Shown one piece after another: positions 1 through 52,374 of a stretch of DNA of 52,374 bases. A program made the translations under genes and the position numbers. The notes under the pieces are model-generated. The model did not search any database. It saw nothing but the letters and a program-made list of their open reading frames with translations, and was not told the origin of the DNA. Source of the stretch: a virus; the IMG/VR virus record IMGVR_UViG_3300050821_007552, positions 1 to 52,374 of that record; one strand, given 5' to 3'. How positions within the stretch are numbered: the first letter of the stretch is position 1; every line of letters begins with the position of its first letter.

Positions 1-22
1 GCATCCGCGAGCCCCTTGCCAG
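1..22. repeat. Terminal overlap, left copy
   Basis: These 22 bases are identical to the last 22 bases of the window (52353-52374). The terminase frame continues through the join without a break, so this is best read as the overlap of a circular assembly. It does not establish a physical terminal repeat on the virion DNA. Confidence 0.9.
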
Positions 23-1214
23 TCCCGGTAATGTCCACAAGAATCGCATCCATGCTGAAACGCTCGAAAGTCTGTACAAGCCAATCTGCTTGCACATTGT
101 AGTCCCTATTAGCTAGCTCTCCCCAGACCCGAGCCCCAATCGCGGAACCTTGCCGGTCGCACACGAAAGGCTTGTCCTGTCCATCGCCGGCCGGATCGAT
201 GCAAAGAAGCTTAAGCGCACCGGCCGACGGACTCGGCCTGCGCATCATGGCAGCCTGCACAATAGACGCTGAGAAAAAGTCCAGCGTGCTATCCGCCATG
301 AAACATTCATCGTACGTAGCCGGATACTCCTGCCTCGTCAGCCTATGAATGCTTCCGGGGTGACCGCCATTCATTGCGGCAATCGTGTAGTTCTCCAGCC
401 AAAACCAATATGTTTGCTCCTGATCAAGCGCATGAAATTTAGCGTAGTCTTCGAATTCTTTCGGAGCTTTCCAACCGGCGGGAACTGTCATGCGGTATTC
501 AGGCATTAATGGCCACGGTAAGAAGTACAATCGCCACGGTCCTTCATTCCGTGCGGCGTGCGCTTCCTGGCACATGCTGTAGAACATGCCTGATTGTCCG
601 TTACCCGTACTTTCGATAATGATTTCTGTATCTGCAAGGTTCTGTACAGTTTGTAGCAAGCCGGATGACAGGTCTTCTGTGTTGTCAAAAAATGCAGCTT
701 CCGACAGATGCAGCAAATGAAAATCATCGGAACGGCCAATGTCGCCACCTTCCGCCGACGCGACTTTGTACAGTGATTTAAGTACGTCAAAAATCAACTC
801 ACGTGCATTGGATGCGCCCAAATGCGGACGCGCGCATGCAGGAAGCCCATTGTAAAACTCTTTGATCTCCCGATGCAGGTTCGTGGCGCTATCAGATCGG
901 TGCGCAACAACTTGCGCACGTCGGCCGGCCTGCGTTGCGGTGCGATGGAAATAACGGCCACCTATGTACATACTAACGCCCATCCGCCGAGCTTTGGGGA
1001 CCAGAGCGCGCACCATGCCGAACTTGGCGTGTTCTTTTTCAATGCTGGCATGCAAAACGCGCTGCATGCTGTTCAAAATAAACGGAATGCGTTCGCCACC
1101 TATGGGAGGGCGAACACGCAGAAATGTCTCACGATACCGATCGAAATTGAAAAGAAGAACATTCCGTACGCTCTCTTTACTCAATCGAACAGGCCGCTCC
1201 CATGGAACGGACAC
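1..1214 (-). CDS. terL: Phage terminase large subunit, N-terminal 405 codons (continues at 52374)
   Basis: ATP-driven DNA packaging motor and nuclease. The start is GTG at 1214, preceded by GGAGG about 10 bases upstream; the stop of the upstream gene lies between them. The frame is open to base 1 and resumes at 52374, ending at 52028, for about 512 residues, which is normal for TerL. A Walker A-like segment KARRMGVSMY lies at residues 74-83. A Walker B-like segment ending HLSEAAFF has its catalytic Glu near residue 172. The nuclease domain begins with CIDPAGDGQD (Asp340), has a second acidic segment VDITGTG (Asp394), and a third motif near the C-terminus. It follows the holin and a small membrane gene on the same strand, so packaging and lysis share a transcript. 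Family assignment rests on these motifs. Confidence 0.93.
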   Translation of the reverse strand, partial: MSVPWERPVRLSKESVRNVLLFNFDRYRETFLRVRPPIGGERIPFILNSMQRVLHASIEKEHAKFGMVRALVPKARRMGVSMYIGGRYFHRTATQAGRRAQVVAHRSDSATNLHREIKEFYNGLPACARPHLGASNARELIFDVLKSLYKVASAEGGDIGRSDDFHLLHLSEAAFFDNTEDLSSGLLQTVQNLADTEIIIESTGNGQSGMFYSMCQEAHAARNEGPWRLYFLPWPLMPEYRMTVPAGWKAPKEFEDYAKFHALDQEQTYWFWLENYTIAAMNGGHPGSIHRLTRQEYPATYDECFMADSTLDFFSASIVQAAMMRRPSPSAGALKLLCIDPAGDGQDKPFVCDRQGSAIGARVWGELANRDYNVQADWLVQTFERFSMDAILVDITGTGKGLAD

Positions 1215-1220
1215 GAATGT

Positions 1221-1466
1221 TTAACCTCCATCGCCCGCTTCTCCGGGGACGGTCCAATGCCACCAAAAATGCACTGCCAACCCTCCCGTGACATTGCCGA
1301 GCAACCACGGCAGAACCGGCCAGTCTTTCGACAATTCATAAGTGTATCGCGACAATGTCGTGCCGCCGGTCGCAAGCGCCCACCCTTCGATCGCCGCAAA
1401 ACCGACAATGAACACGAGAGCAAACACGGTCCAAATCCAAGGGAACATGCGATCCGGCATGGTCAT
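1221..1466 (-). CDS. Small membrane protein of the lysis cassette
   Basis: 81 residues. The start ATG at 1466 overlaps the stop of the holin gene (ATGA), implying coupled translation. The N-terminal third holds a strong hydrophobic helix (FPWIWTVFALVFIVGF), and a second weaker one precedes GGLAVHFWWHW near the C-terminus. It sits between holin and terminase, suggesting a lysis or membrane role (second holin, antiholin or spanin-like). No lipobox is visible, so spanin is unsupported. Confidence 0.7.
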   Translation of the reverse strand: MTMPDRMFPWIWTVFALVFIVGFAAIEGWALATGGTTLSRYTYELSKDWPVLPWLLGNVTGGLAVHFWWHWTVPGEAGDGG

Positions 1467-1837
1467 GATCGCTGGTCCTCCGTCACGGGAAGAACTGCAA
1501 CTGCCCCCATGGGAACAGCTGCCTCTTCCTTCGCCCTGATGATGGTTGAATTGACCGCAATCGTCGGTGTAGCCGCCGTTACGATCGGAATGGCTTGCAC
1601 GCGATGCCTGAGTTTGTCGAGCCGCGCTTTGACAAGCGCCTGTCCATTTTTCTGCCACCACGACCATCCGGCTCCAACGCCGTATAACGCGAGGCCCGCG
1701 CCGATCTGAACGAACGAATTGCTTTGATCTGCTGTGAGGGCGCCGTGGGCGACAAGGCCACCAGCGACGCCCGTAAGAACGTGGCGAACCTGTCCGGCGA
1801 TCACGGTTTCCAGAAAACTTGTGGTAGTGCTATCCAT
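1463..1837 (-). CDS. Putative holin (Pam3-gp28-like)
   Basis: 124 residues. The ATG at 1837 is chosen because AAAGGA lies 9 bases upstream; another ATG nine bases earlier sits directly on that Shine-Dalgarno. The N-terminus reads VRHVLTGVAGGLVAHGALTA, followed by a hydrophobic helix ending GAGWSWWQK, which matches the layout of the Pam3-gp28 family of putative phage holins: an amphipathic start, one or two membrane helices and a charged tail. It lies directly downstream of the lytic enzyme gene, as expected for a lysis cassette. The long C-terminal tail beyond residue 60 is unexplained. Confidence 0.75.
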   Translation of the reverse strand: MDSTTTSFLETVIAGQVRHVLTGVAGGLVAHGALTADQSNSFVQIGAGLALYGVGAGWSWWQKNGQALVKARLDKLRHRVQAIPIVTAATPTIAVNSTIIRAKEEAAVPMGAVAVLPVTEDQRS

Positions 1838-1850
1838 AGGATGCATCCTT

Positions 1851-2876
1851 TCAATTGGTTGTAACTTTTGCTGCAGTGATGCCGCTGATGGCGTCGACCC
1901 ACGGCTTGATGTTTGGAAACTGCTTTTCGAGCTGAATTGCCAAAGCTCCAATCACGTCCATGTGGCTGTTGAGCACGGTTCCGACCGTAGAAGGGTCGGT
2001 CTGAATCGCACTGGTCACATCCACCGCGGCGCTGATGCCGCGTTGCGCGAGCAACACAATTGGGCCGGCCGCATTCCAGGGCGGCGGCATGAACCCGAGC
2101 AATGTTCCGACGATCGGCATGAAGGCGTTCACGTGAGCGACAGTTGAAGCGAGCGTGATGCCTGACATGTTCACGCCTTGAACAATCATCGGCAGCGTTG
2201 AGGCGGGCTGAGCTCGAAGCTGAGCCGCGACGAGCGTAGCCAAAGTGTTCATATCGATCTGGGGAGCTGCAGTTGAAGTTTCAGCCACGGGAACCTCCGG
2301 TTGTGTTTCCAATGAAATCTTGATCGTCGGGTCGAGCCCCGCAAGAACCTTCAAAATCGTCAGCGCGCCAGGCTGCCCGCTAATCGCACTCGCACTGTAG
2401 ACGTGATCAGCGATATACTTGCCTTTGGTATACTCATTCGAGTCCGATGCAAGATAAGGGTTTTCGATCGGCTTACTAAGATAGCCCCAACCGTTGAACG
2501 CTTCCCAATCAAATGCCGCACGCTCAATCGATGTTGGCGCCGAAACCCCTCGCAACGCGACAATGGCGCCGGCCAGGAAGCTGGCAAACGGACCGAGTCC
2601 GGCCGGGACTTCCGTCGTGACGCGATTAAGCGGTTGTCCATTCCCGAGAAAAGTACACGCGCCGCCGCCGCCTTCCATCTGATCATTGACGGCGACGTAC
2701 CAGTAAAGACCAGGATCGCCCCACACAGTTTGCGCGACTTGCTGGTAAGTCGCTTTATGTGCGATAAGGCCATTACAGATTTTAATGAGTTCCGGCATGT
2801 GAGCCGGCGACGGAACAAGCTCCGTCCACAGTTTGGCATAATGTGGTGCCAACAAACTAAAAGACGGAACGGTCAT
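1851..2876 (-). CDS. Lysozyme-family lytic enzyme (probable endolysin)
   Basis: 341 residues. The ATG at 2876 overlaps the TGA of the upstream gene. The first 190 residues resemble phage lysozyme-family proteins: WYVAVNDQMEGG, then FLGNGQPLNRVTTEVPAGLGPF, then FNGWGYLSKPIENPYL and GKYIADHVY, a pattern of substrate-binding aromatic and Asn/Gly residues seen in cell-wall hydrolases. The C-terminal 150 residues are Ala/Thr-rich with a hydrophobic stretch around GTLLGFMPPPW, perhaps membrane association. Its position just upstream of the holin supports endolysin. It has no signal peptide, so release would rely on the holin. Which glycosidic bond is cut cannot be read from the sequence. Confidence 0.72.
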   Translation of the reverse strand: MTVPSFSLLAPHYAKLWTELVPSPAHMPELIKICNGLIAHKATYQQVAQTVWGDPGLYWYVAVNDQMEGGGGACTFLGNGQPLNRVTTEVPAGLGPFASFLAGAIVALRGVSAPTSIERAAFDWEAFNGWGYLSKPIENPYLASDSNEYTKGKYIADHVYSASAISGQPGALTILKVLAGLDPTIKISLETQPEVPVAETSTAAPQIDMNTLATLVAAQLRAQPASTLPMIVQGVNMSGITLASTVAHVNAFMPIVGTLLGFMPPPWNAAGPIVLLAQRGISAAVDVTSAIQTDPSTVGTVLNSHMDVIGALAIQLEKQFPNIKPWVDAISGITAAKVTTN

Positions 2877-4141
2877 CCTTGTAGCTCTCGACAAGTGAAA
2901 GTGCCGTTCTCGACCAAACTCGCGTTGGTGCCGTTACCGGCAAAAAACAGCGCATAAGTCTGCGAAGAAACGGAATTTGGTATATCAAACACCGGACCCA
3001 CGGAAATAGCAGACACAGCAGGAAGGCCAGAAGATGCACCCGTCTGTATCGGTTGACCTAAAGCCGTGGCACCGCGATAAATCTGGGCAATCAATAAACT
3101 CGCCGCTGCCCCGGGATTTTGCCATGTTGAGGCTGAGCATGCAACTATATCGGATGCACTGAAAGGAACCAAATTTAACGTCATATTAGTACTGGCGGCA
3201 GGAGTAGCTGAAGTAATAGATTGAGTGACCGCAGTACTCGCCCACATTTCTTGAACCGTTTGGCCGGCTATGGGAATGCCTGGACCAGCCAATTGCACAG
3301 TAGTCGGACCTGTAAGCCAAGCTCCTGCAGTAGCTTCTTGTACGTCTACATACCCAAGCACTCTAATTGGCGAATTTGTGACAGATACGGCCGTACAATA
3401 CAGCACTTGTGCGTTAGCACCGCCTCCCGATCCTGCAAAAGACGTATAGACCCTACTTTCATTGAGAGGAATCAGACTGGCAAACGCTCCTGCCGGTGCG
3501 GAGCGCGCATTGTATACGCACAAAGATGGAGTACCGGCATTATTAATTGCCGCGACCCACAATCGACACATTTGGGCATTGTTGCACCCTACTGCAAAAC
3601 CCGAAGTAGCCGAAATATTCAACGGCGCTTGAAGCGACAAAATTACTGGATCGCCGTTTGCAACTGTCGCGTCGCGGAACGGAATCAACACCGGATTGGC
3701 TGCCGACGGAGCGCTACCGTTGTTCCCTAAGACAGCAATCGTCAAATTGCTCGCTATTACACTAGCATTAAGCTGCAAGTTGACTGGCATGCTGAAACTA
3801 AGGGCGGAATTGGCAAGCGTAGAAGACAGAACGCTCGACCATGCACCATCGCCACGCCAAAACGTCGTGGCGGATGCGTTGGTGCCGGAATTAAGATTAG
3901 CAGGAGGTAAGTTCCCCGTAACACCTGCACCACCTAAAGAAAGCGCAGTGCACGCCGGATCGGCAGAAGCCCCGGCCCCAATGATTGGCACGCCGGAATT
4001 ACACGGTCCGACACTACCAAAACCGATGACGCCGATATCACGACCGACAGGAATAGAATGATTCGGCGTTTGCCACTGCGCGAGTGCTGGAATCGCAATG
4101 AGGCATGCAAGAACGATGGGAATCAAACGAAGCATTTTCAT
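2873..4141 (-). CDS. Tail or adsorption protein with N-terminal signal peptide
   Basis: 422 residues. The ATG at 4141 overlaps the upstream TGA and begins a textbook Sec signal: Lys-containing start, hydrophobic core LIPIVLACLIAIPALA, predicted cleavage after ALA before QWQTP. The rest is Gly/Ser/Thr/Asn-rich beta-structure with the phrase NASATTFWRGDGAW, typical of phage tail fibres. Scattered Cys residues (GCNNAQMC, ACSAS) would suit an oxidised extracytoplasmic protein. It lies in a run of virion-like genes with 4-base overlaps. A role in receptor binding is an inference from composition and context. Confidence 0.65.
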   Translation of the reverse strand: MKMLRLIPIVLACLIAIPALAQWQTPNHSIPVGRDIGVIGFGSVGPCNSGVPIIGAGASADPACTALSLGGAGVTGNLPPANLNSGTNASATTFWRGDGAWSSVLSSTLANSALSFSMPVNLQLNASVIASNLTIAVLGNNGSAPSAANPVLIPFRDATVANGDPVILSLQAPLNISATSGFAVGCNNAQMCRLWVAAINNAGTPSLCVYNARSAPAGAFASLIPLNESRVYTSFAGSGGGANAQVLYCTAVSVTNSPIRVLGYVDVQEATAGAWLTGPTTVQLAGPGIPIAGQTVQEMWASTAVTQSITSATPAASTNMTLNLVPFSASDIVACSASTWQNPGAAASLLIAQIYRGATALGQPIQTGASSGLPAVSAISVGPVFDIPNSVSSQTYALFFAGNGTNASLVENGTFTCRELQG

Positions 4142-4764
4142 GGCGCTATTACCCATGTATTGAGATCAGGGGACGGCTGTAACATGACTCCTCCAAGCTG
4201 TACAGCTGTGGAAAGCATTTGTAGCGTTGATTGCCCCATAATAGTTGGTGACGAAACTATCTCAGGCACGCTTAGAGTAATAACGTGATTCGTGACGGCC
4301 GTGGAAAAATCCACAATCTGCAACTTCTTCCCGCTGGCGAATTGACTGGCAAGCGTCGGGAGTATGATCGCTGTAGTGGACGGCGCGGCGCGCTGTATAG
4401 CTGCCAGTGACGTGCCAGCAACGATAGACTGCCCCGTCCCGGTTATCTTCTGAAACAAATAACCAGATGCAATTGGCAAAAAATACTGCGTCCACAAAGC
4501 GGGCGTGGCGGGCTGATAAACCGAAAGCGCTGCATTCCACAGGTACAGAATGCCCTCGGCGCTCCACGATGGCGACGCGGGTTGAAACCAAGCCGTTGCG
4601 GCTTGATTAGATATTGGTGCGGTAGCCTGAACTGCCAAAGTTATGAAACCAGCACGACCTAAAGCAGCCACGACAAAATCAAGGCCCGGCATTTGTTCTT
4701 CACGAACGCCGCCGCCCGTACTGCGAAGCAACGCCACGAAGTCAGTCAGCGAATTGTAGGACAT
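4138..4764 (-). CDS. Virion-associated protein, tail fibre cluster
   Basis: 208 residues, starting MSYNSLTDFVALLRSTGGGV. It has no signal peptide. The body is Ala/Thr/Ser-rich and beta-prone, with LYLWNAALSVYQPATPALWTQYF in the middle, a style seen in phage tail fibre assembly or attachment proteins. The start ATG at 4764 lies inside the end of the upstream gene (19-base overlap). No enzyme motif is seen. Confidence 0.6.
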   Translation of the reverse strand: MSYNSLTDFVALLRSTGGGVREEQMPGLDFVVAALGRAGFITLAVQATAPISNQAATAWFQPASPSWSAEGILYLWNAALSVYQPATPALWTQYFLPIASGYLFQKITGTGQSIVAGTSLAAIQRAAPSTTAIILPTLASQFASGKKLQIVDFSTAVTNHVITLSVPEIVSSPTIMGQSTLQMLSTAVQLGGVMLQPSPDLNTWVIAP

Positions 4765-4931
4765 GGCCTGCCTAGTGCATCGAGAATTGCGCGAACATGG
4801 TTCCCGGTAGCCTCACAGTATCCACTGTAAGCATCAGGAACCTTAATATCCCACTTTTTGATACATTGCCAAACTTTTTCAAATTCAGCAGATCTCAGCA
4901 TTTCAGGCGTCGGATCGGGCCATGGAATCAT
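4746..4931 (-). CDS. Small conserved-style hypothetical protein
   Basis: 61 residues beginning MIPWPDPTPEM, with WQCIKKWDIKVP and GYCEATGNHVRAILDAL. AGGAGG lies about 9 bases upstream of the ATG at 4931. The compact, non-membrane sequence has two Cys and one His but no clear zinc site. It is co-transcribed with the tail genes; function unknown. Confidence 0.6.
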   Translation of the reverse strand: MIPWPDPTPEMLRSAEFEKVWQCIKKWDIKVPDAYSGYCEATGNHVRAILDALGRPCPTIR

Positions 4932-4943
4932 TATTAACCTCCT

Positions 4944-5384
4944 TTATACACTATGGCTATCTTCAGCCGTATACAGCGAATTAAGCGTGACAGTAATCGG
5001 GTTTGCTGTACTTGGCCACGCACCTGCAGCTTTTGGTCCATATATAGACACAGGATTAAGCCCGTAATTCCCGAACCCAGCCCATAACAAATAGTAATCG
5101 TTGTTCACGCCGATATCGTTGGTTGGCGCTGCAGTGCCAAACCATTTCAAAGCCGGCTGGTAAGTGGCCGGCACGGCGAACAAATAATGCCCCCACGGAT
5201 CAACGTCGCCACCGCTGTCCGTTGATCTCTTACTGTACAGATTCCACGCCGCAACGTCTATGTACAGATCACCGACAACGCCGGCTTGCGGGACGGGCGG
5301 CCCGTTACCGCGCAGAATACTGCCAAACTGCTTCGCCTGAAAGTAGACGCCGCTCTGCATCGTGCCGTTATCAAACCCGCTCAT
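4944..5384 (-). CDS. Tail-cluster protein, paralogue B
   Basis: 146 residues. It is clearly paralogous to the product of 5658-6290: both begin M-S/G-G-x-DNG, share QAKQFGS-L-RG-GPPV-QAGV-GDLY and the block DVDPWGHY, and end with TLNSLYTAEDSH or TLNTLYTFEDSH. Relative to its partner it lacks about 65 residues before the C-terminus. The start overlaps the stop of the 95-residue gene (ATGA). The repeated GDLYID..NLYSK phrase resembles carbohydrate-binding or collar-like segments of phage fibres; function unproven. Confidence 0.65.
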   Translation of the reverse strand: MSGFDNGTMQSGVYFQAKQFGSILRGNGPPVPQAGVVGDLYIDVAAWNLYSKRSTDSGGDVDPWGHYLFAVPATYQPALKWFGTAAPTNDIGVNNDYYLLWAGFGNYGLNPVSIYGPKAAGAWPSTANPITVTLNSLYTAEDSHSV

Positions 5385-5668
5385 GATTCGCCATTCTGTT
5401 GATGCAATGCCGAAATTTTAGCATTTGCCATGGCTAAAGCAACTTCAACTTCGGCAAGCGCTGCCTGACTTTTTAATCTTCGCACTATAAATTCAGCAGT
5501 CCCGCGCGAAATTAAGATGCCATCGTCATGCTTTTGTAATGAATGACAACCGCACCCAGCTTCGCTAGACGCCCCCGATAAAAGACAACTAATAAGATCC
5601 GGCATGTTACGCTCAAATATGGTTTGTGCTGCAACATTGTCCGCAATGTGATTGTACTTATATGGCAT
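5381..5668 (-). CDS. Hypothetical protein between the paralogous tail genes
   Basis: 95 residues starting MPYKYNHIADNVAAQTIF at the ATG 5668, which lies inside the 3' end of paralogue A. It contains an SEAGCGCHSL Cys/His cluster and a C-terminal Ala-rich helix likely to form a coiled coil. It separates two duplicated genes, so it was either inserted between them or duplicated with one and then diverged. Confidence 0.55.
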   Translation of the reverse strand: MPYKYNHIADNVAAQTIFERNMPDLISCLLSGASSEAGCGCHSLQKHDDGILISRGTAEFIVRRLKSQAALAEVEVALAMANAKISALHQQNGES

Positions 5669-6290
5669 GGCTATCCTCAAACGTGTACAGCGTATTAAGC
5701 GTAACGGCAACAGGCGTTGGCTGCTGTCGCAAACCAATCTGACCGACAGGCGTGCCAATTACATTCGCAACTGGGGTAGCCGCTACGTACTCGTCTACAA
5801 TCCCTGCAGTAATCAACTGAGTTGATGTGCTGTACGCGACTTGCGTACCCTCGCCAGATAGCCCAAGTGGAAACACGCCACCTGTGACTATTAACGTGCT
5901 TGGGCCGTTGCCGTTTTCTGGCCATGTATTGTTGGTGCCTTTCGGTCCGTAGATAAATGGTTGCAAACCATAGTTTCCAAAACCTGCCCACGCCAAACAA
6001 TAATCGCCAGTCACGCCAACGCTGTCATCAGGTGCCGACGTACTGAACCATTTCAATTGTAATTGATAAGTAGGCGGCACGACAAATATATAGTGCCCCC
6101 AAGGATCTACGTCACTTACTGTGTCGGACGACCGCTTACTATACAAATTCCACGTCTGCACATCTACGTACAAATCACCCAGAACGCCAGCCTGTGACAC
6201 AGGCGGCCCACTGCCACGCAAAAGCGATCCAAATTGCTTGGCTTGAAAAAAGACGCCGCTCTGGATCGAACCGTTGTCTATGCCGCCCAT
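5658..6290 (-). CDS. Tail-cluster protein, paralogue A
   Basis: 210 residues, longer partner of the 4944-5384 product. The shared N-terminal 115 residues carry GDLYVDVQTWNLYSK and DVDPWGHY. A unique insert of about 65 residues (around GGVFPLGLSGEGTQVAYST) precedes the common ending. It overlaps the DUF4031 gene by 13 bases. The pair probably forms related spokes or adaptor rings of the adsorption apparatus, but that is conjecture. Confidence 0.65.
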   Translation of the reverse strand: MGGIDNGSIQSGVFFQAKQFGSLLRGSGPPVSQAGVLGDLYVDVQTWNLYSKRSSDTVSDVDPWGHYIFVVPPTYQLQLKWFSTSAPDDSVGVTGDYCLAWAGFGNYGLQPFIYGPKGTNNTWPENGNGPSTLIVTGGVFPLGLSGEGTQVAYSTSTQLITAGIVDEYVAATPVANVIGTPVGQIGLRQQPTPVAVTLNTLYTFEDSHAI

Positions 6291-6607
6291 GGCATCACAT
6301 TAGGCAACAACAATTTACGACAATTCGCAATTTGCGCTAACATCATCGAATCTCCCCGCAATCCCGCGACATGTTCGGCCGGTCCGTATTTGTCAGTAAG
6401 AATCGCACCTTTTGTTATTGCCAGAACCTTCTTTCCCAAACTAATGTCAAAATGCATCCATGACGCTTTCGGCGGTTGTTGCAACCATTTTCGCTGCACG
6501 CCGATCGCATCCGCCATCGTCATCAAGTCGGCAATGTTATCTGCCCACATGTGGCACATAATCATGCGTCCGAAACAATGCCGAACGTCGTCCACATAAA
6601 CCGTCAC
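6278..6607 (-). CDS. DUF4031 domain protein
   Basis: 109 residues. GTG start at 6607 with AGGAG seven bases upstream, overlapping the previous stop (GTGA). The sequence MTVYVDDVRHCFGRMIMCHMWAD, then ADAIGVQRKW, SWMHFDISLGKKVLAI and LTDKYGPAEHVA matches DUF4031, a small domain common in phages and plasmids whose role is unknown. It ends in MPWAA, a variant of the MPW motif seen at other protein termini here. It lies among tail genes without an obvious structural role. Confidence 0.75.
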   Translation of the reverse strand: MTVYVDDVRHCFGRMIMCHMWADNIADLMTMADAIGVQRKWLQQPPKASWMHFDISLGKKVLAITKGAILTDKYGPAEHVAGLRGDSMMLAQIANCRKLLLPNVMPWAA

Positions 6608-7038
6608 GTTTGCGCTCCTACGTCACCCGTACGCGAAATCTGCATCGCCATGTTAACGCCAGTTCCATCCCCGTTGTTGATATTCAAAATACGCAGTCGC
6701 ATCCACCCTGAACGATGCGCCCTCCGTGACGTGGCAACTACCATGTTCTGCCACTGATCTGCGGGCCACATGCCAGCGTTCGGACTTTGCGAGTTCTGAT
6801 CCACGCCAAACATGCGCATTTCCATCAACACTGTCGCCTCAGGCGCAACCGGCGACATAGTAACGACACTCGACGCCGCAGAACTAAAAGCGATAGACGC
6901 GCGAGCAATGTTGACGGCGATTGTATCTCCTTTGTTGACGGGCAACCAACCCGTAGCGAGGCCAATGGCATCGCCGTACACACAATCATATTGGCGGTTG
7001 ATCGCCTTGTTATTGCCGCCAGGCCTATAGAAGGTCAT
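6604..7038 (-). CDS. Hypothetical virion-cluster protein
   Basis: 144 residues starting MTFYRPGGNNKAINRQYDC. Beta-rich, with two segments of alternating small and hydrophobic residues and a basic stretch RRAHRSGWMRLRIL. Its stop overlaps the DUF4031 start. No known domain recognised; location suggests a minor structural protein. Confidence 0.55.
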   Translation of the reverse strand: MTFYRPGGNNKAINRQYDCVYGDAIGLATGWLPVNKGDTIAVNIARASIAFSSAASSVVTMSPVAPEATVLMEMRMFGVDQNSQSPNAGMWPADQWQNMVVATSRRAHRSGWMRLRILNINNGDGTGVNMAMQISRTGDVGAQT

Positions 7039-7044
7039 GTCGAC

Positions 7045-7377
7045 CTACTTTTTGTTGTCGGCCATGCTACGCGAGCGCTTGCCGTCCATACCGCCAGGCT
7101 TGCGTCCCGAGCGCATGCCGCCCTCGCGATTGCCAAACGCGGTAGAGCCACGGTACGTGACACCATCGCCGCCACCATCCCCGTGCTTCGACTTTGCCAG
7201 GCGCCTGTTGCCCGAGCTAATGTCGGCCGTAGCTCCAGGGAAGCGTTTGAGAGGCCCCTTGGGCACCGCCGGCCGGCCGCCGAACTTGGTGGCGGGAGGC
7301 CCCATGAAGTTCGGCGTAATGTCGTTCTCGCCGGTAGGATTGAACCCCGTTTTATGACCGCAAAATCGCGTTCCCAT
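7045..7377 (-). CDS. Basic, glycine-rich hypothetical protein
   Basis: 110 residues, strongly basic and low-complexity: Gly, Lys, Arg and Pro dominate (GGRPAVPKGPLKRF, GGMRSGRKPGGMDGKRSRS). Probably disordered. Could contact DNA inside the head or act as a small virion component. Lies six bases from the neighbouring downstream gene. Confidence 0.5.
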   Translation of the reverse strand: MGTRFCGHKTGFNPTGENDITPNFMGPPATKFGGRPAVPKGPLKRFPGATADISSGNRRLAKSKHGDGGGDGVTYRGSTAFGNREGGMRSGRKPGGMDGKRSRSMADNKK

Positions 7378-7387
7378 GTTTCACCTC

Positions 7388-7957
7388 TTACTGTGGCGTG
7401 CCCTGTCCTGAACGCGGGTCATGATATTGTGCCGACGTACCCGCATCCGGATTTGGAAACGGCTGCTTTTCGGCCTTCGCGGGAATCCATGTTCCGTCAC
7501 GAACTTCGAACAGTTTCCCAACCGCATTGCGATGCAAAAGTCCGTTTGGCAAGCCGCTCGCGGGATGCGACGGCGGTTCAAACAGCTGCCCGATCGGATT
7601 GTCTGGTTCAGCCTTCGGCAGTTCACGCAGCTCATTGACCGGCGGAAACAACTTAGGATTTACGGCCCCCGTATCAGATTCGGCCTTGGGAACTTTGTCA
7701 ACAGCCTCCCGCGCCTCTTTCAGACTGTCGTGAGCGCGATCAAGCAGCTCTTTCAGGTGAGTTCCGCCACCTTGCTCGGGCTCGCCGCTCAAATGCCGCT
7801 GCACCGTATCGATATCCGGATGCTCAGTAAGTTGCGACAGTCGCCCACGCGCCGACAGCACGATATCGGCAAAGTTCTGATTTTTCAGCGTTCGAGCCGC
7901 GTTCTCCAGTCCCGTCAAATTGGCGATTGTACGCTCAAGATCTGTTTTTAGGGTCAT
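7388..7957 (-). CDS. Hypothetical helical protein
   Basis: 189 residues. The first 115 residues are charged and helical (LERTIANLTGLENAARTL; LLDRAHDSLKEAREAVDKV) and likely form a coiled coil; the C-terminal 75 residues are Pro-rich and probably extended. The pattern suits a scaffold, chaperone or linker among virion proteins. No catalytic motif. Confidence 0.55.
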   Translation of the reverse strand: MTLKTDLERTIANLTGLENAARTLKNQNFADIVLSARGRLSQLTEHPDIDTVQRHLSGEPEQGGGTHLKELLDRAHDSLKEAREAVDKVPKAESDTGAVNPKLFPPVNELRELPKAEPDNPIGQLFEPPSHPASGLPNGLLHRNAVGKLFEVRDGTWIPAKAEKQPFPNPDAGTSAQYHDPRSGQGTPQ

Positions 7958-8005
7958 AGTCCTTTTGCTCCTTCGTTTGCCGCTCTACGAATCTACCTTA
8001 ACACT

Positions 8006-8086
8006 TTACTTGTCGAAAACAACCAGCAAAATCCCCAAAACAATGATACAAACTGAAATTGCGAGCACGATCAACAACGGCGTCAT
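8006..8086 (-). CDS. Single-helix membrane peptide
   Basis: 26 residues, starting at ATG 8086 with GGAAG seven bases upstream. Apart from the first four and last three residues it is one hydrophobic helix (LLIVLAISVCIIVLGILLVVF). It fills the gap between the genes ending at 8099 and starting at 7957. Could be a lysis accessory or a membrane-active early peptide; the ORF is short, so expression needs proof. Confidence 0.45.
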   Translation of the reverse strand: MTPLLIVLAISVCIIVLGILLVVFDK

Positions 8087-8098
8087 TTTAATCTTCCG

Positions 8099-8647
8099 TT
8101 AATGTACAGATCGAATAAGAACGGTCACGCCGACCACTGCGGAAATTATCGTCGATAATCCTGTAAGCACGGCGATGATCGATAACATCCTGCTGATCGC
8201 CTGCGTTCCTCCGATCTGCTCACCTCGCTGCGAAGATACAAACGCTGTGAGTGGAGCTATGATAGCGCCGATCTCGCGAGTTGCAGCAGACAAGTCATCC
8301 TTGCTGGCGTAGGTGCCACGCTCGCCGCTGATCTGCTCACGCAATTGATTAGCCTTCTCGTCTTTGTAGCTCTGTATTTCTCGCGCCAAACCAAGCGCGG
8401 CTTTGTCGGCTTCTTCCTTGATTTTTAGGGCTTTTTCACGTTCAGTATTGACTTCTGAATATCGTCTATCCCTTTCATCGTTGAATCGTTGTCTTTCCGT
8501 ATCAATGCGATCATTTAGGAGCATATTAGCATCAATCAGAGCCGTTATGTGAGCCTGTAACGTATTAAAGGTCCAGCCGTTAACTAACCCCGAGTGTTGT
8601 TTTTTACTGGTCACGTTCGCCGTGTTTAATTTTTTAGGGCTTACCAA
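8099..8647 (-). CDS. Coiled-coil protein with C-terminal membrane anchor
   Basis: 182 residues. TTG start at 8647 chosen because GGAG lies 8 bases upstream inside the end of the previous gene; an internal GTG is possible. Residues about 35-120 form a long charged coiled coil rich in Glu, Arg and Lys (DTERQRFNDERDRRYSEVNTE). The C-terminus carries one strong membrane helix (SIIAVLTGLSTIISAVVGVTVLI). This tail-anchored architecture is common near phage lysis and tail genes; function unknown. Confidence 0.6.
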   Translation of the reverse strand: MVSPKKLNTANVTSKKQHSGLVNGWTFNTLQAHITALIDANMLLNDRIDTERQRFNDERDRRYSEVNTEREKALKIKEEADKAALGLAREIQSYKDEKANQLREQISGERGTYASKDDLSAATREIGAIIAPLTAFVSSQRGEQIGGTQAISRMLSIIAVLTGLSTIISAVVGVTVLIRSVH

Positions 8648-8651
8648 CTAT

Positions 8652-9041
8652 TCAGCTCCAATAACTAACGGACATTGTCGTTCCCTGAACTTTGATCGCC
8701 ACGAGCGCTTGCTCGCCCTGTACAGGCAATGACGCACCCATAGCAAGCAACACGGCATAATTTACAGAACTGGGCGTCGAGCCGTCATAAGTGGCATACA
8801 GCGGGCCGCCAATCGCTGTAATAACCGCATATGTCGGTATGTTATTCACGGTCGTCCCCGGTGGCGACGTTGCACCGCTCGGAACGGTCAAACCAGTCGC
8901 CACGGCAATGCTGACATTGTTCTGTTCGAGAAGCTGAATTCGATTCGGATAATCGTCAGACACAAACCTAGACACGCCCAGCTTCACGGCTTTAGCCATG
9001 AAGCTATTCGGAAATTGATTAGCACTATCGACGCCGCTCAT
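8652..9041 (-). CDS. Hypothetical structural protein
   Basis: 129 residues starting MSGVDSANQFPNSFMAKAV. The body is beta-prone and low in charge (TVPSGATSPPGTTVNNIPTY), resembling minor tail or decoration proteins. No domain recognised. Lies directly after the O-antigen-ligase-like gene on the same transcript. Confidence 0.5.
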   Translation of the reverse strand: MSGVDSANQFPNSFMAKAVKLGVSRFVSDDYPNRIQLLEQNNVSIAVATGLTVPSGATSPPGTTVNNIPTYAVITAIGGPLYATYDGSTPSSVNYAVLLAMGASLPVQGEQALVAIKVQGTTMSVSYWS

Positions 9042-9044
9042 TGC

Positions 9045-10133
9045 CTAGCCTTTTGCTGAATACTGCGATGCCACGGAAAGATTTCGGCCGCGAGTTGCCA
9101 GTCGGCACGTGTCATCCCACGATAAGAAATCATATCCGCGATAATTGCGCTCACTGCCATGTAGACCATGAGCACGAAGAACGCGCCCCACAGCGACCAA
9201 AGAAAGAAACGCAGCGATCGGCATGGAGAGCGGCATTGAAAAACACGCTGCTGTACAGAACGCCAGTACGACGGGCCATTCTTTAACGTCCGTACGCCAT
9301 ACTGCATAACCAATGATAATCGCAGGAAGAACCGCACCGATGCCGAATTCGAAGGCAAACTGCAGAAAATCATTATGAGCGTACTCCGGAAACAAGGTAA
9401 CGCCGTCGTGCATGAAAACTACACTGAAGAAAGCCCCAGCACCGAAGCCAAACAGCGTCAAGTTATCCCATGCAACGTGCCATATGTACAGACGTTGACT
9501 GTCGGACGGCGAAAGCGGATAAAACAAGTAAATCGAAGCTGCCATCGCAATAACGCCTGCCGGTATCCACAAACGACGCGAACAACAGCAAAGCAATCCT
9601 ACCAGCAAAACAATAGCACCGCCGCGGGAGTGCGAAAGCCAAATGCCGGGCAGCAATGGCGGAATCCACGGCCACATGCGCTCCGTCATCAACGCGACCG
9701 CTACAAGAGCAAGCACAGTACCCTGTTGGACGCTATTGACATACAGGCCAGCGGGCATTGTTGATGTAACGGGCACGACGCCAATACCGAAAAACTGCAG
9801 CACGGCAACGAAGCTCGACAAAATGGCGCCGATAGCCAATCCTTTGTATAAATCACGCGGATCTTCCAACGTGGTCCCAAACCATACAACCAACGCCGAA
9901 ATGGCGAGCAACCACACGCCATAGACGGAACCGTACGGATTAGGACTCCAAAGTATGTGCACTGCCGCATAATCAAAAAAGAGAAGCCCGAGCAAATGAA
10001 AAACTGTAAACGGTCCCCTCCGCAACAGCCCAAAAGGCAAAATCACGGCCAACAAAGGCCACTGCGTCGCGATGTACGCTCCGGTCAAGCCCGGAATGTA
10101 ACAAAGCGACACGGCGAGCCCGATCCACAGCAT
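9045..10133 (-). CDS. O-antigen ligase/polymerase-like polytopic membrane protein
   Basis: 362 residues. ATG at 10133, with AAGGA of the stop-overlapping Shine-Dalgarno 9 bases upstream. Nine to eleven hydrophobic helices cover most of the protein. Around residues 230-265 it carries GFGAGAFFSVVFMHDG then EYAHNDFLQFAFEFGIGA, the periplasmic-loop signature of the WaaL/Wzy superfamily (conserved HN-x-(F/Y)-L-x-x-x-x-E-x-G), including the His. The family joins or polymerises undecaprenyl-linked glycans at the inner membrane. In a phage it could remodel the host O-antigen after infection. The C-terminal 40 residues are soluble. Substrate and polymerase-versus-ligase role are open. Confidence 0.75.
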   Translation of the reverse strand: MLWIGLAVSLCYIPGLTGAYIATQWPLLAVILPFGLLRRGPFTVFHLLGLLFFDYAAVHILWSPNPYGSVYGVWLLAISALVVWFGTTLEDPRDLYKGLAIGAILSSFVAVLQFFGIGVVPVTSTMPAGLYVNSVQQGTVLALVAVALMTERMWPWIPPLLPGIWLSHSRGGAIVLLVGLLCCCSRRLWIPAGVIAMAASIYLFYPLSPSDSQRLYIWHVAWDNLTLFGFGAGAFFSVVFMHDGVTLFPEYAHNDFLQFAFEFGIGAVLPAIIIGYAVWRTDVKEWPVVLAFCTAACFSMPLSMPIAAFLSLVAVGRVLRAHGLHGSERNYRGYDFLSWDDTCRLATRGRNLSVASQYSAKG

Positions 10134-10145
10134 CAACTCACATCC

Positions 10146-10721
10146 TTAGTGGGCACCAATCGCGAAGTACAGGAACGTCCACCCGTTCTGTTGCGCGCCG
10201 TATGCACAAAGCCGTGCCTGTGTGTACAGCGGAAATGTGTTGTTCATACCGGAACGTATCTGCAGCGGCGCGCTTAATTGCAGTGGCGTAATCGTACCTG
10301 GTGCAACGCCAGGAACGTTTGCAGCCGTTGCCGCAGGGCACGCAGCCCCCCACGCAATCGCGGACGAAGCTGGCACAGTCATCGACGCCGAAAGTGTGAT
10401 GTTCGTAACGCCGTTAAACGCAGTAACAGTCGTCCCCGACGTGATCCCCGATCCGGAAATGATGCAGCCGACGCACGGCTGAATTGCCGGAGCCGCAGTC
10501 AGCGTCAAACTAGTAGACGAGCCCGACGTACTGCCGATGCCGGTTCCGGACGAAGAGTAAAGACTGCCGTTACCTTCAACCGGCTGAATATCAAGCGGGC
10601 CATTGCCCAAGTCTGCCCACTGCCGCGATTGAATAAACGTCGGCTGCGAAGTGACAGTTTGCGCAATTGCGTCACTAATCGGCAACGCTGCCGCGAGAAG
10701 AATCGCGAGAAGACGTGACAT
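10146..10721 (-). CDS. Virion-cluster protein with N-terminal signal peptide
   Basis: 191 residues, ATG at 10721 with GGAG five bases upstream. The start MSRLLAILLAAALPISDAIAQTV is a clear Sec signal with cleavage expected after AIA. The mature part is Ser/Thr/Gly-rich, with IQPCVGCIISGSGITSGTTVTAF, a beta-strand pattern common in phage fibres and close in style to a segment near residue 660 of the tailspike at 48046-51327. Cys pairs fit an oxidising compartment. Likely an adsorption or periplasmic protein; exact role unknown. Confidence 0.62.
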   Translation of the reverse strand: MSRLLAILLAAALPISDAIAQTVTSQPTFIQSRQWADLGNGPLDIQPVEGNGSLYSSSGTGIGSTSGSSTSLTLTAAPAIQPCVGCIISGSGITSGTTVTAFNGVTNITLSASMTVPASSAIAWGAACPAATAANVPGVAPGTITPLQLSAPLQIRSGMNNTFPLYTQARLCAYGAQQNGWTFLYFAIGAH

Positions 10722-10730
10722 GTTTGCTCC

Positions 10731-11468
10731 TTAATCCGCAGTGAAGGCAGCACTGCCTCGATAATGACGCGATCCGTTGAACATGACCTGTGCAACAAAG
10801 CCGGCCGCTGTCGGATCGTTTCCGATTTGCTCCGACGAATTGATAATTCGCAACGGCAATGTCGAAGTCGTTTGGATCGTAGTCGGATCAAGCGACATTC
10901 CTGAAATGCCGAACCTCGTACTTTGGAAGCTGGCATTCGCCTTCACATCAATACCACTGTTCAAGTCGAGATTGAACGCAGTACCGGGTACGGTAGGCAT
11001 CGTTGCAGTCATCATGACCTGCGGATCAGTCTCGACAAAAACCCACCCTTCAGTGGACGCAGGAATGTACTGAAAGCCGTTTTTTGCCATGTAAAGCGTT
11101 AGTGGGCCAAAGCCCACTACGAGGCCCGTAATGACGCTGGTAGTGTCACCCGGAACCCATCGCGAAACATTTGGTGCCATCGAAGCGTTGCCGAGCAACG
11201 AACCGCCGCCATTGCCAATTACAAGGCTCGTGACGGACGGAGCACCAATGTTGGCCGGAAGGTCGCCAGCCCCCTGTATGCCAATTGTGGCAGAGTTGAA
11301 AACAACAATGTCACCGCGAAAGATCGCAAGCGCGTTTGTCGGCGCAAGGTGAAAGGGCCGCACGGATGCCCGAGCCACTGAATCGCCGTCAGCCGGTACG
11401 GAGGGCAGGAGGCCCGAGTAGTGCCGAAAACCGCCGCCAAGGATGGATTGATTGACAATTTGGACCAT
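10731..11468 (-). CDS. Putative structural (tail) protein
   Basis: 245 residues, ATG at 11468 with AGGAG upstream. Beta-rich, low Cys, with long stretches of Gly, Thr and Val (GNGGGSLLGNASMAPNV; TIQTTSTLPLRIINSSEQIG). No signal peptide. First gene of the left minus-strand tail cassette, directly opposite a plus-strand promoter. Probably a major or minor tail component; no family recognised. Confidence 0.55.
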   Translation of the reverse strand: MVQIVNQSILGGGFRHYSGLLPSVPADGDSVARASVRPFHLAPTNALAIFRGDIVVFNSATIGIQGAGDLPANIGAPSVTSLVIGNGGGSLLGNASMAPNVSRWVPGDTTSVITGLVVGFGPLTLYMAKNGFQYIPASTEGWVFVETDPQVMMTATMPTVPGTAFNLDLNSGIDVKANASFQSTRFGISGMSLDPTTIQTTSTLPLRIINSSEQIGNDPTAAGFVAQVMFNGSRHYRGSAAFTAD

Positions 11469-11583
11469 AAGCCGGCCCTTCTCCTAGAGGAACGAATCAG
11501 CAGTCTCCTAAAGCGTAGCAGTACGAATTGTCATACGTCAATAGCTTGCGTGTCGGCAGCAAATCTGTCATACATCTAGGGGG

Positions 11584-11612
11584 TTGCACTTCGCTGCGGA
11601 ATAATGTACATA
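11584..11612 (+). promoter_or_regulatory. Putative sigma-70 promoter for the 11.6-12.8 kb island
   Basis: TTGCAC, a 17-base spacer and TACATA, ending 24 bases before the first small gene. The match is moderate. The whole 167-base gap 11469-11635 otherwise holds no gene I can support. Confidence 0.4.
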
Positions 11613-11635
11613 CATGCACAGCTAGGAACAATGAC

Positions 11636-11746
11636 ATGATTAAGGATGGAAGCTGGCGGCTGCTTTTGCTGCTTTGGTTTACACTGCTTGTTGGCGCATC
11701 ATTAATGCATTTAGTAGATCCACTCCTGAATAGGTGCGTTCCATGA
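11636..11746 (+). CDS. Small single-helix membrane protein
   Basis: 36 residues, MIKDGSWR followed by the hydrophobic helix LLLLLWFTLLVGASLMHL and a short tail. The stop overlaps the next start (ATGA), indicating a real translated unit. First gene of the plus-strand island. Confidence 0.5.
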   Translation: MIKDGSWRLLLLLWFTLLVGASLMHLVDPLLNRCVP

Positions 11747-12225
11747 CACACAAAATTGACGAATACGGAAGGCACGAAATTAAAGCATCGCCGCAATGCG
11801 ACTCAGAAGGTGACTTCGTTCAATTTGACGAAGAAAACGGAGGCTTGTACATAAACAGTTACGAAGGGATGACGACGCTATCCAAAGAAGCTGCGCTAGA
11901 TTTGGCCACCATCTTACTTGCTTGGGCAAAAGCACCGTCAATAACCGACATCGCAGACGCAGACCTGATCGCCCTGCTTTGCAACGGGCCTATCACCATT
12001 GTTGAGAGAATGGTCGCTGCCGGCCGCCTCGCCGCGCTGGCGGACCGCGTGCAGAAGCTTGAAGAAAACGCAGCAACGTGTCGTGCGCACCGTAACAGAC
12101 TGCACGAGGAACGCAACGCCATCGAGACGAAGACAATTGAGCAGTGCGCGCAGGAAGCTGAAAAGCTCAGCAAGCCAGGCTCCTCGCTACCCGCCGCTAT
12201 CCGCGCCCTGGGAAAGGCAGATTAA
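11743..12225 (+). CDS. Hypothetical protein with C-terminal coiled coil
   Basis: 160 residues starting MTHKIDEYGRHEIKASPQ at ATG 11743, coupled to the membrane peptide gene. Residues 20-45 are acidic and beta-like; residues 85-160 are helical and charged (LADRVQKLEENAATCRAHRNRL), a likely coiled coil. No enzyme motif. Probably an early accessory gene. Confidence 0.6.
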   Translation: MTHKIDEYGRHEIKASPQCDSEGDFVQFDEENGGLYINSYEGMTTLSKEAALDLATILLAWAKAPSITDIADADLIALLCNGPITIVERMVAAGRLAALADRVQKLEENAATCRAHRNRLHEERNAIETKTIEQCAQEAEKLSKPGSSLPAAIRALGKAD

Positions 12226-12226
12226 A

Positions 12227-12433
12227 ATGACAATGCCATGGGAAACACACCCGGCCGTGTTCTTTGGTATCGTCGAACCCCAAGATCCTTTGATAGGACT
12301 CAAACCAATCGAACTGAAATTCTTTCCTGCACGACCAGAACTACGTAAAAGCCCACTGACGGGATTATATCCTGGCCAAAATCATCCACTTGATATTCCA
12401 GACTTCTTACGACGCGTACATCAAAATGATTAG
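12227..12433 (+). CDS. Small hypothetical protein beginning MTMPWE
   Basis: 68 residues, ATG at 12227 just after the previous stop. The first six residues repeat the MPWE motif seen at other termini in this genome. The rest (PLIGLKPIELKFFPARPELR) has no known domain. The 3' end overlaps the next gene by eight bases. Confidence 0.5.
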   Translation: MTMPWETHPAVFFGIVEPQDPLIGLKPIELKFFPARPELRKSPLTGLYPGQNHPLDIPDFLRRVHQND

Positions 12434-12845
12434 AACAAATCATTTACCACGTGACGCGTGGTCTAAACGCATCCTAGCATATTGGCTGGAACGCGTACCT
12501 GAACCTGTAGCCCGTTCCCAAACTGCTTATGAACGCGGCGCCCTTGCGTATCGTTTGCAGAAAAACGGCGTTTCGTTACAACGCATAGCTGATCACTTCA
12601 ATCTATCTAGTCGAGAGCGCGTCAGACAAATGCTGTGGAAACACGAACGCGAACGCAAATGGATGACTCCTGTAGAAAAGTTTTTCGCCACCCATCTTTT
12701 TTTCACTGATATAAAAACAACTGCAAACAAATGGGCCGGACAGACCGGGCCACGTATTGACCCGAAGCGTTGCGCGTACGCACTTAGCTGCGCACTCGCG
12801 TCGTTCAATCCCTCAAATAGTCCTCCAAAGTCATCCCAACCGTAA
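12426..12845 (+). CDS. HTH protein with sigma-70 region 4-like helix-turn-helix
   Basis: 139 residues. ATG at 12426 overlaps the preceding stop; a TTG at 12390 is an alternative. Residues 40-75 read AYRLQKNGVSLQRIADHF then LSSRERVRQMLWKHERER, which matches the sigma region 4/GerE-like pattern in which RVRQ is the start of the recognition helix. It lacks regions 2 and 3, so it is a DNA-binding regulator rather than a full sigma factor. A candidate controller of phage genes, including the CCTTAAGG sites. Its 3' end overlaps the convergent gene by 41 bases. Confidence 0.6.
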   Translation: MIRTNHLPRDAWSKRILAYWLERVPEPVARSQTAYERGALAYRLQKNGVSLQRIADHFNLSSRERVRQMLWKHERERKWMTPVEKFFATHLFFTDIKTTANKWAGQTGPRIDPKRCAYALSCALASFNPSNSPPKSSQP

Positions 12846-13113
12846 CTTCGGCCTTTGGCATCCACGAATTAGCTTCGCGACGCATGGCCGCCCGTACAAC
12901 GCCGGTCACACCGCTATCGCGTGCACGCTCAAAAAGCAGTATCTCGCCCTCCGCGAGCGCCATGTCCACTTCCTTATCGTCTTTCAATTCGTCCATGGTA
13001 ATGCCAGCCGCTCGCGCTGCAAGCTCCGGCGGCACGCCATCACGAAGCCGCGTAAGCATCAGTTCACGCGGCGTCTTGACATTCTGTGGCCAGTCGAACC
13101 ACGGCAAGAGCAT
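12805..13113 (-). CDS. Small HTH-like protein, possibly terminase small subunit-like
   Basis: 102 residues starting MLLPWFDWPQN. Residues 17-45 (LMLTRLRDGVPPELAARAAGITMDEL) look like a helix-turn-helix, followed by helices with ALAEGEILLFERARDSG, the order of elements in many small terminase subunits. It is far from terL, directly after the internal virion genes, so the assignment is tentative; a transcription regulator would fit equally. Confidence 0.4.
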   Translation of the reverse strand: MLLPWFDWPQNVKTPRELMLTRLRDGVPPELAARAAGITMDELKDDKEVDMALAEGEILLFERARDSGVTGVVRAAMRREANSWMPKAEVTVGMTLEDYLRD

Positions 13114-13122
13114 TTATAATCC

Positions 13123-14523
13123 CTACGGACGTGGTTCCAATCCTTTCGGCAACCTTCGATTCTTGCCTTCGACATAAACGCGCCACTGCCCATTGGGCGT
13201 TTTGTAAGCAACCGATTGCAAGCTCTTGAGTGCTTCCGGATCAGTCGGCCACGTATAACTACTACTGGGCGTACTGGGGGTAGTAGAAGCGGCAGGAACG
13301 GCAGGAGCGGCAGGAACAGATGGCGCCGGTCGGCGCCGCCAGTTCAAAAGTGAGTTAACTCCGCTACCAAAACCATAACCCGCAATTCCGAGCACCCCAC
13401 CACCTATCATTTCAGGCGCAATGACGCGTCTAGCATAATCCCAATTCGCGATTTTTGTAGGATCAGATATAAAAGCAAGATTGCGTTCCGCCGTCTCGCG
13501 TGCCGGCGTTCCTGGCGCAGCTCCTAGATCGAAAAGATTGGGCACCATAACACCGGCAGCGCCCTCCATCCCTCCGTACGCTACAGCGCGGCCAAATTGC
13601 CCCTTGCCACTGAGTCCCTTCATAGCACCAGTAGCAAGACCAGCGCCAAGACCAATAGCGCGCCCAACTGCCACCGCTGGCGGGTTTCGAACGCCGATCG
13701 GCTGCCCAGCCAAATCGAAAGTGGCTTGCGCTTGACGTACATTGTCACGGATGCGATCGATTTCGCCTTGCTTGGCATCGATTTGCTTCTGAAGCGGTGC
13801 GATTAAGGCTTTTTTGCTGCCCAGACCAATATCAGACCTTTTCCCAACCGTGTCTATGCTTTTGTTAAGGTCGCCCATTTCAGTACCGAGCTGACTCAGC
13901 CGGTCCATATCCTGAGGCGTGAAGTTCGGCCGTATGCTGGCACTGGGCTGCGGAACGGCAGCCGTAGGAGCCGGTCCGGGCGGCCCCTGTGGCTGCGGAA
14001 CGGCGGGCGCAGCGGCCGTTGGAGCCGGTCCGGGCTGGCCGGGAGGCGGCCGGGAAGCCTGTGCAGGGACCGCAGCAGTGCGCTGCTGTTGCTGAGCGGC
14101 TTCGGCCGAAGGACTGACGGCCCCCGCGACGGCGCCCATGGCGCGAGCCGCCCAACCCCCTTCAGGCATGGCATCGAGACCCAAATTTCGCAAATCTTCC
14201 AAAGCGCCCAACGTTCTTGGGTCGTAATCCGCAGGCGTTACCTTACCAGCCCTGTTAGGCGTCATCGACGGCGTTGATGGGTTGGGCTGCGTCATGTAGT
14301 CATATAGGCGCGGAGCGAGCGTCTTGAAAGCACCGACACCTCCTTGACGCAGAGCTTGATCAACCGCAACCGGCCTCTGAATACCTGCTTGCGCAGGCGT
14401 AGGCATGTCAGACTGCGGAGCTGCAGGCCCAGCCGAAGCATCGCTGGAAGAGGCAGACGCAGGTGAATTAGAAACCTCGTCGAGCTGATTATGCAAATTC
14501 GCGATAATGTCGTCATTGGTCAT
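13123..14523 (-). CDS. Probable internal/ejection virion protein, Pro/Ala-rich
   Basis: 466 residues, ATG at 14523 overlapping the stop of the large upstream gene (ATGA). It begins with a charged helix, continues with about 130 residues rich in Pro, Ala and Gln including two GPPGPAPTAA-type repeats, then a coiled coil (about 215-265), then Gly-rich hydrophobic segments (GRAIGLGAGLATGAM; IGGGVLGIAGYGFGSG) that could insert in membranes. It ends with a short compact domain containing YKTPNGQWRVYVEGKNRR. Its position beside the 1391-residue protein suggests a partner in genome ejection. Confidence 0.6.
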   Translation of the reverse strand: MTNDDIIANLHNQLDEVSNSPASASSSDASAGPAAPQSDMPTPAQAGIQRPVAVDQALRQGGVGAFKTLAPRLYDYMTQPNPSTPSMTPNRAGKVTPADYDPRTLGALEDLRNLGLDAMPEGGWAARAMGAVAGAVSPSAEAAQQQQRTAAVPAQASRPPPGQPGPAPTAAAPAVPQPQGPPGPAPTAAVPQPSASIRPNFTPQDMDRLSQLGTEMGDLNKSIDTVGKRSDIGLGSKKALIAPLQKQIDAKQGEIDRIRDNVRQAQATFDLAGQPIGVRNPPAVAVGRAIGLGAGLATGAMKGLSGKGQFGRAVAYGGMEGAAGVMVPNLFDLGAAPGTPARETAERNLAFISDPTKIANWDYARRVIAPEMIGGGVLGIAGYGFGSGVNSLLNWRRRPAPSVPAAPAVPAASTTPSTPSSSYTWPTDPEALKSLQSVAYKTPNGQWRVYVEGKNRRLPKGLEPRP

Positions 14524-17500
14524 GGCGCCCCACCAACTTGTACAGGAGTTGCTGCTAACGGATTCCAACCGCTATCGGCTCCGAAACGAGCGTACTTGCT
14601 ACCTGCAATGTCCCTTGCGGATCTGGGGCCACTCAGGTTGTTATACCCAGGAACGAAGTCCCCGAATTGTGCCGGACTGCCTGCCGCCCTGTCTCGCATC
14701 CACTTAGGAATGTCGAGTATGGATTTTCCCGTAGCGATGTACTTTCCGATGTGCGGAATGTTTTCCAGTGAAATCTGACCAAAAATCGACTTTTCAGTAG
14801 CATCTGGATTGCCTGCCTTTACACGCATATAATTCCACGCTGCCACCGCTGCGGGATCATTCTGCGCAAAAGCACGGAATGCACGATCGGCAGTGCGACC
14901 GGCCTCACCCTTAAGACCGGCTGCAGCTTCCAAATTACCGCCATTCGTCGCATCCATCAACTTCCTATAGCGATAGTCAGTCGTTCGAAGCCGCTGGATC
15001 CATGGTTTAGCTGCATTCGGCCCAAGTACGTGATCCGCAAGCCTTTCTTGCTGGACACGTATGGTATCGGCAAGCTTGCGCATATCCTTAGCCGTCTGCG
15101 CCCGATCAGATTCATTACTTGTCAAAGCATTTTGCTCGGCTTCAAGTAATGATGAACGAATTTTCTGAAGATCGCGCGATTTCGTCTCTGGATCAAAACG
15201 CGGCGCCGTTGCTGCAGCCTCCGCACGTTCAGCCGTCTCCCGAAACTTTTCCGACACTTTTCCGTTGTCAACAGCCCAAACCGGACCATCCGGAAGCTTA
15301 GGCGGCGATACCGACGGCGGTATGCCAGTCGCACCTACCTCACCATGAAGCTGTTCGTAAGCGGCACTGAGTTCTGCCTGTTCCTTAGCGCCAGGAAATC
15401 CCGCCTTGGCAACGGCAGCCGGCGTCGGCACCGGGCCGGCGCTCACCTTATGAGCGTACGCAACTTCGTCCGGCTTTGCAGTTGGAATCATCTCCTTGAT
15501 TGTCGATTCCGCCTTGTCTTTCGCATCCTTCGCTGCCTCGTATTTCGGATTCGCAGTCTCGGCGCCGCCGGCAATACCCGGCAGCTTCTCCGGTTCGGTT
15601 CTCAGCGTCTCGTTCGCCTCATGCAGATCTGCGGCCGCGCCGCGGAATACTTCTTGCGCATCGGGTCCGAACAATTTGAAAACTTTATGCGTGACCATAC
15701 CGAGCGCGCGACCGAACAATTCACCCGCTCCCGCAGACGCCGCACCACCGAACGTAGTCCCCACAACGTCGGCCCGATCGCCGCCTTCCGCGTATTTTGA
15801 AGCGCCTTCCACAACCCCTGCACCGCCCATACGCGCCAGCGCGCCAACGACCGGCCGGCCGGCCGGTGCCACGCCAAGTACGCCCTGCAGTACGCCTTGC
15901 TTAACCATTTGACCTGGCTGTTGCGGATTCCCCGACAACCAATCCTTCGCGGCTTGCCCGGCCACACCGCCGGCTGCGCCGCCAGCAATCGCCCCTGCAG
16001 GCCCGCCGAGCGCACCTCCAGCAAGGCCGCCAACTGTGCCGCCGATCGCCGGACCTTCCGATTCCATAGCACGGTTAATTAGGTTGCCTATCAATGGCCC
16101 GGTCGTCGCAAACATGCCCGCCCTACTTTGCGACGTAGGCGCCTCCAAAGCACGGGGCGCAGTGCGATTCCGCGGCGCCAGTCCTGAATCCTGCGCAAAA
16201 GCCATGCGCGCACGATCAGCAGGAGTATATCCAACATCCGTGCCGTTAGTCCGCGCATCCCACAGCCGTGTAAAATCACCAGAAGTTACAGCATTAACAC
16301 CGCCGCGCGCCCCAAACTGAGCACGCATATCGTCCGTCATGTTGCCCCAAACAGCTTGCTTCGCAATTGCTTCCGTACGCGCATCCGGCGTCATGCTGTT
16401 CCACGTAGCTTCCGGGTATTGACCGCGCATTTCCTGTGCCAAGCTACTCCATTTTGTGTTTGCTGCCGAACGATAAAACGGCTTCAAATTCTGCCAAGCG
16501 AGGCCGTCCGGATTGCGCAAGTGCGCTTCTAGGCCGGCTTCGCCTTGCTGGTGCATCAAATAGACATTCGCCGCAGTAACGGGCAGTCCAACTCGCTGCA
16601 ACTTGTCTGCTCGCGTCCGGATATCGGCTTGCAATGCAGTGCGGTTTTGTTCCAAATCGTCAGGATCCGTAATGCCGTGACGCTGCATTTCCTCCTGCGA
16701 CCATTGCCCAAGCCCAACATACGATCCCGTACGTTGCTTCGGTTTGAAACCGCTTTCCAACTGAATTTCACGATTTGCAAGGGATGCTACGGCTTGGGGA
16801 CTGTCAAGCTTCATCCCCGGTGTCAGGCCCCAACGTCCCGGCGGATTATTGGGATCACCGTGAACCGGAGCCGCTGGACTGCTAGGGGTACCCGCAGGAG
16901 CGGCAGAGGGGACCGGAGAATCACCAAAAGGCCGGGACGTTGGGCTGCCACCCACATTGGGTACGCCCTGCGGAGAGCTAGGGCCAGGGGCGAACGCGCC
17001 CTGCGAAGGAGAGGCCTGCCCGGTTTTGGGAAACTTTATGTCAATTGCGCCGCTGCCGCTATGATCCAGTTGCATAACCTTCGCGCCGGGCACGTGGCTG
17101 TTTTGCGGCAGCCTAACCGCACGATCGCCAATTCGGATCATTGGATAGCTGTCGATTGCGTTGTTGCCAGCGATCCGCGCGTCATTCCAAGTGTTGTACA
17201 GATCGGGAAGACTCGTAATTTCCTTATCTAGACCCAAGTCTTTCAACTTCATTCCGTAGCGGCCCGCCGTTTCAAATGGCTGTGAAAGGCGGTCATTCAT
17301 CTGCTTTACTGCCGCATTGTGCTCAAATTCCGCAACGTACCGCAGACCCGCAATCGAAGGCGGCGAAAGACGATCCTCCGGCTTCCGACCCAACCACTCT
17401 TGAAGCGCTCCGGCTTCGTTGGCAAGCCTGTTGCGCGCACTTTCAACCGAACCAAAAGTCTGTTCGTACATCCTTGCCAAACCGATGCTACCCGGATTTT

Positions 17501-18695
17501 TAGCATCTTCGGCCACGTCGCGGCCAATACCAGTCAGCTTGTCTTTCATGATCGTCAGACCGGCCGCAGACGTGTACATCTTTGGATCGTGCGTCGCGTC
17601 GTAAAAGTCTTTCGTCATTTTATATCTATTGATGGCACCTTCGGCTTCTTTCGAAGCTAACTGCTTTTGTACGGTTTCGATTTGTGCAGGCGGCGCATTC
17701 GACCATCCGCCGGAACCGTCCATGCCTCGCTTAGCCGTGTCGAACGACCCAGGCGGCCCCTGAACGCCCATCACGCCGCCTTTCCCAGGCAGCATCACGG
17801 CACCATGACCAGGTATCGCTTCGCCATTGCTGAATTGGAACGAATTCTCGACACGCCCCGCGACTTTGTCGTCCGTGATCGGTACGGCCTGTCCAAGCCT
17901 GTCCTGCGCTGCGTTAAATGAGTTCAGCGTACCCAACGCTTGATTGAGCTTAGCTTGCAATGGACCTTTGGCGACTATCCAGCCACCGGCTGTTTTTGGG
18001 ATGTCGCTATCTTTGATTCCAAACTGCGTAAGTTGGCTTACGACCTGCTGTCGTTTTTGATTGTACGCTTGCGCACCCATCTTTGGCTTGGCCGCGCCGT
18101 CCAAAGTATTAATAGCGTCCTGCGCAGCATTGACGCGCTGAGAAAATTTTTCCATCGCCTCAGGCATGTACAGATTTGCGCGATTCTCCCATTCCGATCC
18201 CGCGCCCTGCAATGCTTTATAGGCGTCAAAGTTGCCTTCGTCCTTCCATTGCCGCAGTGATTCTTCATTAAGTGTGGTGTCCGTCGCTCCGGGACCGAAC
18301 TGATTCGGATTGGTCAGGCCTCTGTTGCGCGCAGCTTGAATCGTATCAAGCTGCTGTTGGCGTTGCTGCTGAATCGTTCGCAGTTGCTCCGTTGCCTGCG
18401 GCACGAAATCCCGAGCGGCTTGCACCTTTTCAGGTGCAAACATTTGGGCAAAAGGATTCGTAGCAATGCTACTAGCTTGGTTGATACGCTGCTGTAGCAA
18501 GTCCGCCGACTGATCAAGTGGCGACGCATTTGGATTCGTTGGCCTGTACTGCGGACCCAGGAACGCCCCCAGGAATGATTTTCCGGTTTGCATGGCCGAA
18601 TCGAGAAACGAACTACCAAAGGCGGGCGCTCCCTGCGGCGATGGTTGCTGAGGCGCGGGAGGGGGGCCGTAGCTTGATCCAAATGCGTCGCTCAT
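14520..18695 (-). CDS. Large internal virion (ejection) protein with lysozyme/transglycosylase-like domain
   Basis: 1391 residues, the largest protein here. The N-terminal 500 residues are Gln-rich and helical (RTIQQQRQQQLDTIQAARNRG). A Pro/Ser-rich linker at about 555-630 leads to a domain at about 640-760 with IQLESGFKPKQRTGSYVGLG, then QWSQEEM and YLMHQQGEAGLEAHLRN, whose Glu in LESGF is placed like the catalytic Glu of SLT/lysozyme-like folds. Near residues 915-955 a glycine-zipper hydrophobic segment (GGLAGGALGGPAGAIAGGAAG) could form a membrane channel. Helical C-terminus. This layout fits podovirus ejection proteins that cross and locally digest the cell wall. Confidence 0.78.
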   Translation of the reverse strand: MSDAFGSSYGPPPAPQQPSPQGAPAFGSSFLDSAMQTGKSFLGAFLGPQYRPTNPNASPLDQSADLLQQRINQASSIATNPFAQMFAPEKVQAARDFVPQATEQLRTIQQQRQQQLDTIQAARNRGLTNPNQFGPGATDTTLNEESLRQWKDEGNFDAYKALQGAGSEWENRANLYMPEAMEKFSQRVNAAQDAINTLDGAAKPKMGAQAYNQKRQQVVSQLTQFGIKDSDIPKTAGGWIVAKGPLQAKLNQALGTLNSFNAAQDRLGQAVPITDDKVAGRVENSFQFSNGEAIPGHGAVMLPGKGGVMGVQGPPGSFDTAKRGMDGSGGWSNAPPAQIETVQKQLASKEAEGAINRYKMTKDFYDATHDPKMYTSAAGLTIMKDKLTGIGRDVAEDAKNPGSIGLARMYEQTFGSVESARNRLANEAGALQEWLGRKPEDRLSPPSIAGLRYVAEFEHNAAVKQMNDRLSQPFETAGRYGMKLKDLGLDKEITSLPDLYNTWNDARIAGNNAIDSYPMIRIGDRAVRLPQNSHVPGAKVMQLDHSGSGAIDIKFPKTGQASPSQGAFAPGPSSPQGVPNVGGSPTSRPFGDSPVPSAAPAGTPSSPAAPVHGDPNNPPGRWGLTPGMKLDSPQAVASLANREIQLESGFKPKQRTGSYVGLGQWSQEEMQRHGITDPDDLEQNRTALQADIRTRADKLQRVGLPVTAANVYLMHQQGEAGLEAHLRNPDGLAWQNLKPFYRSAANTKWSSLAQEMRGQYPEATWNSMTPDARTEAIAKQAVWGNMTDDMRAQFGARGGVNAVTSGDFTRLWDARTNGTDVGYTPADRARMAFAQDSGLAPRNRTAPRALEAPTSQSRAGMFATTGPLIGNLINRAMESEGPAIGGTVGGLAGGALGGPAGAIAGGAAGGVAGQAAKDWLSGNPQQPGQMVKQGVLQGVLGVAPAGRPVVGALARMGGAGVVEGASKYAEGGDRADVVGTTFGGAASAGAGELFGRALGMVTHKVFKLFGPDAQEVFRGAAADLHEANETLRTEPEKLPGIAGGAETANPKYEAAKDAKDKAESTIKEMIPTAKPDEVAYAHKVSAGPVPTPAAVAKAGFPGAKEQAELSAAYEQLHGEVGATGIPPSVSPPKLPDGPVWAVDNGKVSEKFRETAERAEAAATAPRFDPETKSRDLQKIRSSLLEAEQNALTSNESDRAQTAKDMRKLADTIRVQQERLADHVLGPNAAKPWIQRLRTTDYRYRKLMDATNGGNLEAAAGLKGEAGRTADRAFRAFAQNDPAAVAAWNYMRVKAGNPDATEKSIFGQISLENIPHIGKYIATGKSILDIPKWMRDRAAGSPAQFGDFVPGYNNLSGPRSARDIAGSKYARFGADSGWNPLAATPVQVGGAP

Positions 18696-18728
18696 GGACT
18701 GATTCGTACCACGAACAACGTTCGGCCG

Positions 18729-19046
18729 CTAGGGGTTCAGCGTCCCCGCCAAGTCCGTGATGGGAGAAGGGTTCGCCAGCGCCGTCACCACCGTCACGGT
18801 CACGATGTTGCTTGGCGCTGACGAGTGCCCAGTGGTGTCATTGACGATCGCGGTGAAAGCATGGACTCCGGCGGATAGAACTCCGGTCGTAAACGTCAAG
18901 CCGGTGGTCTGCACCGTGCCGATCTGCGAGGCGCGATTGCCATCTACGGAATCGTAAATGTCCACGCTTGCTATGCTGGCAGGGAGAAGCGCCGAGCCGT
19001 CCGTGCGAGTGGTGGGATCGGTAAAAGTAAGCGTTACAGTTGCCAT
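18729..19046 (-). CDS. Ig/fibronectin-like domain protein
   Basis: 105 residues, ATG at 19046 with AGGAG 10 bases upstream. The sequence is one beta-sandwich: SVDIYDSVDGNRASQIGTV, TFTTGVLSAGVHAFTAIVNDTTG, SAPSNIVTVTV, as in Ig-like or FN3 domains displayed on phage particles. It ends PSPITDLAGTLNP. The upstream in-frame DNA encodes a near copy of that ending (PSPITNLSGKL), suggesting a lost preceding domain. Probably a head or tail decoration. Confidence 0.65.
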   Translation of the reverse strand: MATVTLTFTDPTTRTDGSALLPASIASVDIYDSVDGNRASQIGTVQTTGLTFTTGVLSAGVHAFTAIVNDTTGHSSAPSNIVTVTVVTALANPSPITDLAGTLNP

Positions 19047-19129
19047 GACACGGTGTCTCCTAGTGTGAAGTTGAATTGTGAGCTTGCCGGATAGATTGGT
19101 GATCGGACTCGGCGGCCAATGGCGAGGCC

Positions 19130-19324
19130 TCATGAATAGCGCGCCGACTTGCGCAATCCTAAGTTGCAAAGCCGCCGTACCACTCTATGCGCCCTGTTGT
19201 TCCCCGGCACGCCGAGCTTGTAAGCGAGGATCGCAGGATCAACATGAACCCGATCGTTGTAAAAAGCACGCAAATGATTGTCCCTCGCCTTAGTCCAAAA
19301 GGCAGTCTTCTCGACAACTTTCAT
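19130..19324 (-). CDS. Small basic protein, possible DNA binding
   Basis: 64 residues, MKVVEKTAFWTKARDNHLRAF, with AAAGGAG six bases before the ATG at 19324. The middle (YNDRVHVDPAILAYKLGV then NRAHRVVRRLCNLGLR) resembles a helix-turn-helix. pI clearly basic. Function unknown. Confidence 0.55.
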   Translation of the reverse strand: MKVVEKTAFWTKARDNHLRAFYNDRVHVDPAILAYKLGVPGNNRAHRVVRRLCNLGLRKSARYS

Positions 19325-19443
19325 GACGTGCTCCTTTGAGCGATGGGTCTGTATCCTTGACCGGTCAGACATGCCCCTGAACGAGGCCGGAGGATACATT
19401 TCTGAATGCCGACCCCCACCGTAACCGACATGGAATCCCTCGC

Positions 19444-19641
19444 TCAGGTAGTAGGCTGAACTTCACGCGCCCAGTGCATCCACGCCGTTGTGACGACGGG
19501 ATAGTACCTCGCTAGCGGACTGCTACCCCATCGCACCTTGACGCCTTTCTCATCAATCGATTCGACGACACCGTAACTGCCTGTCATGGGGTTGGCAATC
19601 CGGTCGTTAGGTTGCAGAGCCTTGAATTCATTGAACGTCAT
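19444..19641 (-). CDS. Small SH3/KOW-like hypothetical protein
   Basis: 65 residues, ATG at 19641 with AAGGAG. The sequence ANPMTGSYGVVESIDEKGVKVRW has the strand-turn-strand spacing of small SH3-like barrels (a loop with G-V-V-x-x-I, then V-x-V-x-W). Last gene of the early minus operon. Function unknown. Confidence 0.55.
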   Translation of the reverse strand: MTFNEFKALQPNDRIANPMTGSYGVVESIDEKGVKVRWGSSPLARYYPVVTTAWMHWAREVQPTT

Positions 19642-19844
19642 GTGAGTCTCCTTATTGCGTGTTGCTTGCAGAACAAGCCTCCAAGGCCATAACCGTCTTT
19701 CCGTTTACATCGCATCAGATGCAAACTACGTCCAGCGAATCCAGCGCATTGCCCGGGCGTCCACAGTTTTGGTTCATGGTCCTCAATGAAACACTCGTAT
19801 TTTCGCTCTTTGATACTCTCGATAGTTTCATCCGCATTGCTCAT
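19638..19844 (-). CDS. Small Cys/His protein
   Basis: 68 residues, ATG at 19844 overlapping the methyltransferase stop (TAATG). Residues 17-60 contain C-x-I-E-D-H, GQC, MRC and FCKQH, which could bind one zinc ion. Charged N-terminus. Function unknown. Confidence 0.55.
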   Translation of the reverse strand: MSNADETIESIKERKYECFIEDHEPKLWTPGQCAGFAGRSLHLMRCKRKDGYGLGGLFCKQHAIRRLT

Positions 19845-20515
19845 TACCGTCTCCGTTGTCCGACCAGCAACGCAAGAGGATGGTCGTCGCAACTACGCCA
19901 AACCGGATTAAGTTGTGCCGCCTTGAACATAGCCACCCATTCCGCGATGGGCATTCGGTTATGCGAGAGCCAATTCAGCTCGTAAATTCTGGTACGCGGG
20001 ATTACTCTAATGAGCGAGCGCAGAAGCGCATGACTCATAATCGCACGCCGCAATGCCTCACGACGACACAGCGGATGGCGCACGTTCGGGACGGTAGCGA
20101 GAAGCCAACCGCCGGACTTCAGCGCGCCTGCAAGCTCGCGCAAGCTCTCCGATGCGTCGGGTACGTATTCAAGCACACTGGAACAGATCACCGCATCGAA
20201 CCTCCAATTCGCCGGCAAAACGCCCTCGACAAAGCGCGCGGTCGAGCCGGCGTGAAGCTTGCGGGCCTGTGCGATCATTCCAGCCGACTTATCTCGCGCC
20301 TCCACGCGATAGCCGCGCGCCGCAAGCGCTGCCGCGATATCGCCGGTGCCGCACCCGTAGTCGAGAATTCTGGCGCCTGCCGGAACCAGAACCTCCAACA
20401 CGCCGGCAAAGCGTACGATACGCTCCACCATATCGCCCTGCGGCCCGTAATGGGCCTGCGACCAAGTCGCGGCCAACCGGTCGGAGAACGCCGACCGCTG
20501 TTCAATGCACGTCAT
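19844..20515 (-). CDS. Class I SAM-dependent methyltransferase
   Basis: 223 residues. Motif I ILDYGCGTGDIAAAL at about 49-63, then an acidic motif region (VEARDKSAGMIAQARKLHAG), motif IV-like FDAVICSSVLEYV and post-motif WLLATVPN: the methyltransferase type 11/25 fold. No nucleic-acid motif (NPPY, PCQ) is present, so the substrate is probably a small molecule, lipid or glycan. It looks more GC-rich than the neighbouring tiny genes, suggesting separate acquisition. It is embedded in the early operon by 4-base overlaps on both sides. Confidence 0.75.
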   Translation of the reverse strand: MTCIEQRSAFSDRLAATWSQAHYGPQGDMVERIVRFAGVLEVLVPAGARILDYGCGTGDIAAALAARGYRVEARDKSAGMIAQARKLHAGSTARFVEGVLPANWRFDAVICSSVLEYVPDASESLRELAGALKSGGWLLATVPNVRHPLCRREALRRAIMSHALLRSLIRVIPRTRIYELNWLSHNRMPIAEWVAMFKAAQLNPVWRSCDDHPLALLVGQRRR

Positions 20516-20643
20516 GTACGTCTTTTCCTTGACCTGTCAATTAGCCGTTTGCGTGCCAAGCGACACACTTGACCGCAAGTCTTACCGCCGCCTCTCGCGA
20601 TTTCTTTTCCGCAAACAACGCAATGAGGGCGTGGGCGTTTCAT
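20512..20643 (-). CDS. Zinc-finger-like basic peptide
   Basis: 43 residues: MKRPRPHCVVCGKEIARGG, then KTCGQVCRLARKR. CxxC followed by CxxxC with many Arg/Lys suggests one zinc knuckle binding nucleic acid. The start directly follows the previous stop and the stop overlaps the methyltransferase start. Too short for standard ORF calling but well placed. Confidence 0.55.
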   Translation of the reverse strand: MKRPRPHCVVCGKEIARGGGKTCGQVCRLARKRLIDRSRKRRT

Positions 20644-20799
20644 TCATCCTCTCCGCTTCTTGTCTTCGAGAGCGTCGAGCGCCCGATCAAGTGCGGTGGG
20701 CGCGGTTGATACGCATCTCCCAATATTAAGAATAGCAGCGACGAAAAACCCAATAATTGCGCCAGCGCTGAGGACGCAATAGAATTCAACGAAGCTCAT
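20644..20799 (-). CDS. Small membrane protein
   Basis: 51 residues: MSFVEFYCVLSAGAIIGFFV then AAILNIG forms one membrane helix, followed by a charged helical tail ending LEDKKRRG. ATGA overlap with the upstream gene. Function unknown. Confidence 0.5.
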   Translation of the reverse strand: MSFVEFYCVLSAGAIIGFFVAAILNIGRCVSTAPTALDRALDALEDKKRRG

Positions 20800-20957
20800 T
20801 CATCCCCTCCGTAATCATCAATTATGTCGAGAATCCCTTTGATCACTGCAATCAGCCCACGGATGTTGTCATCCTTGCCTCGTGGCTGGGCGGAATGCAG
20901 CATGCCATCAAGCCGATTCCGCAACCGTGTCGTACGATCGTGCAGAGTATGCTCCAT
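20796..20957 (-). CDS. Small soluble hypothetical protein
   Basis: 53 residues beginning MEHTLHDRTTRLRNRLDGML; helical and charged, ending IIDDYGGDE. The stop overlaps the next start (ATGA). It ends the gap that would otherwise lie between 20516 and 20959. Confidence 0.5.
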   Translation of the reverse strand: MEHTLHDRTTRLRNRLDGMLHSAQPRGKDDNIRGLIAVIKGILDIIDDYGGDE

Positions 20958-20959
20958 TG

Positions 20960-21376
20960 TCAAGCTCCGCGTCCGGGAACAAAGCAGCGTATGTAGAACT
21001 TACGATGCCGCTGACCATTCTCATCAGTATGGCCCTCTTGCTCAACGTACCACACCACGGTGTCGCCCTCTGGATCCGACGTGTCGATGATCAGCGCATC
21101 CTGAGGCACCGGCACCCATTCCGTGCCGCTAGGCTCATCGCGGTTATCGATGGCGACCACATAGCCGGTTTCGCTCTCACCGTGTTTCCACGTCGTTTTA
21201 TGACCATCCGCAATGTCGCAACAAGGCACACCGCGAGGGCTACGCACAGCTTTAAACCAGGCGCGCTCTTGATCACTGTACTGCGCGTACTGACCCGGAT
21301 AGGACGTACGCGCATAGGCATGGTTCCAAGCAACCGCTGCAACCAAGATCAACGAATGAGAGATTTTTGTCGTCAT
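20960..21376 (-). CDS. Secreted/periplasmic hypothetical protein
   Basis: 138 residues. The first 22 (MTTKISHSLILVAAVAWNHAYA) form a signal peptide with a cleavage site after AYA. The mature domain contains GVPCCDIADG, VPVPQDALIID, TVVWYVEQEG and the final YIRCFVPG, a pattern I associate with secreted small proteins of alphaproteobacterial phages and prophages. Three Cys suggest disulphides. A periplasmic effector of infection or superinfection is plausible but unproven. Confidence 0.65.
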   Translation of the reverse strand: MTTKISHSLILVAAVAWNHAYARTSYPGQYAQYSDQERAWFKAVRSPRGVPCCDIADGHKTTWKHGESETGYVVAIDNRDEPSGTEWVPVPQDALIIDTSDPEGDTVVWYVEQEGHTDENGQRHRKFYIRCFVPGRGA

Positions 21377-21465
21377 GTCAGCATTCCTCGCTCAATTATC
21401 CAATACCACCCCAGCACGGTGCAAGTGCACACGATGGCCTCGAGTAAAAGCTCAACCCAAATCAT
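21373..21465 (-). CDS. Single-helix membrane peptide
   Basis: 30 residues: MIWVELLLEAIVCTCTVLGW then YWIIERGMLT. One hydrophobic helix; stop overlaps the next start (ATGA). Function unknown. Confidence 0.45.
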   Translation of the reverse strand: MIWVELLLEAIVCTCTVLGWYWIIERGMLT

Positions 21466-21466
21466 G

Positions 21467-21868
21467 TCAGTACACCGCGCGGTCGACTGCTTCGGGTTTG
21501 TAACTTGCAACAGCAACCAACGCCTTACCTTCGTCGCCGAGCTTTTCGAGCGCAGCCGGCGATTGCAAGTTAAACGCGTTGAGGCCAAACGATTTAAATG
21601 CTAGTTCGGCCGCAGTCGCGGGATCATGCCACTTGCGATGGGTTATGCCGGGCTTCCGAGCTACGCCAGGCACGAGCACGCCATCGTTGATAGCGCGTAC
21701 CGTGATTCGCTGATCGATGACCGCAGCGAAGCCGACGACCGCCTGCGTTGCTTTGACAAGCGACACGAGTTCGCCATCTGCAATAGTCGCAACGTCAAGC
21801 GCCGCAAGCTCGGCAGCGATGGCTTCGAGCGCGGTTTTGATTTCGGAAGGTGTTCGGTGGTTTTGCAT
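21467..21868 (-). CDS. Hypothetical protein related to DUF2800 C-termini
   Basis: 133 residues, ATG at 21868. The N-terminal half is an Ala/Leu helix (EIKTALEAIAAELAALDVA). The second half, VPGVARKPGITHRKWHD, then AFKSFGLNAF and SPAALEKLGDEGKALVAV, resembles the C-terminal region of DUF2800 proteins, including the nuclease at 32784-33746 (LKPTHGWRMWND, LTPAQAEKLG). First gene after the strong promoter at 21960-21988, so highly expressed early. Confidence 0.55.
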   Translation of the reverse strand: MQNHRTPSEIKTALEAIAAELAALDVATIADGELVSLVKATQAVVGFAAVIDQRITVRAINDGVLVPGVARKPGITHRKWHDPATAAELAFKSFGLNAFNLQSPAALEKLGDEGKALVAVASYKPEAVDRAVY

Positions 21869-21885
21869 GTCGCTCTCCAGCGTTT

Positions 21886-21936
21886 GAGTCGGGACCCCTT
21901 AGGCATTGGGCGGCCCCCATTAAGCGGCCCCGACTC
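21886..21936 (-). promoter_or_regulatory. Structured 5' leader with operator-like CCTTAGG
   Basis: Between the promoter and the 21868 start the leader has an inverted repeat, GAGTCGGG (21886-21893) with CCCGACTC (21929-21936), enclosing further GC-rich pairing and a CCTTAGG at 21897-21903 that resembles the operators near 23.4 kb. Could regulate translation, antitermination or repressor binding. Confidence 0.45.
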
Positions 21937-21959
21937 GGACTTGGCTCTGAATAATGTCG

Positions 21960-21988
21960 TATCTAAACTGATTCGCGGCGCTTGTCAA
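21960..21988 (-). promoter_or_regulatory. Strong sigma-70-type promoter
   Basis: Read on the minus strand: TTGACA (21983-21988), a 17-base spacer, TAGATA (21960-21965). Perfect -35 and 5/6 -10 spacing and match. It drives the tightly overlapped minus operon 21868-19444. Confidence 0.7.
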
Positions 21989-21994
21989 GAGGCC

Positions 21995-22014
21995 AAAAGC
22001 AGCCTTTCGGCTGC
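21995..22014 (-). terminator. Probable intrinsic terminator
   Basis: Minus strand: GCAGCC, GAAA tetraloop, GGCTGC, then TTTT. Short but stable stem just before the promoter of the next operon and after the gene ending at 22074, so it separates two early operons. Confidence 0.5.
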
Positions 22015-22073
22015 CTTGGTCTGTAGTGCCCGTCTAGGGCAGCGGACACCCATTTCTGAGCGCCGTAAAATCT

Positions 22074-22355
22074 TTAGCCATGTGAATCAAGCTCCGCTAG
22101 GCGCTCGTCAAAATCCTGAAGCTTCCGATCAGCAGTCGCCTGCCGCTCGTGAACAGGGATGATCTCCGCCAATTGATTTCGCAACGATTCTATGGCGCGT
22201 TCTCGTTGAGCAAGAGCTGCATTCAGCGAGGCTATGGTCGCGCTCTTGTCGGTAATAACATCGATCAGTTCGCCGACCAGCTCACGCAGCCCTTCCGTAA
22301 GCGCGTCGAGCCTTTTCTGATTAATAGTTCGACGCAAAGTATCTTCGTCAGTCAT
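22074..22355 (-). CDS. Coiled-coil protein
   Basis: 93 residues starting MTDEDTLRRTINQKRLDALT at ATG 22355. Almost entirely helical with heptad patterns (SATIASLNAALAQRERAIES) and charged. Last gene of its operon. No domain recognised. Confidence 0.55.
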   Translation of the reverse strand: MTDEDTLRRTINQKRLDALTEGLRELVGELIDVITDKSATIASLNAALAQRERAIESLRNQLAEIIPVHERQATADRKLQDFDERLAELDSHG

Positions 22356-22376
22356 TTTCACCACCATACGGGGCCG
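22352..22376. repeat. 25-bp direct repeat, copy 1
   Basis: Identical to 22450-22474. It covers the last codons (GPVWW-stop) of one gene and the start codon of the next, so the gene junction itself is duplicated. Confidence 0.85.
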
Positions 22377-22453
22377 GAGTGGAACAACCACACAAGCAAA
22401 GTACTGATCGCCAAAATAAAAGTACCAACGGCGATTAATTCAGCGTTGATCAT
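22358..22453 (-). CDS. Small membrane peptide ending GPVWW
   Basis: 31 residues: MINAELIAVGTFILAISTLL then VWLFHSGPVWW. One membrane helix and the same C-terminal GPVWW as its upstream neighbour. Start and stop both lie inside copies of the 25-bp repeat. Likely the shortened product of a tandem duplication. Confidence 0.5.
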   Translation of the reverse strand: MINAELIAVGTFILAISTLLVWLFHSGPVWW

Positions 22454-22474
22454 TTTCACCACCATACGGGGCCG
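22450..22474. repeat. 25-bp direct repeat, copy 2
   Basis: Identical to 22352-22376; spans the end of the 53-residue gene and the start of the 31-residue gene. Confidence 0.85.
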
Positions 22475-22617
22475 TTGAGAAGCACCGTCCCAAGAAACGC
22501 AGCGACGAAAAGCGCACCTGATAACAGAATCAGTTGCGCAACGATCTGAGCGCCACGCTCGCCGAAAGCATGCAGAGCGAGAAGCGCAATAACTCCGATC
22601 AGTCCGAAAAAGTGCAT
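22456..22617 (-). CDS. Small two-helix membrane protein ending GPVWW
   Basis: 53 residues: MHFFGLIGVIALLALHAFGE, a short turn, then LILLSGALFVAAFLGTVLL and NGPVWW. Two hydrophobic segments. GGAGAG lies upstream of the ATG. Shares its terminal motif with the downstream gene. Confidence 0.5.
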   Translation of the reverse strand: MHFFGLIGVIALLALHAFGERGAQIVAQLILLSGALFVAAFLGTVLLNGPVWW

Positions 22618-22631
22618 GTTTGCTCTCCAGC

Positions 22632-22799
22632 TCAAGTGTGTTGAACTTTTTCGCGGTCTTTAATTTCCGCTTCGATCTTACTGCGAATGCGAAAGCCAAG
22701 ATCATACTTAAAAAGACAACGCTTCAATTCCTTCGTAGTAAATTGCGGAAATTTGCGACCGAGACGGATATTTTCGCGTAGCTCTTGCTTCTTCGTCAT
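22632..22799 (-). CDS. Small basic hypothetical protein
   Basis: 55 residues: MTKKQELRENIRLGRKFPQF then TTKELKRCLFKYDLGFRIR. Basic N-terminus; the tail is a charged helix. Possible nucleic-acid or host-protein binder. Confidence 0.5.
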   Translation of the reverse strand: MTKKQELRENIRLGRKFPQFTTKELKRCLFKYDLGFRIRSKIEAEIKDREKVQHT

Positions 22800-22801
22800 G
22801 T

Positions 22802-23266
22802 TCAAGACCGTTGATCAATTCGCCTACTGTAGCGCCTGGCAGCGTCCGTGTCAACCCCTAAAAGCCACGCTAATTTACCTATTTCGTGTTTTTCGTATTT
22901 ATTGCCGCAGAGCATATCCCAATGCGCAATAGCCGCACGGCCGTTAATCGGCGATGCCGCAATTGCAATTTTAAGCGCGCTAGAAGCCGGCTCTTGACAA
23001 GCTGCTAAAATCCGCTCTTTACGCTTCGTTCGACCAAAATCCGTTCTTGGCAGTTTTCCGACCGCAATTAAGTCATCAATTACGCTCGCAAGCAATCCGC
23101 CACATAAATCCGCCAAATCCGTCGTTAAGCCGGCTTCTACACAATCGCGCGTTAAAGCCGGACTTGCGAACCGTACCAATTTAGCGCGAATAGCCGTGCT
23201 ATGACGCATAGCTTGCTCTAACGCATATTGCGCCACTTTAATAGCCGGTAGCCGATTTTCGTTCAT
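22802..23266 (-). CDS. First gene of the minus early operon, possible DNA-binding regulator
   Basis: 154 residues, ATG at 23266 with GGAAGGAAG upstream; the in-frame extension further upstream covers the hairpin leader and is unlikely to be coding. Helical throughout. The C-terminal EIGKLAWLLGVDTDAARRYSRRID has helix-turn-helix character. The segment VIDDLIAVGKL (about residues 73-83) is repeated in the membrane protein at 30007 with only synonymous DNA differences. Transcribed from the operator-rich region, so it may be the regulator acting there; no family recognised. Confidence 0.55.
   Translation of the reverse strand: MNENRLPAIKVAQYALEQAMRHSTAIRAKLVRFASPALTRDCVEAGLTTDLADLCGGLLASVIDDLIAVGKLPRTDFGRTKRKERILAACQEPASSALKIAIAASPINGRAAIAHWDMLCGNKYEKHEIGKLAWLLGVDTDAARRYSRRIDQRS
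23051..23082 (-). repeat. 32-bp segment shared with 30068-30099
   Basis: Minus strand here matches the plus strand at 30068-30099 in 30 of 32 positions. Both copies are read in the same frame (encoding IDDLIAVGKL) and both differences are silent (GAT/GAC, GCG/GCA). Confidence 0.85.
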
Positions 23267-23294
23267 GACTCTTTCTTCCTTCCCTTCCTTTTTG

Positions 23295-23336
23295 GGGACC
23301 CCCCACTTAAAAAGGGGGGTCCCACCCCGTAGGGGT
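23295..23336 (-). promoter_or_regulatory. Stable hairpins in the 5' leader of the 23266 gene
   Basis: A perfect 10-bp inverted repeat, GGGACCCCCC (23295-23304) and GGGGGGTCCC (23314-23323) with a 9-base loop, next to ACCCC-GTA-GGGGT (23324-23336). No U-run follows on either strand, so it is not an ordinary terminator. On the minus strand it lies in the untranslated leader, 29 bases before the start codon. Confidence 0.6.
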
Positions 23337-23418
23337 AGGGGACTGGCCTCTCCCTTGTGACTAGTAAAAAAATCAGTAAGGACGATACATGACGCCATTC
23401 TGAGTGTACAGTGTACCG

Positions 23419-23487
23419 TCCTTAAGGTGAGAAAACGTTCCTTAAGGAAAATTTCCTCACCTTAAGGACATTTTCTTACCCTAAGGA
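23419..23487. promoter_or_regulatory. Array of four operators (TCCTTAAGGA type)
   Basis: Four near-perfect palindromes: CCTTAAGG at 23420-23427, 23440-23447 (extended to TTCCTTAAGGAA) and 23460-23467, and CCCTAAGG at 23479-23486. Centres are 20, 20 and 19 bp apart, about two helical turns, so bound dimers would lie on one DNA face. The 313-base gap 23267-23579 holds this array, one further site at 23529-23538, the leader hairpins and promoters, and no gene. Confidence 0.75.
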
Positions 23488-23520
23488 CACAAATTATATC
23501 GTTTTTGTAACATTTAGTGA

Positions 23521-23549
23521 TTGGACAATCCTTAGGGACGTGCTAGATT
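23521..23549 (+). promoter_or_regulatory. Early plus-strand promoter with operator in its spacer
   Basis: TTGGAC (23521-23526), 17-base spacer, TAGATT (23544-23549). The spacer contains the palindromic site TCCTTAGGGA (23529-23538), so a bound protein would block RNA polymerase directly. Drives the gene at 23580. Confidence 0.7.
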
Positions 23550-23579
23550 GCAAATTGTCAACGAGAGGGGAACACGGAT

Positions 23580-23798
23580 ATGTCTTACATCGACGAAAAC
23601 AAGATCAAGGCCGAATACGCACCCTATCATACGATGTTTGCCTTTGAAGTTGCCTACGCCAGCGTGATGGCTGGTCGCGATTGGCTGCGCCATCACTACC
23701 GTGGGGTTGACGAGCAAGCGTACGACCGCGGCGTTGAGGCGGCATGCCGCGTCAAGCGCATCACTAAGTGGGTCGAGACGAACATCGGCTCGAATTGA
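23580..23798 (+). CDS. First plus-strand early protein
   Basis: 72 residues, MSYIDENKIKAEYAPYHTMF, with GAGAGGGG upstream of the ATG. Mostly helical with RDWLRHHYRGVDEQAYDRG. No domain recognised. Its position behind the operator-controlled promoter suggests an immediate-early role. Confidence 0.6.
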   Translation: MSYIDENKIKAEYAPYHTMFAFEVAYASVMAGRDWLRHHYRGVDEQAYDRGVEAACRVKRITKWVETNIGSN

Positions 23799-23870
23799 AA
23801 CGGCATAACAGGCATGCAAAAATGTACGTGTACACATGCCAACACGAGCTGGAGGGCACAGCCAATCCAC

Positions 23871-23899
23871 TTGACAGTCCCTAAGGAAGCCTGTACACG
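23871..23899 (+). promoter_or_regulatory. Promoter/operator repeat, copy 2
   Basis: TTGACA (23871-23876), 17-base spacer with TCCCTAAGGA (23878-23887), then TACACG (23894-23899). Followed by a leader nearly identical to the one at 25109-25136, ending in the shared ribosome site ATGGAGATCGAAA before ATG 23928. The -10 is weak, so activation is possible as well as repression. Confidence 0.6.
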
Positions 23900-23927
23900 T
23901 ACATACGTCAATAGATGGAGATCGAAA

Positions 23928-24149
23928 ATGACAAGCCATTGGAACACGATCCTCACTCCCGCCGAAATCGACGCTTACCACGCGCGAACCGCCGAACTGG
24001 ATCCGGGCTTTGCCGCTCACGACCGCGCTTGGTATCGCTCACGTACGGAAAATCAACTTTGGGATTCCATGGCCCAGAATTGGCGTTGCAGCTGCGGCGA
24101 GAGTTATCAAATGGCACGTTCCTATCTTGCTATGAACTTTGGGGAGTAA
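23928..24149 (+). CDS. Early hypothetical protein
   Basis: 73 residues, MTSHWNTILTPAEIDAYHAR. Start fixed by the conserved leader GGAGATCGAAAATG. Contains WRCSCGESYQ, a possible half zinc site. No domain recognised. Confidence 0.6.
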   Translation: MTSHWNTILTPAEIDAYHARTAELDPGFAAHDRAWYRSRTENQLWDSMAQNWRCSCGESYQMARSYLAMNFGE

Positions 24150-24154
24150 CGGAA

Positions 24155-24292
24155 ATGATCGAAGCGAATTGGGAACTGTATTGGATGGTATTCTACGGCC
24201 AGAGCCGTCTTACCACATTCCGCAATATCGTCGCTCTCGGCATCGACCGCCGCACTGCCGCGGAAATGATCCAAGACTGTGAACGGGGGTAA
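24155..24292 (+). CDS. Early hypothetical peptide
   Basis: 45 residues, MIEANWELYWMVFYGQSRLT; the second half, ALGIDRRTAAEMIQDCERG, is helical and charged. Starts six bases after the previous stop. Function unknown. Confidence 0.5.
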   Translation: MIEANWELYWMVFYGQSRLTTFRNIVALGIDRRTAAEMIQDCERG

Positions 24293-24297
24293 CGAAA

Positions 24298-24477
24298 ATG
24301 GCACGTTTTATCCTTCGCGGCGTCTACACCAATGCCTGCGATTTTGGCCTCATTGAAGCTACCGACGAACAGCATGCTCGCGATCTCGCTGCCCAGATGG
24401 TCGGCTATCAATCCGAGGCCGACATGATCGAACAGCTCAGAAAACCGAGTGGGATTGTAGTTGAAAAAACAGGGTGA
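24298..24477 (+). CDS. Early hypothetical peptide
   Basis: 59 residues, MARFILRGVYTNACDFGLIE, then ATDEQHARDLAAQMVGYQ. A beta-strand followed by helices; compact fold likely. Spaced six bases from the previous gene, same operon. Confidence 0.5.
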   Translation: MARFILRGVYTNACDFGLIEATDEQHARDLAAQMVGYQSEADMIEQLRKPSGIVVEKTG

Positions 24478-24482
24478 TAAAA

Positions 24483-24698
24483 ATGGCACTGTACAGCCCG
24501 GAACACTTAGAAGCCATTCGCGCCGATGAAGATTGGAGAGCCGAGCTACGCAAACAATTTGGGAGACGCGCAAACCGCGTGCGTTTTACCGCGGAGGGGA
24601 GAGGCGTGGCGCAAAGCCCGTTGCGGGAACTCTACACCTCCGCACAAAAAGCTTTGCATGATTGGCATGCCAGCATGGGATTTGGCAGCGATGACTAA
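24483..24698 (+). CDS. Early hypothetical protein
   Basis: 71 residues, MALYSPEHLEAIRADEDWRA, helical and charged with a basic middle (KQFGRRANRVRF). An upstream in-frame GTG overlaps the previous stop but the ATG is preferred. 3' end overlaps the next gene. Confidence 0.5.
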   Translation: MALYSPEHLEAIRADEDWRAELRKQFGRRANRVRFTAEGRGVAQSPLRELYTSAQKALHDWHASMGFGSDD

Positions 24699-25083
24699 GA
24701 TCAACGGCATGCACGACCGCTCCCCGTGGGAGCGATGCGGGGAATCGCCTAAATGGGTTCGCGGCCGCTCCCATCTAACGCTGACCGAATTCAGGCGCCC
24801 TTGCGGCGCCTGCGGCAAGGAGTTTTCGATTTACGTCACGCGCAAAATAGCAGACGGCCATGCGGACTCCAATGCGTTCGGACTTGTCAACTGCGAACTT
24901 CATCGCCGCAAACCCGATGGAACGTCCGAAAAAGCCGTGCTACGTTCGAAAGATCGCGTCATGACTGCAGAACTCGACGGCCTCTATGAAATCGAACGCG
25001 AGCTTCGCGCGGAAGTAATGAAACTCCTTGCGGAAAACGCTGCGCTAAAAAATAATTTGAACAAAATGCCATGGGAGTGTTGA
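24691..25083 (+). CDS. Zinc-ribbon hypothetical protein with PWE motifs at both ends
   Basis: 130 residues. N-terminus contains RSPWERCGE; residues 30-75 carry PCGACGKEF and NCELHRRK, a likely CxxC...CxxH zinc site; the last 45 residues form a coiled coil ending NKMPWEC. The stop lies inside the -35 of the next promoter repeat. Confidence 0.55.
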   Translation: MTKINGMHDRSPWERCGESPKWVRGRSHLTLTEFRRPCGACGKEFSIYVTRKIADGHADSNAFGLVNCELHRRKPDGTSEKAVLRSKDRVMTAELDGLYEIERELRAEVMKLLAENAALKNNLNKMPWEC

Positions 25084-25108
25084 CAGTCCCTAAGGACGTG
25101 TGTACACG
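25080..25108 (+). promoter_or_regulatory. Promoter/operator repeat, copy 3
   Basis: TTGACA (25080-25085), 17-base spacer with TCCCTAAGGA (25087-25096), TACACG (25103-25108), then GTACATGCATCAACAG and the same GGAGATCGAAA ribosome site before ATG 25137. A near duplicate of 23871-23927. Confidence 0.6.
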
Positions 25109-25136
25109 TACATGCATCAACAGATGGAGATCGAAA

Positions 25137-25460
25137 ATGTTGCTGGTCATGCACAGTTCCGCGAAGATGCCAAGCTCATGCTGGGGAAGGTATCGACGTG
25201 TTGCCCTGGTCGAATGGGACCCGTACGCGGTCGCAGCCCGCAAAGGCATCCCGACACACAAGATCGACTGGTCACGGCCAACGATGATCAAGGCCGGCAC
25301 CCATAATATCGTGCGCATCGTACGAGAGCAAAACTGCAATGTCGGCAAAACTGAAAAAGACGCGTTCTCGCGTTGCTTGGGAGAATACGATTCAATCGCC
25401 AATCGAGTCAACAACGATCAGGCACTCGGTGAATTGCTGATTTCAACCGGATCAGCTTGA
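25137..25460 (+). CDS. Early hypothetical protein
   Basis: 107 residues, MLLVMHSSAKMPSSCWGRYR; later ARKGIPTHKIDWSRPTMIKA and CNVGKTEKDAFSRCLGEYD. Start defined by the repeated leader. No domain recognised. Confidence 0.55.
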   Translation: MLLVMHSSAKMPSSCWGRYRRVALVEWDPYAVAARKGIPTHKIDWSRPTMIKAGTHNIVRIVREQNCNVGKTEKDAFSRCLGEYDSIANRVNNDQALGELLISTGSA

Positions 25461-25478
25461 CAACAGATGGAGATCGAA

Positions 25479-25760
25479 ATGACAAACCAAATCGATATAT
25501 CGGAAGCCAACGCTGCGATCGATCACATGCGTAATATCGCACGTGATCCAGCTAAAAGGGCCGCCATGCAAGCGGCATGGGATACGGTTTGTAACCGGCT
25601 GGAACCGCATTACCTAGCTATGCGGCCTAAGCCTAGGAGTTTCGAAGTACGTCACATGAACGAAACTGCACGTGCGCAGTTTGCCTGCGCCGTCGTCGCT
25701 AAGCATAGCTTCGCAGAATGCGCGAATCTTGCCGTTGCAAGAATCCTTGAAGAGTACTAA
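25479..25760 (+). CDS. Early hypothetical protein
   Basis: 93 residues from ATG 25479 (MTNQIDISEANAAIDHMRN). A third copy of the AACAGATGGAGATCGAAA ribosome site precedes it, but without the promoter part. Helical, with MAKHSFAECANLAVARIL-like C-terminal helix. Function unknown. Confidence 0.55.
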   Translation: MTNQIDISEANAAIDHMRNIARDPAKRAAMQAAWDTVCNRLEPHYLAMRPKPRSFEVRHMNETARAQFACAVVAKHSFAECANLAVARILEEY

Positions 25761-25788
25761 AGATACATGTTGCGATGCAAGCCCTAAA

Positions 25789-25800
25789 AAAGCATGCTTT
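25789..25800. repeat. Palindrome AAAGCATGCTTT, copy 1
   Basis: Perfect 12-bp palindrome ending six bases before the prim-pol start codon, so it covers the ribosome-binding position. Not in a supported gene. Confidence 0.8.
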
Positions 25801-25806
25801 TGCGCA

Positions 25807-27861
25807 ATGACGCTTCCCGCAACCATTCAAGATTTTTGGGCCGCCGCAATTGCACGCGGCCTCTTTCCACTGGCAATCGCCAAGGGCACCAAGGCTCCAA
25901 TCGGCGAGGGTTGGAACGTTTGGACGCGACCGGTTCCCCACCCCGGCGCCGACTCTGTAGGGCTGCGCTGCCGTGATCGAGGCCTGTCCGGCTTTGATGT
26001 AGACGTGAGCCACATTGCTCTCGCCGCGAGGCTCCTGCAGGCATTCCGTGACGTGCTGGGGCCGGACATTCCGATACGCTGGGGCCGGCGGCCGCGTTTC
26101 CTGATCCCATTTTTCTTGACCGATGCACCCGTTAAGAGTCGCACATTTACGTTTCCCGATGGCGAAAAGCTCCAGCTCATGGGCGGCCAATTCGTCGCTT
26201 TCGGTCCTCACAAAGATACGGGCGAGCCGTACGAATGGGAGAATTGGGATAGCGAGTGGCCGCGAATCACAGCCGCACAACTGATTGATATCCTTGCGAG
26301 AGTTCCCATGCTCGCGGGTACGTCATTGCACCTCAGCGCTGAGCACGAAACATGCAGCGACGAAGAATTGCAAGAGGCCGTGCCGCAGACGCAGGACGAG
26401 TGGCAAGCCGGCCGCGACGCTGCGCAACGCTATCTTGGATTACTTAAACAGGAGTTGATGGGTCGCACGGAAGGTCGCGGAAGCGTAATCTTTGCCATCG
26501 TCGGCGTGCTGAAATTTGCCGAAATGCACGGCATGTGTGTACGTCACGAAATCGAAGAAGCGATAATCGAAGCCGGCCATGGTCTCGATGAAGCCGTTGG
26601 CGGTCGGAAGCTCGGCGAGGAGATCGCCAGGCATGACCAGCTCCCCGTACTCCGTGGCAACCTGATCATGGGCGCCGTTACGGGCCGTCGCGTGTTAAAG
26701 CATGCTTTTCTAGATGCGCGGAACGCGCCGACCATGGTTGCGCGGACCGGCTTTGAAATTTCTCTCGACGACAACACAAACGAGCTACCATGGCTTCTAT
26801 ACCAGCGGATCCTATGCGGCGAAGTTCATTTTTTCACTGGCCATTCAGGGGCCGGCAAATCAACCGTGGTGACCGATTTGGCCGTGAGCTACCTCACTGG
26901 CACCCCATGGCTTGACGCCGATGTAGAGTGTCCTGGCGGCCACGTGCTATGGATTGCCGCGGAGGACGAGTACGGAACCGAACGACGGGTGCGGCACCTT
27001 CTCAGGCAGCGTCCGGATGGCCGTGAACTCGCCGACCGTTTCCATTTGATTCCAGCTATTAACGAACCGTTAGCGTTTGAACGGCAAGCTATTGCACAGA
27101 TTCAAGCAATGGCGGCCATGGGCAAGACGGTTGGTTTATCCGTGTTGGACACGTGGGGAGCGAGCGGGCTGTGTTTCGCCGACAATGACACCGAAAGCGT
27201 CTTGAAAGCCATGTTTATTTTGAAATCTATCGCCCGCCGCATGAACGTGGCTCTCGTAGTCACGGATCACCTACCGCTTGGCAACGAAGATGCATTCCAG
27301 AAAGGCAACGGAGCTAAATCGGGCAATTCCGGTTTTGTGTACCGGGTTACCGCTGGGAGGCAGGACGCCGTCTCGATCGATTGCGGAAAGGCTCGCGGCG
27401 CGCCGAAATCAAAAAGCTATCTTGGCCGAATCACATCAGAAAGCTATGGTCTAGACAGCAAGGGACGCGTGACTACGGTTAACGTGTTCAGGCGCGAGGT
27501 TGCTCCTAGCAAGCAGGAAGTTGAACAATCCGCAACGGTAAGGCTTGCTGCAATGCTGCCTGGCGCGGTAGCTGAAGGCATGGATGCCTTGCGGGCCGGC
27601 CAGATTGTCAAATTCGAAAGCGTATGTGAGCTTGGTGGCAAGATACTTGAGGGGGACGTGCCCGGCTACGTCATCAATCGAGACGCCGCCCAGCGTATTT
27701 TTGGCAAGGATGGCCTGAAGGGCTTGCTTGACAGCGGCTACTTGCGTATGATGCGTGGGTGTCCGTACCTAGCTGTATACGCCCCGATGAACGGCGTTGA
27801 CAGGAAAAAGCATGCTTTGATCATGCCTTGGTCAATCGAGCTGCCAAAACCATGGGGTTGA
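25807..27861 (+). CDS. Primase-polymerase/RepA-like helicase fusion
   Basis: 684 residues. ATG at 25807 starts a bifunctional prim-pol-like domain (about 1-190): FPLAIAKGTKAPIGEGW, GLRCRDRGLSGFDVDVSH with acidic D-x-D, and a GRRPRFLIPF strand. A central linker is followed by a RecA-like AAA_25/RepA helicase domain with Walker A GHSGAGKST (near 338-346), LWIAAEDE and SVLDTWGA as Walker B-like, and a VVTDHLPLG motif. The C-terminus is a winged-helix-like region ending KKHALIMPWSIELPKPWG. It probably primes and unwinds phage DNA. No strong Shine-Dalgarno; the palindrome may regulate it. Confidence 0.8.
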   Translation: MTLPATIQDFWAAAIARGLFPLAIAKGTKAPIGEGWNVWTRPVPHPGADSVGLRCRDRGLSGFDVDVSHIALAARLLQAFRDVLGPDIPIRWGRRPRFLIPFFLTDAPVKSRTFTFPDGEKLQLMGGQFVAFGPHKDTGEPYEWENWDSEWPRITAAQLIDILARVPMLAGTSLHLSAEHETCSDEELQEAVPQTQDEWQAGRDAAQRYLGLLKQELMGRTEGRGSVIFAIVGVLKFAEMHGMCVRHEIEEAIIEAGHGLDEAVGGRKLGEEIARHDQLPVLRGNLIMGAVTGRRVLKHAFLDARNAPTMVARTGFEISLDDNTNELPWLLYQRILCGEVHFFTGHSGAGKSTVVTDLAVSYLTGTPWLDADVECPGGHVLWIAAEDEYGTERRVRHLLRQRPDGRELADRFHLIPAINEPLAFERQAIAQIQAMAAMGKTVGLSVLDTWGASGLCFADNDTESVLKAMFILKSIARRMNVALVVTDHLPLGNEDAFQKGNGAKSGNSGFVYRVTAGRQDAVSIDCGKARGAPKSKSYLGRITSESYGLDSKGRVTTVNVFRREVAPSKQEVEQSATVRLAAMLPGAVAEGMDALRAGQIVKFESVCELGGKILEGDVPGYVINRDAAQRIFGKDGLKGLLDSGYLRMMRGCPYLAVYAPMNGVDRKKHALIMPWSIELPKPWG
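26697..26708. repeat. Palindrome AAAGCATGCTTT, copy 2
   Basis: Perfect copy inside the prim-pol/helicase gene, read as KHAF. Confidence 0.8.
27807..27818. repeat. Palindrome AAAGCATGCTTT, copy 3
   Basis: Perfect copy 43 bases before the end of the prim-pol/helicase gene and 34 bases before the C5-methyltransferase start; read as KKHAL. Confidence 0.8.
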
Positions 27862-28664
27862 AACCGCTTGCCATCGATCTGTTCTGCGGCCTTGGTGGCT
27901 GGACGGAAGGCTTGCTTGCCGAGGGCTATGATGTGGTCGGCTTCGACATTAAGCGGCACGTCTATGGCAACCATTGCTATCCGGCGCAGCTTGTCATCCA
28001 GGACGTTCGCACGCTTCACGGCTCGCAGTTCCGGAATGCCACACTGATCGTCGCATCGCCGCCTTGCCAAGCGTACAGCTATCGGGCGATGCCGTGGCGA
28101 CGCGCTAAGGCGTTGCCGCCACCCGACAATGCGCTATTCAACGAATGCTTCCGCATTCAGCGCGAGGCGTGCGAAGCGGCGGGACGGCATATTCCGATGG
28201 TTGTCGAGAACGTACGCGGTGCGCAGCCGTGGGTCGGGAGAGCCCGTCAGAATTTCGGGAGTTTTTATTTGTGGGGCGACGTGCCAGCGTTGTTCGTCAT
28301 TGCGAACAACATCACGAGCGGGTACGGTCGAAAGGCACCTGATGGTACGCGTTGGTTCAACGATGAACCCCGCAATCCTAATTCACTAGCTTCCTCAAGT
28401 TCACGTTCTTCAAAACGCAAATTCGCGAGCGCCATGATCGCGAAAATACCGCTGCCACTCAGCCGGCACATTGCGACAACATTCAAGGGGGCTTCGGTGG
28501 GGCTAAAATCGAATGGCGAGTGGAACGGAATTTGCGCCTGCGGAAAAACAGTCGCGGATGGCGTACGGTGTCGGTTCGGCGCGACTCACGAGAAAAAGCA
28601 TGCTTTTCCGTGGGAGATTGAGCAACCAGAAAGGAAAATGCCATGGGAACGTACACCTTCGTAA
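27852..28664 (+). CDS. DNA (cytosine-5) methyltransferase
   Basis: 270 residues, ATG at 27852 overlapping the helicase 3' end. Motif I IDLFCGLGG (8-16), motif IV with catalytic Cys SPPCQ (69-73), motif VI VVENV (117-121), and FGSFYLWGDVPALF typical of the region before the target domain. The C-terminal LPLSRHIATTF matches motif X-like ends of phage C5 enzymes. It ends with a Cys-containing extension (CACGKTVADGVRC) and KKHAFPWEIE...KMPWERTPS. It likely protects phage DNA from host restriction. No cognate endonuclease is nearby. Confidence 0.85.
   Translation: MGLKPLAIDLFCGLGGWTEGLLAEGYDVVGFDIKRHVYGNHCYPAQLVIQDVRTLHGSQFRNATLIVASPPCQAYSYRAMPWRRAKALPPPDNALFNECFRIQREACEAAGRHIPMVVENVRGAQPWVGRARQNFGSFYLWGDVPALFVIANNITSGYGRKAPDGTRWFNDEPRNPNSLASSSSRSSKRKFASAMIAKIPLPLSRHIATTFKGASVGLKSNGEWNGICACGKTVADGVRCRFGATHEKKHAFPWEIEQPERKMPWERTPS
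28595..28606. repeat. Palindrome AAAGCATGCTTT, copy 4
   Basis: Perfect copy near the 3' end of the C5-methyltransferase gene, 37 bases before the next start; read as KKHAF. Confidence 0.8.
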
Positions 28665-28816
28665 CGTTACAAATTAGCGATGTTGCGTACAATGAAATAG
28701 AAATTGCTCTTCGAGAGGTTGGTTATGATCATGTATTCGGAGATAAGGGTGAGATCAACATGCACGGTCTTGCACTTATAAAGAAGCGTGATGATAAAGC
28801 GGAGCCCGCTGAATGA
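28643..28816 (+). CDS. Small hypothetical protein
   Basis: 57 residues, MGTYTFVTLQISDVAYNEIE; AAGGA precedes the ATG at 28643 inside the methyltransferase end (overlap of 22 bases). Beta-alpha pattern with YDHVFGDKGEINMHGLAL. Stop overlaps the next start (ATGA). Confidence 0.5.
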   Translation: MGTYTFVTLQISDVAYNEIEIALREVGYDHVFGDKGEINMHGLALIKKRDDKAEPAE

Positions 28817-29109
28817 AGATGCCGTGGGAGCCGTCTTTAGAGGACGTTGTTCGGGCGTTGCGGGCAGACATGCAGTTTATGCACGCATTTACGGCTATAC
28901 TCGTGCGCAGTCAGAATGAGGAGCTACGTATGGTCGTAAATACTGAACGTGGGCAAGTCATGCCGGAAGGTAAGTGCACCTTTAAGGATGGTACTACTAT
29001 CGAATTCCAGGATATCGGCATGCCGCAGATCGGCGTGCCGACAATGACCACAAAGGAGCTTGTGCTAACAACGCTGCATAAGGCGTTTGCTCTGGGGCTT
29101 GAAATATGA
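28813..29109 (+). CDS. Hypothetical protein beginning MKMPWE
   Basis: 98 residues. Short MPWE start, helical region EDVVRALRADMQFMHAFTAI, then a beta region CTFKDGTTIEFQDIGMPQIG. ATGA overlaps on both sides. Function unknown; part of the replication operon. Confidence 0.55.
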   Translation: MKMPWEPSLEDVVRALRADMQFMHAFTAILVRSQNEELRMVVNTERGQVMPEGKCTFKDGTTIEFQDIGMPQIGVPTMTTKELVLTTLHKAFALGLEI

Positions 29110-29672
29110 CCGTCGTCGCTTCAAAATTCGCACGCGTAACGAACGATCTGTATGAAACAGAACCGTGGGTAACGCGAGCGTTGATGCGACATTTTCCACC
29201 AGTGCAGGATCGCAAGATATGGGAACCCGCCGCCGGCAATCATGCCATTGCTGACGTATTGCGAGAAGGTGGCGCTCTCGTATGCACTACTGACGTAGTA
29301 ACTCACGATCGGCCTCACAATTTTATATTCAACTTCTTCAAAGATACCGATTTGTATATAATGCAAAGCTCTCCGGATATTATTACTAACCCGCCTTACG
29401 GTAAAGGCTGTCGTGACGCCGCCCGGTTTGCGCGCTTGGCGTTCCAGCGTACTAATGGATGGATTGCGCTCTTGCTTCCTGCGACATTCGACTTTGGAAG
29501 GAGTCGTCGCGATCTTTTTGTGGACAATCCGCGGTTTTCTTTCAAAATTGCGTTAACGCATCGAATACAATGGTTTCCCGGTAAGTATGGTTCAACTCAG
29601 AATCACGCGTGGTATGTGTGGGGACCGCTGTGGCAACCGCCGCCGCGCATTTTTTATGAGGGGGAGGATTAA
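29106..29672 (+). CDS. DNA adenine-N6 methyltransferase-like protein
   Basis: 188 residues. Motif I IWEPAAGNHAIADVL (38-52), a TTDVV acidic strand (61-65), and catalytic motif IV TNPPYGKG (94-101), followed by WIALLLPATFDFG. This is the compact N6-adenine methyltransferase form seen in many phages. It lacks a recognisable target-recognition domain. Together with the C5 enzyme it suggests two layers of DNA modification. ATGA overlap with the previous gene. Confidence 0.8.
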   Translation: MTVVASKFARVTNDLYETEPWVTRALMRHFPPVQDRKIWEPAAGNHAIADVLREGGALVCTTDVVTHDRPHNFIFNFFKDTDLYIMQSSPDIITNPPYGKGCRDAARFARLAFQRTNGWIALLLPATFDFGRSRRDLFVDNPRFSFKIALTHRIQWFPGKYGSTQNHAWYVWGPLWQPPPRIFYEGED

Positions 29673-29675
29673 ATT

Positions 29676-29993
29676 ATGAGCATGCCATATTGGCCCCTAA
29701 GCGCGATCTGTGCATCGCCGCTACTAACGCCGCAAGCTCGGCATGAGCTAGGCGCAGTTTACCACACGACTAAAATATCTCCCAAAACGTTTGATTGTTG
29801 CGGCACTATTGCAGAAAATTCACCGCCAACCGCAATGATGAATGGGCTCGTACTGATCAAAGACGTTTCTTCCTGCCCAAAGCATGCTTATTTGCACATG
29901 CCTACGTATGAACAGTGGAGCTTGATGGAGCGAGGATGCATGATCTTGGATTTTGACGGTCAACTTATGCTTTTTTTGAATCCGCTTCACTGA
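29676..29993 (+). CDS. Hypothetical protein
   Basis: 105 residues, MSMPYWPLSAICASPLLTPQ, with GGAGG upstream. Contains DCCGTIAENSPP and SSCPKHAYLHMP; the latter includes a copy of the palindrome. Three Cys pairs may bind metal. Function unknown. Confidence 0.55.
   Translation: MSMPYWPLSAICASPLLTPQARHELGAVYHTTKISPKTFDCCGTIAENSPPTAMMNGLVLIKDVSSCPKHAYLHMPTYEQWSLMERGCMILDFDGQLMLFLNPLH
29879..29890. repeat. Palindrome AAAGCATGCTTA, copy 5
   Basis: One mismatch at the last base from the other copies; read as KHAY in the 29676 gene. Confidence 0.7.
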
Positions 29994-30006
29994 AAGAGGT
30001 AAAAAC

Positions 30007-30264
30007 ATGATCCCATGGCTGTCTGCAATTTGTTTGACATTTCAACTGAGTATTTTGTTTTACGTATTAATTGACGACTTAATTGCAGTCGGAAAACTGG
30101 ATGCGCCGATGATTAATCACTACGGAGGCGCTTGGTTCATTCTTGGATTCTCAATTGCTCTTGTTTTGAGTGATTTAATTTCAAGTCCTAAACCAAATTG
30201 GAAGATATGTACTGCAATTGCAGTGATGCAAATTCTAATTCTGTACTTTTTGGTGCATCGATGA
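30007..30264 (+). CDS. Membrane protein, tandem copy 1 (intact)
   Basis: 85 residues. Helix 1 WLSAICLTFQLSILFYVLI, then DDLIAVGKLDAPMINHYGG, helix 2 WFILGFSIALVLSDLI, basic loop SSPKPNWK, helix 3 CTAIAVMQILILYFLVHR. AGAGG before the ATG. Overlaps the second copy by ATGA. Differs from copy 2 by a 31-bp insertion (30067-30097) that keeps this ORF open. Function unknown; possibly a membrane anchor or early takeover peptide. Confidence 0.6.
   Translation: MIPWLSAICLTFQLSILFYVLIDDLIAVGKLDAPMINHYGGAWFILGFSIALVLSDLISSPKPNWKICTAIAVMQILILYFLVHR
30068..30099 (+). repeat. 32-bp segment shared with 23051-23082
   Basis: Two mismatches in 32 to the minus strand at 23051-23082, both synonymous. It nearly coincides with the 31-bp block absent from tandem copy 2. 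Confidence 0.85.
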
Positions 30265-30341
30265 TACTCATCCCGTGGTTGTCTGCAATTTGTTTGGCGT
30301 CTCAACTGAGCGTTTTGTTTTACGTATGGGTGCGACGATGA
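30261..30341 (+). pseudogene. Membrane protein tandem copy 2, N-terminal fragment
   Basis: 26 codons: MILIPWLSAICLASQLSVLF then YVWVRR and stop. Homologous to the first helix of copy 1 and closed by a frame change where copy 1 has 31 extra bases. May still make a one-helix peptide. Confidence 0.6.
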
Positions 30342-30493
30342 CTCACTACGAAGGAGGAATTTGGTACGTTCTTGGATTCTTAATTGCTCTTATTTTAAGT
30401 GATTTAATTTCACGTCCTAAACCGAATTGGAAGATATGTACTGCAATTGTAGTGATGCAAATTTTCATTTTGTACTTTTTGATGCATCGATGA
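30338..30493 (+). CDS. Membrane protein tandem copy 2, C-terminal part
   Basis: 51 residues: MTHYEGGIWYVLGFLIALIL, then SDLISRPKPNWK and a second helix ending YFLMHR. Matches the last two helices of copy 1 with few changes. Its ATG overlaps the stop of the fragment and its stop overlaps the helicase start, so it seems to be maintained as a separate gene. Confidence 0.55.
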   Translation: MTHYEGGIWYVLGFLIALILSDLISRPKPNWKICTAIVVMQIFILYFLMHR

Positions 30494-32091
30494 TGTTCGT
30501 TCCGCGCAAACACCAGATCGAAGGCGTTCAGGCCTTGACGGAATACGCCGGCCGTTTCAGCGTTGCTGAGATAGCCGTGGCCGGTGGCAAGAGCGCCATG
30601 CTCGGCATGTTGGCTGCGCATTACAGTTCGACAAACCGCGTCTTGATCGTAGCTCACAACAAAGAACTGGTCATGCAAAACGACGAAGCTTGTCGAGAAT
30701 TAGAATTGCGTCCCGGTATCTGCAGCGCATCCATCAGTACCAACGCATTCGCTCGAATTACCGTTGGCACCATAGGTACTATTGTCAATCGCACGCACAT
30801 GTTTCGCAATGTCACGGCTATTCTCGTTGATGAAGTACATCGCGTGCCTCCCGCCAAATCTTCGCAGTATCGTCAGCTTTTCAATAAGCTTCCACACACC
30901 AAAGTTCACGGTCTAACCGGCACGCCTTTTCGATCCGACGGAACTGGTGATCTGGAAAAGACATTTGGCCCCGTCGTTTATCGATACACATTTCTTGATG
31001 CGCTTCGTGACGCCTACGTCAAGCCGCTCGTACCGGTCGATGCCGGCGAGGACGAAACGATTGATGTGGAGGGACTAAGTACGGTTGCCGGAGATTTTGA
31101 TCTCGACGAAATGGCGCCGCGGGCGATTAAGCTCGTGCCGAGTCATGTTAAAACGATATTAGATGTTATGCAAAAGTTCAATCGTCGCCGCGTATTGGTA
31201 TTCTCGTGCAATATCGCCCACGTTGATAAATTGGAAGAAGAGTTTAAGCGCTGTGGCGCTACCGTTGCCGGAGTACACTCGCGATCGATTGTCGGCAAAC
31301 GGGATAAAGCAGTCGAAGCTTTCCGGACGGGACAAGTCGGCATTCTCGTCTCATGCAACATGTTAACGACAGGTTTCAACGTGCCGGATATCGATTATCT
31401 GGCATTTTGTAGAGCTATTAAATCTCCAGTTTATTACGCACAAGGGCTTGGCCGCGGAGCCCGGATTACTCCTTATGCCGCAAACTGCTTAGTTTCAGAC
31501 TTTGGCGGCAACATTGAACGCCACGGAGCACTAGACGCTGTGGTAGCGTCGCCGGGCCGGATGCTGACGTGCGATGAATGCCGCGATGAGTGGCAAACGT
31601 GGGAGCACGGCCGTACGTGTCCGAAATGTGAGACGATCCACAAGAGCGCACCGAAGTGTAAAGCATGCTTTTTGCGTTTCGATCCGCACTACCACGGTAT
31701 GCGTTGTCCGCACTGCAGAACGCAGCAATCAGCTATTAAGCAATGCGCGGCGTGTGATCAGACCTACGCTGCTTTTTTGCACCCGACATGTCCATTTTGC
31801 AGTTATGATAACGCAATCGAACAATCGGCAGGTAAGGATCTAAAAACTCGCGGTGGCGGACGTGAGGCCGTCAGCATAACGAAAATCATAGAAGGAGAAC
31901 CATGGCAGGTTGTAGTGTCGCCGCCTGTTAAGCACACGAGCGGTTGGTTGCTTACGACTAAATTCACAACGGCTTTGTGGCCTTACGAAGACTTGCCAGA
32001 GCCGCACTCAGTCTATCTAAAGCGTGCTAAAAATGGCAAGTATGTCGCCGCGGGCATTTATGACGTTAATGGCCGTATACATGAACGGTAG
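30490..32091 (+). CDS. SF2 DEAD/DEAH-type helicase with three zinc ribbons
   Basis: 533 residues, ATG at 30490 in ATGATG overlapping the previous stop. Walker A-like AVAGGKSAML (about 29-38), DEVH box ILVDEVHRVP, motif III LTGTPFRSDG, motif IV VLVFSCNIAHVD, motif V LTTGFNVPDIDY and motif VI QGLGRGARIT: a complete RecA-like pair. From about residue 355 three Cys4 ribbons follow (CDECRDEW..CPKC, CKACFLRF..CPHC, CAACDQTY..CPFC). Similar proteins act in phage replication or recombination as ATP-dependent translocases. The C-terminal 60 residues form an unknown beta domain. Confidence 0.85.
   Translation: MMFVPRKHQIEGVQALTEYAGRFSVAEIAVAGGKSAMLGMLAAHYSSTNRVLIVAHNKELVMQNDEACRELELRPGICSASISTNAFARITVGTIGTIVNRTHMFRNVTAILVDEVHRVPPAKSSQYRQLFNKLPHTKVHGLTGTPFRSDGTGDLEKTFGPVVYRYTFLDALRDAYVKPLVPVDAGEDETIDVEGLSTVAGDFDLDEMAPRAIKLVPSHVKTILDVMQKFNRRRVLVFSCNIAHVDKLEEEFKRCGATVAGVHSRSIVGKRDKAVEAFRTGQVGILVSCNMLTTGFNVPDIDYLAFCRAIKSPVYYAQGLGRGARITPYAANCLVSDFGGNIERHGALDAVVASPGRMLTCDECRDEWQTWEHGRTCPKCETIHKSAPKCKACFLRFDPHYHGMRCPHCRTQQSAIKQCAACDQTYAAFLHPTCPFCSYDNAIEQSAGKDLKTRGGGREAVSITKIIEGEPWQVVVSPPVKHTSGWLLTTKFTTALWPYEDLPEPHSVYLKRAKNGKYVAAGIYDVNGRIHER
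31660..31671. repeat. Palindrome AAAGCATGCTTT, copy 6
   Basis: Perfect copy in the helicase zinc-ribbon region, read in a different frame (KACF) from most other copies. Confidence 0.8.
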
Positions 32092-32100
32092 GAGGTGAAA

Positions 32101-32268
32101 ATGTACGTCGCAGACGTGAATCAGGTGTATTATTGCTACCCGGATGAAAGCGGTACTTGGGAGCTGTTCTTGACGGTGCACCCTGGAAACTACGCAACGC
32201 TACCTGAACAACAAGCTGTCGAGATTGCACGTCTACTGAATGAAAATAAAGTTGACGCCGCTTCGTAA
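32101..32268 (+). CDS. Small hypothetical protein
   Basis: 55 residues, MYVADVNQVYYCYPDESGTW; excellent GGAGGTGAAA ribosome site. Beta-strand start and a short C-terminal helix. Function unknown. Confidence 0.55.
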   Translation: MYVADVNQVYYCYPDESGTWELFLTVHPGNYATLPEQQAVEIARLLNENKVDAAS

Positions 32269-32315
32269 CAGTGTCATACACGAGGCGTCGATTCTTACAA
32301 GGAGCAAAAATCACC

Positions 32316-32768
32316 ATGCAAATCACGTTCAATAGCCTCGACGAAGTGAAGGAGTTCGTTAAGGCCTTAAAGGGCACTCGCGGTCCAAAAGGCAGTAACG
32401 ACGAAGGCGATGCACAGGCCCCGGCGCCGATCATGCCACCTGTTGGTGGAGCGGGGACGCAATTTGCACCATCCCCTAGTCAAGGATTTGGACACAGCAA
32501 TCCGTTTCCCGCTCATGCCGGCGTCGCGGATTCTCATTCACAACAGCTTTCATCTTCAGCCCTCGTGAACGGCCTTGTTCAGCGGATTGTTGCCAAAATC
32601 GACGGCTCGCTTGCCAATGGCCAACCCACCGAACCGGCACTGAATTGGTTCCGGTCACAATGCGGCAGCGAGGCCGCATCCGCCACGATGGACCAAATCA
32701 AGACGATATTTCTCCCGCGGATGGCCGTCCCGGCGTTGGAGAACATCGCCAAGCTGGTTGGTGCGTAG
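32316..32768 (+). CDS. Hypothetical protein with Pro/Gly linker
   Basis: 150 residues. N-terminal helix MQITFNSLDEVKEFVKALKG, then about 65 low-complexity residues (Ala, Pro, Gly, Ser, His), then a helical domain VNGLVQRIVAKIDGSL ... LENIAKLVGA. Lies between helicase and nuclease; could be a replication accessory protein. Confidence 0.5.
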   Translation: MQITFNSLDEVKEFVKALKGTRGPKGSNDEGDAQAPAPIMPPVGGAGTQFAPSPSQGFGHSNPFPAHAGVADSHSQQLSSSALVNGLVQRIVAKIDGSLANGQPTEPALNWFRSQCGSEAASATMDQIKTIFLPRMAVPALENIAKLVGA

Positions 32769-32783
32769 CCGAGGGAGGTAAAA

Positions 32784-33746
32784 ATGGAGCACGACATCTT
32801 CGCAGCATCATCGGCCGCAACGTGGCTTGAATGCTCATGGTCTGCGCTGAATGCCGTGCCCAACCCACCTAAGAAAGCAAGCACGATTGAAGCCGCTGAC
32901 AGAGGCACTGAACGCCACTTATCACTTTCTGATGAATTGCTTGGATCGCAATCCCAAGATGAACAAATAGCTCTTGCAGTTTCTTTTCTTGCTCAGCTTG
33001 AGTTTGGCGAGATGCAGTCGGAACTGCGTGTTAGAGTTGCTGAAAACTGCGGCGGTACGACTGACGTATTTAATAATAATCCATACGTTGCTACGATTTT
33101 TGATGCAAAATTTGGCAAATGGGACGTTCCGGCATTTCACAATAAGCAGCTCCTTACGTACGCCGCTGCACTGTTACAGAAATGCCCTGCGGAATGGTGG
33201 CGTCTTGTAATCTTCCAACCGAATGGTTTAAATGAAGAACCGTTTAAGCAATGGATTGCACATCGATCAGAAGTTGAGGCGCATCGTCAGCGCGTGTTGA
33301 TTGCCATCGCTGATCGCAGCGCTCCAAAGCCGGGGCCGCACTGTCGATGGTGCAGCGCATTTCAAGCATGCCCTGCAATGTCTACAGACGCCGGTTTTGT
33401 GGTAGGCGCCGTATCACGTCGTCCAGAGGACCTAACAACCAACGAGTTGGTAAGATTGTTGCGGATGATTCGTGCTCTCGGAGACGTAAAACCCGTTTAC
33501 GAAGATGCACTGACGGCGCACTTGAAGATGGGGCGAACAGCCGAAGGCGCAACACTAAAGCCCACACACGGTTGGCGTATGTGGAACGATTTAACGCAAG
33601 CGGCAACGTACCTGCACCAGCACTATGGCATGAAAGGCGTACGCCCTCTTACTCCAGCGCAGGCTGAAAAGCTTGGGCCTGCCGCCAAGCAATACGCCGT
33701 AGTCGGCGCGCACCGGCCTCCTGGCGAACTGAAAGCGAGCTATTGA
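32784..33746 (+). CDS. DUF2800-like PD-(D/E)XK (Cas4/RecB-type) nuclease
   Basis: 320 residues, GGGAGG before the ATG. N-terminal SAATWLECSWSALNAVPN, TDVFNNN and ATIFDAKFGKWDV give the D...D-x-K active-site strand; KQLLTYAAALLQ is the following QxxxY-type helix. A Cys cluster CRWCSAFQACPA matches the iron-sulphur/zinc motif of Cas4-like proteins. C-terminal LKPTHGWRMWND and LTPAQAEKLG are typical DUF2800 endings. Likely processes DNA ends for recombination-dependent replication. Confidence 0.8.
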   Translation: MEHDIFAASSAATWLECSWSALNAVPNPPKKASTIEAADRGTERHLSLSDELLGSQSQDEQIALAVSFLAQLEFGEMQSELRVRVAENCGGTTDVFNNNPYVATIFDAKFGKWDVPAFHNKQLLTYAAALLQKCPAEWWRLVIFQPNGLNEEPFKQWIAHRSEVEAHRQRVLIAIADRSAPKPGPHCRWCSAFQACPAMSTDAGFVVGAVSRRPEDLTTNELVRLLRMIRALGDVKPVYEDALTAHLKMGRTAEGATLKPTHGWRMWNDLTQAATYLHQHYGMKGVRPLTPAQAEKLGPAAKQYAVVGAHRPPGELKASY

Positions 33747-33809
33747 CTAGTTGTATTTAATAGCGTATGTGTACAGACATTGGCAAATCTGACAAGAGGA
33801 AAACTGACC

Positions 33810-34598
33810 ATGGCACAGCGACAGTACGAAGCAGCAACAGTGTTCAATGCACGCATCGCAGATATGCGGCATCTTTGGGTTCCGTCTGACACGTTCAAAG
33901 GACAAAAAACCCAGAAACCGAACTACTACGCAATGTTTCTCGTAAAGAAAACGCAGCCGACGTGGCACGCAGAGCCCGCACTAGCCGGCGTCGCACAAGC
34001 GTGCGGTAAAATCTACCAACAGACTCCGCATATCGTGACTTGGCCCATAGTGGATGGCGACTTACCGAGCCCAGAAGGCAAGTCCTCTGAATTCGCCAAA
34101 GGACATTGGCTATTCAGTGCGTCGAGCAGCGTATTTAACCCGTCCAATTCTGTCTATCTGGCAAAAGCCGACGGCCAACTAGTAAACCTGCCGAATAAGA
34201 CAGGAGTGAAATCCGGCGACTATGTAATGGTGGCAGTCACCGCGGCCATCAAGCAAAACGATCCGCGAGGTGTGAAACTTTTTCTCAATGCAGTTGTGTT
34301 TTCCTCGCCCGGCGAAGAAATCGTGTTTGCAAATTCGGTCAGCGGGGCTGAATTAATGCAACAAGCACAGAAACAAGGCCTGCAGGTCACGGGATTTTCC
34401 GGGTCGCCAGGGTTTGGCGGTTTTGCCCCGCCAAACCATGATGTGCGGCATCCCGGCATCGGTGGTGGCCCTGCAAACGGTCCCGGAGGGTCACCGGGCT
34501 TTCCTCCTTTTAAAGCGCAGGTACCGGGCGCCGAGAATGCACCGGCATTCCCTTCTAGTCCTGGCCAGTTTCAGCCGCCTTCTTGGCCACCACGGTAA
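33810..34598 (+). CDS. DUF2815-like single-stranded DNA-binding protein
   Basis: 262 residues, ATG at 33810 rather than the upstream TTG. The core has VFNARIADMRHLWVPS, NYYAMFLVKK, WPIVDGDLPS, GHWLFSASSS, and SGDYVMVAVTAAIKQ with GVKLFLNAVVF, as in DUF2815 proteins that bind ssDNA in phages. The C-terminal 90 residues are Gly/Pro/Phe-rich, like disordered SSB tails, without the usual acidic DDIPF end. Adjacent to nuclease and polymerase genes. Confidence 0.75.
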   Translation: MAQRQYEAATVFNARIADMRHLWVPSDTFKGQKTQKPNYYAMFLVKKTQPTWHAEPALAGVAQACGKIYQQTPHIVTWPIVDGDLPSPEGKSSEFAKGHWLFSASSSVFNPSNSVYLAKADGQLVNLPNKTGVKSGDYVMVAVTAAIKQNDPRGVKLFLNAVVFSSPGEEIVFANSVSGAELMQQAQKQGLQVTGFSGSPGFGGFAPPNHDVRHPGIGGGPANGPGGSPGFPPFKAQVPGAENAPAFPSSPGQFQPPSWPPR

Positions 34599-34617
34599 AA
34601 TAGAGCCTCCCCAACTA

Positions 34618-34649
34618 AGCCCGGAGGCTTCGGCTTCCGGGCTCTTTTT
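34618..34649 (+). terminator. Intrinsic terminator (possible attenuator) before the polymerase gene
   Basis: AGCCCGGAGGC, TTCG loop, GCTTCCGGGCT, then CTTTTT. Strong 11-bp stem with one mismatch. It lies between the ssDNA-binding gene and polymerase gene with no room for a full promoter after it, so some read-through must be needed. Confidence 0.8.
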
Positions 34650-34664
34650 CGAGTAGGGGTGATC

Positions 34665-36614
34665 GTGGACAGCCTACTAGTTGATGTTGAAACGCGAAGC
34701 CGTATTGATCTTAAAGCAGCTGGTGCAAGGCGCTATGCAGCGGACGCTTCGACACAGATCACAACAGCCGTATGGCGTTTTCGAGGCCAACTGAAAACCG
34801 CGTGCACGGTACACCCCTTCTTCGGTACGCATCCAATTCATACGCTTTATGACGATATTCGGGTTTGTACGCGATTTGTAGCGCATAACGCTAATTTTGA
34901 TGTAAACGTGCTGCGGCATCAAAATCCGTTTGTCGAAATTCCACTGCACAAGATCGATTGTACAATGGCGAGAGCGCAAAGCCTTGCGCTACCGGGAGGC
35001 TTGGACGCAATATGTACGACGTTGGGTATTAGTGGAAAAGATCCACGTGGACGAGCGTTAGTAAATGCAACATGCAGACCGCAAAGAAACGGCACGTTTA
35101 ATGAAGACGCACACATATTCGCTAAATTACTGGAGTACAACGTTCAAGATACGTATTGTTTAGAAGAATTAGACAAACGGTTGCCGCCACTTTCACCACA
35201 CGAGCGATTAATATTCGAGCGCACATGGCGCAAAAATGAAATCGGGTTGCCGATAGATATTCAGCTAGCGACCGCAATTGCGCTACGTCGTCAGGCAATT
35301 GAGCAAGAAACCACGCTTAAACTAATGGAATTGACAAACAATGCCGTAACCAAATTGTCGCAGCGGCAGAGAATCATTGAATGGTGCAATGGCGGTAATC
35401 GCGCTGCCGGGCTAGAAAGCACACAAAAACACATAGTAGCTGAAAAGTTGACGGACGAAGACTTACACCCAGACGTACGGCTCGTACTTGAGCTTTTACA
35501 GGTAGAAGGCGGTTCGGCGCCGCTCAAAGCGCAATCACTTTTGAACCGGCATGTCGGTGGATGGTATAAAGATGCAACGCGCTACTTTGGTGCACGATCC
35601 GGTCGCGGCACGTCAGAAGGCACTAACATGTTTAACATTGCCCGACCTTCGGGCAGGTATGATGGCAAAGAGGGCCGCCCAACGATCGATAGCGTGATCG
35701 CCGGATTGAAACAAGGTTTCCAGTACGACAATACAGCTTTGAAAGACTGTCTTCGAGGATGCATCGTAGCACCCTCAGGTTGGTTAGTAACGGATAACGA
35801 TGAAGAACAAGCTGAATTACGTCTCGCTTTGTGGCAGGCCGGCGATACCGATCGCCTCAACATTCTGGCCGCCGGCAAAGATCTGTACATGTACAATGCA
35901 ATAAACTGCTTAGGATTGCCGCAAAGCGCAACGAAATTAACACATCCTAAAGAGCGCCAAACGTTCAAGAGCGTAACGCTCGGCGGAATTTACCAACTGG
36001 GATGGAAAACATATTTAGCGTACTTAATCAAAACTGCGGCCGAAAATGGACTGAAAAAACACGAATTGACTGAAACAAAAGCACGTACGGATGTAGATAA
36101 CTACAGAAAGGGGAATCCATTGTTAGTGCGGCTTTGGTATGATTTAGCCGACGCTTTCAAATCTGCAATTTATGGAGCTCCCGGTCGTACATTCCCTGCC
36201 GGTAAAATCGCATTTCAAAAGGACACGCACGGAACCGTATGGATGCTACTTCCATCCGGACGTGCCGTACCGCACTACTCAGCACACGTGACGCATACTG
36301 GCGAGATGGCTTTCTTCCGCGCTAAATTTGGCGCCATGTATCGCCAAAAGGCGTTTGGCGGCTCCTTATTGGAAATTTCTGGTCAATCTATGACGCGCGA
36401 TTTAGTAACGGCCGCAGAAGTTGATATTGAGAAGGAACTGCCAGATGTTGTACTTTTGCTGGACGTGTACGACAGTATTCTCGCTCTTGCTCCCGCACAC
36501 GTGGCGAAAGAGCGTTCTGCGCAAATACGAAAAATCATGAAAAGATCTCGGTATTGGACCGCCGGGCTGTCCCTTAGTTGCGACGGGTACGAGTCAGAAA
36601 GGATGCGCAAATGA
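34665..36614 (+). CDS. Family A DNA polymerase (phage type) with 3'-5' exonuclease
   Basis: 649 residues. GTG at 34665 is preferred because GGGG lies five bases upstream; an earlier GTG overlaps that site. The N-terminal exonuclease has LLVDVETRS (D-x-E at 7-9), HNANFDVNVL and a later YNVQDTYC acidic motif. Polymerase motif A is VTDNDEEQAELRLAL (usually D-(Y/F)-S-x-I-E-x-R), motif B is RQTFKSVTLGGIYQLG, and motif C is LDVYDSIL, where the usual H-D-E is Y-D-S. The catalytic Asp is kept. Length matches SPO2-like phage PolA. Replicates phage DNA with the module above. Confidence 0.82.
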   Translation: MDSLLVDVETRSRIDLKAAGARRYAADASTQITTAVWRFRGQLKTACTVHPFFGTHPIHTLYDDIRVCTRFVAHNANFDVNVLRHQNPFVEIPLHKIDCTMARAQSLALPGGLDAICTTLGISGKDPRGRALVNATCRPQRNGTFNEDAHIFAKLLEYNVQDTYCLEELDKRLPPLSPHERLIFERTWRKNEIGLPIDIQLATAIALRRQAIEQETTLKLMELTNNAVTKLSQRQRIIEWCNGGNRAAGLESTQKHIVAEKLTDEDLHPDVRLVLELLQVEGGSAPLKAQSLLNRHVGGWYKDATRYFGARSGRGTSEGTNMFNIARPSGRYDGKEGRPTIDSVIAGLKQGFQYDNTALKDCLRGCIVAPSGWLVTDNDEEQAELRLALWQAGDTDRLNILAAGKDLYMYNAINCLGLPQSATKLTHPKERQTFKSVTLGGIYQLGWKTYLAYLIKTAAENGLKKHELTETKARTDVDNYRKGNPLLVRLWYDLADAFKSAIYGAPGRTFPAGKIAFQKDTHGTVWMLLPSGRAVPHYSAHVTHTGEMAFFRAKFGAMYRQKAFGGSLLEISGQSMTRDLVTAAEVDIEKELPDVVLLLDVYDSILALAPAHVAKERSAQIRKIMKRSRYWTAGLSLSCDGYESERMRK

Positions 36615-36826
36615 GTTCGATTTTCAACTTGACACACAGACAAGCCAAAATGAGACGCATTTTAGAAGAATTGGATCAAGAACAAGTCACGCTGAGCGCA
36701 CACTGTCAAGACGCAGCCGAAGATTTACGATTGGCATGTATTTTCTTGAGTAGCGCGCTGAGAACCACAGATTTAGAAATTAGGAAAAGGAAGTCCACTA
36801 AGCATCTGACCGATGCCCGTACCTAA
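36611..36826 (+). CDS. Small coiled-coil protein
   Basis: 71 residues, MSSIFNLTHRQAKMRRILEE; ATGA overlap with the polymerase stop. Entirely helical, basic start and end. Its 3' end overlaps the convergent gene by 54 bases. Function unknown. Confidence 0.55.
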   Translation: MSSIFNLTHRQAKMRRILEELDQEQVTLSAHCQDAAEDLRLACIFLSSALRTTDLEIRKRKSTKHLTDART

Positions 36827-37411
36827 GTTAGTATCGTTTTTAGCTTCTGCCTGCGCGATTTGAGATTGGCCCGCCATTTGTGACACGTCTACGCCGGCTT
36901 GCTGACTGGTCGCCGTGGTGCCGACGCCGATCGCATTGAACATGTTTTGAAGAGAGCCCTGAAGCTGCCCGAACATTTGTTGGTTGCCAGCAAGATAATT
37001 TGTGTAGGCGTTATTCGCATACGTGTTGGCGATGCCGGTATTGACGCCAGCAAGTGCGCGCTCATTCGCTCCTGAAAGCAAACCGCCGGTTGCTGCCGCA
37101 CTGCTGTTCTGTGCAGTATCGGCAATGCCCATTTCATACTTTGCAGCCGGCGAGGTTTGATAGTTGCTCATGAAAGTGTTGTAGTTCAGGTTCGGATCGG
37201 CACCCGCGACCTTGCCAATATTGCTGATCGCACCGGATGCGGGACTGAGAAACGATTGACCAAAGCTGTTGTACGGCTGTGTCTGTCCGGTAAACCCTTG
37301 GGCAATTTGGTTGATGTTATTCATTCCCGAATTTAATTGGGAATTGGCAATTTCCGATCCGATGATGGTTCCAAGACCGGAACCGAAGCCACCCAGCGTC
37401 GCCGCTGCCAT
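36773..37411 (-). CDS. Probable internal virion/DNA-ejection protein
   Basis: 212 residues. ATG at 37411 with AAGGA nine bases upstream; in-frame codons further up are alternatives. N-terminal AAATLGGFGSGLGTIIGSEI is a glycine-zipper-like helix; the remainder is Gln/Asn/Ala-rich (NSSAAATGGLLSGANERALA, NYLAGNQQMFGQLQGSLQ). This composition resembles P22 gp7/gp20-type ejection proteins. Separate from the other ejection genes and alone in this orientation. Confidence 0.6.
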   Translation of the reverse strand: MAAATLGGFGSGLGTIIGSEIANSQLNSGMNNINQIAQGFTGQTQPYNSFGQSFLSPASGAISNIGKVAGADPNLNYNTFMSNYQTSPAAKYEMGIADTAQNSSAAATGGLLSGANERALAGVNTGIANTYANNAYTNYLAGNQQMFGQLQGSLQNMFNAIGVGTTATSQQAGVDVSQMAGQSQIAQAEAKNDTNLGTGIGQMLSGLPFPNF

Positions 37412-37481
37412 CGTAATCATTCCTTGCAATGTATGACAAAACTTGCTATGAGCACGTTACCACGATTCGCGCGAGAAAACC

Positions 37482-37712
37482 ATGGTTCGCCGCCGAAAGC
37501 TTTTGATTTATTACAAGAGGATCGTCCCCAGTCAAAAAATCATGATCTCCATGCGTTTACCTACTAGTCTCGTCGAGCGGCTTGATTTCATCGTTCGGAA
37601 TGACGAAGCCAACGCAGCAACCCGATCGTCCGAAATTCAGGCAGCTATCGAGTCATGGCTCGACAATCGCGAACGTCGCATGCGTGAATTAGGTTTGGAA
37701 CCACCGACATGA
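37482..37712 (+). CDS. Ribbon-helix-helix DNA-binding protein
   Basis: 76 residues from ATG 37482; an internal ATG at 37542 would give a 56-residue minimal domain. ISMRLPTSLVERLDFIV, then SSEIQAAIESWLDN is the strand-helix-helix layout of CopG/Arc/MetJ repressors. Operon with the VRR-NUC gene by ATGA overlap. A candidate binder of the CCTTAAGG palindromes, since RHH dimers favour short palindromes. Confidence 0.7.
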   Translation: MVRRRKLLIYYKRIVPSQKIMISMRLPTSLVERLDFIVRNDEANAATRSSEIQAAIESWLDNRERRMRELGLEPPT

Positions 37713-38041
37713 GCGAAAAAGAGCTGCACATGAAAGCACAGCAGTGGCTTGAAAAGTCAGGTTTGTGGAAGAAGATCTTGATCTTCCATGTTCCGAATGA
37801 ACGATTTGGCGGCGTAGGCGCTATCACGTATTTCAAGCGCCTTGGTGTACGTCCCGGCGTAGCAGACTATCTCATGTTCACGAGCGGTCACAGAATCGCC
37901 ATCGAACTGAAAGATGAAAAAGGCACGCAAAACGAGAATCAAAAAGAGTTTCAAAAACAGTGGGAAGCCGCAGGCAACCGATATTTTATTGTGCGTTCGT
38001 TACTGCAGTTCCAAGCAATTGTGAATATGTCTTTCTTTTAG
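37709..38041 (+). CDS. VRR-NUC domain nuclease
   Basis: 110 residues. GVRPGVADYLMF and HRIAIELKDEKGTQNENQKEF carry the D...E-x-K and Q of the VRR-NUC restriction-like fold, with FQKQWEAAGNRYFIV. Such phage proteins cut branched DNA. Probably acts as a Holliday-junction resolvase-like enzyme before packaging. The gene ends four bases into the convergent tail gene. Confidence 0.8.
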   Translation: MSEKELHMKAQQWLEKSGLWKKILIFHVPNERFGGVGAITYFKRLGVRPGVADYLMFTSGHRIAIELKDEKGTQNENQKEFQKQWEAAGNRYFIVRSLLQFQAIVNMSFF

Positions 38042-38739
38042 AACGGGAACGCTGTCCACGCAGACACTCCAGTCTTGATCCAAACACGAGCACCAACGCC
38101 ACCAGCCACGTCTCCGTACCAATCTCCTACCGCACCCAGCCCGGCTGCAGGCGCTCCCGTACCGTTGTGCAAAGCGCCCCCACGTGCCTGTACGAAGGCA
38201 GTAGTCGCAAGCTGAGTTGTATTGGTCCCCGCGGCCGCGGTAGGCGCAGTAGGGGCGCCCGTGAGCACTGGCGATGCGAGCGGAGCCAACAGCGTCTCCG
38301 CGGCCTCCGCTCGCGTGGTTTCCACAGCCACGGCAGTATCCGCGTAGGCGGTAGTCGCTATCTGCGTGTTGTCCGTAAGCGGTACTGCCGTCGGAGCTTT
38401 GGGAGTGCCCGTGAGTATCGGCGATGCCAAAGGGGCTCGTGACGTGTCGGTCGGATGGACATGATCCTGACGAGCATACTTAGTCGAAACGCCGACAGCT
38501 CCCACGCCGTCCATCAACGGTATGACAGTTGCCGGGCTACTGGCGGTATTCTGGATCACGAATGCGGTAGTCGCGATCTGATTGGTATTCGTAAGAAGCG
38601 GTGCGGTAGGCGCGGTCGGTACGCCCGTAAGCGTGGCATCGCCTTGACCATTCAAGAGGCCTGTCAATTCAAGAAACCAGCGGTTCAATGCTGGATCGAT
38701 CTTAGCAATCTTGGGCGGCGGCGGGAGTTTCTGTACCAT
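38038..38739 (-). CDS. Tail fibre protein with T-T-x-Q-I-A-T-T-A repeats
   Basis: 233 residues. After a Pro-rich start, three repeats of the form LTG-x-P-x-APTA-x..TNT-x-QIATTAFV at about 38-65, 105-135 and 155-182 match the collagen-like/beta repeat common in phage tail fibres. The C-terminal VGDWYGDVAGGVGARVWIKTG may be a tip. Overlaps the gp10-like gene stop (TAATG). Likely attaches to the tail hub. Confidence 0.75.
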   Translation of the reverse strand: MVQKLPPPPKIAKIDPALNRWFLELTGLLNGQGDATLTGVPTAPTAPLLTNTNQIATTAFVIQNTASSPATVIPLMDGVGAVGVSTKYARQDHVHPTDTSRAPLASPILTGTPKAPTAVPLTDNTQIATTAYADTAVAVETTRAEAAETLLAPLASPVLTGAPTAPTAAAGTNTTQLATTAFVQARGGALHNGTGAPAAGLGAVGDWYGDVAGGVGARVWIKTGVSAWTAFPF

Positions 38740-40175
38740 TACGTACCCGGTGACGTACGTGCATACATTTCATCGATCGTAAACGGCGCATGCGTACCAT
38801 TGTATTGCAAACGGAATATGCGTCGCCGCCCTGTACCCATGACGCGCGCAATTGCACGCTGTTGACCAGTTGCAGGCATGTTAATCAGACGCATGCCACG
38901 CCACACGGCCGGAAATTGTTCAGACCAATCAAACTGAAATGTTCCCGCCGCAGGACCCATGGGCGACGCTACGTCGATAGCATCAAACGCTTGCCGCATT
39001 TCTTGACTGCCTACCCATGGCGATTGGATAAGACGCGTCATCGTCCCCGCGGGCTCTAACGCACTGTTCAAGTCCAATGTACAGACGTAACCGGTATCGA
39101 GTCCAACATAGGTAATACCACCATCATGTTCAGTGGCGCACCGTCCAGCATGGTCCGCACGGAAGGGCGACTGGCGATATGACCAAACACCGGACGAAGC
39201 CGCCAGCTCAAGGGACCATTGGCCAGGCAATGTAAGTACGTAAAAATCACTTCCGCCTTGTCCGTACGCGTAAGCAGTCAGCGTTGATAACTGTGGTAAT
39301 GATAGCTGCTGAAGAAGCAAATCAACCCACGCTGGCGATACTGCCTGTCCGGTCTGTCCCGTACATAGCCAAATCCGGCGGTCAGTTCCGACGAACATAA
39401 TGGCATCGCGTATTATAGCGAGCGATAGACGCGCAGCAAGTCCTACGGATATGAGCGAGTTCGGATAAGAGCTGAAAGCAAAATCCGTAGCGCCGCCGGG
39501 ATTATACCATTGTTCGAGTGATCGGGCGCCAAGCGGCCACAGGACTCGACCGGATACTGCCAAATCCACAAGTTTGTCGGCTCGCGCTTCCTTCGTCGCA
39601 AAATTATTGCCCGGCACGTTCGCCGGCTGCAATGCAACCGAACTGAACATTTTGCTATCTTGGTTGGCGTAAAAGTTACTAGCGCCGCCCCAAACTGTGA
39701 AGTTTTCCAAGATTGCAACTGCGGACGGATCAAAATTGATTGACGCATCTAAGCCCGCATTCACGACGCCTGCCAGAGTTGCGGTGTACCCCGTGCCGGC
39801 CAGCGTCGGATTTATAGCGTTGGCGTTTGTAGCGATCACGAGCGCTGTACGATCTTCTGCCAGGCGCAGAATGGGCAATATTGGATTAAGTGTAACGAAA
39901 CCCTGTAGCGTAGGTATACCAGTCTCTACGCCGGACCATATCGAACCGTCTGCATGTCCGCTCCATACAGTTTCCAAAGCATGGCACAGTGCTAAACACG
40001 GCGAAGCAGTAGGGCGACAAACAGTATCAAGGCCTGGGGCGCCAATGAAGCGCACTTGCGCCTCCCGGCCCTCTTCCTGCGCACGCGCCACGACGCGCAC
40101 GTTGACTAGCTTCCCGCTGCCCTGATCAAGACTGTTTGGATCGAGAAAAGAGCCTAGAATATTGATAACGGACAT
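38739..40175 (-). CDS. P22 gp10-like tail hub/packaged DNA stabilisation protein
   Basis: 478 residues, close to P22 gp10 (about 470). N-terminal KLVNVRVVARAQEEGREAQVRFIGAPGLDTV is characteristic: these proteins begin with a strand from the tail-needle hub and continue as a beta-propeller-like structure, here with repeated W/Y/G strands. Adjacent to the gp4-like gene, reproducing the P22 neck order. Plugs the portal after packaging. Confidence 0.78.
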   Translation of the reverse strand: MSVINILGSFLDPNSLDQGSGKLVNVRVVARAQEEGREAQVRFIGAPGLDTVCRPTASPCLALCHALETVWSGHADGSIWSGVETGIPTLQGFVTLNPILPILRLAEDRTALVIATNANAINPTLAGTGYTATLAGVVNAGLDASINFDPSAVAILENFTVWGGASNFYANQDSKMFSSVALQPANVPGNNFATKEARADKLVDLAVSGRVLWPLGARSLEQWYNPGGATDFAFSSYPNSLISVGLAARLSLAIIRDAIMFVGTDRRIWLCTGQTGQAVSPAWVDLLLQQLSLPQLSTLTAYAYGQGGSDFYVLTLPGQWSLELAASSGVWSYRQSPFRADHAGRCATEHDGGITYVGLDTGYVCTLDLNSALEPAGTMTRLIQSPWVGSQEMRQAFDAIDVASPMGPAAGTFQFDWSEQFPAVWRGMRLINMPATGQQRAIARVMGTGRRRIFRLQYNGTHAPFTIDEMYARTSPGT

Positions 40176-40471
40176 TACTCGGATTCCGGCTCGTCTTGTT
40201 TTTGGGCATTTACACAGCGCCCGCTTTCAATATAACCGTGCCATTTTCCGGGGCAGCTTCGACAATTAATTGACGGCGAAAAAGTTGGCGCTTTTCGGTT
40301 ACCATCCCACATCCACGTACGCTGTGGAATGTCGCGCCCCCTACCGCGTATAATTAGCCCCCCGCACCTGTTAACAGGATGTTTTGGACACTTAAACTCA
40401 AAATACACTTCTTTACCGAATTCAGCTGGTTCGCCATCAAATGTTAAAAACGTAACTTTAGCGTCGCTCAT
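40175..40471 (-). CDS. DUF6527-like zinc protein
   Basis: 98 residues, ATG at 40471 overlapping the gp4-like stop. CPKHPVNRCGG, WMWDGNRKAPTFSPSINCRSCPGKWHGYIESGRC match the Cys-rich DUF6527 pattern. Role unknown; frequent in phage accessory regions. Here it is inserted between two neck genes. Confidence 0.65.
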   Translation of the reverse strand: MSDAKVTFLTFDGEPAEFGKEVYFEFKCPKHPVNRCGGLIIRGRGRDIPQRTWMWDGNRKAPTFSPSINCRSCPGKWHGYIESGRCVNAQKQDEPESE

Positions 40472-41154
40472 GAACGCACCGCACGGAGCCATTGTTGGCC
40501 TCGTGCCCAATTTTTCCACCGCACATGTGCATCATTCGCATCCATAATAATCGGATCCGTCGGGGACAGGACGCTGCCGTACGAGCCCATGATACGCCGG
40601 CCTAATAGCAGCACAGCGTCGTGAATACCCTCTGGGGGCAGCGTAACGGCGTCAGTCCCGGCTGGGTTGCTGATGAGTGGCACTCGGCCGCCGTACTCTA
40701 TAAGAGCTTGCGCAGCGGCACGCGGTGGCTGCCACGCGGTCACCAGTACGGAACCGTCCGTTTGACGTTCTTGGTGCCATTTGGTAATGATCCCGACTTG
40801 CGTTGTACGTACAACATCCGCAGATGGTACCGGGCGCGTTTCGCGGTTGACAAGGTTGTTTATGTCGTTCAGCCACAATGCACGCATGGCGACGGCATCC
40901 ACCTGAACCAAGTATGATGCACTTCCAGTGCCGATCGAAAAGCTGTAAATCGAACCCGTAACACCCGCCGGCAGCGTGACTTTTACGCGAGAAATTAGGT
41001 ACTGGCACGCGCCGTCTGCTTGTTCACTGCGCAGAATGTCATTGAGAACTGGAACGTTATTCGCAAGATCCGTAGCGGTCGGTTGTTCAGTCTGATCGAG
41101 AATGCGAAATAGATGCATCGCCTGAGTAATGACGTAGGCCGCAGTAACGGTCAT
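40468..41154 (-). CDS. P22 gp4-like head completion/tail accessory factor
   Basis: 228 residues, ATG at 41154 by ATGA overlap. TAAYVITQAMHLFRILDQTE, then VPVLNDILRSEQADG and a C-terminal ALLLGRRIMGSYG-style helix are typical of the gp4 family that extends the portal and receives the hub. Longer than P22 gp4 (166). Its muralytic residues, described for gp4, are not identifiable here. Confidence 0.72.
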   Translation of the reverse strand: MTVTAAYVITQAMHLFRILDQTEQPTATDLANNVPVLNDILRSEQADGACQYLISRVKVTLPAGVTGSIYSFSIGTGSASYLVQVDAVAMRALWLNDINNLVNRETRPVPSADVVRTTQVGIITKWHQERQTDGSVLVTAWQPPRAAAQALIEYGGRVPLISNPAGTDAVTLPPEGIHDAVLLLGRRIMGSYGSVLSPTDPIIMDANDAHVRWKNWARGQQWLRAVRS

Positions 41155-41357
41155 GGCGTTCGCCACGAATGAATGTTTTTCATTGCGAACGTACGGATTT
41201 CATGGCGACCTAAATCAAAAGCTTCCAAAAGCCACTGCGACTCTGGATGCCATTCGTTGCTCTCAAATATAATCCGAAGCGGGTGAATTCCGCGAACCCT
41301 TCGAATGCCTCGATGATTTGTGTAGTCTATGAGAACTTCCTGATTTTGATCAGTCAT
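41151..41357 (-). CDS. Small WYL-like domain protein
   Basis: 68 residues. LIDYTNHRGIRRVRGIHPLRIIF and ESQWLLEAFDLGRHEIRTFAM resemble a lone WYL domain, a ligand- or nucleic-acid-binding barrel that usually regulates transcription or defence systems. Without an HTH, it could sense oligonucleotides or modulate a partner. Lies in the neck operon. Confidence 0.65.
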   Translation of the reverse strand: MTDQNQEVLIDYTNHRGIRRVRGIHPLRIIFESNEWHPESQWLLEAFDLGRHEIRTFAMKNIHSWRTP

Positions 41358-41366
41358 TATCTTTAC

Positions 41367-41579
41367 TCAACCGAACAGGTTGCTCCACAGACCGCTCCCA
41401 GCCGCGTTTTGGACCAAATAACGCTGTTGTTCCTTACGCCGTTCAATTTCTTCATTGGCTACTATCAACTGTCTGGCAAGAACTGCAATGTCATCATCAG
41501 GGTCCGCATTTGACCGGTCTAGAACCGCGGCAGCAATAATCAGCGCGCGACCCCGTTCGGAAATCAAATATTCAGCCAT
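41367..41579 (-). CDS. Small helical hypothetical protein
   Basis: 70 residues, MAEYLISERGRALIIAAAVL, then a charged helix EEIERRKEQQRYLVQ. Possible coiled coil. Function unknown. Confidence 0.5.
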   Translation of the reverse strand: MAEYLISERGRALIIAAAVLDRSNADPDDDIAVLARQLIVANEEIERRKEQQRYLVQNAAGSGLWSNLFG

Positions 41580-41593
41580 GCTACATTTAAACC

Positions 41594-41800
41594 TTACTTT
41601 TGCAAACGTTCGCGAGCACTCGACTGAAGCATTTTCAGGCCGGCAAAAAGGCCGTATTTGACCTTCGCTATGCTTGCCCGCAGCGTGTCGGCCGTTACCT
41701 GTTGATTGTTGTTACGTTCCTTACGATGTTCCAACTCGTCGACACCCGGACCAACGATCCGGATGTGGTCGAGCGTCCGCTCGATTTTGGTGGTCGGCAT
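41594..41800 (-). CDS. Small basic helical protein
   Basis: 68 residues, MPTTKIERTLDHIRIVGPGV; GGGAGAGG upstream. Basic with a DTLRASIAKVKYGLFAGLK helix. Function unknown. Confidence 0.5.
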   Translation of the reverse strand: MPTTKIERTLDHIRIVGPGVDELEHRKERNNNQQVTADTLRASIAKVKYGLFAGLKMLQSSARERLQK

Positions 41801-41843
41801 CGAAGCCTCTCCCGCAGCATCGCAGAGTCAAAACCTCGCCATC

Positions 41844-42095
41844 CTATGACGGGGTCGCGTCGTCAATTCCGTCTGTTTCTCGCTCATAGGTGCACCCCAC
41901 GTCAGCGAGCGCTTCGCTGACATACCTTCCAACTGTGTACCAGGAATACGCGATAGTATCAGACTGCGCCAGTCCGTGCAGGTTCCAGCGTCGCAACAGA
42001 TTTCGCTCAGAAGCAAATCCCTCAGCCACGCCACGCCAAAATGCCTCAGATTGCCCATACCGCAATGCGCGACTTCGTTCAGTTGGGTAGATCAC
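41844..42095 (-). CDS. Hypothetical protein
   Basis: 83 residues. GTG start at 42095 with AGGAG upstream, just downstream of the 42099 stop. QSEAFWRGVAEGFASERNLL and a Cys near the C-terminus. No domain recognised. Confidence 0.5.
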   Translation of the reverse strand: MIYPTERSRALRYGQSEAFWRGVAEGFASERNLLRRWNLHGLAQSDTIAYSWYTVGRYVSEALADVGCTYERETDGIDDATPS

Positions 42096-42098
42096 TAA

Positions 42099-42722
42099 CT
42101 ACACTCCTACGCGCGTAGCCCACGGAGGCGACAAGATCGGATCGCTAACATCCTTGTCTGTCGTGTTCACGCCGGCCAGCTCCGCACTTTCCGAAGGAGG
42201 AACAACGGTCCGCACGGAACTGGACGGGATGAACGTGCCATCATAATCCGAAGGCACGAATGTTTGCAAGTTCACCACTTCGGTTGCGACGGGCTGGGCG
42301 AGCGCCTGAATACCGGTGAACGATGCTGTCTTGCCCAACGTTGAGTAATAGGGTGGCGCCGAAAGAAGAACAGCAAGCCGCGTGGCGTCATCCGGAGCCG
42401 CCTTAGGCCCCGCAGCGAAGGCACTGGGCGCTCCGGACGGCGGTCCGCTCCCCCATATGTCGTCAAGATTGTAGCGCAGCGGAAGGGGCTCTGGCGGCGG
42501 GTCAATCGACTTATCAGGCGATACCTGAAAATCGTATACAGGCGGCCAAGGATCGAAGCATGACCGCACGGCACGCCCTGACGACCGCGTGCAAACGAGG
42601 AAGCCCGTCAACCGTTCACGCGCAAGAGTTCTGTAGGGGACTCGAGCATTGCAACGGGAGCACGCACCCCACGTCTCGTAGGGGCGCAACTTAGGCTTTG
42701 TAGTGTGAACCGGTTCACCCAT
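42099..42722 (-). CDS. Virion-cluster protein with N-terminal zinc ribbon
   Basis: 207 residues. The first 60 residues contain CSRCNARVPYRTL and FLVCTRSSGRAVRSC, a four-Cys site. Then PPVYDFQVSPDKSIDPPPEP, followed by a low-complexity Ala/Pro/Ser region. Located right after the capsid gene, so perhaps a head-to-tail connector or capsid decoration. Confidence 0.6.
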   Translation of the reverse strand: MGEPVHTTKPKLRPYETWGACSRCNARVPYRTLARERLTGFLVCTRSSGRAVRSCFDPWPPVYDFQVSPDKSIDPPPEPLPLRYNLDDIWGSGPPSGAPSAFAAGPKAAPDDATRLAVLLSAPPYYSTLGKTASFTGIQALAQPVATEVVNLQTFVPSDYDGTFIPSSSVRTVVPPSESAELAGVNTTDKDVSDPILSPPWATRVGV

Positions 42723-42746
42723 GGGGCGAATGTTTCACGTGAAACA

Positions 42747-43679
42747 CTAGGCGTTATCAGCACCCGGGCTTACGAACACGGTGCGCCAATCAATGACAGA
42801 TGCGGCGCAGCGGAACCACAATGCGATGAGCGACGCTTGATTTGACCAATTGCTGTCTTCGCGGGTTTCGAGCTGCGAGCGCTCCCAAAACGTGAAGCCC
42901 TGGCCGTTGTCTTTGTCTTGCTCGGAAGTCTGGATAAAATAGTTGTCTTTGTCCACGAGATACGGCGTTTCGACTACTTCCGGCAGTGCATTGGTGGCGC
43001 GCAAAACGTTGATGTTGTTGGTCTGAGCGTTCCACTGCAGCGGCGATCCGAGGATGCGCCGCGTTTCCGGACCGCTTTCTGGAGAGAGGATGACACGCTT
43101 AGGCAGGGTATTGATCACAAAACCACGGCCGTTGCGCGTGTACGAGATTTGGATGACCGCGTTCTCGAAGGCCAGTTCGGAAACGTTCGCAGCCACCAGC
43201 AAATTCGATTGCGCGCCAACGGCGGTCGGATGCGCCGCAGATCCAAGTGGAACGCCATCAGCTCGAACGCCGTTCACCGCGTCCACTGAAACTTGCAATG
43301 GCGCATGGGCAATGTACTCCTCAGTCTGCCGGGCCGAAAACGCCAACTCCTTCATCATGCGGGAACCAACGTCTTCGTATAGATCGTCGTCCTTCGCCTC
43401 ACGTGAAATTGCCACGGCAAGACCGTAGCTTGCGTGCGTGACCTGCGTCCGATAGCCCTCGTTCGGCACGTCGAACTGAACGGGCTCCAATTCCGGTTGC
43501 TGCACGGCCAGCCCAAGGCCGGCGCGCTCCGTCATAAATTCCTCAAAGGCTTTTTCACTGGGCTTCGAATCAAAAAATTGCGGATAGATCGGCATCAGCC
43601 TCTCATAATCCAGGCCGAACAACGCATAGAGGCCGGGCCAATACTGCGAGGGCTGCAAACTTCGATCGATGACTTGCAC
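42747..43679 (-). CDS. Major capsid protein
   Basis: 310 residues. GTG at 43679 with GAGGAG upstream. An N-terminal arm followed by YWPGLYALFGLDYE; later VTHASYGLAVAISREAKDDD and ISYTRNGRGFVINTLPKRVI fit HK97-fold capsids of podoviruses (Mu-like F/N4-like style), with E-loop and A-domain order. Next to portal, in a divergent arrangement. The scaffold-like gene lies across the divergence at 46729. No decoration or maturation protease was seen. Confidence 0.8.
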   Translation of the reverse strand: MQVIDRSLQPSQYWPGLYALFGLDYERLMPIYPQFFDSKPSEKAFEEFMTERAGLGLAVQQPELEPVQFDVPNEGYRTQVTHASYGLAVAISREAKDDDLYEDVGSRMMKELAFSARQTEEYIAHAPLQVSVDAVNGVRADGVPLGSAAHPTAVGAQSNLLVAANVSELAFENAVIQISYTRNGRGFVINTLPKRVILSPESGPETRRILGSPLQWNAQTNNINVLRATNALPEVVETPYLVDKDNYFIQTSEQDKDNGQGFTFWERSQLETREDSNWSNQASLIALWFRCAASVIDWRTVFVSPGADNA

Positions 43680-43723
43680 GTCGCTCTCCTCTATGATGGC
43701 CTTGACTAGCCACCGCGAATCAC

Positions 43724-43752
43724 TTGTGCAGATTAGCAGGAATTATTAGAAC
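43724..43752 (+). promoter_or_regulatory. Candidate portal-operon promoter
   Basis: TTGTGC, 17-base spacer, TAGAAC in the 114-base gap between capsid and portal starts. Weak -10. Included because a divergent late promoter region is expected here. Confidence 0.3.
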
Positions 43753-43793
43753 TCCCAAAGTAATACAACTTAAGGGGTGTATGACAGCAGCCT

Positions 43794-45731
43794 ATGCGTG
43801 ACCTTCCGACCATCAAATTTGATGTTGATAAGCCTGAGAAATTTGGCAATTTGGCCGAAAAATTGTCAAAAGACGAACGCCGGTTACTTGCCGACGAATT
43901 GATCATGTTGATTGGCATAGACGAGCAATCCATGAGTGACTGGCTCGGCGAGGCAGAAGGCTACTTGGACGCTGTCACCGCACAAGAAAATGACGCAAAA
44001 CCGCAGGACCGCGAGCAAGAAGGCTCGAACGAAGAAGGGCCGCCATCCACGGAAATGACACTGACGGCAGTCGTGCAATTTTCAGCGCGCGCCACGGACG
44101 CTTTGCTCGGCGAACCCGACTTGGCAAGAGCGACCGAGCCGGGAAGCGAAGCTGTTGCGGCGTGGGTATCCAGTCAGCTCCGTACAAACGACCCTAATTG
44201 GGTAACGGATACCGATCCGCTTGTTGTGCACATGTCCGTCACTGGACTGGCATGGCGCAAACGGTCATTTGATCGCGAAGACGAGATATTTCACACGGCT
44301 TTCCGTACGTGTAAGGACGTAATTGTAAATGTAAAGTACCTACGTATCATCGACCGGGCACCGCGAATTACGGACCAATTCGAACGGTATCCGTACGAAA
44401 TCAATCGATCGATTGAGCGCAAGCGCTGGGTTGATTACGAACCCGATTTTCACGACAACGACCCACAAGAGCCGAAACAGTTTTATGACTGCGATGCGTG
44501 GCTAGACCTGGACGGCGACGGCATTGAAGAACCGTGGACGATTATAATGTCGCGTGACGACTTTCCGGAAGTCGTTAAGATCGAACCACGATGGTCAGCG
44601 AAAACAGTAGTAAATACCGACGATTCATTATATTTCAATCCGGTTATCCGGTTCCATCCGTACAAATTTCTTCCCGATCCCAAAGGCGGATTTCTGCCCA
44701 TGGGATTCGGCAAGCTACTTGCCCGCGTCGAGAACACAGCCAACCGGTTGCTTGCATCCATTTCCGACACTGCTAAGAGCGAGAGCGAGAACGGCGGCAT
44801 CGGCGCTGGCAGCTCATTTGGCTTGCCGGATAAAATCGAATTAAAAGGCAACCGGATAACGGTGATACCCACAGACGGGATGCCGCTCGAAAAGGTGTTC
44901 TCGCCATTTCCGATGAAATCGGTTTCTGCGGGTTCCGTGCAAGTTCTCGACAAGATCATGACGCTGGGTGACCGCCTCGCCGGTACGATCAATCTACTTG
45001 AAAACGCGCCCGCATCAATGACTGCGACTATGGCCCGCGGCGTGATCGATAACGGTGCGCAGGTTCAATCCGCAGTACACCGTCGTCTCGTCGCGTCGAT
45101 GACGCAGGAATTCCGATCATTCGTTGAAATGGCTAGCGCTTATGGCGTTCTGCCCAAAAACATACAAGCTTCTGGCGCTGACAACATAGCAGTGACGGCA
45201 GATCCACAGCTTGCAACCGAAATGCAGCGCAGCGCACTTGCCGGCATTTATATGGAATTGATGAAGGATCAGTTGACAGACTGGCGCGAAGTACGCATGC
45301 GCCTGTATAAAACTCTAAGGCTTCCGAATCCGGAAAAGCTAATCGGACAGCCACCAACACCGCAAGCCACTCCCAAAGAGAAGGCCGAAGCCGCAATAAA
45401 ATTGATGAAGCAGAAAACCGAAAATATCAAAGTCACGGGTGCCGTCGCTGTGCAGCTCACGCAAGCGCTCAAGAATTTGGTTGAAGCCGGCGGCGGCATG
45501 ATCAATAGTCAAATTGCCATGCTACAAATGGCGCAGCTTGAGCAAGCCGTGCAAACAATGATGCAGGAGGCAGGTAGTGCGGGAACTGGCATTGACGGAA
45601 TGGCTCAGCAGCCCGGAAACCAAGGCGCTCCTCAGCTACCTTCGCCGTCGGACCAAAGTGGTAACAACGGCATTCCTGGCGGGAGTCCCGGTGGACCCAG
45701 TATCGCAGGGCCGGGCGGCGGCGCTCAATGA
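43794..45731 (+). CDS. Portal protein
   Basis: 645 residues (P22 portal 725). The N-terminus is helical and acidic; TLTAVVQFSARATDALLGEPDLA begins the portal core; AWRKRSFDREDEIFHTAFRTCKDV, PVIRFHPYKFLPDPKGGFLPMGFGKLL and ENAPASMTATMARGVIDNG are characteristic of podovirus portals. The C-terminal 50 residues are low-complexity Gly/Pro/Gln and overlap another gene. A six-codon ORF at 43781 with AAGGGG before it ends on the portal start codon and may couple translation. Forms the dodecameric ring for packaging and ejection. Confidence 0.85.
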   Translation: MRDLPTIKFDVDKPEKFGNLAEKLSKDERRLLADELIMLIGIDEQSMSDWLGEAEGYLDAVTAQENDAKPQDREQEGSNEEGPPSTEMTLTAVVQFSARATDALLGEPDLARATEPGSEAVAAWVSSQLRTNDPNWVTDTDPLVVHMSVTGLAWRKRSFDREDEIFHTAFRTCKDVIVNVKYLRIIDRAPRITDQFERYPYEINRSIERKRWVDYEPDFHDNDPQEPKQFYDCDAWLDLDGDGIEEPWTIIMSRDDFPEVVKIEPRWSAKTVVNTDDSLYFNPVIRFHPYKFLPDPKGGFLPMGFGKLLARVENTANRLLASISDTAKSESENGGIGAGSSFGLPDKIELKGNRITVIPTDGMPLEKVFSPFPMKSVSAGSVQVLDKIMTLGDRLAGTINLLENAPASMTATMARGVIDNGAQVQSAVHRRLVASMTQEFRSFVEMASAYGVLPKNIQASGADNIAVTADPQLATEMQRSALAGIYMELMKDQLTDWREVRMRLYKTLRLPNPEKLIGQPPTPQATPKEKAEAAIKLMKQKTENIKVTGAVAVQLTQALKNLVEAGGGMINSQIAMLQMAQLEQAVQTMMQEAGSAGTGIDGMAQQPGNQGAPQLPSPSDQSGNNGIPGGSPGGPSIAGPGGGAQ

Positions 45732-45792
45732 AATCTGCGTACTTTTAGAATTGCCGCAAGACAAAGTACGCGACATAATGGAGACAGCATGA
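45577..45792 (+). CDS. Small gene overlapping the portal 3' end
   Basis: 71 residues. GTG at 45577 with AGGAGG six bases upstream, inside portal in another frame for 155 bases. VRELALTEWLSSPETKALLS, then FLAGVPVDPVSQGRAAALNEICVLL, a natural-looking helical protein that continues 61 bases beyond portal. Its stop overlaps the next start (ATGA). The low-complexity portal tail is probably shaped by this frame. Confidence 0.7.
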   Translation: MRELALTEWLSSPETKALLSYLRRRTKVVTTAFLAGVPVDPVSQGRAAALNEICVLLELPQDKVRDIMETA

Positions 45793-46067
45793 ACACTGAA
45801 GCCAAGCAATCCATCGGCGTGCGACTCGCAATTCGTCACGAAGGCAACTTCGTCAATGCCTACCTTGCCAAGGAAGGCGATATGGCGAGTGCCAAGCTGC
45901 TTGGTTCTATCATGCACAGCATTGTTGAATACGACGCGGATCTTTGGGAGCGATGGAAAGCCGTCATGTCCGACGCCATGGCAAGAACGATCAAAGAATT
46001 GTTCGGTCAGACGCCGGATATGATCGAAAGATCAGCTCCGCAGCATGAGAAGGGCAGTCGAGCATGA
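45789..46067 (+). CDS. Hypothetical protein
   Basis: 92 residues, MNTEAKQSIGVRLAIRHEGN; helical with WERWKAVMSDAMARTIKELFG. Probably linked to head assembly by its position. No domain recognised. Confidence 0.55.
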   Translation: MNTEAKQSIGVRLAIRHEGNFVNAYLAKEGDMASAKLLGSIMHSIVEYDADLWERWKAVMSDAMARTIKELFGQTPDMIERSAPQHEKGSRA

Positions 46068-46243
46068 GTAATCCACAAGATATCGAACTCCATCGGGAAC
46101 GCGTGTCACGTCGTACGGCATTACTGGCGGGCGCTGCGCGTTTGGAGCAACGGGCTCATGAACTTATCATAGAAGCTCACGAGCTTCGCAAGCTTGCGGA
46201 AAAACTATTTGACGTTATCGAAAAGGAAAAACAAGCATCATGA
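46064..46243 (+). CDS. Small coiled-coil protein
   Basis: 59 residues, MSNPQDIELHRERVSRRTAL; one long charged helix ending LFDVIEKEKQAS. ATGA overlaps on both sides. Function unknown. Confidence 0.5.
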   Translation: MSNPQDIELHRERVSRRTALLAGAARLEQRAHELIIEAHELRKLAEKLFDVIEKEKQAS

Positions 46244-46725
46244 GCAGTGTAGGAGTTCATTCATTCCAAATCCCGCACGAACACGTACAACCGATCCGTG
46301 ACATGGTCATTGTACGCATTCCACTGCCGCCATCGAAAATCGGCAGCATCCTGACGCCGGATATCACGCGCGACATGATGCAGCACAACGTCATGGCCGG
46401 ACGCGTCGCGGGAATGGGGCCGCTCGCATTCAGTTACAAAAGCGGCAAGCTCGGAGACGTTTTGGCAAAACAGGACGTAAAAATCGGCGATTGGGTACTG
46501 TTCCGTCCATTCGCCGGAACGATGATTCAAGGCGGAAAATTGACCGCAACAAACGGCTGGCGGTACATGTCCAGTTTCAATGATGTGATCGGCATCATAA
46601 AAGCAGAACACATGCCAGACCCTTCCACACTTGAATGGGAAACGCCGGACGCACAGATGGAAACGGCGCCAGACTTTGATTTCAGCAACAGCAGAGCCTC
46701 TGAAGGACCGTACCTAAGGAGTTGA
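46240..46725 (+). CDS. GroES-like co-chaperonin (gp31-like)
   Basis: 161 residues. The core VQPIRDMVIVRIPLPPSKIG, VMAGRVAGMGPLAF, VKIGDWVLFRPFAG, WRYMSSFNDVIGII matches Cpn10: N-terminal strand, G-x-V-x-x-x-G turn, GD-x-V and the final (D)VIG(I/V). A mobile-loop segment of about 20 residues (around LTPDITRDMMQHN) precedes the MAGRV strand. A C-terminal extension of about 35 residues is phage-specific. T4 gp31 replaces GroES to fold the capsid protein; a similar job here is inferred from the position between portal and scaffold. Confidence 0.72.
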   Translation: MSSVGVHSFQIPHEHVQPIRDMVIVRIPLPPSKIGSILTPDITRDMMQHNVMAGRVAGMGPLAFSYKSGKLGDVLAKQDVKIGDWVLFRPFAGTMIQGGKLTATNGWRYMSSFNDVIGIIKAEHMPDPSTLEWETPDAQMETAPDFDFSNSRASEGPYLRS

Positions 46726-46728
46726 TCC

Positions 46729-47394
46729 GTGGACTTGAACACAATGGTGAGGGAACAAGCCCTTAGTGGTTTGCGAGCCGCCCTCGATAAAGCCGTACTC
46801 GAAGGCGATCAAGAGGGCGCCCGCAAAGCCGCAACACAACTGGCACAGCTAGAAATCAGTACGGCTCCAAAACCGCTGCCATACGGTGACGCCGAAATAC
46901 GCGCGGAATTGAACAAGCAAGAATGGTTCGGTACCGATCCGAAACGATCAGCGAAAGCAATTCAATTCGGAAAAGATTTGGACCCAAACAAGTTCGCTAC
47001 CGCAGCCGACTTTACTGCGGCCATCGTGAAAGCCGTGGAAGATGAATTCAAACCGCCCAAGCCTGCCAGAACAGATGACGAGGACGGAGGTAATGAAGAA
47101 ACCGAAAATGAAGACGGCACAGAGAATGAGGATGAAGACGACGAAGAAATTAGGAACAAAAGCAAGAGCAAACGCCGCCGCACAGATGGCCCTAAGGAGG
47201 GTGACGGCAACACGCATCGTCGTGCAGGACCTTGGGCCAAACTTAGCGACGCGCCACCTGCTATTCAGGCTGAAATAAAGCGCTCTGCCAATAAGCTCCT
47301 GTCGTCCAAAGCCACGAAAGAACAGCGGACGACTTTCGAGGCTAAGGCTCTTGAAAGTCACTACGCCGCGCACCAACGAAGTAAAAGGAAGTAG
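46729..47394 (+). CDS. Probable scaffolding protein
   Basis: 221 residues, GTG start with AAGGAG seven bases upstream. Helical, Ala-rich start; residues 118-140 are an extremely acidic stretch (EETENEDGTENEDEDDEE) followed by a basic one (NKSKSKRRR); the C-terminal helix is basic. This acidic/basic bipartite, helical composition and its location between portal and virion genes suit a head scaffold. No protease motif. Confidence 0.6.
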   Translation: MDLNTMVREQALSGLRAALDKAVLEGDQEGARKAATQLAQLEISTAPKPLPYGDAEIRAELNKQEWFGTDPKRSAKAIQFGKDLDPNKFATAADFTAAIVKAVEDEFKPPKPARTDDEDGGNEETENEDGTENEDEDDEEIRNKSKSKRRRTDGPKEGDGNTHRRAGPWAKLSDAPPAIQAEIKRSANKLLSSKATKEQRTTFEAKALESHYAAHQRSKRK

Positions 47395-47397
47395 AGC

Positions 47398-47937
47398 ATG
47401 ACGCCGTTTCCCGGTTTTGGAATGTCTCCAAATCTCATTCCCAACCCGCCGCCCGGCATGCCGGAAGTGCCCGGCGCAAGCGATGCCGTTGCGGGGCTCT
47501 CGCCATTTTCCGAACCTCAAGATGTAGAAAGTATTATCAAACAACTCAATCTCGATCGGCCACTCAAACTGTACATACCGGATCGGCACCTCTATCCACA
47601 GTGGGAATTCCGCATCATCAACAGCGTGGCGCATGAAATTGCGGATGCCCATAATAAGGGCTTCGAACAAGTAACCCATGAAAAACTAGTGAGATTGTTC
47701 GATAACTTGGTAGCTGGCACCGACAAAGAAGGCAAAGCATTCCGGCCAATTCTATGCGCACGATCAGTGAAAGTCGGCGACTACGTACGAAAACAAAATT
47801 GTCTAAAGTTGCAAAGTCTGTACGCCGGCATGGACCCTGCCAACAAAGAGTTCTCCGGCAAGTACACGTATAAAGTGGATAAAAAAGACGGCACGTTCGG
47901 CCAATTTTCAGGCTGGGGTTTCCGTATCCGGGCGTGA
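47398..47937 (+). CDS. Putative virion protein
   Basis: 179 residues. Pro/Gly-rich first 40 residues, then RPLKLYIPDRHLYPQWEFRI, DAHNKGFEQVTHEKLVRLF, ARSVKVGDYVRK, and a Lys-rich tail. Soluble mixed fold. Downstream of the scaffold-like gene; head or tail role inferred only. Confidence 0.5.
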   Translation: MTPFPGFGMSPNLIPNPPPGMPEVPGASDAVAGLSPFSEPQDVESIIKQLNLDRPLKLYIPDRHLYPQWEFRIINSVAHEIADAHNKGFEQVTHEKLVRLFDNLVAGTDKEGKAFRPILCARSVKVGDYVRKQNCLKLQSLYAGMDPANKEFSGKYTYKVDKKDGTFGQFSGWGFRIRA

Positions 47938-47951
47938 AGGGATAACACAGA

Positions 47952-48041
47952 ATGTGTTCAGAACTGGGCGGTCCATTGATGATACTCGCTCTTCTGTTTG
48001 GGTGGGCGACTATTATCTGGGCTGCAGGCAGAACGAGGTGA
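47952..48041 (+). CDS. Single-helix membrane peptide before the tailspike
   Basis: 29 residues: [20 protein letters not shown] then [15 protein letters not shown] nine bases before ATG 47952. Ends five bases before the tailspike ATG. Possibly a lysis or spike-folding accessory; expression unproven. Confidence 0.4.
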
Positions 48042-48045
48042 CGCA

Positions 48046-51000
48046 ATGAAACGGATAGTTCCATTTATTCTGTTACTGCTGTTTTGCGTCGCCGCTCTAG
48101 CACAGGGACTCCCTAATTTTGGTGGCAGCCAACTCCCCAACAATCCAGGAGGGGGCGGCGGTACCGGTGGTGCAGGAGGGGTTGCCAACTTAACAGCCCT
48201 CACATTGGCTTCTACAGCGGCCTATCCCACTGGCGTTTGGCGCACGACCTACGGCAACGGCAACGGTGCGCCGCCGCTATTCTACAATCCGAGTGCAAGC
48301 GCTTGCACGTTCAACGCAGGAGCCGGTGACGGCGGCGCACAAGTTCCGAGCGCGGACGGCAAGTGCTGGATCGCTGCATTTCCCTCCGGCGCCGTAGACG
48401 TAAAACAGTGGGGCGCCCTTTCCGATGGCGGATCGCCAATTGCCGGGGCGTATGGCTGGACGGCAACTGCGAACGGCACGACGCTGCTTACTGTTTCAAG
48501 CACAAACGGGATGGCTGCCGGACAGCACATTTCAACCATTGGCTGGGCGACACGCCAAGCCACCTCTCTAGCTATCATACCAAGCGGCACAACTGTCGTC
48601 AGCGTCGGTTCAGGAAACGTTGTCACGTCGCAAACCGTACCGACGATGTTGACGATTCCTTCGGTTGCGTGGGGAGACGCCGTTGTCGGTACCAACAACA
48701 CGGCCGCCTTCCAAGCCATGTTTGATTACGGAATGCAGTCGGGAGTCGCTGATTTCTATTGCCTCGGAAATTTCAAAATCACAGATACTCTTCACGTCGG
48801 CTGGGGAGCGCAAGGAGCGAACGGAGGCCTTTATGGATTGCGTCTATCCGGTGGGTATCGTGCCGGATACAATCAACTGCCCGGATGTACTCTCTACCCA
48901 ACCCAAACAGATAGACCGGCAATCGATTTCACATCCGGACGGCAGGTCGGTCTGTATGGCGTTGCAATTTGGGGCCGACTGTATAACTACCTGTTTTTCA
49001 CAATGGGCAGCGGCTCTAATTTATCGTCGAATGTAAATGATTGGCTGCCGCCGGAATTCACACCGTCCGGAACATCTGGCGGATTTACCCAGCATGCACC
49101 ATGGGCAGCGGTAACAGTGGATGCCTATGCCGGCACACAGCCATCGCCTGCGTACCCAAATCTGACGTTTCCGGCGTGGACAGGACTAAGCGCCCAATAC
49201 GGCAAATCGGTTACGTCGGATATTGAACTGCGAAACGTAAACATTGACGGATTTGCAGTTGCGTTTGCCGTTGGTTTGAACACCCAAAACAATGGGGATT
49301 TTGCTAAAATAACAAACCTCAACATTGCATATAATCCCTACGGGCTCAGCGTAACCAATTCACAAAGCCGCAACGTCAATATCAGCAACATCATTTGCGG
49401 CTTCAATTACACCGTAATCGACCAAACTACGCTCGGAATGCAATCGGGTGAATTCAATGGCCCAATCAGCAACATCGGTTGCTCGCCGGCCTACCAGATG
49501 TTTAACTTTGGAAACCTTGGACTATCCGGCCCTCTCGATATTTCGGAAATATATTGTGAGGGATGCGTACGAGTTGGTAATTTCGTTTCCAATACATCCT
49601 TCAATAATTTAGTCGATTTGAAAAACAGCACGTTTAATCTAACTGAAACGTTGCACGGTCAAATTCCAGCGTGTTTCATAACTGCCACAAACGCCGAAAT
49701 TCGCATGACCGGCGTCAATTACAATGGAAACCAGCGCATCAGCAATCTGTTTTGTGGCGGAGCACAAACTACTGCTGTCTTAAATGGGGGCGGCATCCAG
49801 GGCGCTGTAGCGGGAGCGGTAACTCCCATGCAGTTGCAAGCGATCAATTACTCTGGCGGTATGTTTGCCGGGGCGCCGCGTTACAATTCTAGCGCCATCA
49901 ATAATTGGTCTGTGCCACAATACTATCTCGGTTCATATTATTCAACTGCGAGCTTTACGGGAGCCATATCCAGCCTTACGCTGACGGTTACCGGCGGTGT
50001 CACTAATGGATCGCTGGCAATCGGGTCCTGCATATTTACTGGCGCAGGAGTTACCGCAAATACGTGCATAACTGCTTTCGGCACTGGCGGCGGCGGCAAT
50101 GGCACCTATACGGTCAACAACAGTCAATCAGTCGGCGCGGAGGCAATGACTGCCAGTTCGAGCCTGAGTTCGTACCCACATGCTGATGTGCTCACGCGCG
50201 GAACCCTAACCAATCGGTTCCCGATGACACAAGACATGAAGACGTACGTGGATTCACAGGGCCGCTCTTGGCAAATGACGGTACCAGCTCCGGCACAGCT
50301 TGTATTTCCGTCCTCTCCCGGTACTCAAATTTCAGTGTTGCCGGCTTACGCTGGCGATACGATGACATTCAATTATTGCAGTGTTTACCAAGGAGGAACC
50401 AACGGAATTGTTTACGTAATAGCTCCCGGAGATATTCTGTACCATTTTAACAGTAACACGATATTTGTCGTAACTTCCGTCGGCTCACCAGCAAGCGACG
50501 CGACTAACTGCACGTTCGCACCAACTACGTCATCGGTCGTCACAGCCGTTCAACAAAACAATATGACGGTGGCGCCTGGAACGAATACGTGGGCGAGCAA
50601 CCTCAATGCAACGCCGCTCCTGAACTCAGGCAATACCGCGCTCATAAAAACCGGCGTAGTGATTCCAGGACAACTGGAATATGGTCAATTTGCTAATGGC
50701 AGTACGACCGTAAGCAACGTCAGCAATGGCAATGGCGTAGTCGGCACCGATCTAGGAACATTCTACAAGAACGGCGATCTAGTACTTGCGCCGTTTACGT
50801 TCGGCACTGGTAGCTCACCATGGCCGACAAGCAATGCCGGCGGCAATCAATATGCGACAGTCATTGCCGCCAATCCAGGCTCAATAACGCTAGGGTCCGC
50901 CGCCACAGCAAGCGGTCTGTATCCAATCTTTCCCTATGAACTGAGCGGACGTACCGTAGGACCAGGCCCGCAATTGTCTACGTCATATGCCCCTGGATTG

Positions 51001-51327
51001 CAGGCAAGCATAGTTAATACTATTGCTCAATTCCAAAAATGGGTAAAATCATCAACTGTAGACAATTTAATAGGGTCCGCTAGTTCATTCACCTGCACAG
51101 GAAACCCAACGATCACTTTTTACGAATGCGGAACGAGCACAACTTGCACCGCAACACCGATCACAATCGGAACAGTAACCTTAACGGCAAGCGGAGCTGC
51201 CGTTGCAGGATCAGTCACCAATCCAGCAATCACCGCAGGTGACTATACGGCATGGGCAATTTCCGCCGGCACCTGCACAGCACTTGACGCCTCAGCGACG
51301 GCTCAGTACCATCAGAACGGACAATAA
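48046..51327 (+). CDS. Tailspike with signal peptide and pectate-lyase-like beta-helix
   Basis: 1093 residues. [20 protein letters not shown] is a strong Sec signal with cleavage after ALA. A Gly-rich linker (GGGGGTGGAGG) leads to [16 protein letters not shown], the pectate-lyase-3 tailspike entry, followed by [20 protein letters not shown] and repeated short beta strands ([25 protein letters not shown]) of a right-handed helix to about residue 620. C-terminal beta domains contain paired Cys. Such spikes bind and cut surface polysaccharide. The signal peptide is unusual for a virion protein. Followed by a terminator. Confidence 0.8.
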
Positions 51328-51345
51328 AGACGGGCAAGGGGGCAG

Positions 51346-51379
51346 GAGCCCGCGGTACCTGGACGACCGCGGGCTCTTT
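51346..51379 (+). terminator. Intrinsic terminator after the tailspike
   Basis: Perfect 11-bp stem GAGCCCGCGGT / ACCGCGGGCTC with a 9-base loop, then TTT. It lies between the convergent tailspike and the tRNA, ending late plus-strand transcription. Confidence 0.75.
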
Positions 51380-51389
51380 GATCTAAATG

Positions 51390-51473
51390 TGGTGCTCCCG
51401 ACAGGATTCGAACCTGCACTGCTAATGCAAAGAGATTTTAAGTCTCTCGCGTTTCCCATTTCGCCACGGGAGC
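51390..51473 (-). tRNA. tRNA-Leu (anticodon UAA), CCA encoded
   Basis: Minus strand: acceptor GCTCCCG/CGGGAGC plus A and encoded CCA (RC of 51390-51392). D arm TGGCG-AAATGGGAAA-CGC, anticodon stem AGAGA/TCTCT with loop CTTAAAA (anticodon TAA), a long variable arm (TGCATTAGCA) as in class II tRNA, and T loop TTCGAAT in a CAGG/CCTG stem. 84 bases. It would read UUA, rare in GC-rich hosts but common in this phage. First base overlaps the stop codon of the 51473-51760 gene. Confidence 0.92.
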
Positions 51474-51760
51474 TATTTCATCTTCTCGATAAGCTCGGCA
51501 ACGATGCTCGTCACGGTTCGCCGCATCGCTGCAGCCTTGCGCGTGAGCTTTTCTCTCTCCGCGGCCGTCAAACGAATATCCATGCGACAGGCACGCAGTA
51601 CGACAGAAGGCTTGCGTGCAGCCCCGTTTTTATGCGTGCGACGTTTTGTCGCAGGCTTCGCCTTAGCCTTCTTCGGTTTCAGCTTGGCAGGTTTCGCCTT
51701 CTTCTTCGGTTTCGGCTTGACAGGCACTTGAATTGCGCTCTCAGAACTCTCCGTTTCCAT
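51473..51760 (-). CDS. Lys/Ala/Pro-rich ribbon-helix-helix protein
   Basis: 95 residues, AGGAG before ATG 51760. Residues 15-50 are histone H1-like (KPKPKKKAKPAKLKPKKAKA), probably disordered and DNA-coating. Residues 58-95, RMDIRLTAAEREKLTRKAAA and TVTSIVAELIEKM, form an RHH domain. Combined features suggest a DNA-binding regulator or nucleoid-like protein. Its TAG ends on the tRNA 5' base. Confidence 0.65.
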   Translation of the reverse strand: METESSESAIQVPVKPKPKKKAKPAKLKPKKAKAKPATKRRTHKNGAARKPSVVLRACRMDIRLTAAEREKLTRKAAAMRRTVTSIVAELIEKMK

Positions 51761-51813
51761 ACGTACGTGCTCCTATGAAGGTGTGCACGTCTTACACTGT
51801 ACACTCTTATATG

Positions 51814-52023
51814 TCAATCTGCACAGTGCAAACGAAGTTTCGCCCGATCCAGCATCCAATTCATACGCTCTGCAGTAGTACCATCTATAGTCATAGACAT
51901 AACACCATCGCCTTCTTCAATTAGAACAACGATGCTTCGAAAATCAATTTGGGCGAGAATGCCAAGCAACTCTGCTTTTGTATGTACGCGATCTGGAATT
52001 CGCGCAAGTTTCACTGTGCTCAT
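51814..52023 (-). CDS. Small hypothetical protein downstream of terminase
   Basis: 69 residues, MSTVKLARIPDRVHTKAELL; start with GGAGGG eight bases upstream, overlapping the terminase end region. Contains IDFRSIVVLIEEGDGVMSMTID (two strands) and a Trp-rich helix. Function unknown. Confidence 0.55.
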   Translation of the reverse strand: MSTVKLARIPDRVHTKAELLGILAQIDFRSIVVLIEEGDGVMSMTIDGTTAERMNWMLDRAKLRLHCAD

Positions 52024-52027
52024 TATC

Positions 52028-52374
52028 TTAGCCCTCCATGGCCATTGAAACAACGCAGGCATCAAGCCGATCGGGTGATCGACCAGTCTCCGCACGAATT
52101 TTCTCTTTCGGCGTCATAAACAGTCGCGCTTTTTCATCACGCCGGCAACCGCCTTGACCCCATTTGTACGCCGCCGCTTCCTCTTGCAACTGCTTGTCAT
52201 TTGGCATCGACACGTCGTTTTGCAACCATCGCTGAAATTTATCATGCAGCTCTGCACGCCGATTGCCGTACAGCGTACCGTTAAGAGCACCCCAAGCGAA
52301 ATTCACTGCTACCACTTTTTCCACCCCAAACCGCCGCATGCGAAGCCGCAACGCATCCGCGAGCCCCTTGCCAG
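52028..52374 (-). CDS. terL: Phage terminase large subunit, C-terminal part
   Basis: Continuation of the 1214-1 frame across the circle join; bases 52353-52374 duplicate 1-22. It contains the end of the nuclease domain: LADALRLRMRRFGVEKVVAV, then a C-terminal GRSPDRLDACVVSMAM, the third acidic motif (D). TAA at 52028. The next gene starts five bases later with its ribosome site inside this 3' end. Confidence 0.93.
   Translation of the reverse strand, partial: GKGLADALRLRMRRFGVEKVVAVNFAWGALNGTLYGNRRAELHDKFQRWLQNDVSMPNDKQLQEEAAAYKWGQGGCRRDEKARLFMTPKEKIRAETGRSPDRLDACVVSMAMEG
52353..52374. repeat. Terminal overlap, right copy
   Basis: Exact copy of bases 1-22. Supports a circular contig; does not by itself reveal the packaging type. 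Confidence 0.9.

Follow-up and report, generated by a model that had tools for sequence, protein, structure and literature searches.

Which protein reads the palindromes that crowd the early region of this phage? The window, by which we mean the whole 52,374-base stretch of DNA analysed, is a circular viral contig, judged by a short repeat at both ends. A preliminary description had reported seven palindromes of the form WCCYTARGGW, three of them inside promoter spacers, and had suggested that a single regulator, for which four candidates were listed, controls both early directions of a phage without an integrase. We consider it likely that TCCYTARGGA is the operator of a zinc-ribbon regulator encoded at 24691-25083 on the plus strand, and that the N-terminal domain of this protein is exchanged jointly with the promoter region. 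The regulator that previously had no name would be best explained by this zinc protein.

The comparison draws on about 30 contigs from uncultured phages, many of them of about 52 kb, which were collected by scanning IMG/VR with the DNA polymerase and with the family of the protein encoded at 22802-23266. Searches by capsid or by the 22802-23266 family found no relatives in 84,980 bacterial and archaeal genomes. GenBank phages gave no nucleotide match to the operator region and no protein match for 22802-23266 or 37482-37712, their similarity being limited to distant polymerase and capsid matches. As first described, no integrase was seen, nor any other lysogeny function, among the proteins scanned, which make up part of the window's ORFs.

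Operators and early promoters

All seven palindromes are present. Four of them, TCCTTAAGGT (23419-23428), TCCTTAAGGA (23439-23448), ACCTTAAGGA (23459-23468) and ACCCTAAGGA (23478-23487), form an array found both by exact-match scan and by a matrix from relatives; the fifth is TCCTTAGGGA (23529-23538), and TCCCTAAGGA occurs twice, as operators 6 (23878-23887) and 7 (25087-25096). There is no further exact match in the window, so that seven sites, all within 1.7 kb, compare with 0.22 expected under a first-order Markov model of the whole window. The total with one mismatch is unremarkable (12 against 7.5 expected), so what stands out is that the sites are exact and that they cluster. When 39 sites from ten relatives, and none from the window, were combined into a matrix, it ranked the seven sites 1-7 among all window positions (12.8-19.5 bits); the next matches, at 13120 (12.4 bits), 46711 (10.8 bits) and 47189 (10.1 bits), are all one-mismatch sites. 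Given this excess and clustering, and since the position in promoters is kept in relatives, an origin of the palindromes by chance or by host-related sequence bias is hardly credible. An eighth, weaker site had been proposed in the leader of the minus operon promoter (CCTTAGG, within CCCTTAGG, at about 21897). It does sit downstream of the leftward promoter at 21988, but it scores 2.8 bits, at about rank 22 in the scan with the relatives' matrix, and we do not count it as an operator.

The spacings of the first five sites are 20, 20, 19 and 51 bp, as originally given, but their reading as whole helical turns does not extend to the family. An array with regular 20-bp spacing is confined to the window and its nearest relative, G002. 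In five other genomes with the same version of the zinc protein (version 1, described below) the spacings are irregular (39/71; 43/62/23/43/24; 257/53/14; 39/16/67; 57/13/29/23/35), so helical phasing is not a general rule.

Operator 5 lies inside an early rightward promoter, TTGGAC-N17-TAGATT (23521-23549, plus strand), which is conserved in G002 as TTGGAC-AATCCTTAGGGATGTGA-TAGGTT. Operators 6 and 7 lie inside two promoters of the form TTGACA-N17-TACACG (23871-23899 and 25080-25108, both plus strand), the second of which starts at the end of the zinc-protein gene; an operator-bearing promoter at or just after the stop codon of this gene is found in the window, G004, G018 and G023. The three sites had been placed at the same spot of the 17-bp spacer, which holds exactly for operators 6 and 7, while operator 5 is 1 bp further from the hexamer. 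The view of the palindromes as a regulon inside early promoters is borne out by related phages, in which the sites are conserved and again lie between -35 and -10. The early promoters of the relatives share the form TTGACA-N17-TACAnn, usually with a site close after the -35 hexamer; this site is TCCYTARGGA in part of the phage family, and other repeats occupy the spacer and the divergent region of the others. Control of both early directions can be upheld for relatives rather than for the window itself: the window's leftward operon promoter, TTGACA-N17-TAGATA (21960-21988, minus strand), has no TCCYTARGGA operator, but in G012, G019 and G023 a leftward promoter close downstream of the homologue of 22802-23266 contains an operator, so that both directions are covered there.

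Several other elements were observed around these promoters. In G000, G004, G006, G018 and L094 the spacer of the leftward promoter of the 21467-21868 operon shows a conserved sequence of a different kind, CCGCGAATCA or a near variant of it, which suggests another spacer operator. Beside operator 1, a 27-bp segment, ATGACGCCATTCTGAGTGTACAGTGTA (window 23384-23416), is inverted in G002 (L038, reverse complement, about 3645-3675) and flanked by the short inverted repeats GGACGATAC and GTACCRTCC; this 27-bp difference between the window and G002 reads as a micro-inversion. The leader of 22802-23266 contains a GC-rich hairpin (23294-23330) whose arms are GGGGACCCCCC and GGGGGGTCCC in the window and GGGGACGCCCC and GGGGCGTCCC in G002, and the change on both arms suggests a conserved structure. 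The sequence GTGTACAGTG is found beside the operator array (23400-23415) and in the promoter of the Arc-like protein 51473-51760 (51789-51817, minus strand), and CTGTACAG is enriched in the window, with 6 copies where 0.33 are expected, most of them within the leftward gene block; these are possibly the sites of a second regulator. A further palindrome, AAGCATGCTT, has six copies in the window (25790, 26698, 27808, 28596, 29880 and 31661), all in coding sequence of the replication-gene block, and 4, 6, 8, 5 and 6 copies in G002, G003, G004, G006 and G018, respectively; we read it as a DNA-level element.

The zinc protein and its covariation with the operator

The proposed regulator is a 130-aa protein with a zinc ribbon and a predicted coiled coil. 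Its ORF is listed as 24526-25083, and the start at 24691 is taken from relatives, in which the conserved part begins there. The version-1 N-terminal domain, which we propose to be DNA-binding, is encoded at 24712-24912, with C38, C41, C68 and H71 invariant (C-x2-C-x26-C-x2-H). A long C-terminal helix (residues 77-123, 24919-25059), predicted as a coiled coil, and an MPWEC tail (25066-25080) follow. The structure model (mean pLDDT 83.6) contains a beta hairpin, a third strand and short helices in addition to the long helix. An iterative profile search collected 27 family members in 23 genomes; they share a Cys-x2-Cys ... Cys-x2-His/Cys N-terminal domain, most have the long C-terminal helix, and in 27 of 27 a PW motif lies within the last residues. 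The window protein has no significant Pfam, PDB-sequence or PDB-fold match, and without a structural match the predicted fold itself points to no DNA-binding mode. Its PHROGs matches are weak and lead to entries of unknown function. Neither profile nor structure searches matched a helix-turn-helix of the CI/Cro or L5 kind, the Ogr_Delta profile is not among the matches, and literature searches on zinc-finger phage repressors returned nothing relevant. Motifs of the form [MF]PW[E] recur at the N-terminus of 28813-29109 and at the C-termini of the primase and the methylase (about 27830 and 28640), as well as in the zinc-protein tail at 25066-25080, and may serve these early proteins as a common docking peptide.

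The case for this protein comes from its covariation with the operator. For each core family of the window, pairwise identity was compared with operator type after correction for species distance. The zinc family shows the strongest dependence (dR2 0.51), followed by the 46240-46725 family (0.34); dR2 is an effect size here and, with non-independent pairwise points and operator types assigned by eye, serves as a pointer rather than a test. The N-terminal domains were divided by alignment into versions v1, v1B, v2a, v2b, v3, v3x and v4. Version 1 is present in 11 of 11 TCCYTARGGA genomes and in none of 12 others, G026 holding the variant v1B, and a scan of IMG/VR with the version-1 alignment returned 11 loci, all in TCCYTARGGA-type phages (the same set or near-duplicates). 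In each of the 11 version-1 genomes the gene lies about 0.6-2 kb downstream of operators with its own motif.

For v2a, the motif GTRAATTYAC was derived from two genomes, G008 and G029, and was then found twice each in G031, G032, G035 and G024, where 0.1-0.2 copies are expected. Genomes without v2a do not have it, and two held-out v2a loci have it three times each when one mismatch is allowed. Tabulating motif against version for the 360-bp divergent region gives a nearly block-diagonal pattern (v1 7/7, v2a 6/6, v3 3/3, v4 2/2, v1B 1/1 and v2b 2/3, against a background of 0.01-0.06 per region), in which the v1B, v2b, v3 and v4 motifs were noticed after the regions had been seen and are weaker evidence than independent predictions. 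The candidate specificities are TCCYTARGGA, GTRAATTYAC, GTCYTARGAC and TAGATATCTA, with TTGCGTAA- and AATCYATnTAA-like repeats less certain; G009 and L094 (both v2b) and G021 yielded no readable operator, and that of L109 was only glimpsed. In four genomes with two zinc genes (G004, G006, G015 and G018), the motif found in the divergent region is that of the zinc gene next to it, while TCCYTARGGA lies close to the v1 gene. Taken together, the operator motif appears to change with the N-terminal domain of the zinc protein, for which a DNA-binding role is proposed.

No convincing gene exclusive to the TCCYTARGGA phages was found. Two small candidate ORF families, in six genomes each, were rejected as the regulator because neither occurs in all TCCYTARGGA genomes; the second, seen for example at G015 46459-46770 and G012 28547-29086, lies on the strand opposite to the zinc gene and overlaps it. 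The repeat GTTTAAAC had been considered as an operator type B. It occurs in G026, G029 and G030 (15, 10 and 10 copies, 0.6-0.9 expected) regardless of zinc version, with few copies in promoter spacers and most of them apparently inside genes, in a layout that resembles stoperators. Being independent of the zinc version and mostly intragenic, it is treated as a feature of its own.

Two pairs of closely related phages serve as natural swaps. Between G021 and G022, the flanking windows of an aligned 4 kb are mostly 85-99% identical and the divergent region 37-50%, with a few shorter identity dips further downstream; the zinc proteins agree in 26 of 56 residues of the N-terminal domain and in 84 of 93 of the C-terminal half. 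G022 has v1 and TCCYTARGGA sites, and G021 has neither. Between G029 and G030, the exchange spans the divergent region through the N-terminal domain of the zinc protein, including the first rightward genes, and the flanking genes are nearly identical. Here 19 of 55 residues of the N-terminal domain are identical, against 64 of 91 in the C-terminal part, and GTRAATTYAC is found in G029 only.

The same pairs bear on the regulators that had been nominated earlier (22802-23266, 37482-37712, 12426-12845 and 51473-51760), none of which fits. The 154-aa protein of 22802-23266 (minus strand) might have been expected to be the repressor reading the sites, as it adjoins the array, is conserved in every complete relative and has a predicted C-terminal helix pair in a confident all-alpha model (pLDDT 90, with no match in PDB or BFVD). 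Its family is, however, 99% (G029/G030) and 95% identical within the two sister pairs with differing operators, which excludes it as the specificity determinant, and it is absent from the families that covary with operator type; we regard this role as very improbable. The residues of its C-terminal helix do not track operator type. Compact palindromes would suit ribbon-helix-helix dimers, and 37482-37712 and 51473-51760 have weak ribbon-helix-helix or Arc-like profile matches. Both families are nevertheless spread over phages of several operator types, that of 51473-51760 without ranking among the covarying families. The 37482-37712 protein is 99% identical in G029/G030, the one pair that could be compared, which excludes it as the determinant for that pair, and its predicted DNA-contact strand (MISxR) is common to phages with and without TCCYTARGGA operators. 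That either of these two is the regulator is, if anything, slightly less probable again. The ORF at 12426-12845 has no homologue in two or more relatives.

What the zinc protein may do

The sites, their placement in promoters, their covariation and their joint exchange with the N-terminal domain form the sequence basis from which we infer that the protein binds the sites directly, forms a dimer, represses rather than activates and regulates its own gene. The palindrome would be read by the N-terminal domain, with the protein probably forming a dimer through its C-terminal coiled coil; the palindromic site and the predicted coiled coil both suggest a dimer. This dimer model is not universal, since the version-1 protein of G006 is short and without the coiled coil, yet the operator sites of that genome persist. 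A protein bound between -35 and -10 would deny the host sigma-70 RNA polymerase access to the promoters at 23521, 23871 and 25080, polymerase occlusion being the simplest effect of an operator inside strong-looking sigma-70 promoters with optimal spacing. As the zinc gene lies downstream of operator-bearing promoters, its product most likely shuts down its own expression together with that of the surrounding early genes, and would thus most likely be an autoregulated repressor of the early promoters. Control of the divergent region would be tightened by the four-site array (23419-23487), and different, probably non-interfering specificities would arise as related phages exchange this promoter region jointly with the N-terminal domain.

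Two other roles for the same protein have to be weighed against repression. In one, the zinc protein is an initiator and the array its iteron-bearing replication origin, with the promoter sites serving autoregulation and the PW tail recruiting the replisome. The tandem 20-bp spacing in the window and G002 and the AT-rich divergent region would suit an origin, as would the PW motifs in the primase and in 28813-29109 and the combination of N-terminal specificity with a constant C-terminal half, also known from lambda O. The minimum of the cumulative GC skew, at 23328, points the same way, but the skew is confounded by the divergent direction of the genes. Since the regular spacing is not conserved, and sites lie in promoter spacers far from the array (25087 in the window and several in G015, G023 and G012), which fits regulation, we consider this role unlikely. 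Marginally less likely still is an activator that remodels the promoter from the spacer in the manner of MerR. It would account for operators between -35 and -10 and for the weak -10 hexamers (TACACG, TACAAA); the -35 hexamers, however, are near consensus, the 17-bp spacer is optimal, unlike the long spacers corrected by MerR-type regulators, and profile searches found no MerR signature in the zinc family. Repression by the zinc protein remains our preferred reading.

Relation to known systems

In Cluster A mycobacteriophages (L5/Bxb1; PMC6550527, PMC9283540), repressors and their stoperator motifs diverge and the phages become heteroimmune (PMC6550527). The likeness lies in a phage-encoded regulator whose operator motif diverges with the protein among relatives, giving separate specificities. 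The Cluster A sites are asymmetric and genome-wide, in temperate phages, whereas here a zinc ribbon is paired with palindromes confined to the early region; unlike L5-type stoperators, which are dispersed inside operons, the exact sites occur only within 23419-25096.

A second comparison is with the lambdoid immunity regions (lambda, 434, P22), which have divergent early promoters with multiple operators, and in which the operators and the DNA-binding domain are exchanged as a module. The phages studied here likewise exchange a module between otherwise similar genomes and have divergent early promoters with multiple operators; operators that overlap early promoters are a further heteroimmunity-like feature. 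They differ in that no CI or Cro homologue was seen, a single zinc protein is encoded in the early operon and only its N-terminal part is exchanged. With no CI/Cro- or L5-type domain, no dispersed sites and no lysogeny function seen, we do not claim membership in the lambdoid or Cluster A families.

In lambda O, the N-terminal part that reads the DNA can be swapped while the C-terminal half stays constant. The zinc protein resembles lambda O with its origin, and plasmid Rep proteins with their iterons, in having an exchangeable N-terminal domain as its proposed reader, a constant C-terminal half and a tandem array, but several promoter spacers outside the array also contain its sites. P2 Ogr and P4 Delta are small phage zinc-binding transcription factors, and Ogr binds upstream of -35. 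Like them, the zinc protein is small, phage-encoded and a proposed transcription regulator; it differs in lacking a profile match, in its ligand pattern and in having its sites in the spacer. MerR-type systems, with an over-long spacer, a central dyad and a MerR domain, differ from the 17-bp spacer and the protein without a MerR match found here.

We therefore have a named candidate regulator for an operator set that had none, and what appears, from the comparison of genomes, to be a regulator-operator specificity cassette resembling phage heteroimmunity but built on a protein family outside Pfam and PDB. A broader proposal, for and against which we find the case evenly balanced, is that the zinc-ribbon N-terminal domain, coiled coil and PW tail define a previously undescribed family of phage regulators, whose N-terminal domain is exchanged with its operators and which has at least four to six specificities readable from sequence; the same protein may act as a replication initiator at the array, coupling early-gene shut-off to replication. 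The near-identical phage pairs are natural domain-swap experiments. If the role of the zinc protein is confirmed, its short zinc domain, for which nature offers several specificities, would be an aid in working out how proteins recognise DNA sequence by a code, and it would show that regulatory specificity is diversified and exchanged also in phages that lack recognisable lysogeny genes.

Follow-up and report, generated by a model that had tools for sequence, protein, structure and literature searches.

The six sites described here lie in the replication region of the window, by which we mean the whole analysed stretch of 52,374 bases. This region encodes, on the plus strand, a type-1 primase-helicase (Prim-Pol + AAA_25; 25807–27861) assigned with Pfam and PHROGs, a C5 cytosine methyltransferase-like ORF (27852–28664; Pfam PF00145, 2.5e-8), a 98-aa protein with no function assigned (28813–29109), a phage DNA methyltransferase with NPPY (29106–29672; phrog_799, 5.8e-42), a 105-aa ORF (29676–29993) and an SF2 helicase with C-terminal zinc ribbons (30490–32091; Pfam and phrog_16, 3.5e-66). 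The tail of ORF 27852–28664 corresponds to the small CACG/PW ORF of relatives, and its methyltransferase part was not found in the close relative G001.

A 12-bp palindrome, AAAGCATGCTTT, to which no strand is assigned, occurs five times in this region, and a version with one mismatch, AAAGCATGCTTA, occurs once, all six sites falling within 25789–31671. Site 1 (25789–25800) ends 6 bases 5′ of the prim-pol ATG at 25807; its counterpart in G008 and G011 is a copy at −10 from the start of the prim-pol match, which is not base for base the same place. Site 2 (26697–26708) lies within the prim-pol gene, where it reads L-KHAF, and is found at the same place in G001, G008, G011 and G025; the aligned relatives that lack the motif have xQGL (or xQAV) at this position. 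Site 3 (27807–27818) encodes KHAL in the C-terminal tail of prim-pol, 33 bases before the ATG at 27852, and is shared with G001, G008 and G025. Site 4 (28595–28606) reads KHAFPWE close to the end of ORF 27852–28664, 36 bases before the ATG at 28643, and occupies the same place in G001. Site 5 (29879–29890), the AAAGCATGCTTA copy, reads KHAY within the 105-aa ORF; the same place is held by AAAGCATGCTTA in G001 and by AAAGCATGCTTT in G008 and G011. Site 6 (31660–31671) is located in the zinc-ribbon region of the helicase, where it reads KACF in a different codon phase. It is present also in G025 and G031 and, with one change, in G032, and is missing from the G001 helicase despite 93% identity. 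The window and its close relative G001 differ by gain and loss of sites (six vs four).

A rescan of the window agreed exactly with the copy list and positions of the preliminary description (perfect copies at 25789, 26697, 27807, 28595 and 31660, the single-mismatch copy at 29879). The distances of 6, 33 and 36 bases agree with its statement that three copies lie 6–37 bases before a start codon. No further copy with 0 or 1 mismatch was found elsewhere in the 52,374 bases, which bears out the reported lack of copies in the structural regions, and the only partial match it had listed, near 22567, is indeed present as AAAGCATGCAGA. The reversed, uncomplemented control word had zero copies in the window. 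The claim that far less than one copy is expected was upheld by Markov models of orders 1–5 of the window, which gave 0.0065–0.043 perfect copies; with both strands counted, 10 were seen vs 0.013 expected at order 3. When up to two mismatches were allowed, the signal was weak (7 matches vs a shuffle mean of 3.23), so the excess resides in the exact copies. The rough chance probability of six sites falling within 5.9 kb is 1e-4.

The word is selected as a nucleic acid, independently of the protein. When the codons of eight genes were shuffled synonymously 20,000 times, the mean was 0.070 copies and three or more were never obtained, vs four observed. At the prim-pol sites, relatives without the motif carry other residues. 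In related phages, the word is found in all three codon phases as well as between genes. The earlier view that protein conservation does not explain the copies is thereby strengthened, and its converse, a motif confined in relatives to conserved protein sequence, was looked for and the opposite was found.

The word is not limited to the window. Fifteen IMG/VR records carry 4–9 clustered copies each, 97 in total. They comprise the window clade (seven records), a second lineage with a different primase (seven records) and one unrelated phage (42% GC). The 97 core-type sites consist of 77 AAAGCATGCTTT, 18 AAAGCATGCTTA and two TAAGCATGCTTT; the G008 copy AAAGCATGTTTT and TAAGCATGCTTA were left out of the palindrome tallies. 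The near-invariant core, AAGCATGCTT, is 10 bp long and is formed where the half-sites (A)(A)AAAGCA and TGCTTT(T)(T) join. In complete-length records of the W-family, the soil phage family of the window, all copies lie within a span of ~0.9–8 kb in the replication operon region, sometimes at homologous positions in related phages. Most copies of the window clade are 0.1–3.1 kb apart, the exception being G032, where three are separated by 30 and 35 bp. The palindrome shows no consistent strand bias across lineages. A fixed orientation relative to transcription was rejected, since the flank asymmetry (A-only 5′ vs T-only 3′) is present in both lineages and points opposite ways in the two (5 vs 17 and 11 vs 0). 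The AAAGCATGCTTA variant leans one way (18 vs 2), many of its copies being at homologous or tandem places. Two pattern scans of the collection for the word returned at least 232 loci, which are a sample. Whole-record scans covered 27 records from 80 capsid-relative loci, in addition to those scanned earlier. The records G033, G034 (six copies over 74.5 kb) and G035–G037 are not among the 15 counted. Searches of named phages and plasmids with the prim-pol, the capsid, the second primase and the array gave only distant or chance matches, those with the helicase gave remote family matches only, and two genome scans found no relative. A common host for both lineages was considered and is not supported: the mean tetranucleotide correlation was 0.37 between the two bearer groups vs 0.57 when window-clade bearers were compared with related non-bearers.

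A DNA-binding protein very probably docks at the word. The preliminary description had proposed protein-binding sites and named as candidates for binding tests the prim-pol/helicase, the SF2 helicase and the ssDNA-binding proteins. The first part is supported by DNA-level sites recurring in relatives; the second is not, if any of these is meant to be the sole binder. In a survey of the 15 records with the motif and 20 without it (several further relatives are known as fragments only), the helicase and the Gp2.5-like protein, like the exonuclease and the polymerase, were present in 20/20 non-bearers. The type-1 prim-pol was present in 18/20, and phages with a different primase carry the motif too. 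No gene tracking the motif across both lineages was found in this survey. The 98-aa protein occurs in 7/7 bearers of the window clade (group 1), 0/7 of the second lineage (group 2) and 18/20 non-bearers. A ribbon-helix-helix protein (37482–37712) was found by a first version of the query in 14/14 bearers and 4/20 non-bearers. A closer look revealed a relative in all these records, bearers and non-bearers, with no clear difference between them in the predicted DNA-contact strand, and its own upstream region has TGTATGACA/GTATAC-like elements instead. The word is also not the motif of the likely repressor of the window, a system that uses TCC[CT]TA[AG]GGA near promoters (GTTTAAAC in some relatives).

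We consider it the best reading, at a probability of roughly 0.4, that the copies are sites of one sequence-specific dimeric DNA-binding protein, serving as operators and roadblocks on the replication operon. This reading is supported by the excess and confinement of the copies, the selection at the DNA level, the palindrome without consistent strand bias across lineages, its precision, the gain and loss of sites between the window and G001, the arrays of the second lineage, the copies beside CI/Cro-like genes and those at a helix-turn-helix gene of G030. Points against it are promoter scans at two arrays, which gave nothing remarkable, the lack in the survey of a gene that separates bearers of both lineages from non-bearers, and the searches for PF01381 and an integrase described below. 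The bound protein would control the replication operon: in the second lineage the array copies immediately preceding it, and in the window clade the copies at gene starts, would act as operators, and copies inside genes would be roadblocks or loop partners damping read-through, so that the replication genes would be switched as one unit. The binder may be a host protein, or non-homologous regulators may have come to share one word by convergence.

Five loci (L173, L210, L233, L240 and L280) have the identical word next to CI/Cro-like genes, where it is likely an operator of these repressors. Unlike in CI/Cro systems, a search for the helix-turn-helix domain PF01381 in the window and seven other W-family bearers gave no match; the domain is absent from the window clade and G029 and present in G030, which has three copies of the word in and after the tail of a helix-turn-helix gene. 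Copies within the coding regions of replication genes are atypical of CI operators. A lysogenic repressor system is hypothetical, since no integrase was detected in the bearers searched. The mycobacteriophage L5-type repressor is described as having a word repeated at promoters and along transcribed regions, with a proposed stop of both initiation and elongation; these stoperators are 13-bp asymmetric sites bound by a monomer, found genome-wide in promoters and in short gaps between genes, and they follow the direction of transcription (PMC9283540). The present sites resemble them in the many copies of one site (4–9 per record in 15 records) at putative promoters and in transcribed regions. 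They differ in that the word is palindromic, its flank bias is opposite in two lineages, the copies, most of them intragenic, are restricted to the replication region, and neither a repressor of these sites nor an integrase was found in the bearers.

The main rival to operators and roadblocks is a replication origin, raised in the preliminary description as a distributed origin. An initiator would open the DNA at an iteron array, the intragenic copies being further iterons or regulatory copies; we regard it as possible but rather unlikely. Iterons of phage lambda sit inside the O gene, and the intragenic copies would resemble those of phages with an origin inside a replication gene. Five second-lineage phages (G048, G050, G051, G052 and G056) have an array immediately 5′ of the primase operon, with 4–5 copies in four of them and three in the fifth at a spacing of 14–46 bp, i.e. 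the repeat array adjoining replication genes that is a feature of iteron origins. The G056 array contains a perfect DnaA box, TTATCCACA, and near the G048 array there is an AT-rich segment at 1164, with 26% GC over 100 bp. After detrending, the GC skew reaches its minimum between the sites in G008 and G029 and no more than ~3 kb away from them in the window, G001 and G048. However, only 1/6 arrays tested has a perfect DnaA box, the skew minima are 3–9 kb off the sites in G049–G052, most window-clade copies are not clustered, and the W-family polymerase and helicase occur without the motif too. Replication initiator iterons form semi-palindromic repeat arrays at an origin, and those of RepA_N comprise inverted repeats around a poly-A tract (PMC7145576). 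The arrays described here are similar, but copies also stand singly over several kb in genes of several functions, and no initiator was found.

A function in RNA, with self-complementary copies pairing in the operon transcript or serving as target of an RNA-binding factor, is improbable. The five arrays form stronger folds than almost every shuffled version (z −2.8 to −6.6), but they do so because the copies are self-complementary. The window-clade copies mostly stand alone, at distances of up to 3.1 kb, and no Rfam family was found in six sources. Post-transcriptional control, as suggested in the preliminary description, is disfavoured by the reversal of the flank asymmetry between lineages. 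Centromere-like or nucleoid-organising sites of the parS, KorB or Noc type, at which a ParB-like clamp would load, are quite improbable. Exact palindromes over a few kb, within genes, position-tolerant and with little degeneracy would fit such sites, and KorB operators and parS are likewise near-exact palindromes. KorB is described as a dimer on palindromic operators that silences at a distance, with an oligonucleotide containing TTTTAGCGGCTAAAA (PMC11790492), a different sequence from the present word. Moreover, at E 0.1, ParB_N (PF02195) was found in 0/15 bearer records and 11/14 control genomes, and the ParA-type ATPase AAA_31 (PF13614) in 0/15 and 14/14, respectively. Recognition sites linked to the clade's own DNA methyltransferase (29106–29672) are very improbable. 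This is the gene most specific to the group-1 bearers (7/7, the other six at 61–76%), with matches at 27–32% in 4/20 non-bearers, but it is missing from 7/7 second-lineage bearers and from G030 and is thus no universal partner. Among 80 methyltransferase-relative loci, several copies occur only in the six clade members, and with its 12 bp the word is rather long to be recognised by a methyltransferase. Chance, or a by-product of the conserved peptide KHAF, has a negligible probability given the Markov counts, the synonymous shuffles, the three codon phases with intergenic copies and the other residues in relatives, even though KHA is the commonest reading phase in the window clade and a conserved PW motif follows several copies.

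It is conceivable, although we think it unlikely, that one palindrome is a common address on the replication genes of phages without a shared identifiable regulator, namely the two primase lineages and the unrelated phage. Through it a widely conserved host protein or convergent phage regulators would time or silence replication, and selection on the word would be strong enough to alter the proteins encoded by the primase, helicase and methyltransferase genes. A full-text search of the literature for the exact word retrieved one paper, on Campylobacter. Few cases show as clearly as this one that regulatory words can lie within genes and that the protein adapts to the DNA. Because the word is exact, it could readily serve as bait for a so far undescribed protein that regulates or initiates phage replication, perhaps one of the host that unrelated phages exploit, and it is a simple marker for such phages in metagenomes.

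The five perfect copies of the 12-bp palindrome AAAGCATGCTTT and the single AAAGCATGCTTA listed in the preliminary description, all located within 25789-31671 of the window, were confirmed, and background modelling predicted only 0.007-0.04 perfect copies, depending on the model, against the five seen. When up to two mismatches were allowed, the signal in the window was diluted (seven matches against 3.2 expected), which indicates that the excess consists of exact copies. The genes that hold the copies or are directly preceded by them are those of the prim-pol, a type-1 primase-helicase (25807..27861, plus strand), a C5-methyltransferase-like ORF, a 105-aa ORF and the SF2 helicase (30490..32091, plus strand); copy 1 lies 5' of the start codon.

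The palindrome is selected at the DNA level and not at the protein level. Synonymous-codon shuffles of eight genes produced a mean of 0.07 copies and never reached three, whereas four were observed, so that protein conservation does not explain the copies, as had been suggested from their reading frames. KHAF at copy 2 is restricted to the three motif bearers in an alignment of 11 prim-pol sequences, the remaining eight having QGL or QAV at this position. Copy 6 encodes F-L in the window, whereas in relatives these two positions are mostly taken by a polar residue and then E or K; the G001 helicase, 93% identical to that of the window, lacks the word. Translations of the word in other bearers (records with several clustered copies) are KHAF, KACF or KSML, and intergenic copies occur as well.

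A prim-pol profile search of IMG/VR yielded 28 full-length relatives and one weak match (L039). The full-length scan of these 28 records, with one mismatch allowed, found several copies in four (G001, G008, G011 and G025; the window not counted), a single copy in four (G005, G015, G016 and G024) and none in 20. The window and the four multicopy records form one clade (support 100/99), to which 80 loci with relatives of the DNA methyltransferase (29106..29672, plus strand) added G031 and G032. According to the tree, the trait is old within one clade, and gene associations inside that clade therefore weigh little. Two pattern scans of the collection returned at least 232 loci, at least 15 of them with two or more copies. 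Among the matches listed were G029, which has seven copies in 1.8 kb, a capsid of the W-family (the soil phage family of the window) and another primase, and G030 (GC 42%), with four perfect copies and four AAAGCATGCTTA, whose proteins are only weakly similar to those of the window clade (e.g. polymerase 25% identical). Six more bearers (G048-G052 and G056) were found among 27 capsid-relative records chosen from 80 loci and scanned whole. Altogether, 15 bearers contain 97 core-type sites (77 AAAGCATGCTTT, 18 AAAGCATGCTTA and two TAAGCATGCTTT). Many relatives are fragments. No close kin of the window, a virus record, was found among named phages, and no phage paper with the exact 12-bp word was found in PMC full text. 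Four AAAGCATGCTTT copies spaced 47 bp are present in each of L195 (10477-10629), L215 and L221; those in L195 are tandem repeats that begin where a 119-aa ORF ends. A GcrA-like ORF (assigned by eye) directly upstream of the palindrome array in L096 (3015-3460) hints at an alphaproteobacterial host.

Spacing in the window clade is mostly 0.1-3.1 kb, with copies at gene starts, at gene ends and within genes; three copies in G032 are spaced 30 and 35 bp. Some site positions are common between phages and others are not; the copies before the prim-pol and in the helicase are present in the window and absent from G001 (prim-pol 95%). The second lineage, seven phages with a primase of another type, has arrays directly upstream of the primase operon, with 4-5 copies in four phages and three in G048, spaced 14-46 bp. 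Further copies lie within the primase gene, in two or three codon phases in G029, G048 and G049. The flanks in these arrays extend to approximately AAAAAGCATGCTTTTT, and flank asymmetry relative to transcription has the opposite sense in the two lineages, as a symmetric site would predict. In G050, G051, G052 and G056, GATTGCG(C/T)TATCG elements lie between or beside the copies and GTATAC-rich palindromes upstream of them. In second-lineage phages the palindromes are also preceded or separated by TGGTATACTGTATACCA-type repeats and by another dyad, CGATTGCGCTATCG (L497 4730-4880, L496 4730-4790, L499 5105-5125). A ribbon-helix-helix gene is preceded by GTATAC- or TGTATGACA-like elements in most relatives.

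By computational analysis, the sites are near-exact, symmetric, selected and clustered on the replication operon. We infer that a dimeric protein binds them. The most likely reading, to which we assign a probability of roughly 0.4, is that the sites function as operator plus roadblock, a dimeric protein on the palindromes exerting both actions on the replication operon. The same word adjoins CI/Cro-like genes (assigned by eye) in L173, L210, L233, L240 and L280, which makes a role as operator of a dimeric helix-turn-helix protein plausible for this word. In its way of working, the system would resemble a mix of operators and stoperators (PMC9283540). In contrast to the L5-type stoperators described there, these sites are palindromes, confined to one region and for the most part within genes, and the system is therefore not classed as L5-type.

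Replication origin or initiator sites rank next, as a rather unlikely alternative. The placement of the arrays fits an origin, but of six arrays only one showed a DnaA box, and the skew minima fit in only some of the phages; with iteron arrays, e.g. those of RepA_N (PMC7145576), the array form is the only common feature. RNA-level pairing is improbable and falls behind both operator and origin, and so, at a still lower probability, do centromere-like sites, since KorB or parS sites (PMC11790492) are alike in form but the proteins needed for such a system were sought here and not found. ParB_N, AAA_31 and integrase were detected in none of the 15 bearer records.

As for the binder of the operator-plus-roadblock sites, presence/absence comparison of the bearers with 20 non-bearers found no gene common to both bearer lineages yet absent from non-bearers. 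Helicase, polymerase, exonuclease and Gp2.5-like ssDNA-binding protein occur in all 20 non-bearers and type-1 primase in 18; the DNA methyltransferase is present in 7/7 window-clade and 0/7 second-lineage bearers. An HTH_3 domain above the cut-off was found only in G030 among 14 records searched, and G035 had two matches below it. Tetranucleotide signatures gave no sign of one host for both bearer lineages, which weakens the case for a host-encoded binder. The CI/Cro-like genes of the five loci are flanked by the palindrome and companions such as AAAGCATTCTTT, and their recognition helices have a QAV motif in common (by eye).

Palindromes of the TCC[CT]TA[AG]GGA or CCTTAAGG type occur at 23420-25096 of the window (23420, 23440, 23460, 23529, 23878 and 25087), with the divergent gene 22802-23398 (minus strand) next to them, and several adjoin TTGACA-like promoters; together with this gene they are likely to form a repressor/operator system. 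G012, G013, G017 and G022 have instead 10-16 genome-wide copies of GTTTAAAC, and L014 has one at the same promoter position. Start-associated sequences are AGATGGAGATCG, located 5' of ATG in the window (23914, 25123 and 25466), and AACCGCTGGAGAGC, 5' of starts in the relatives L006-L014; both are reminiscent of the sequences of this kind in cluster K mycobacteriophages. The C5-methyltransferase part (27852-28520) is absent from G001, where a small CACG ORF directly follows the prim-pol, and it appears to be a recent insertion or loss. Many early proteins, including those of palindrome-free relatives, have PW tails or heads (MPWE, FPWE, KPWG; 25066, 27829-27860, 28606-28663 and 28813-28830 in the window), possibly a common docking peptide.
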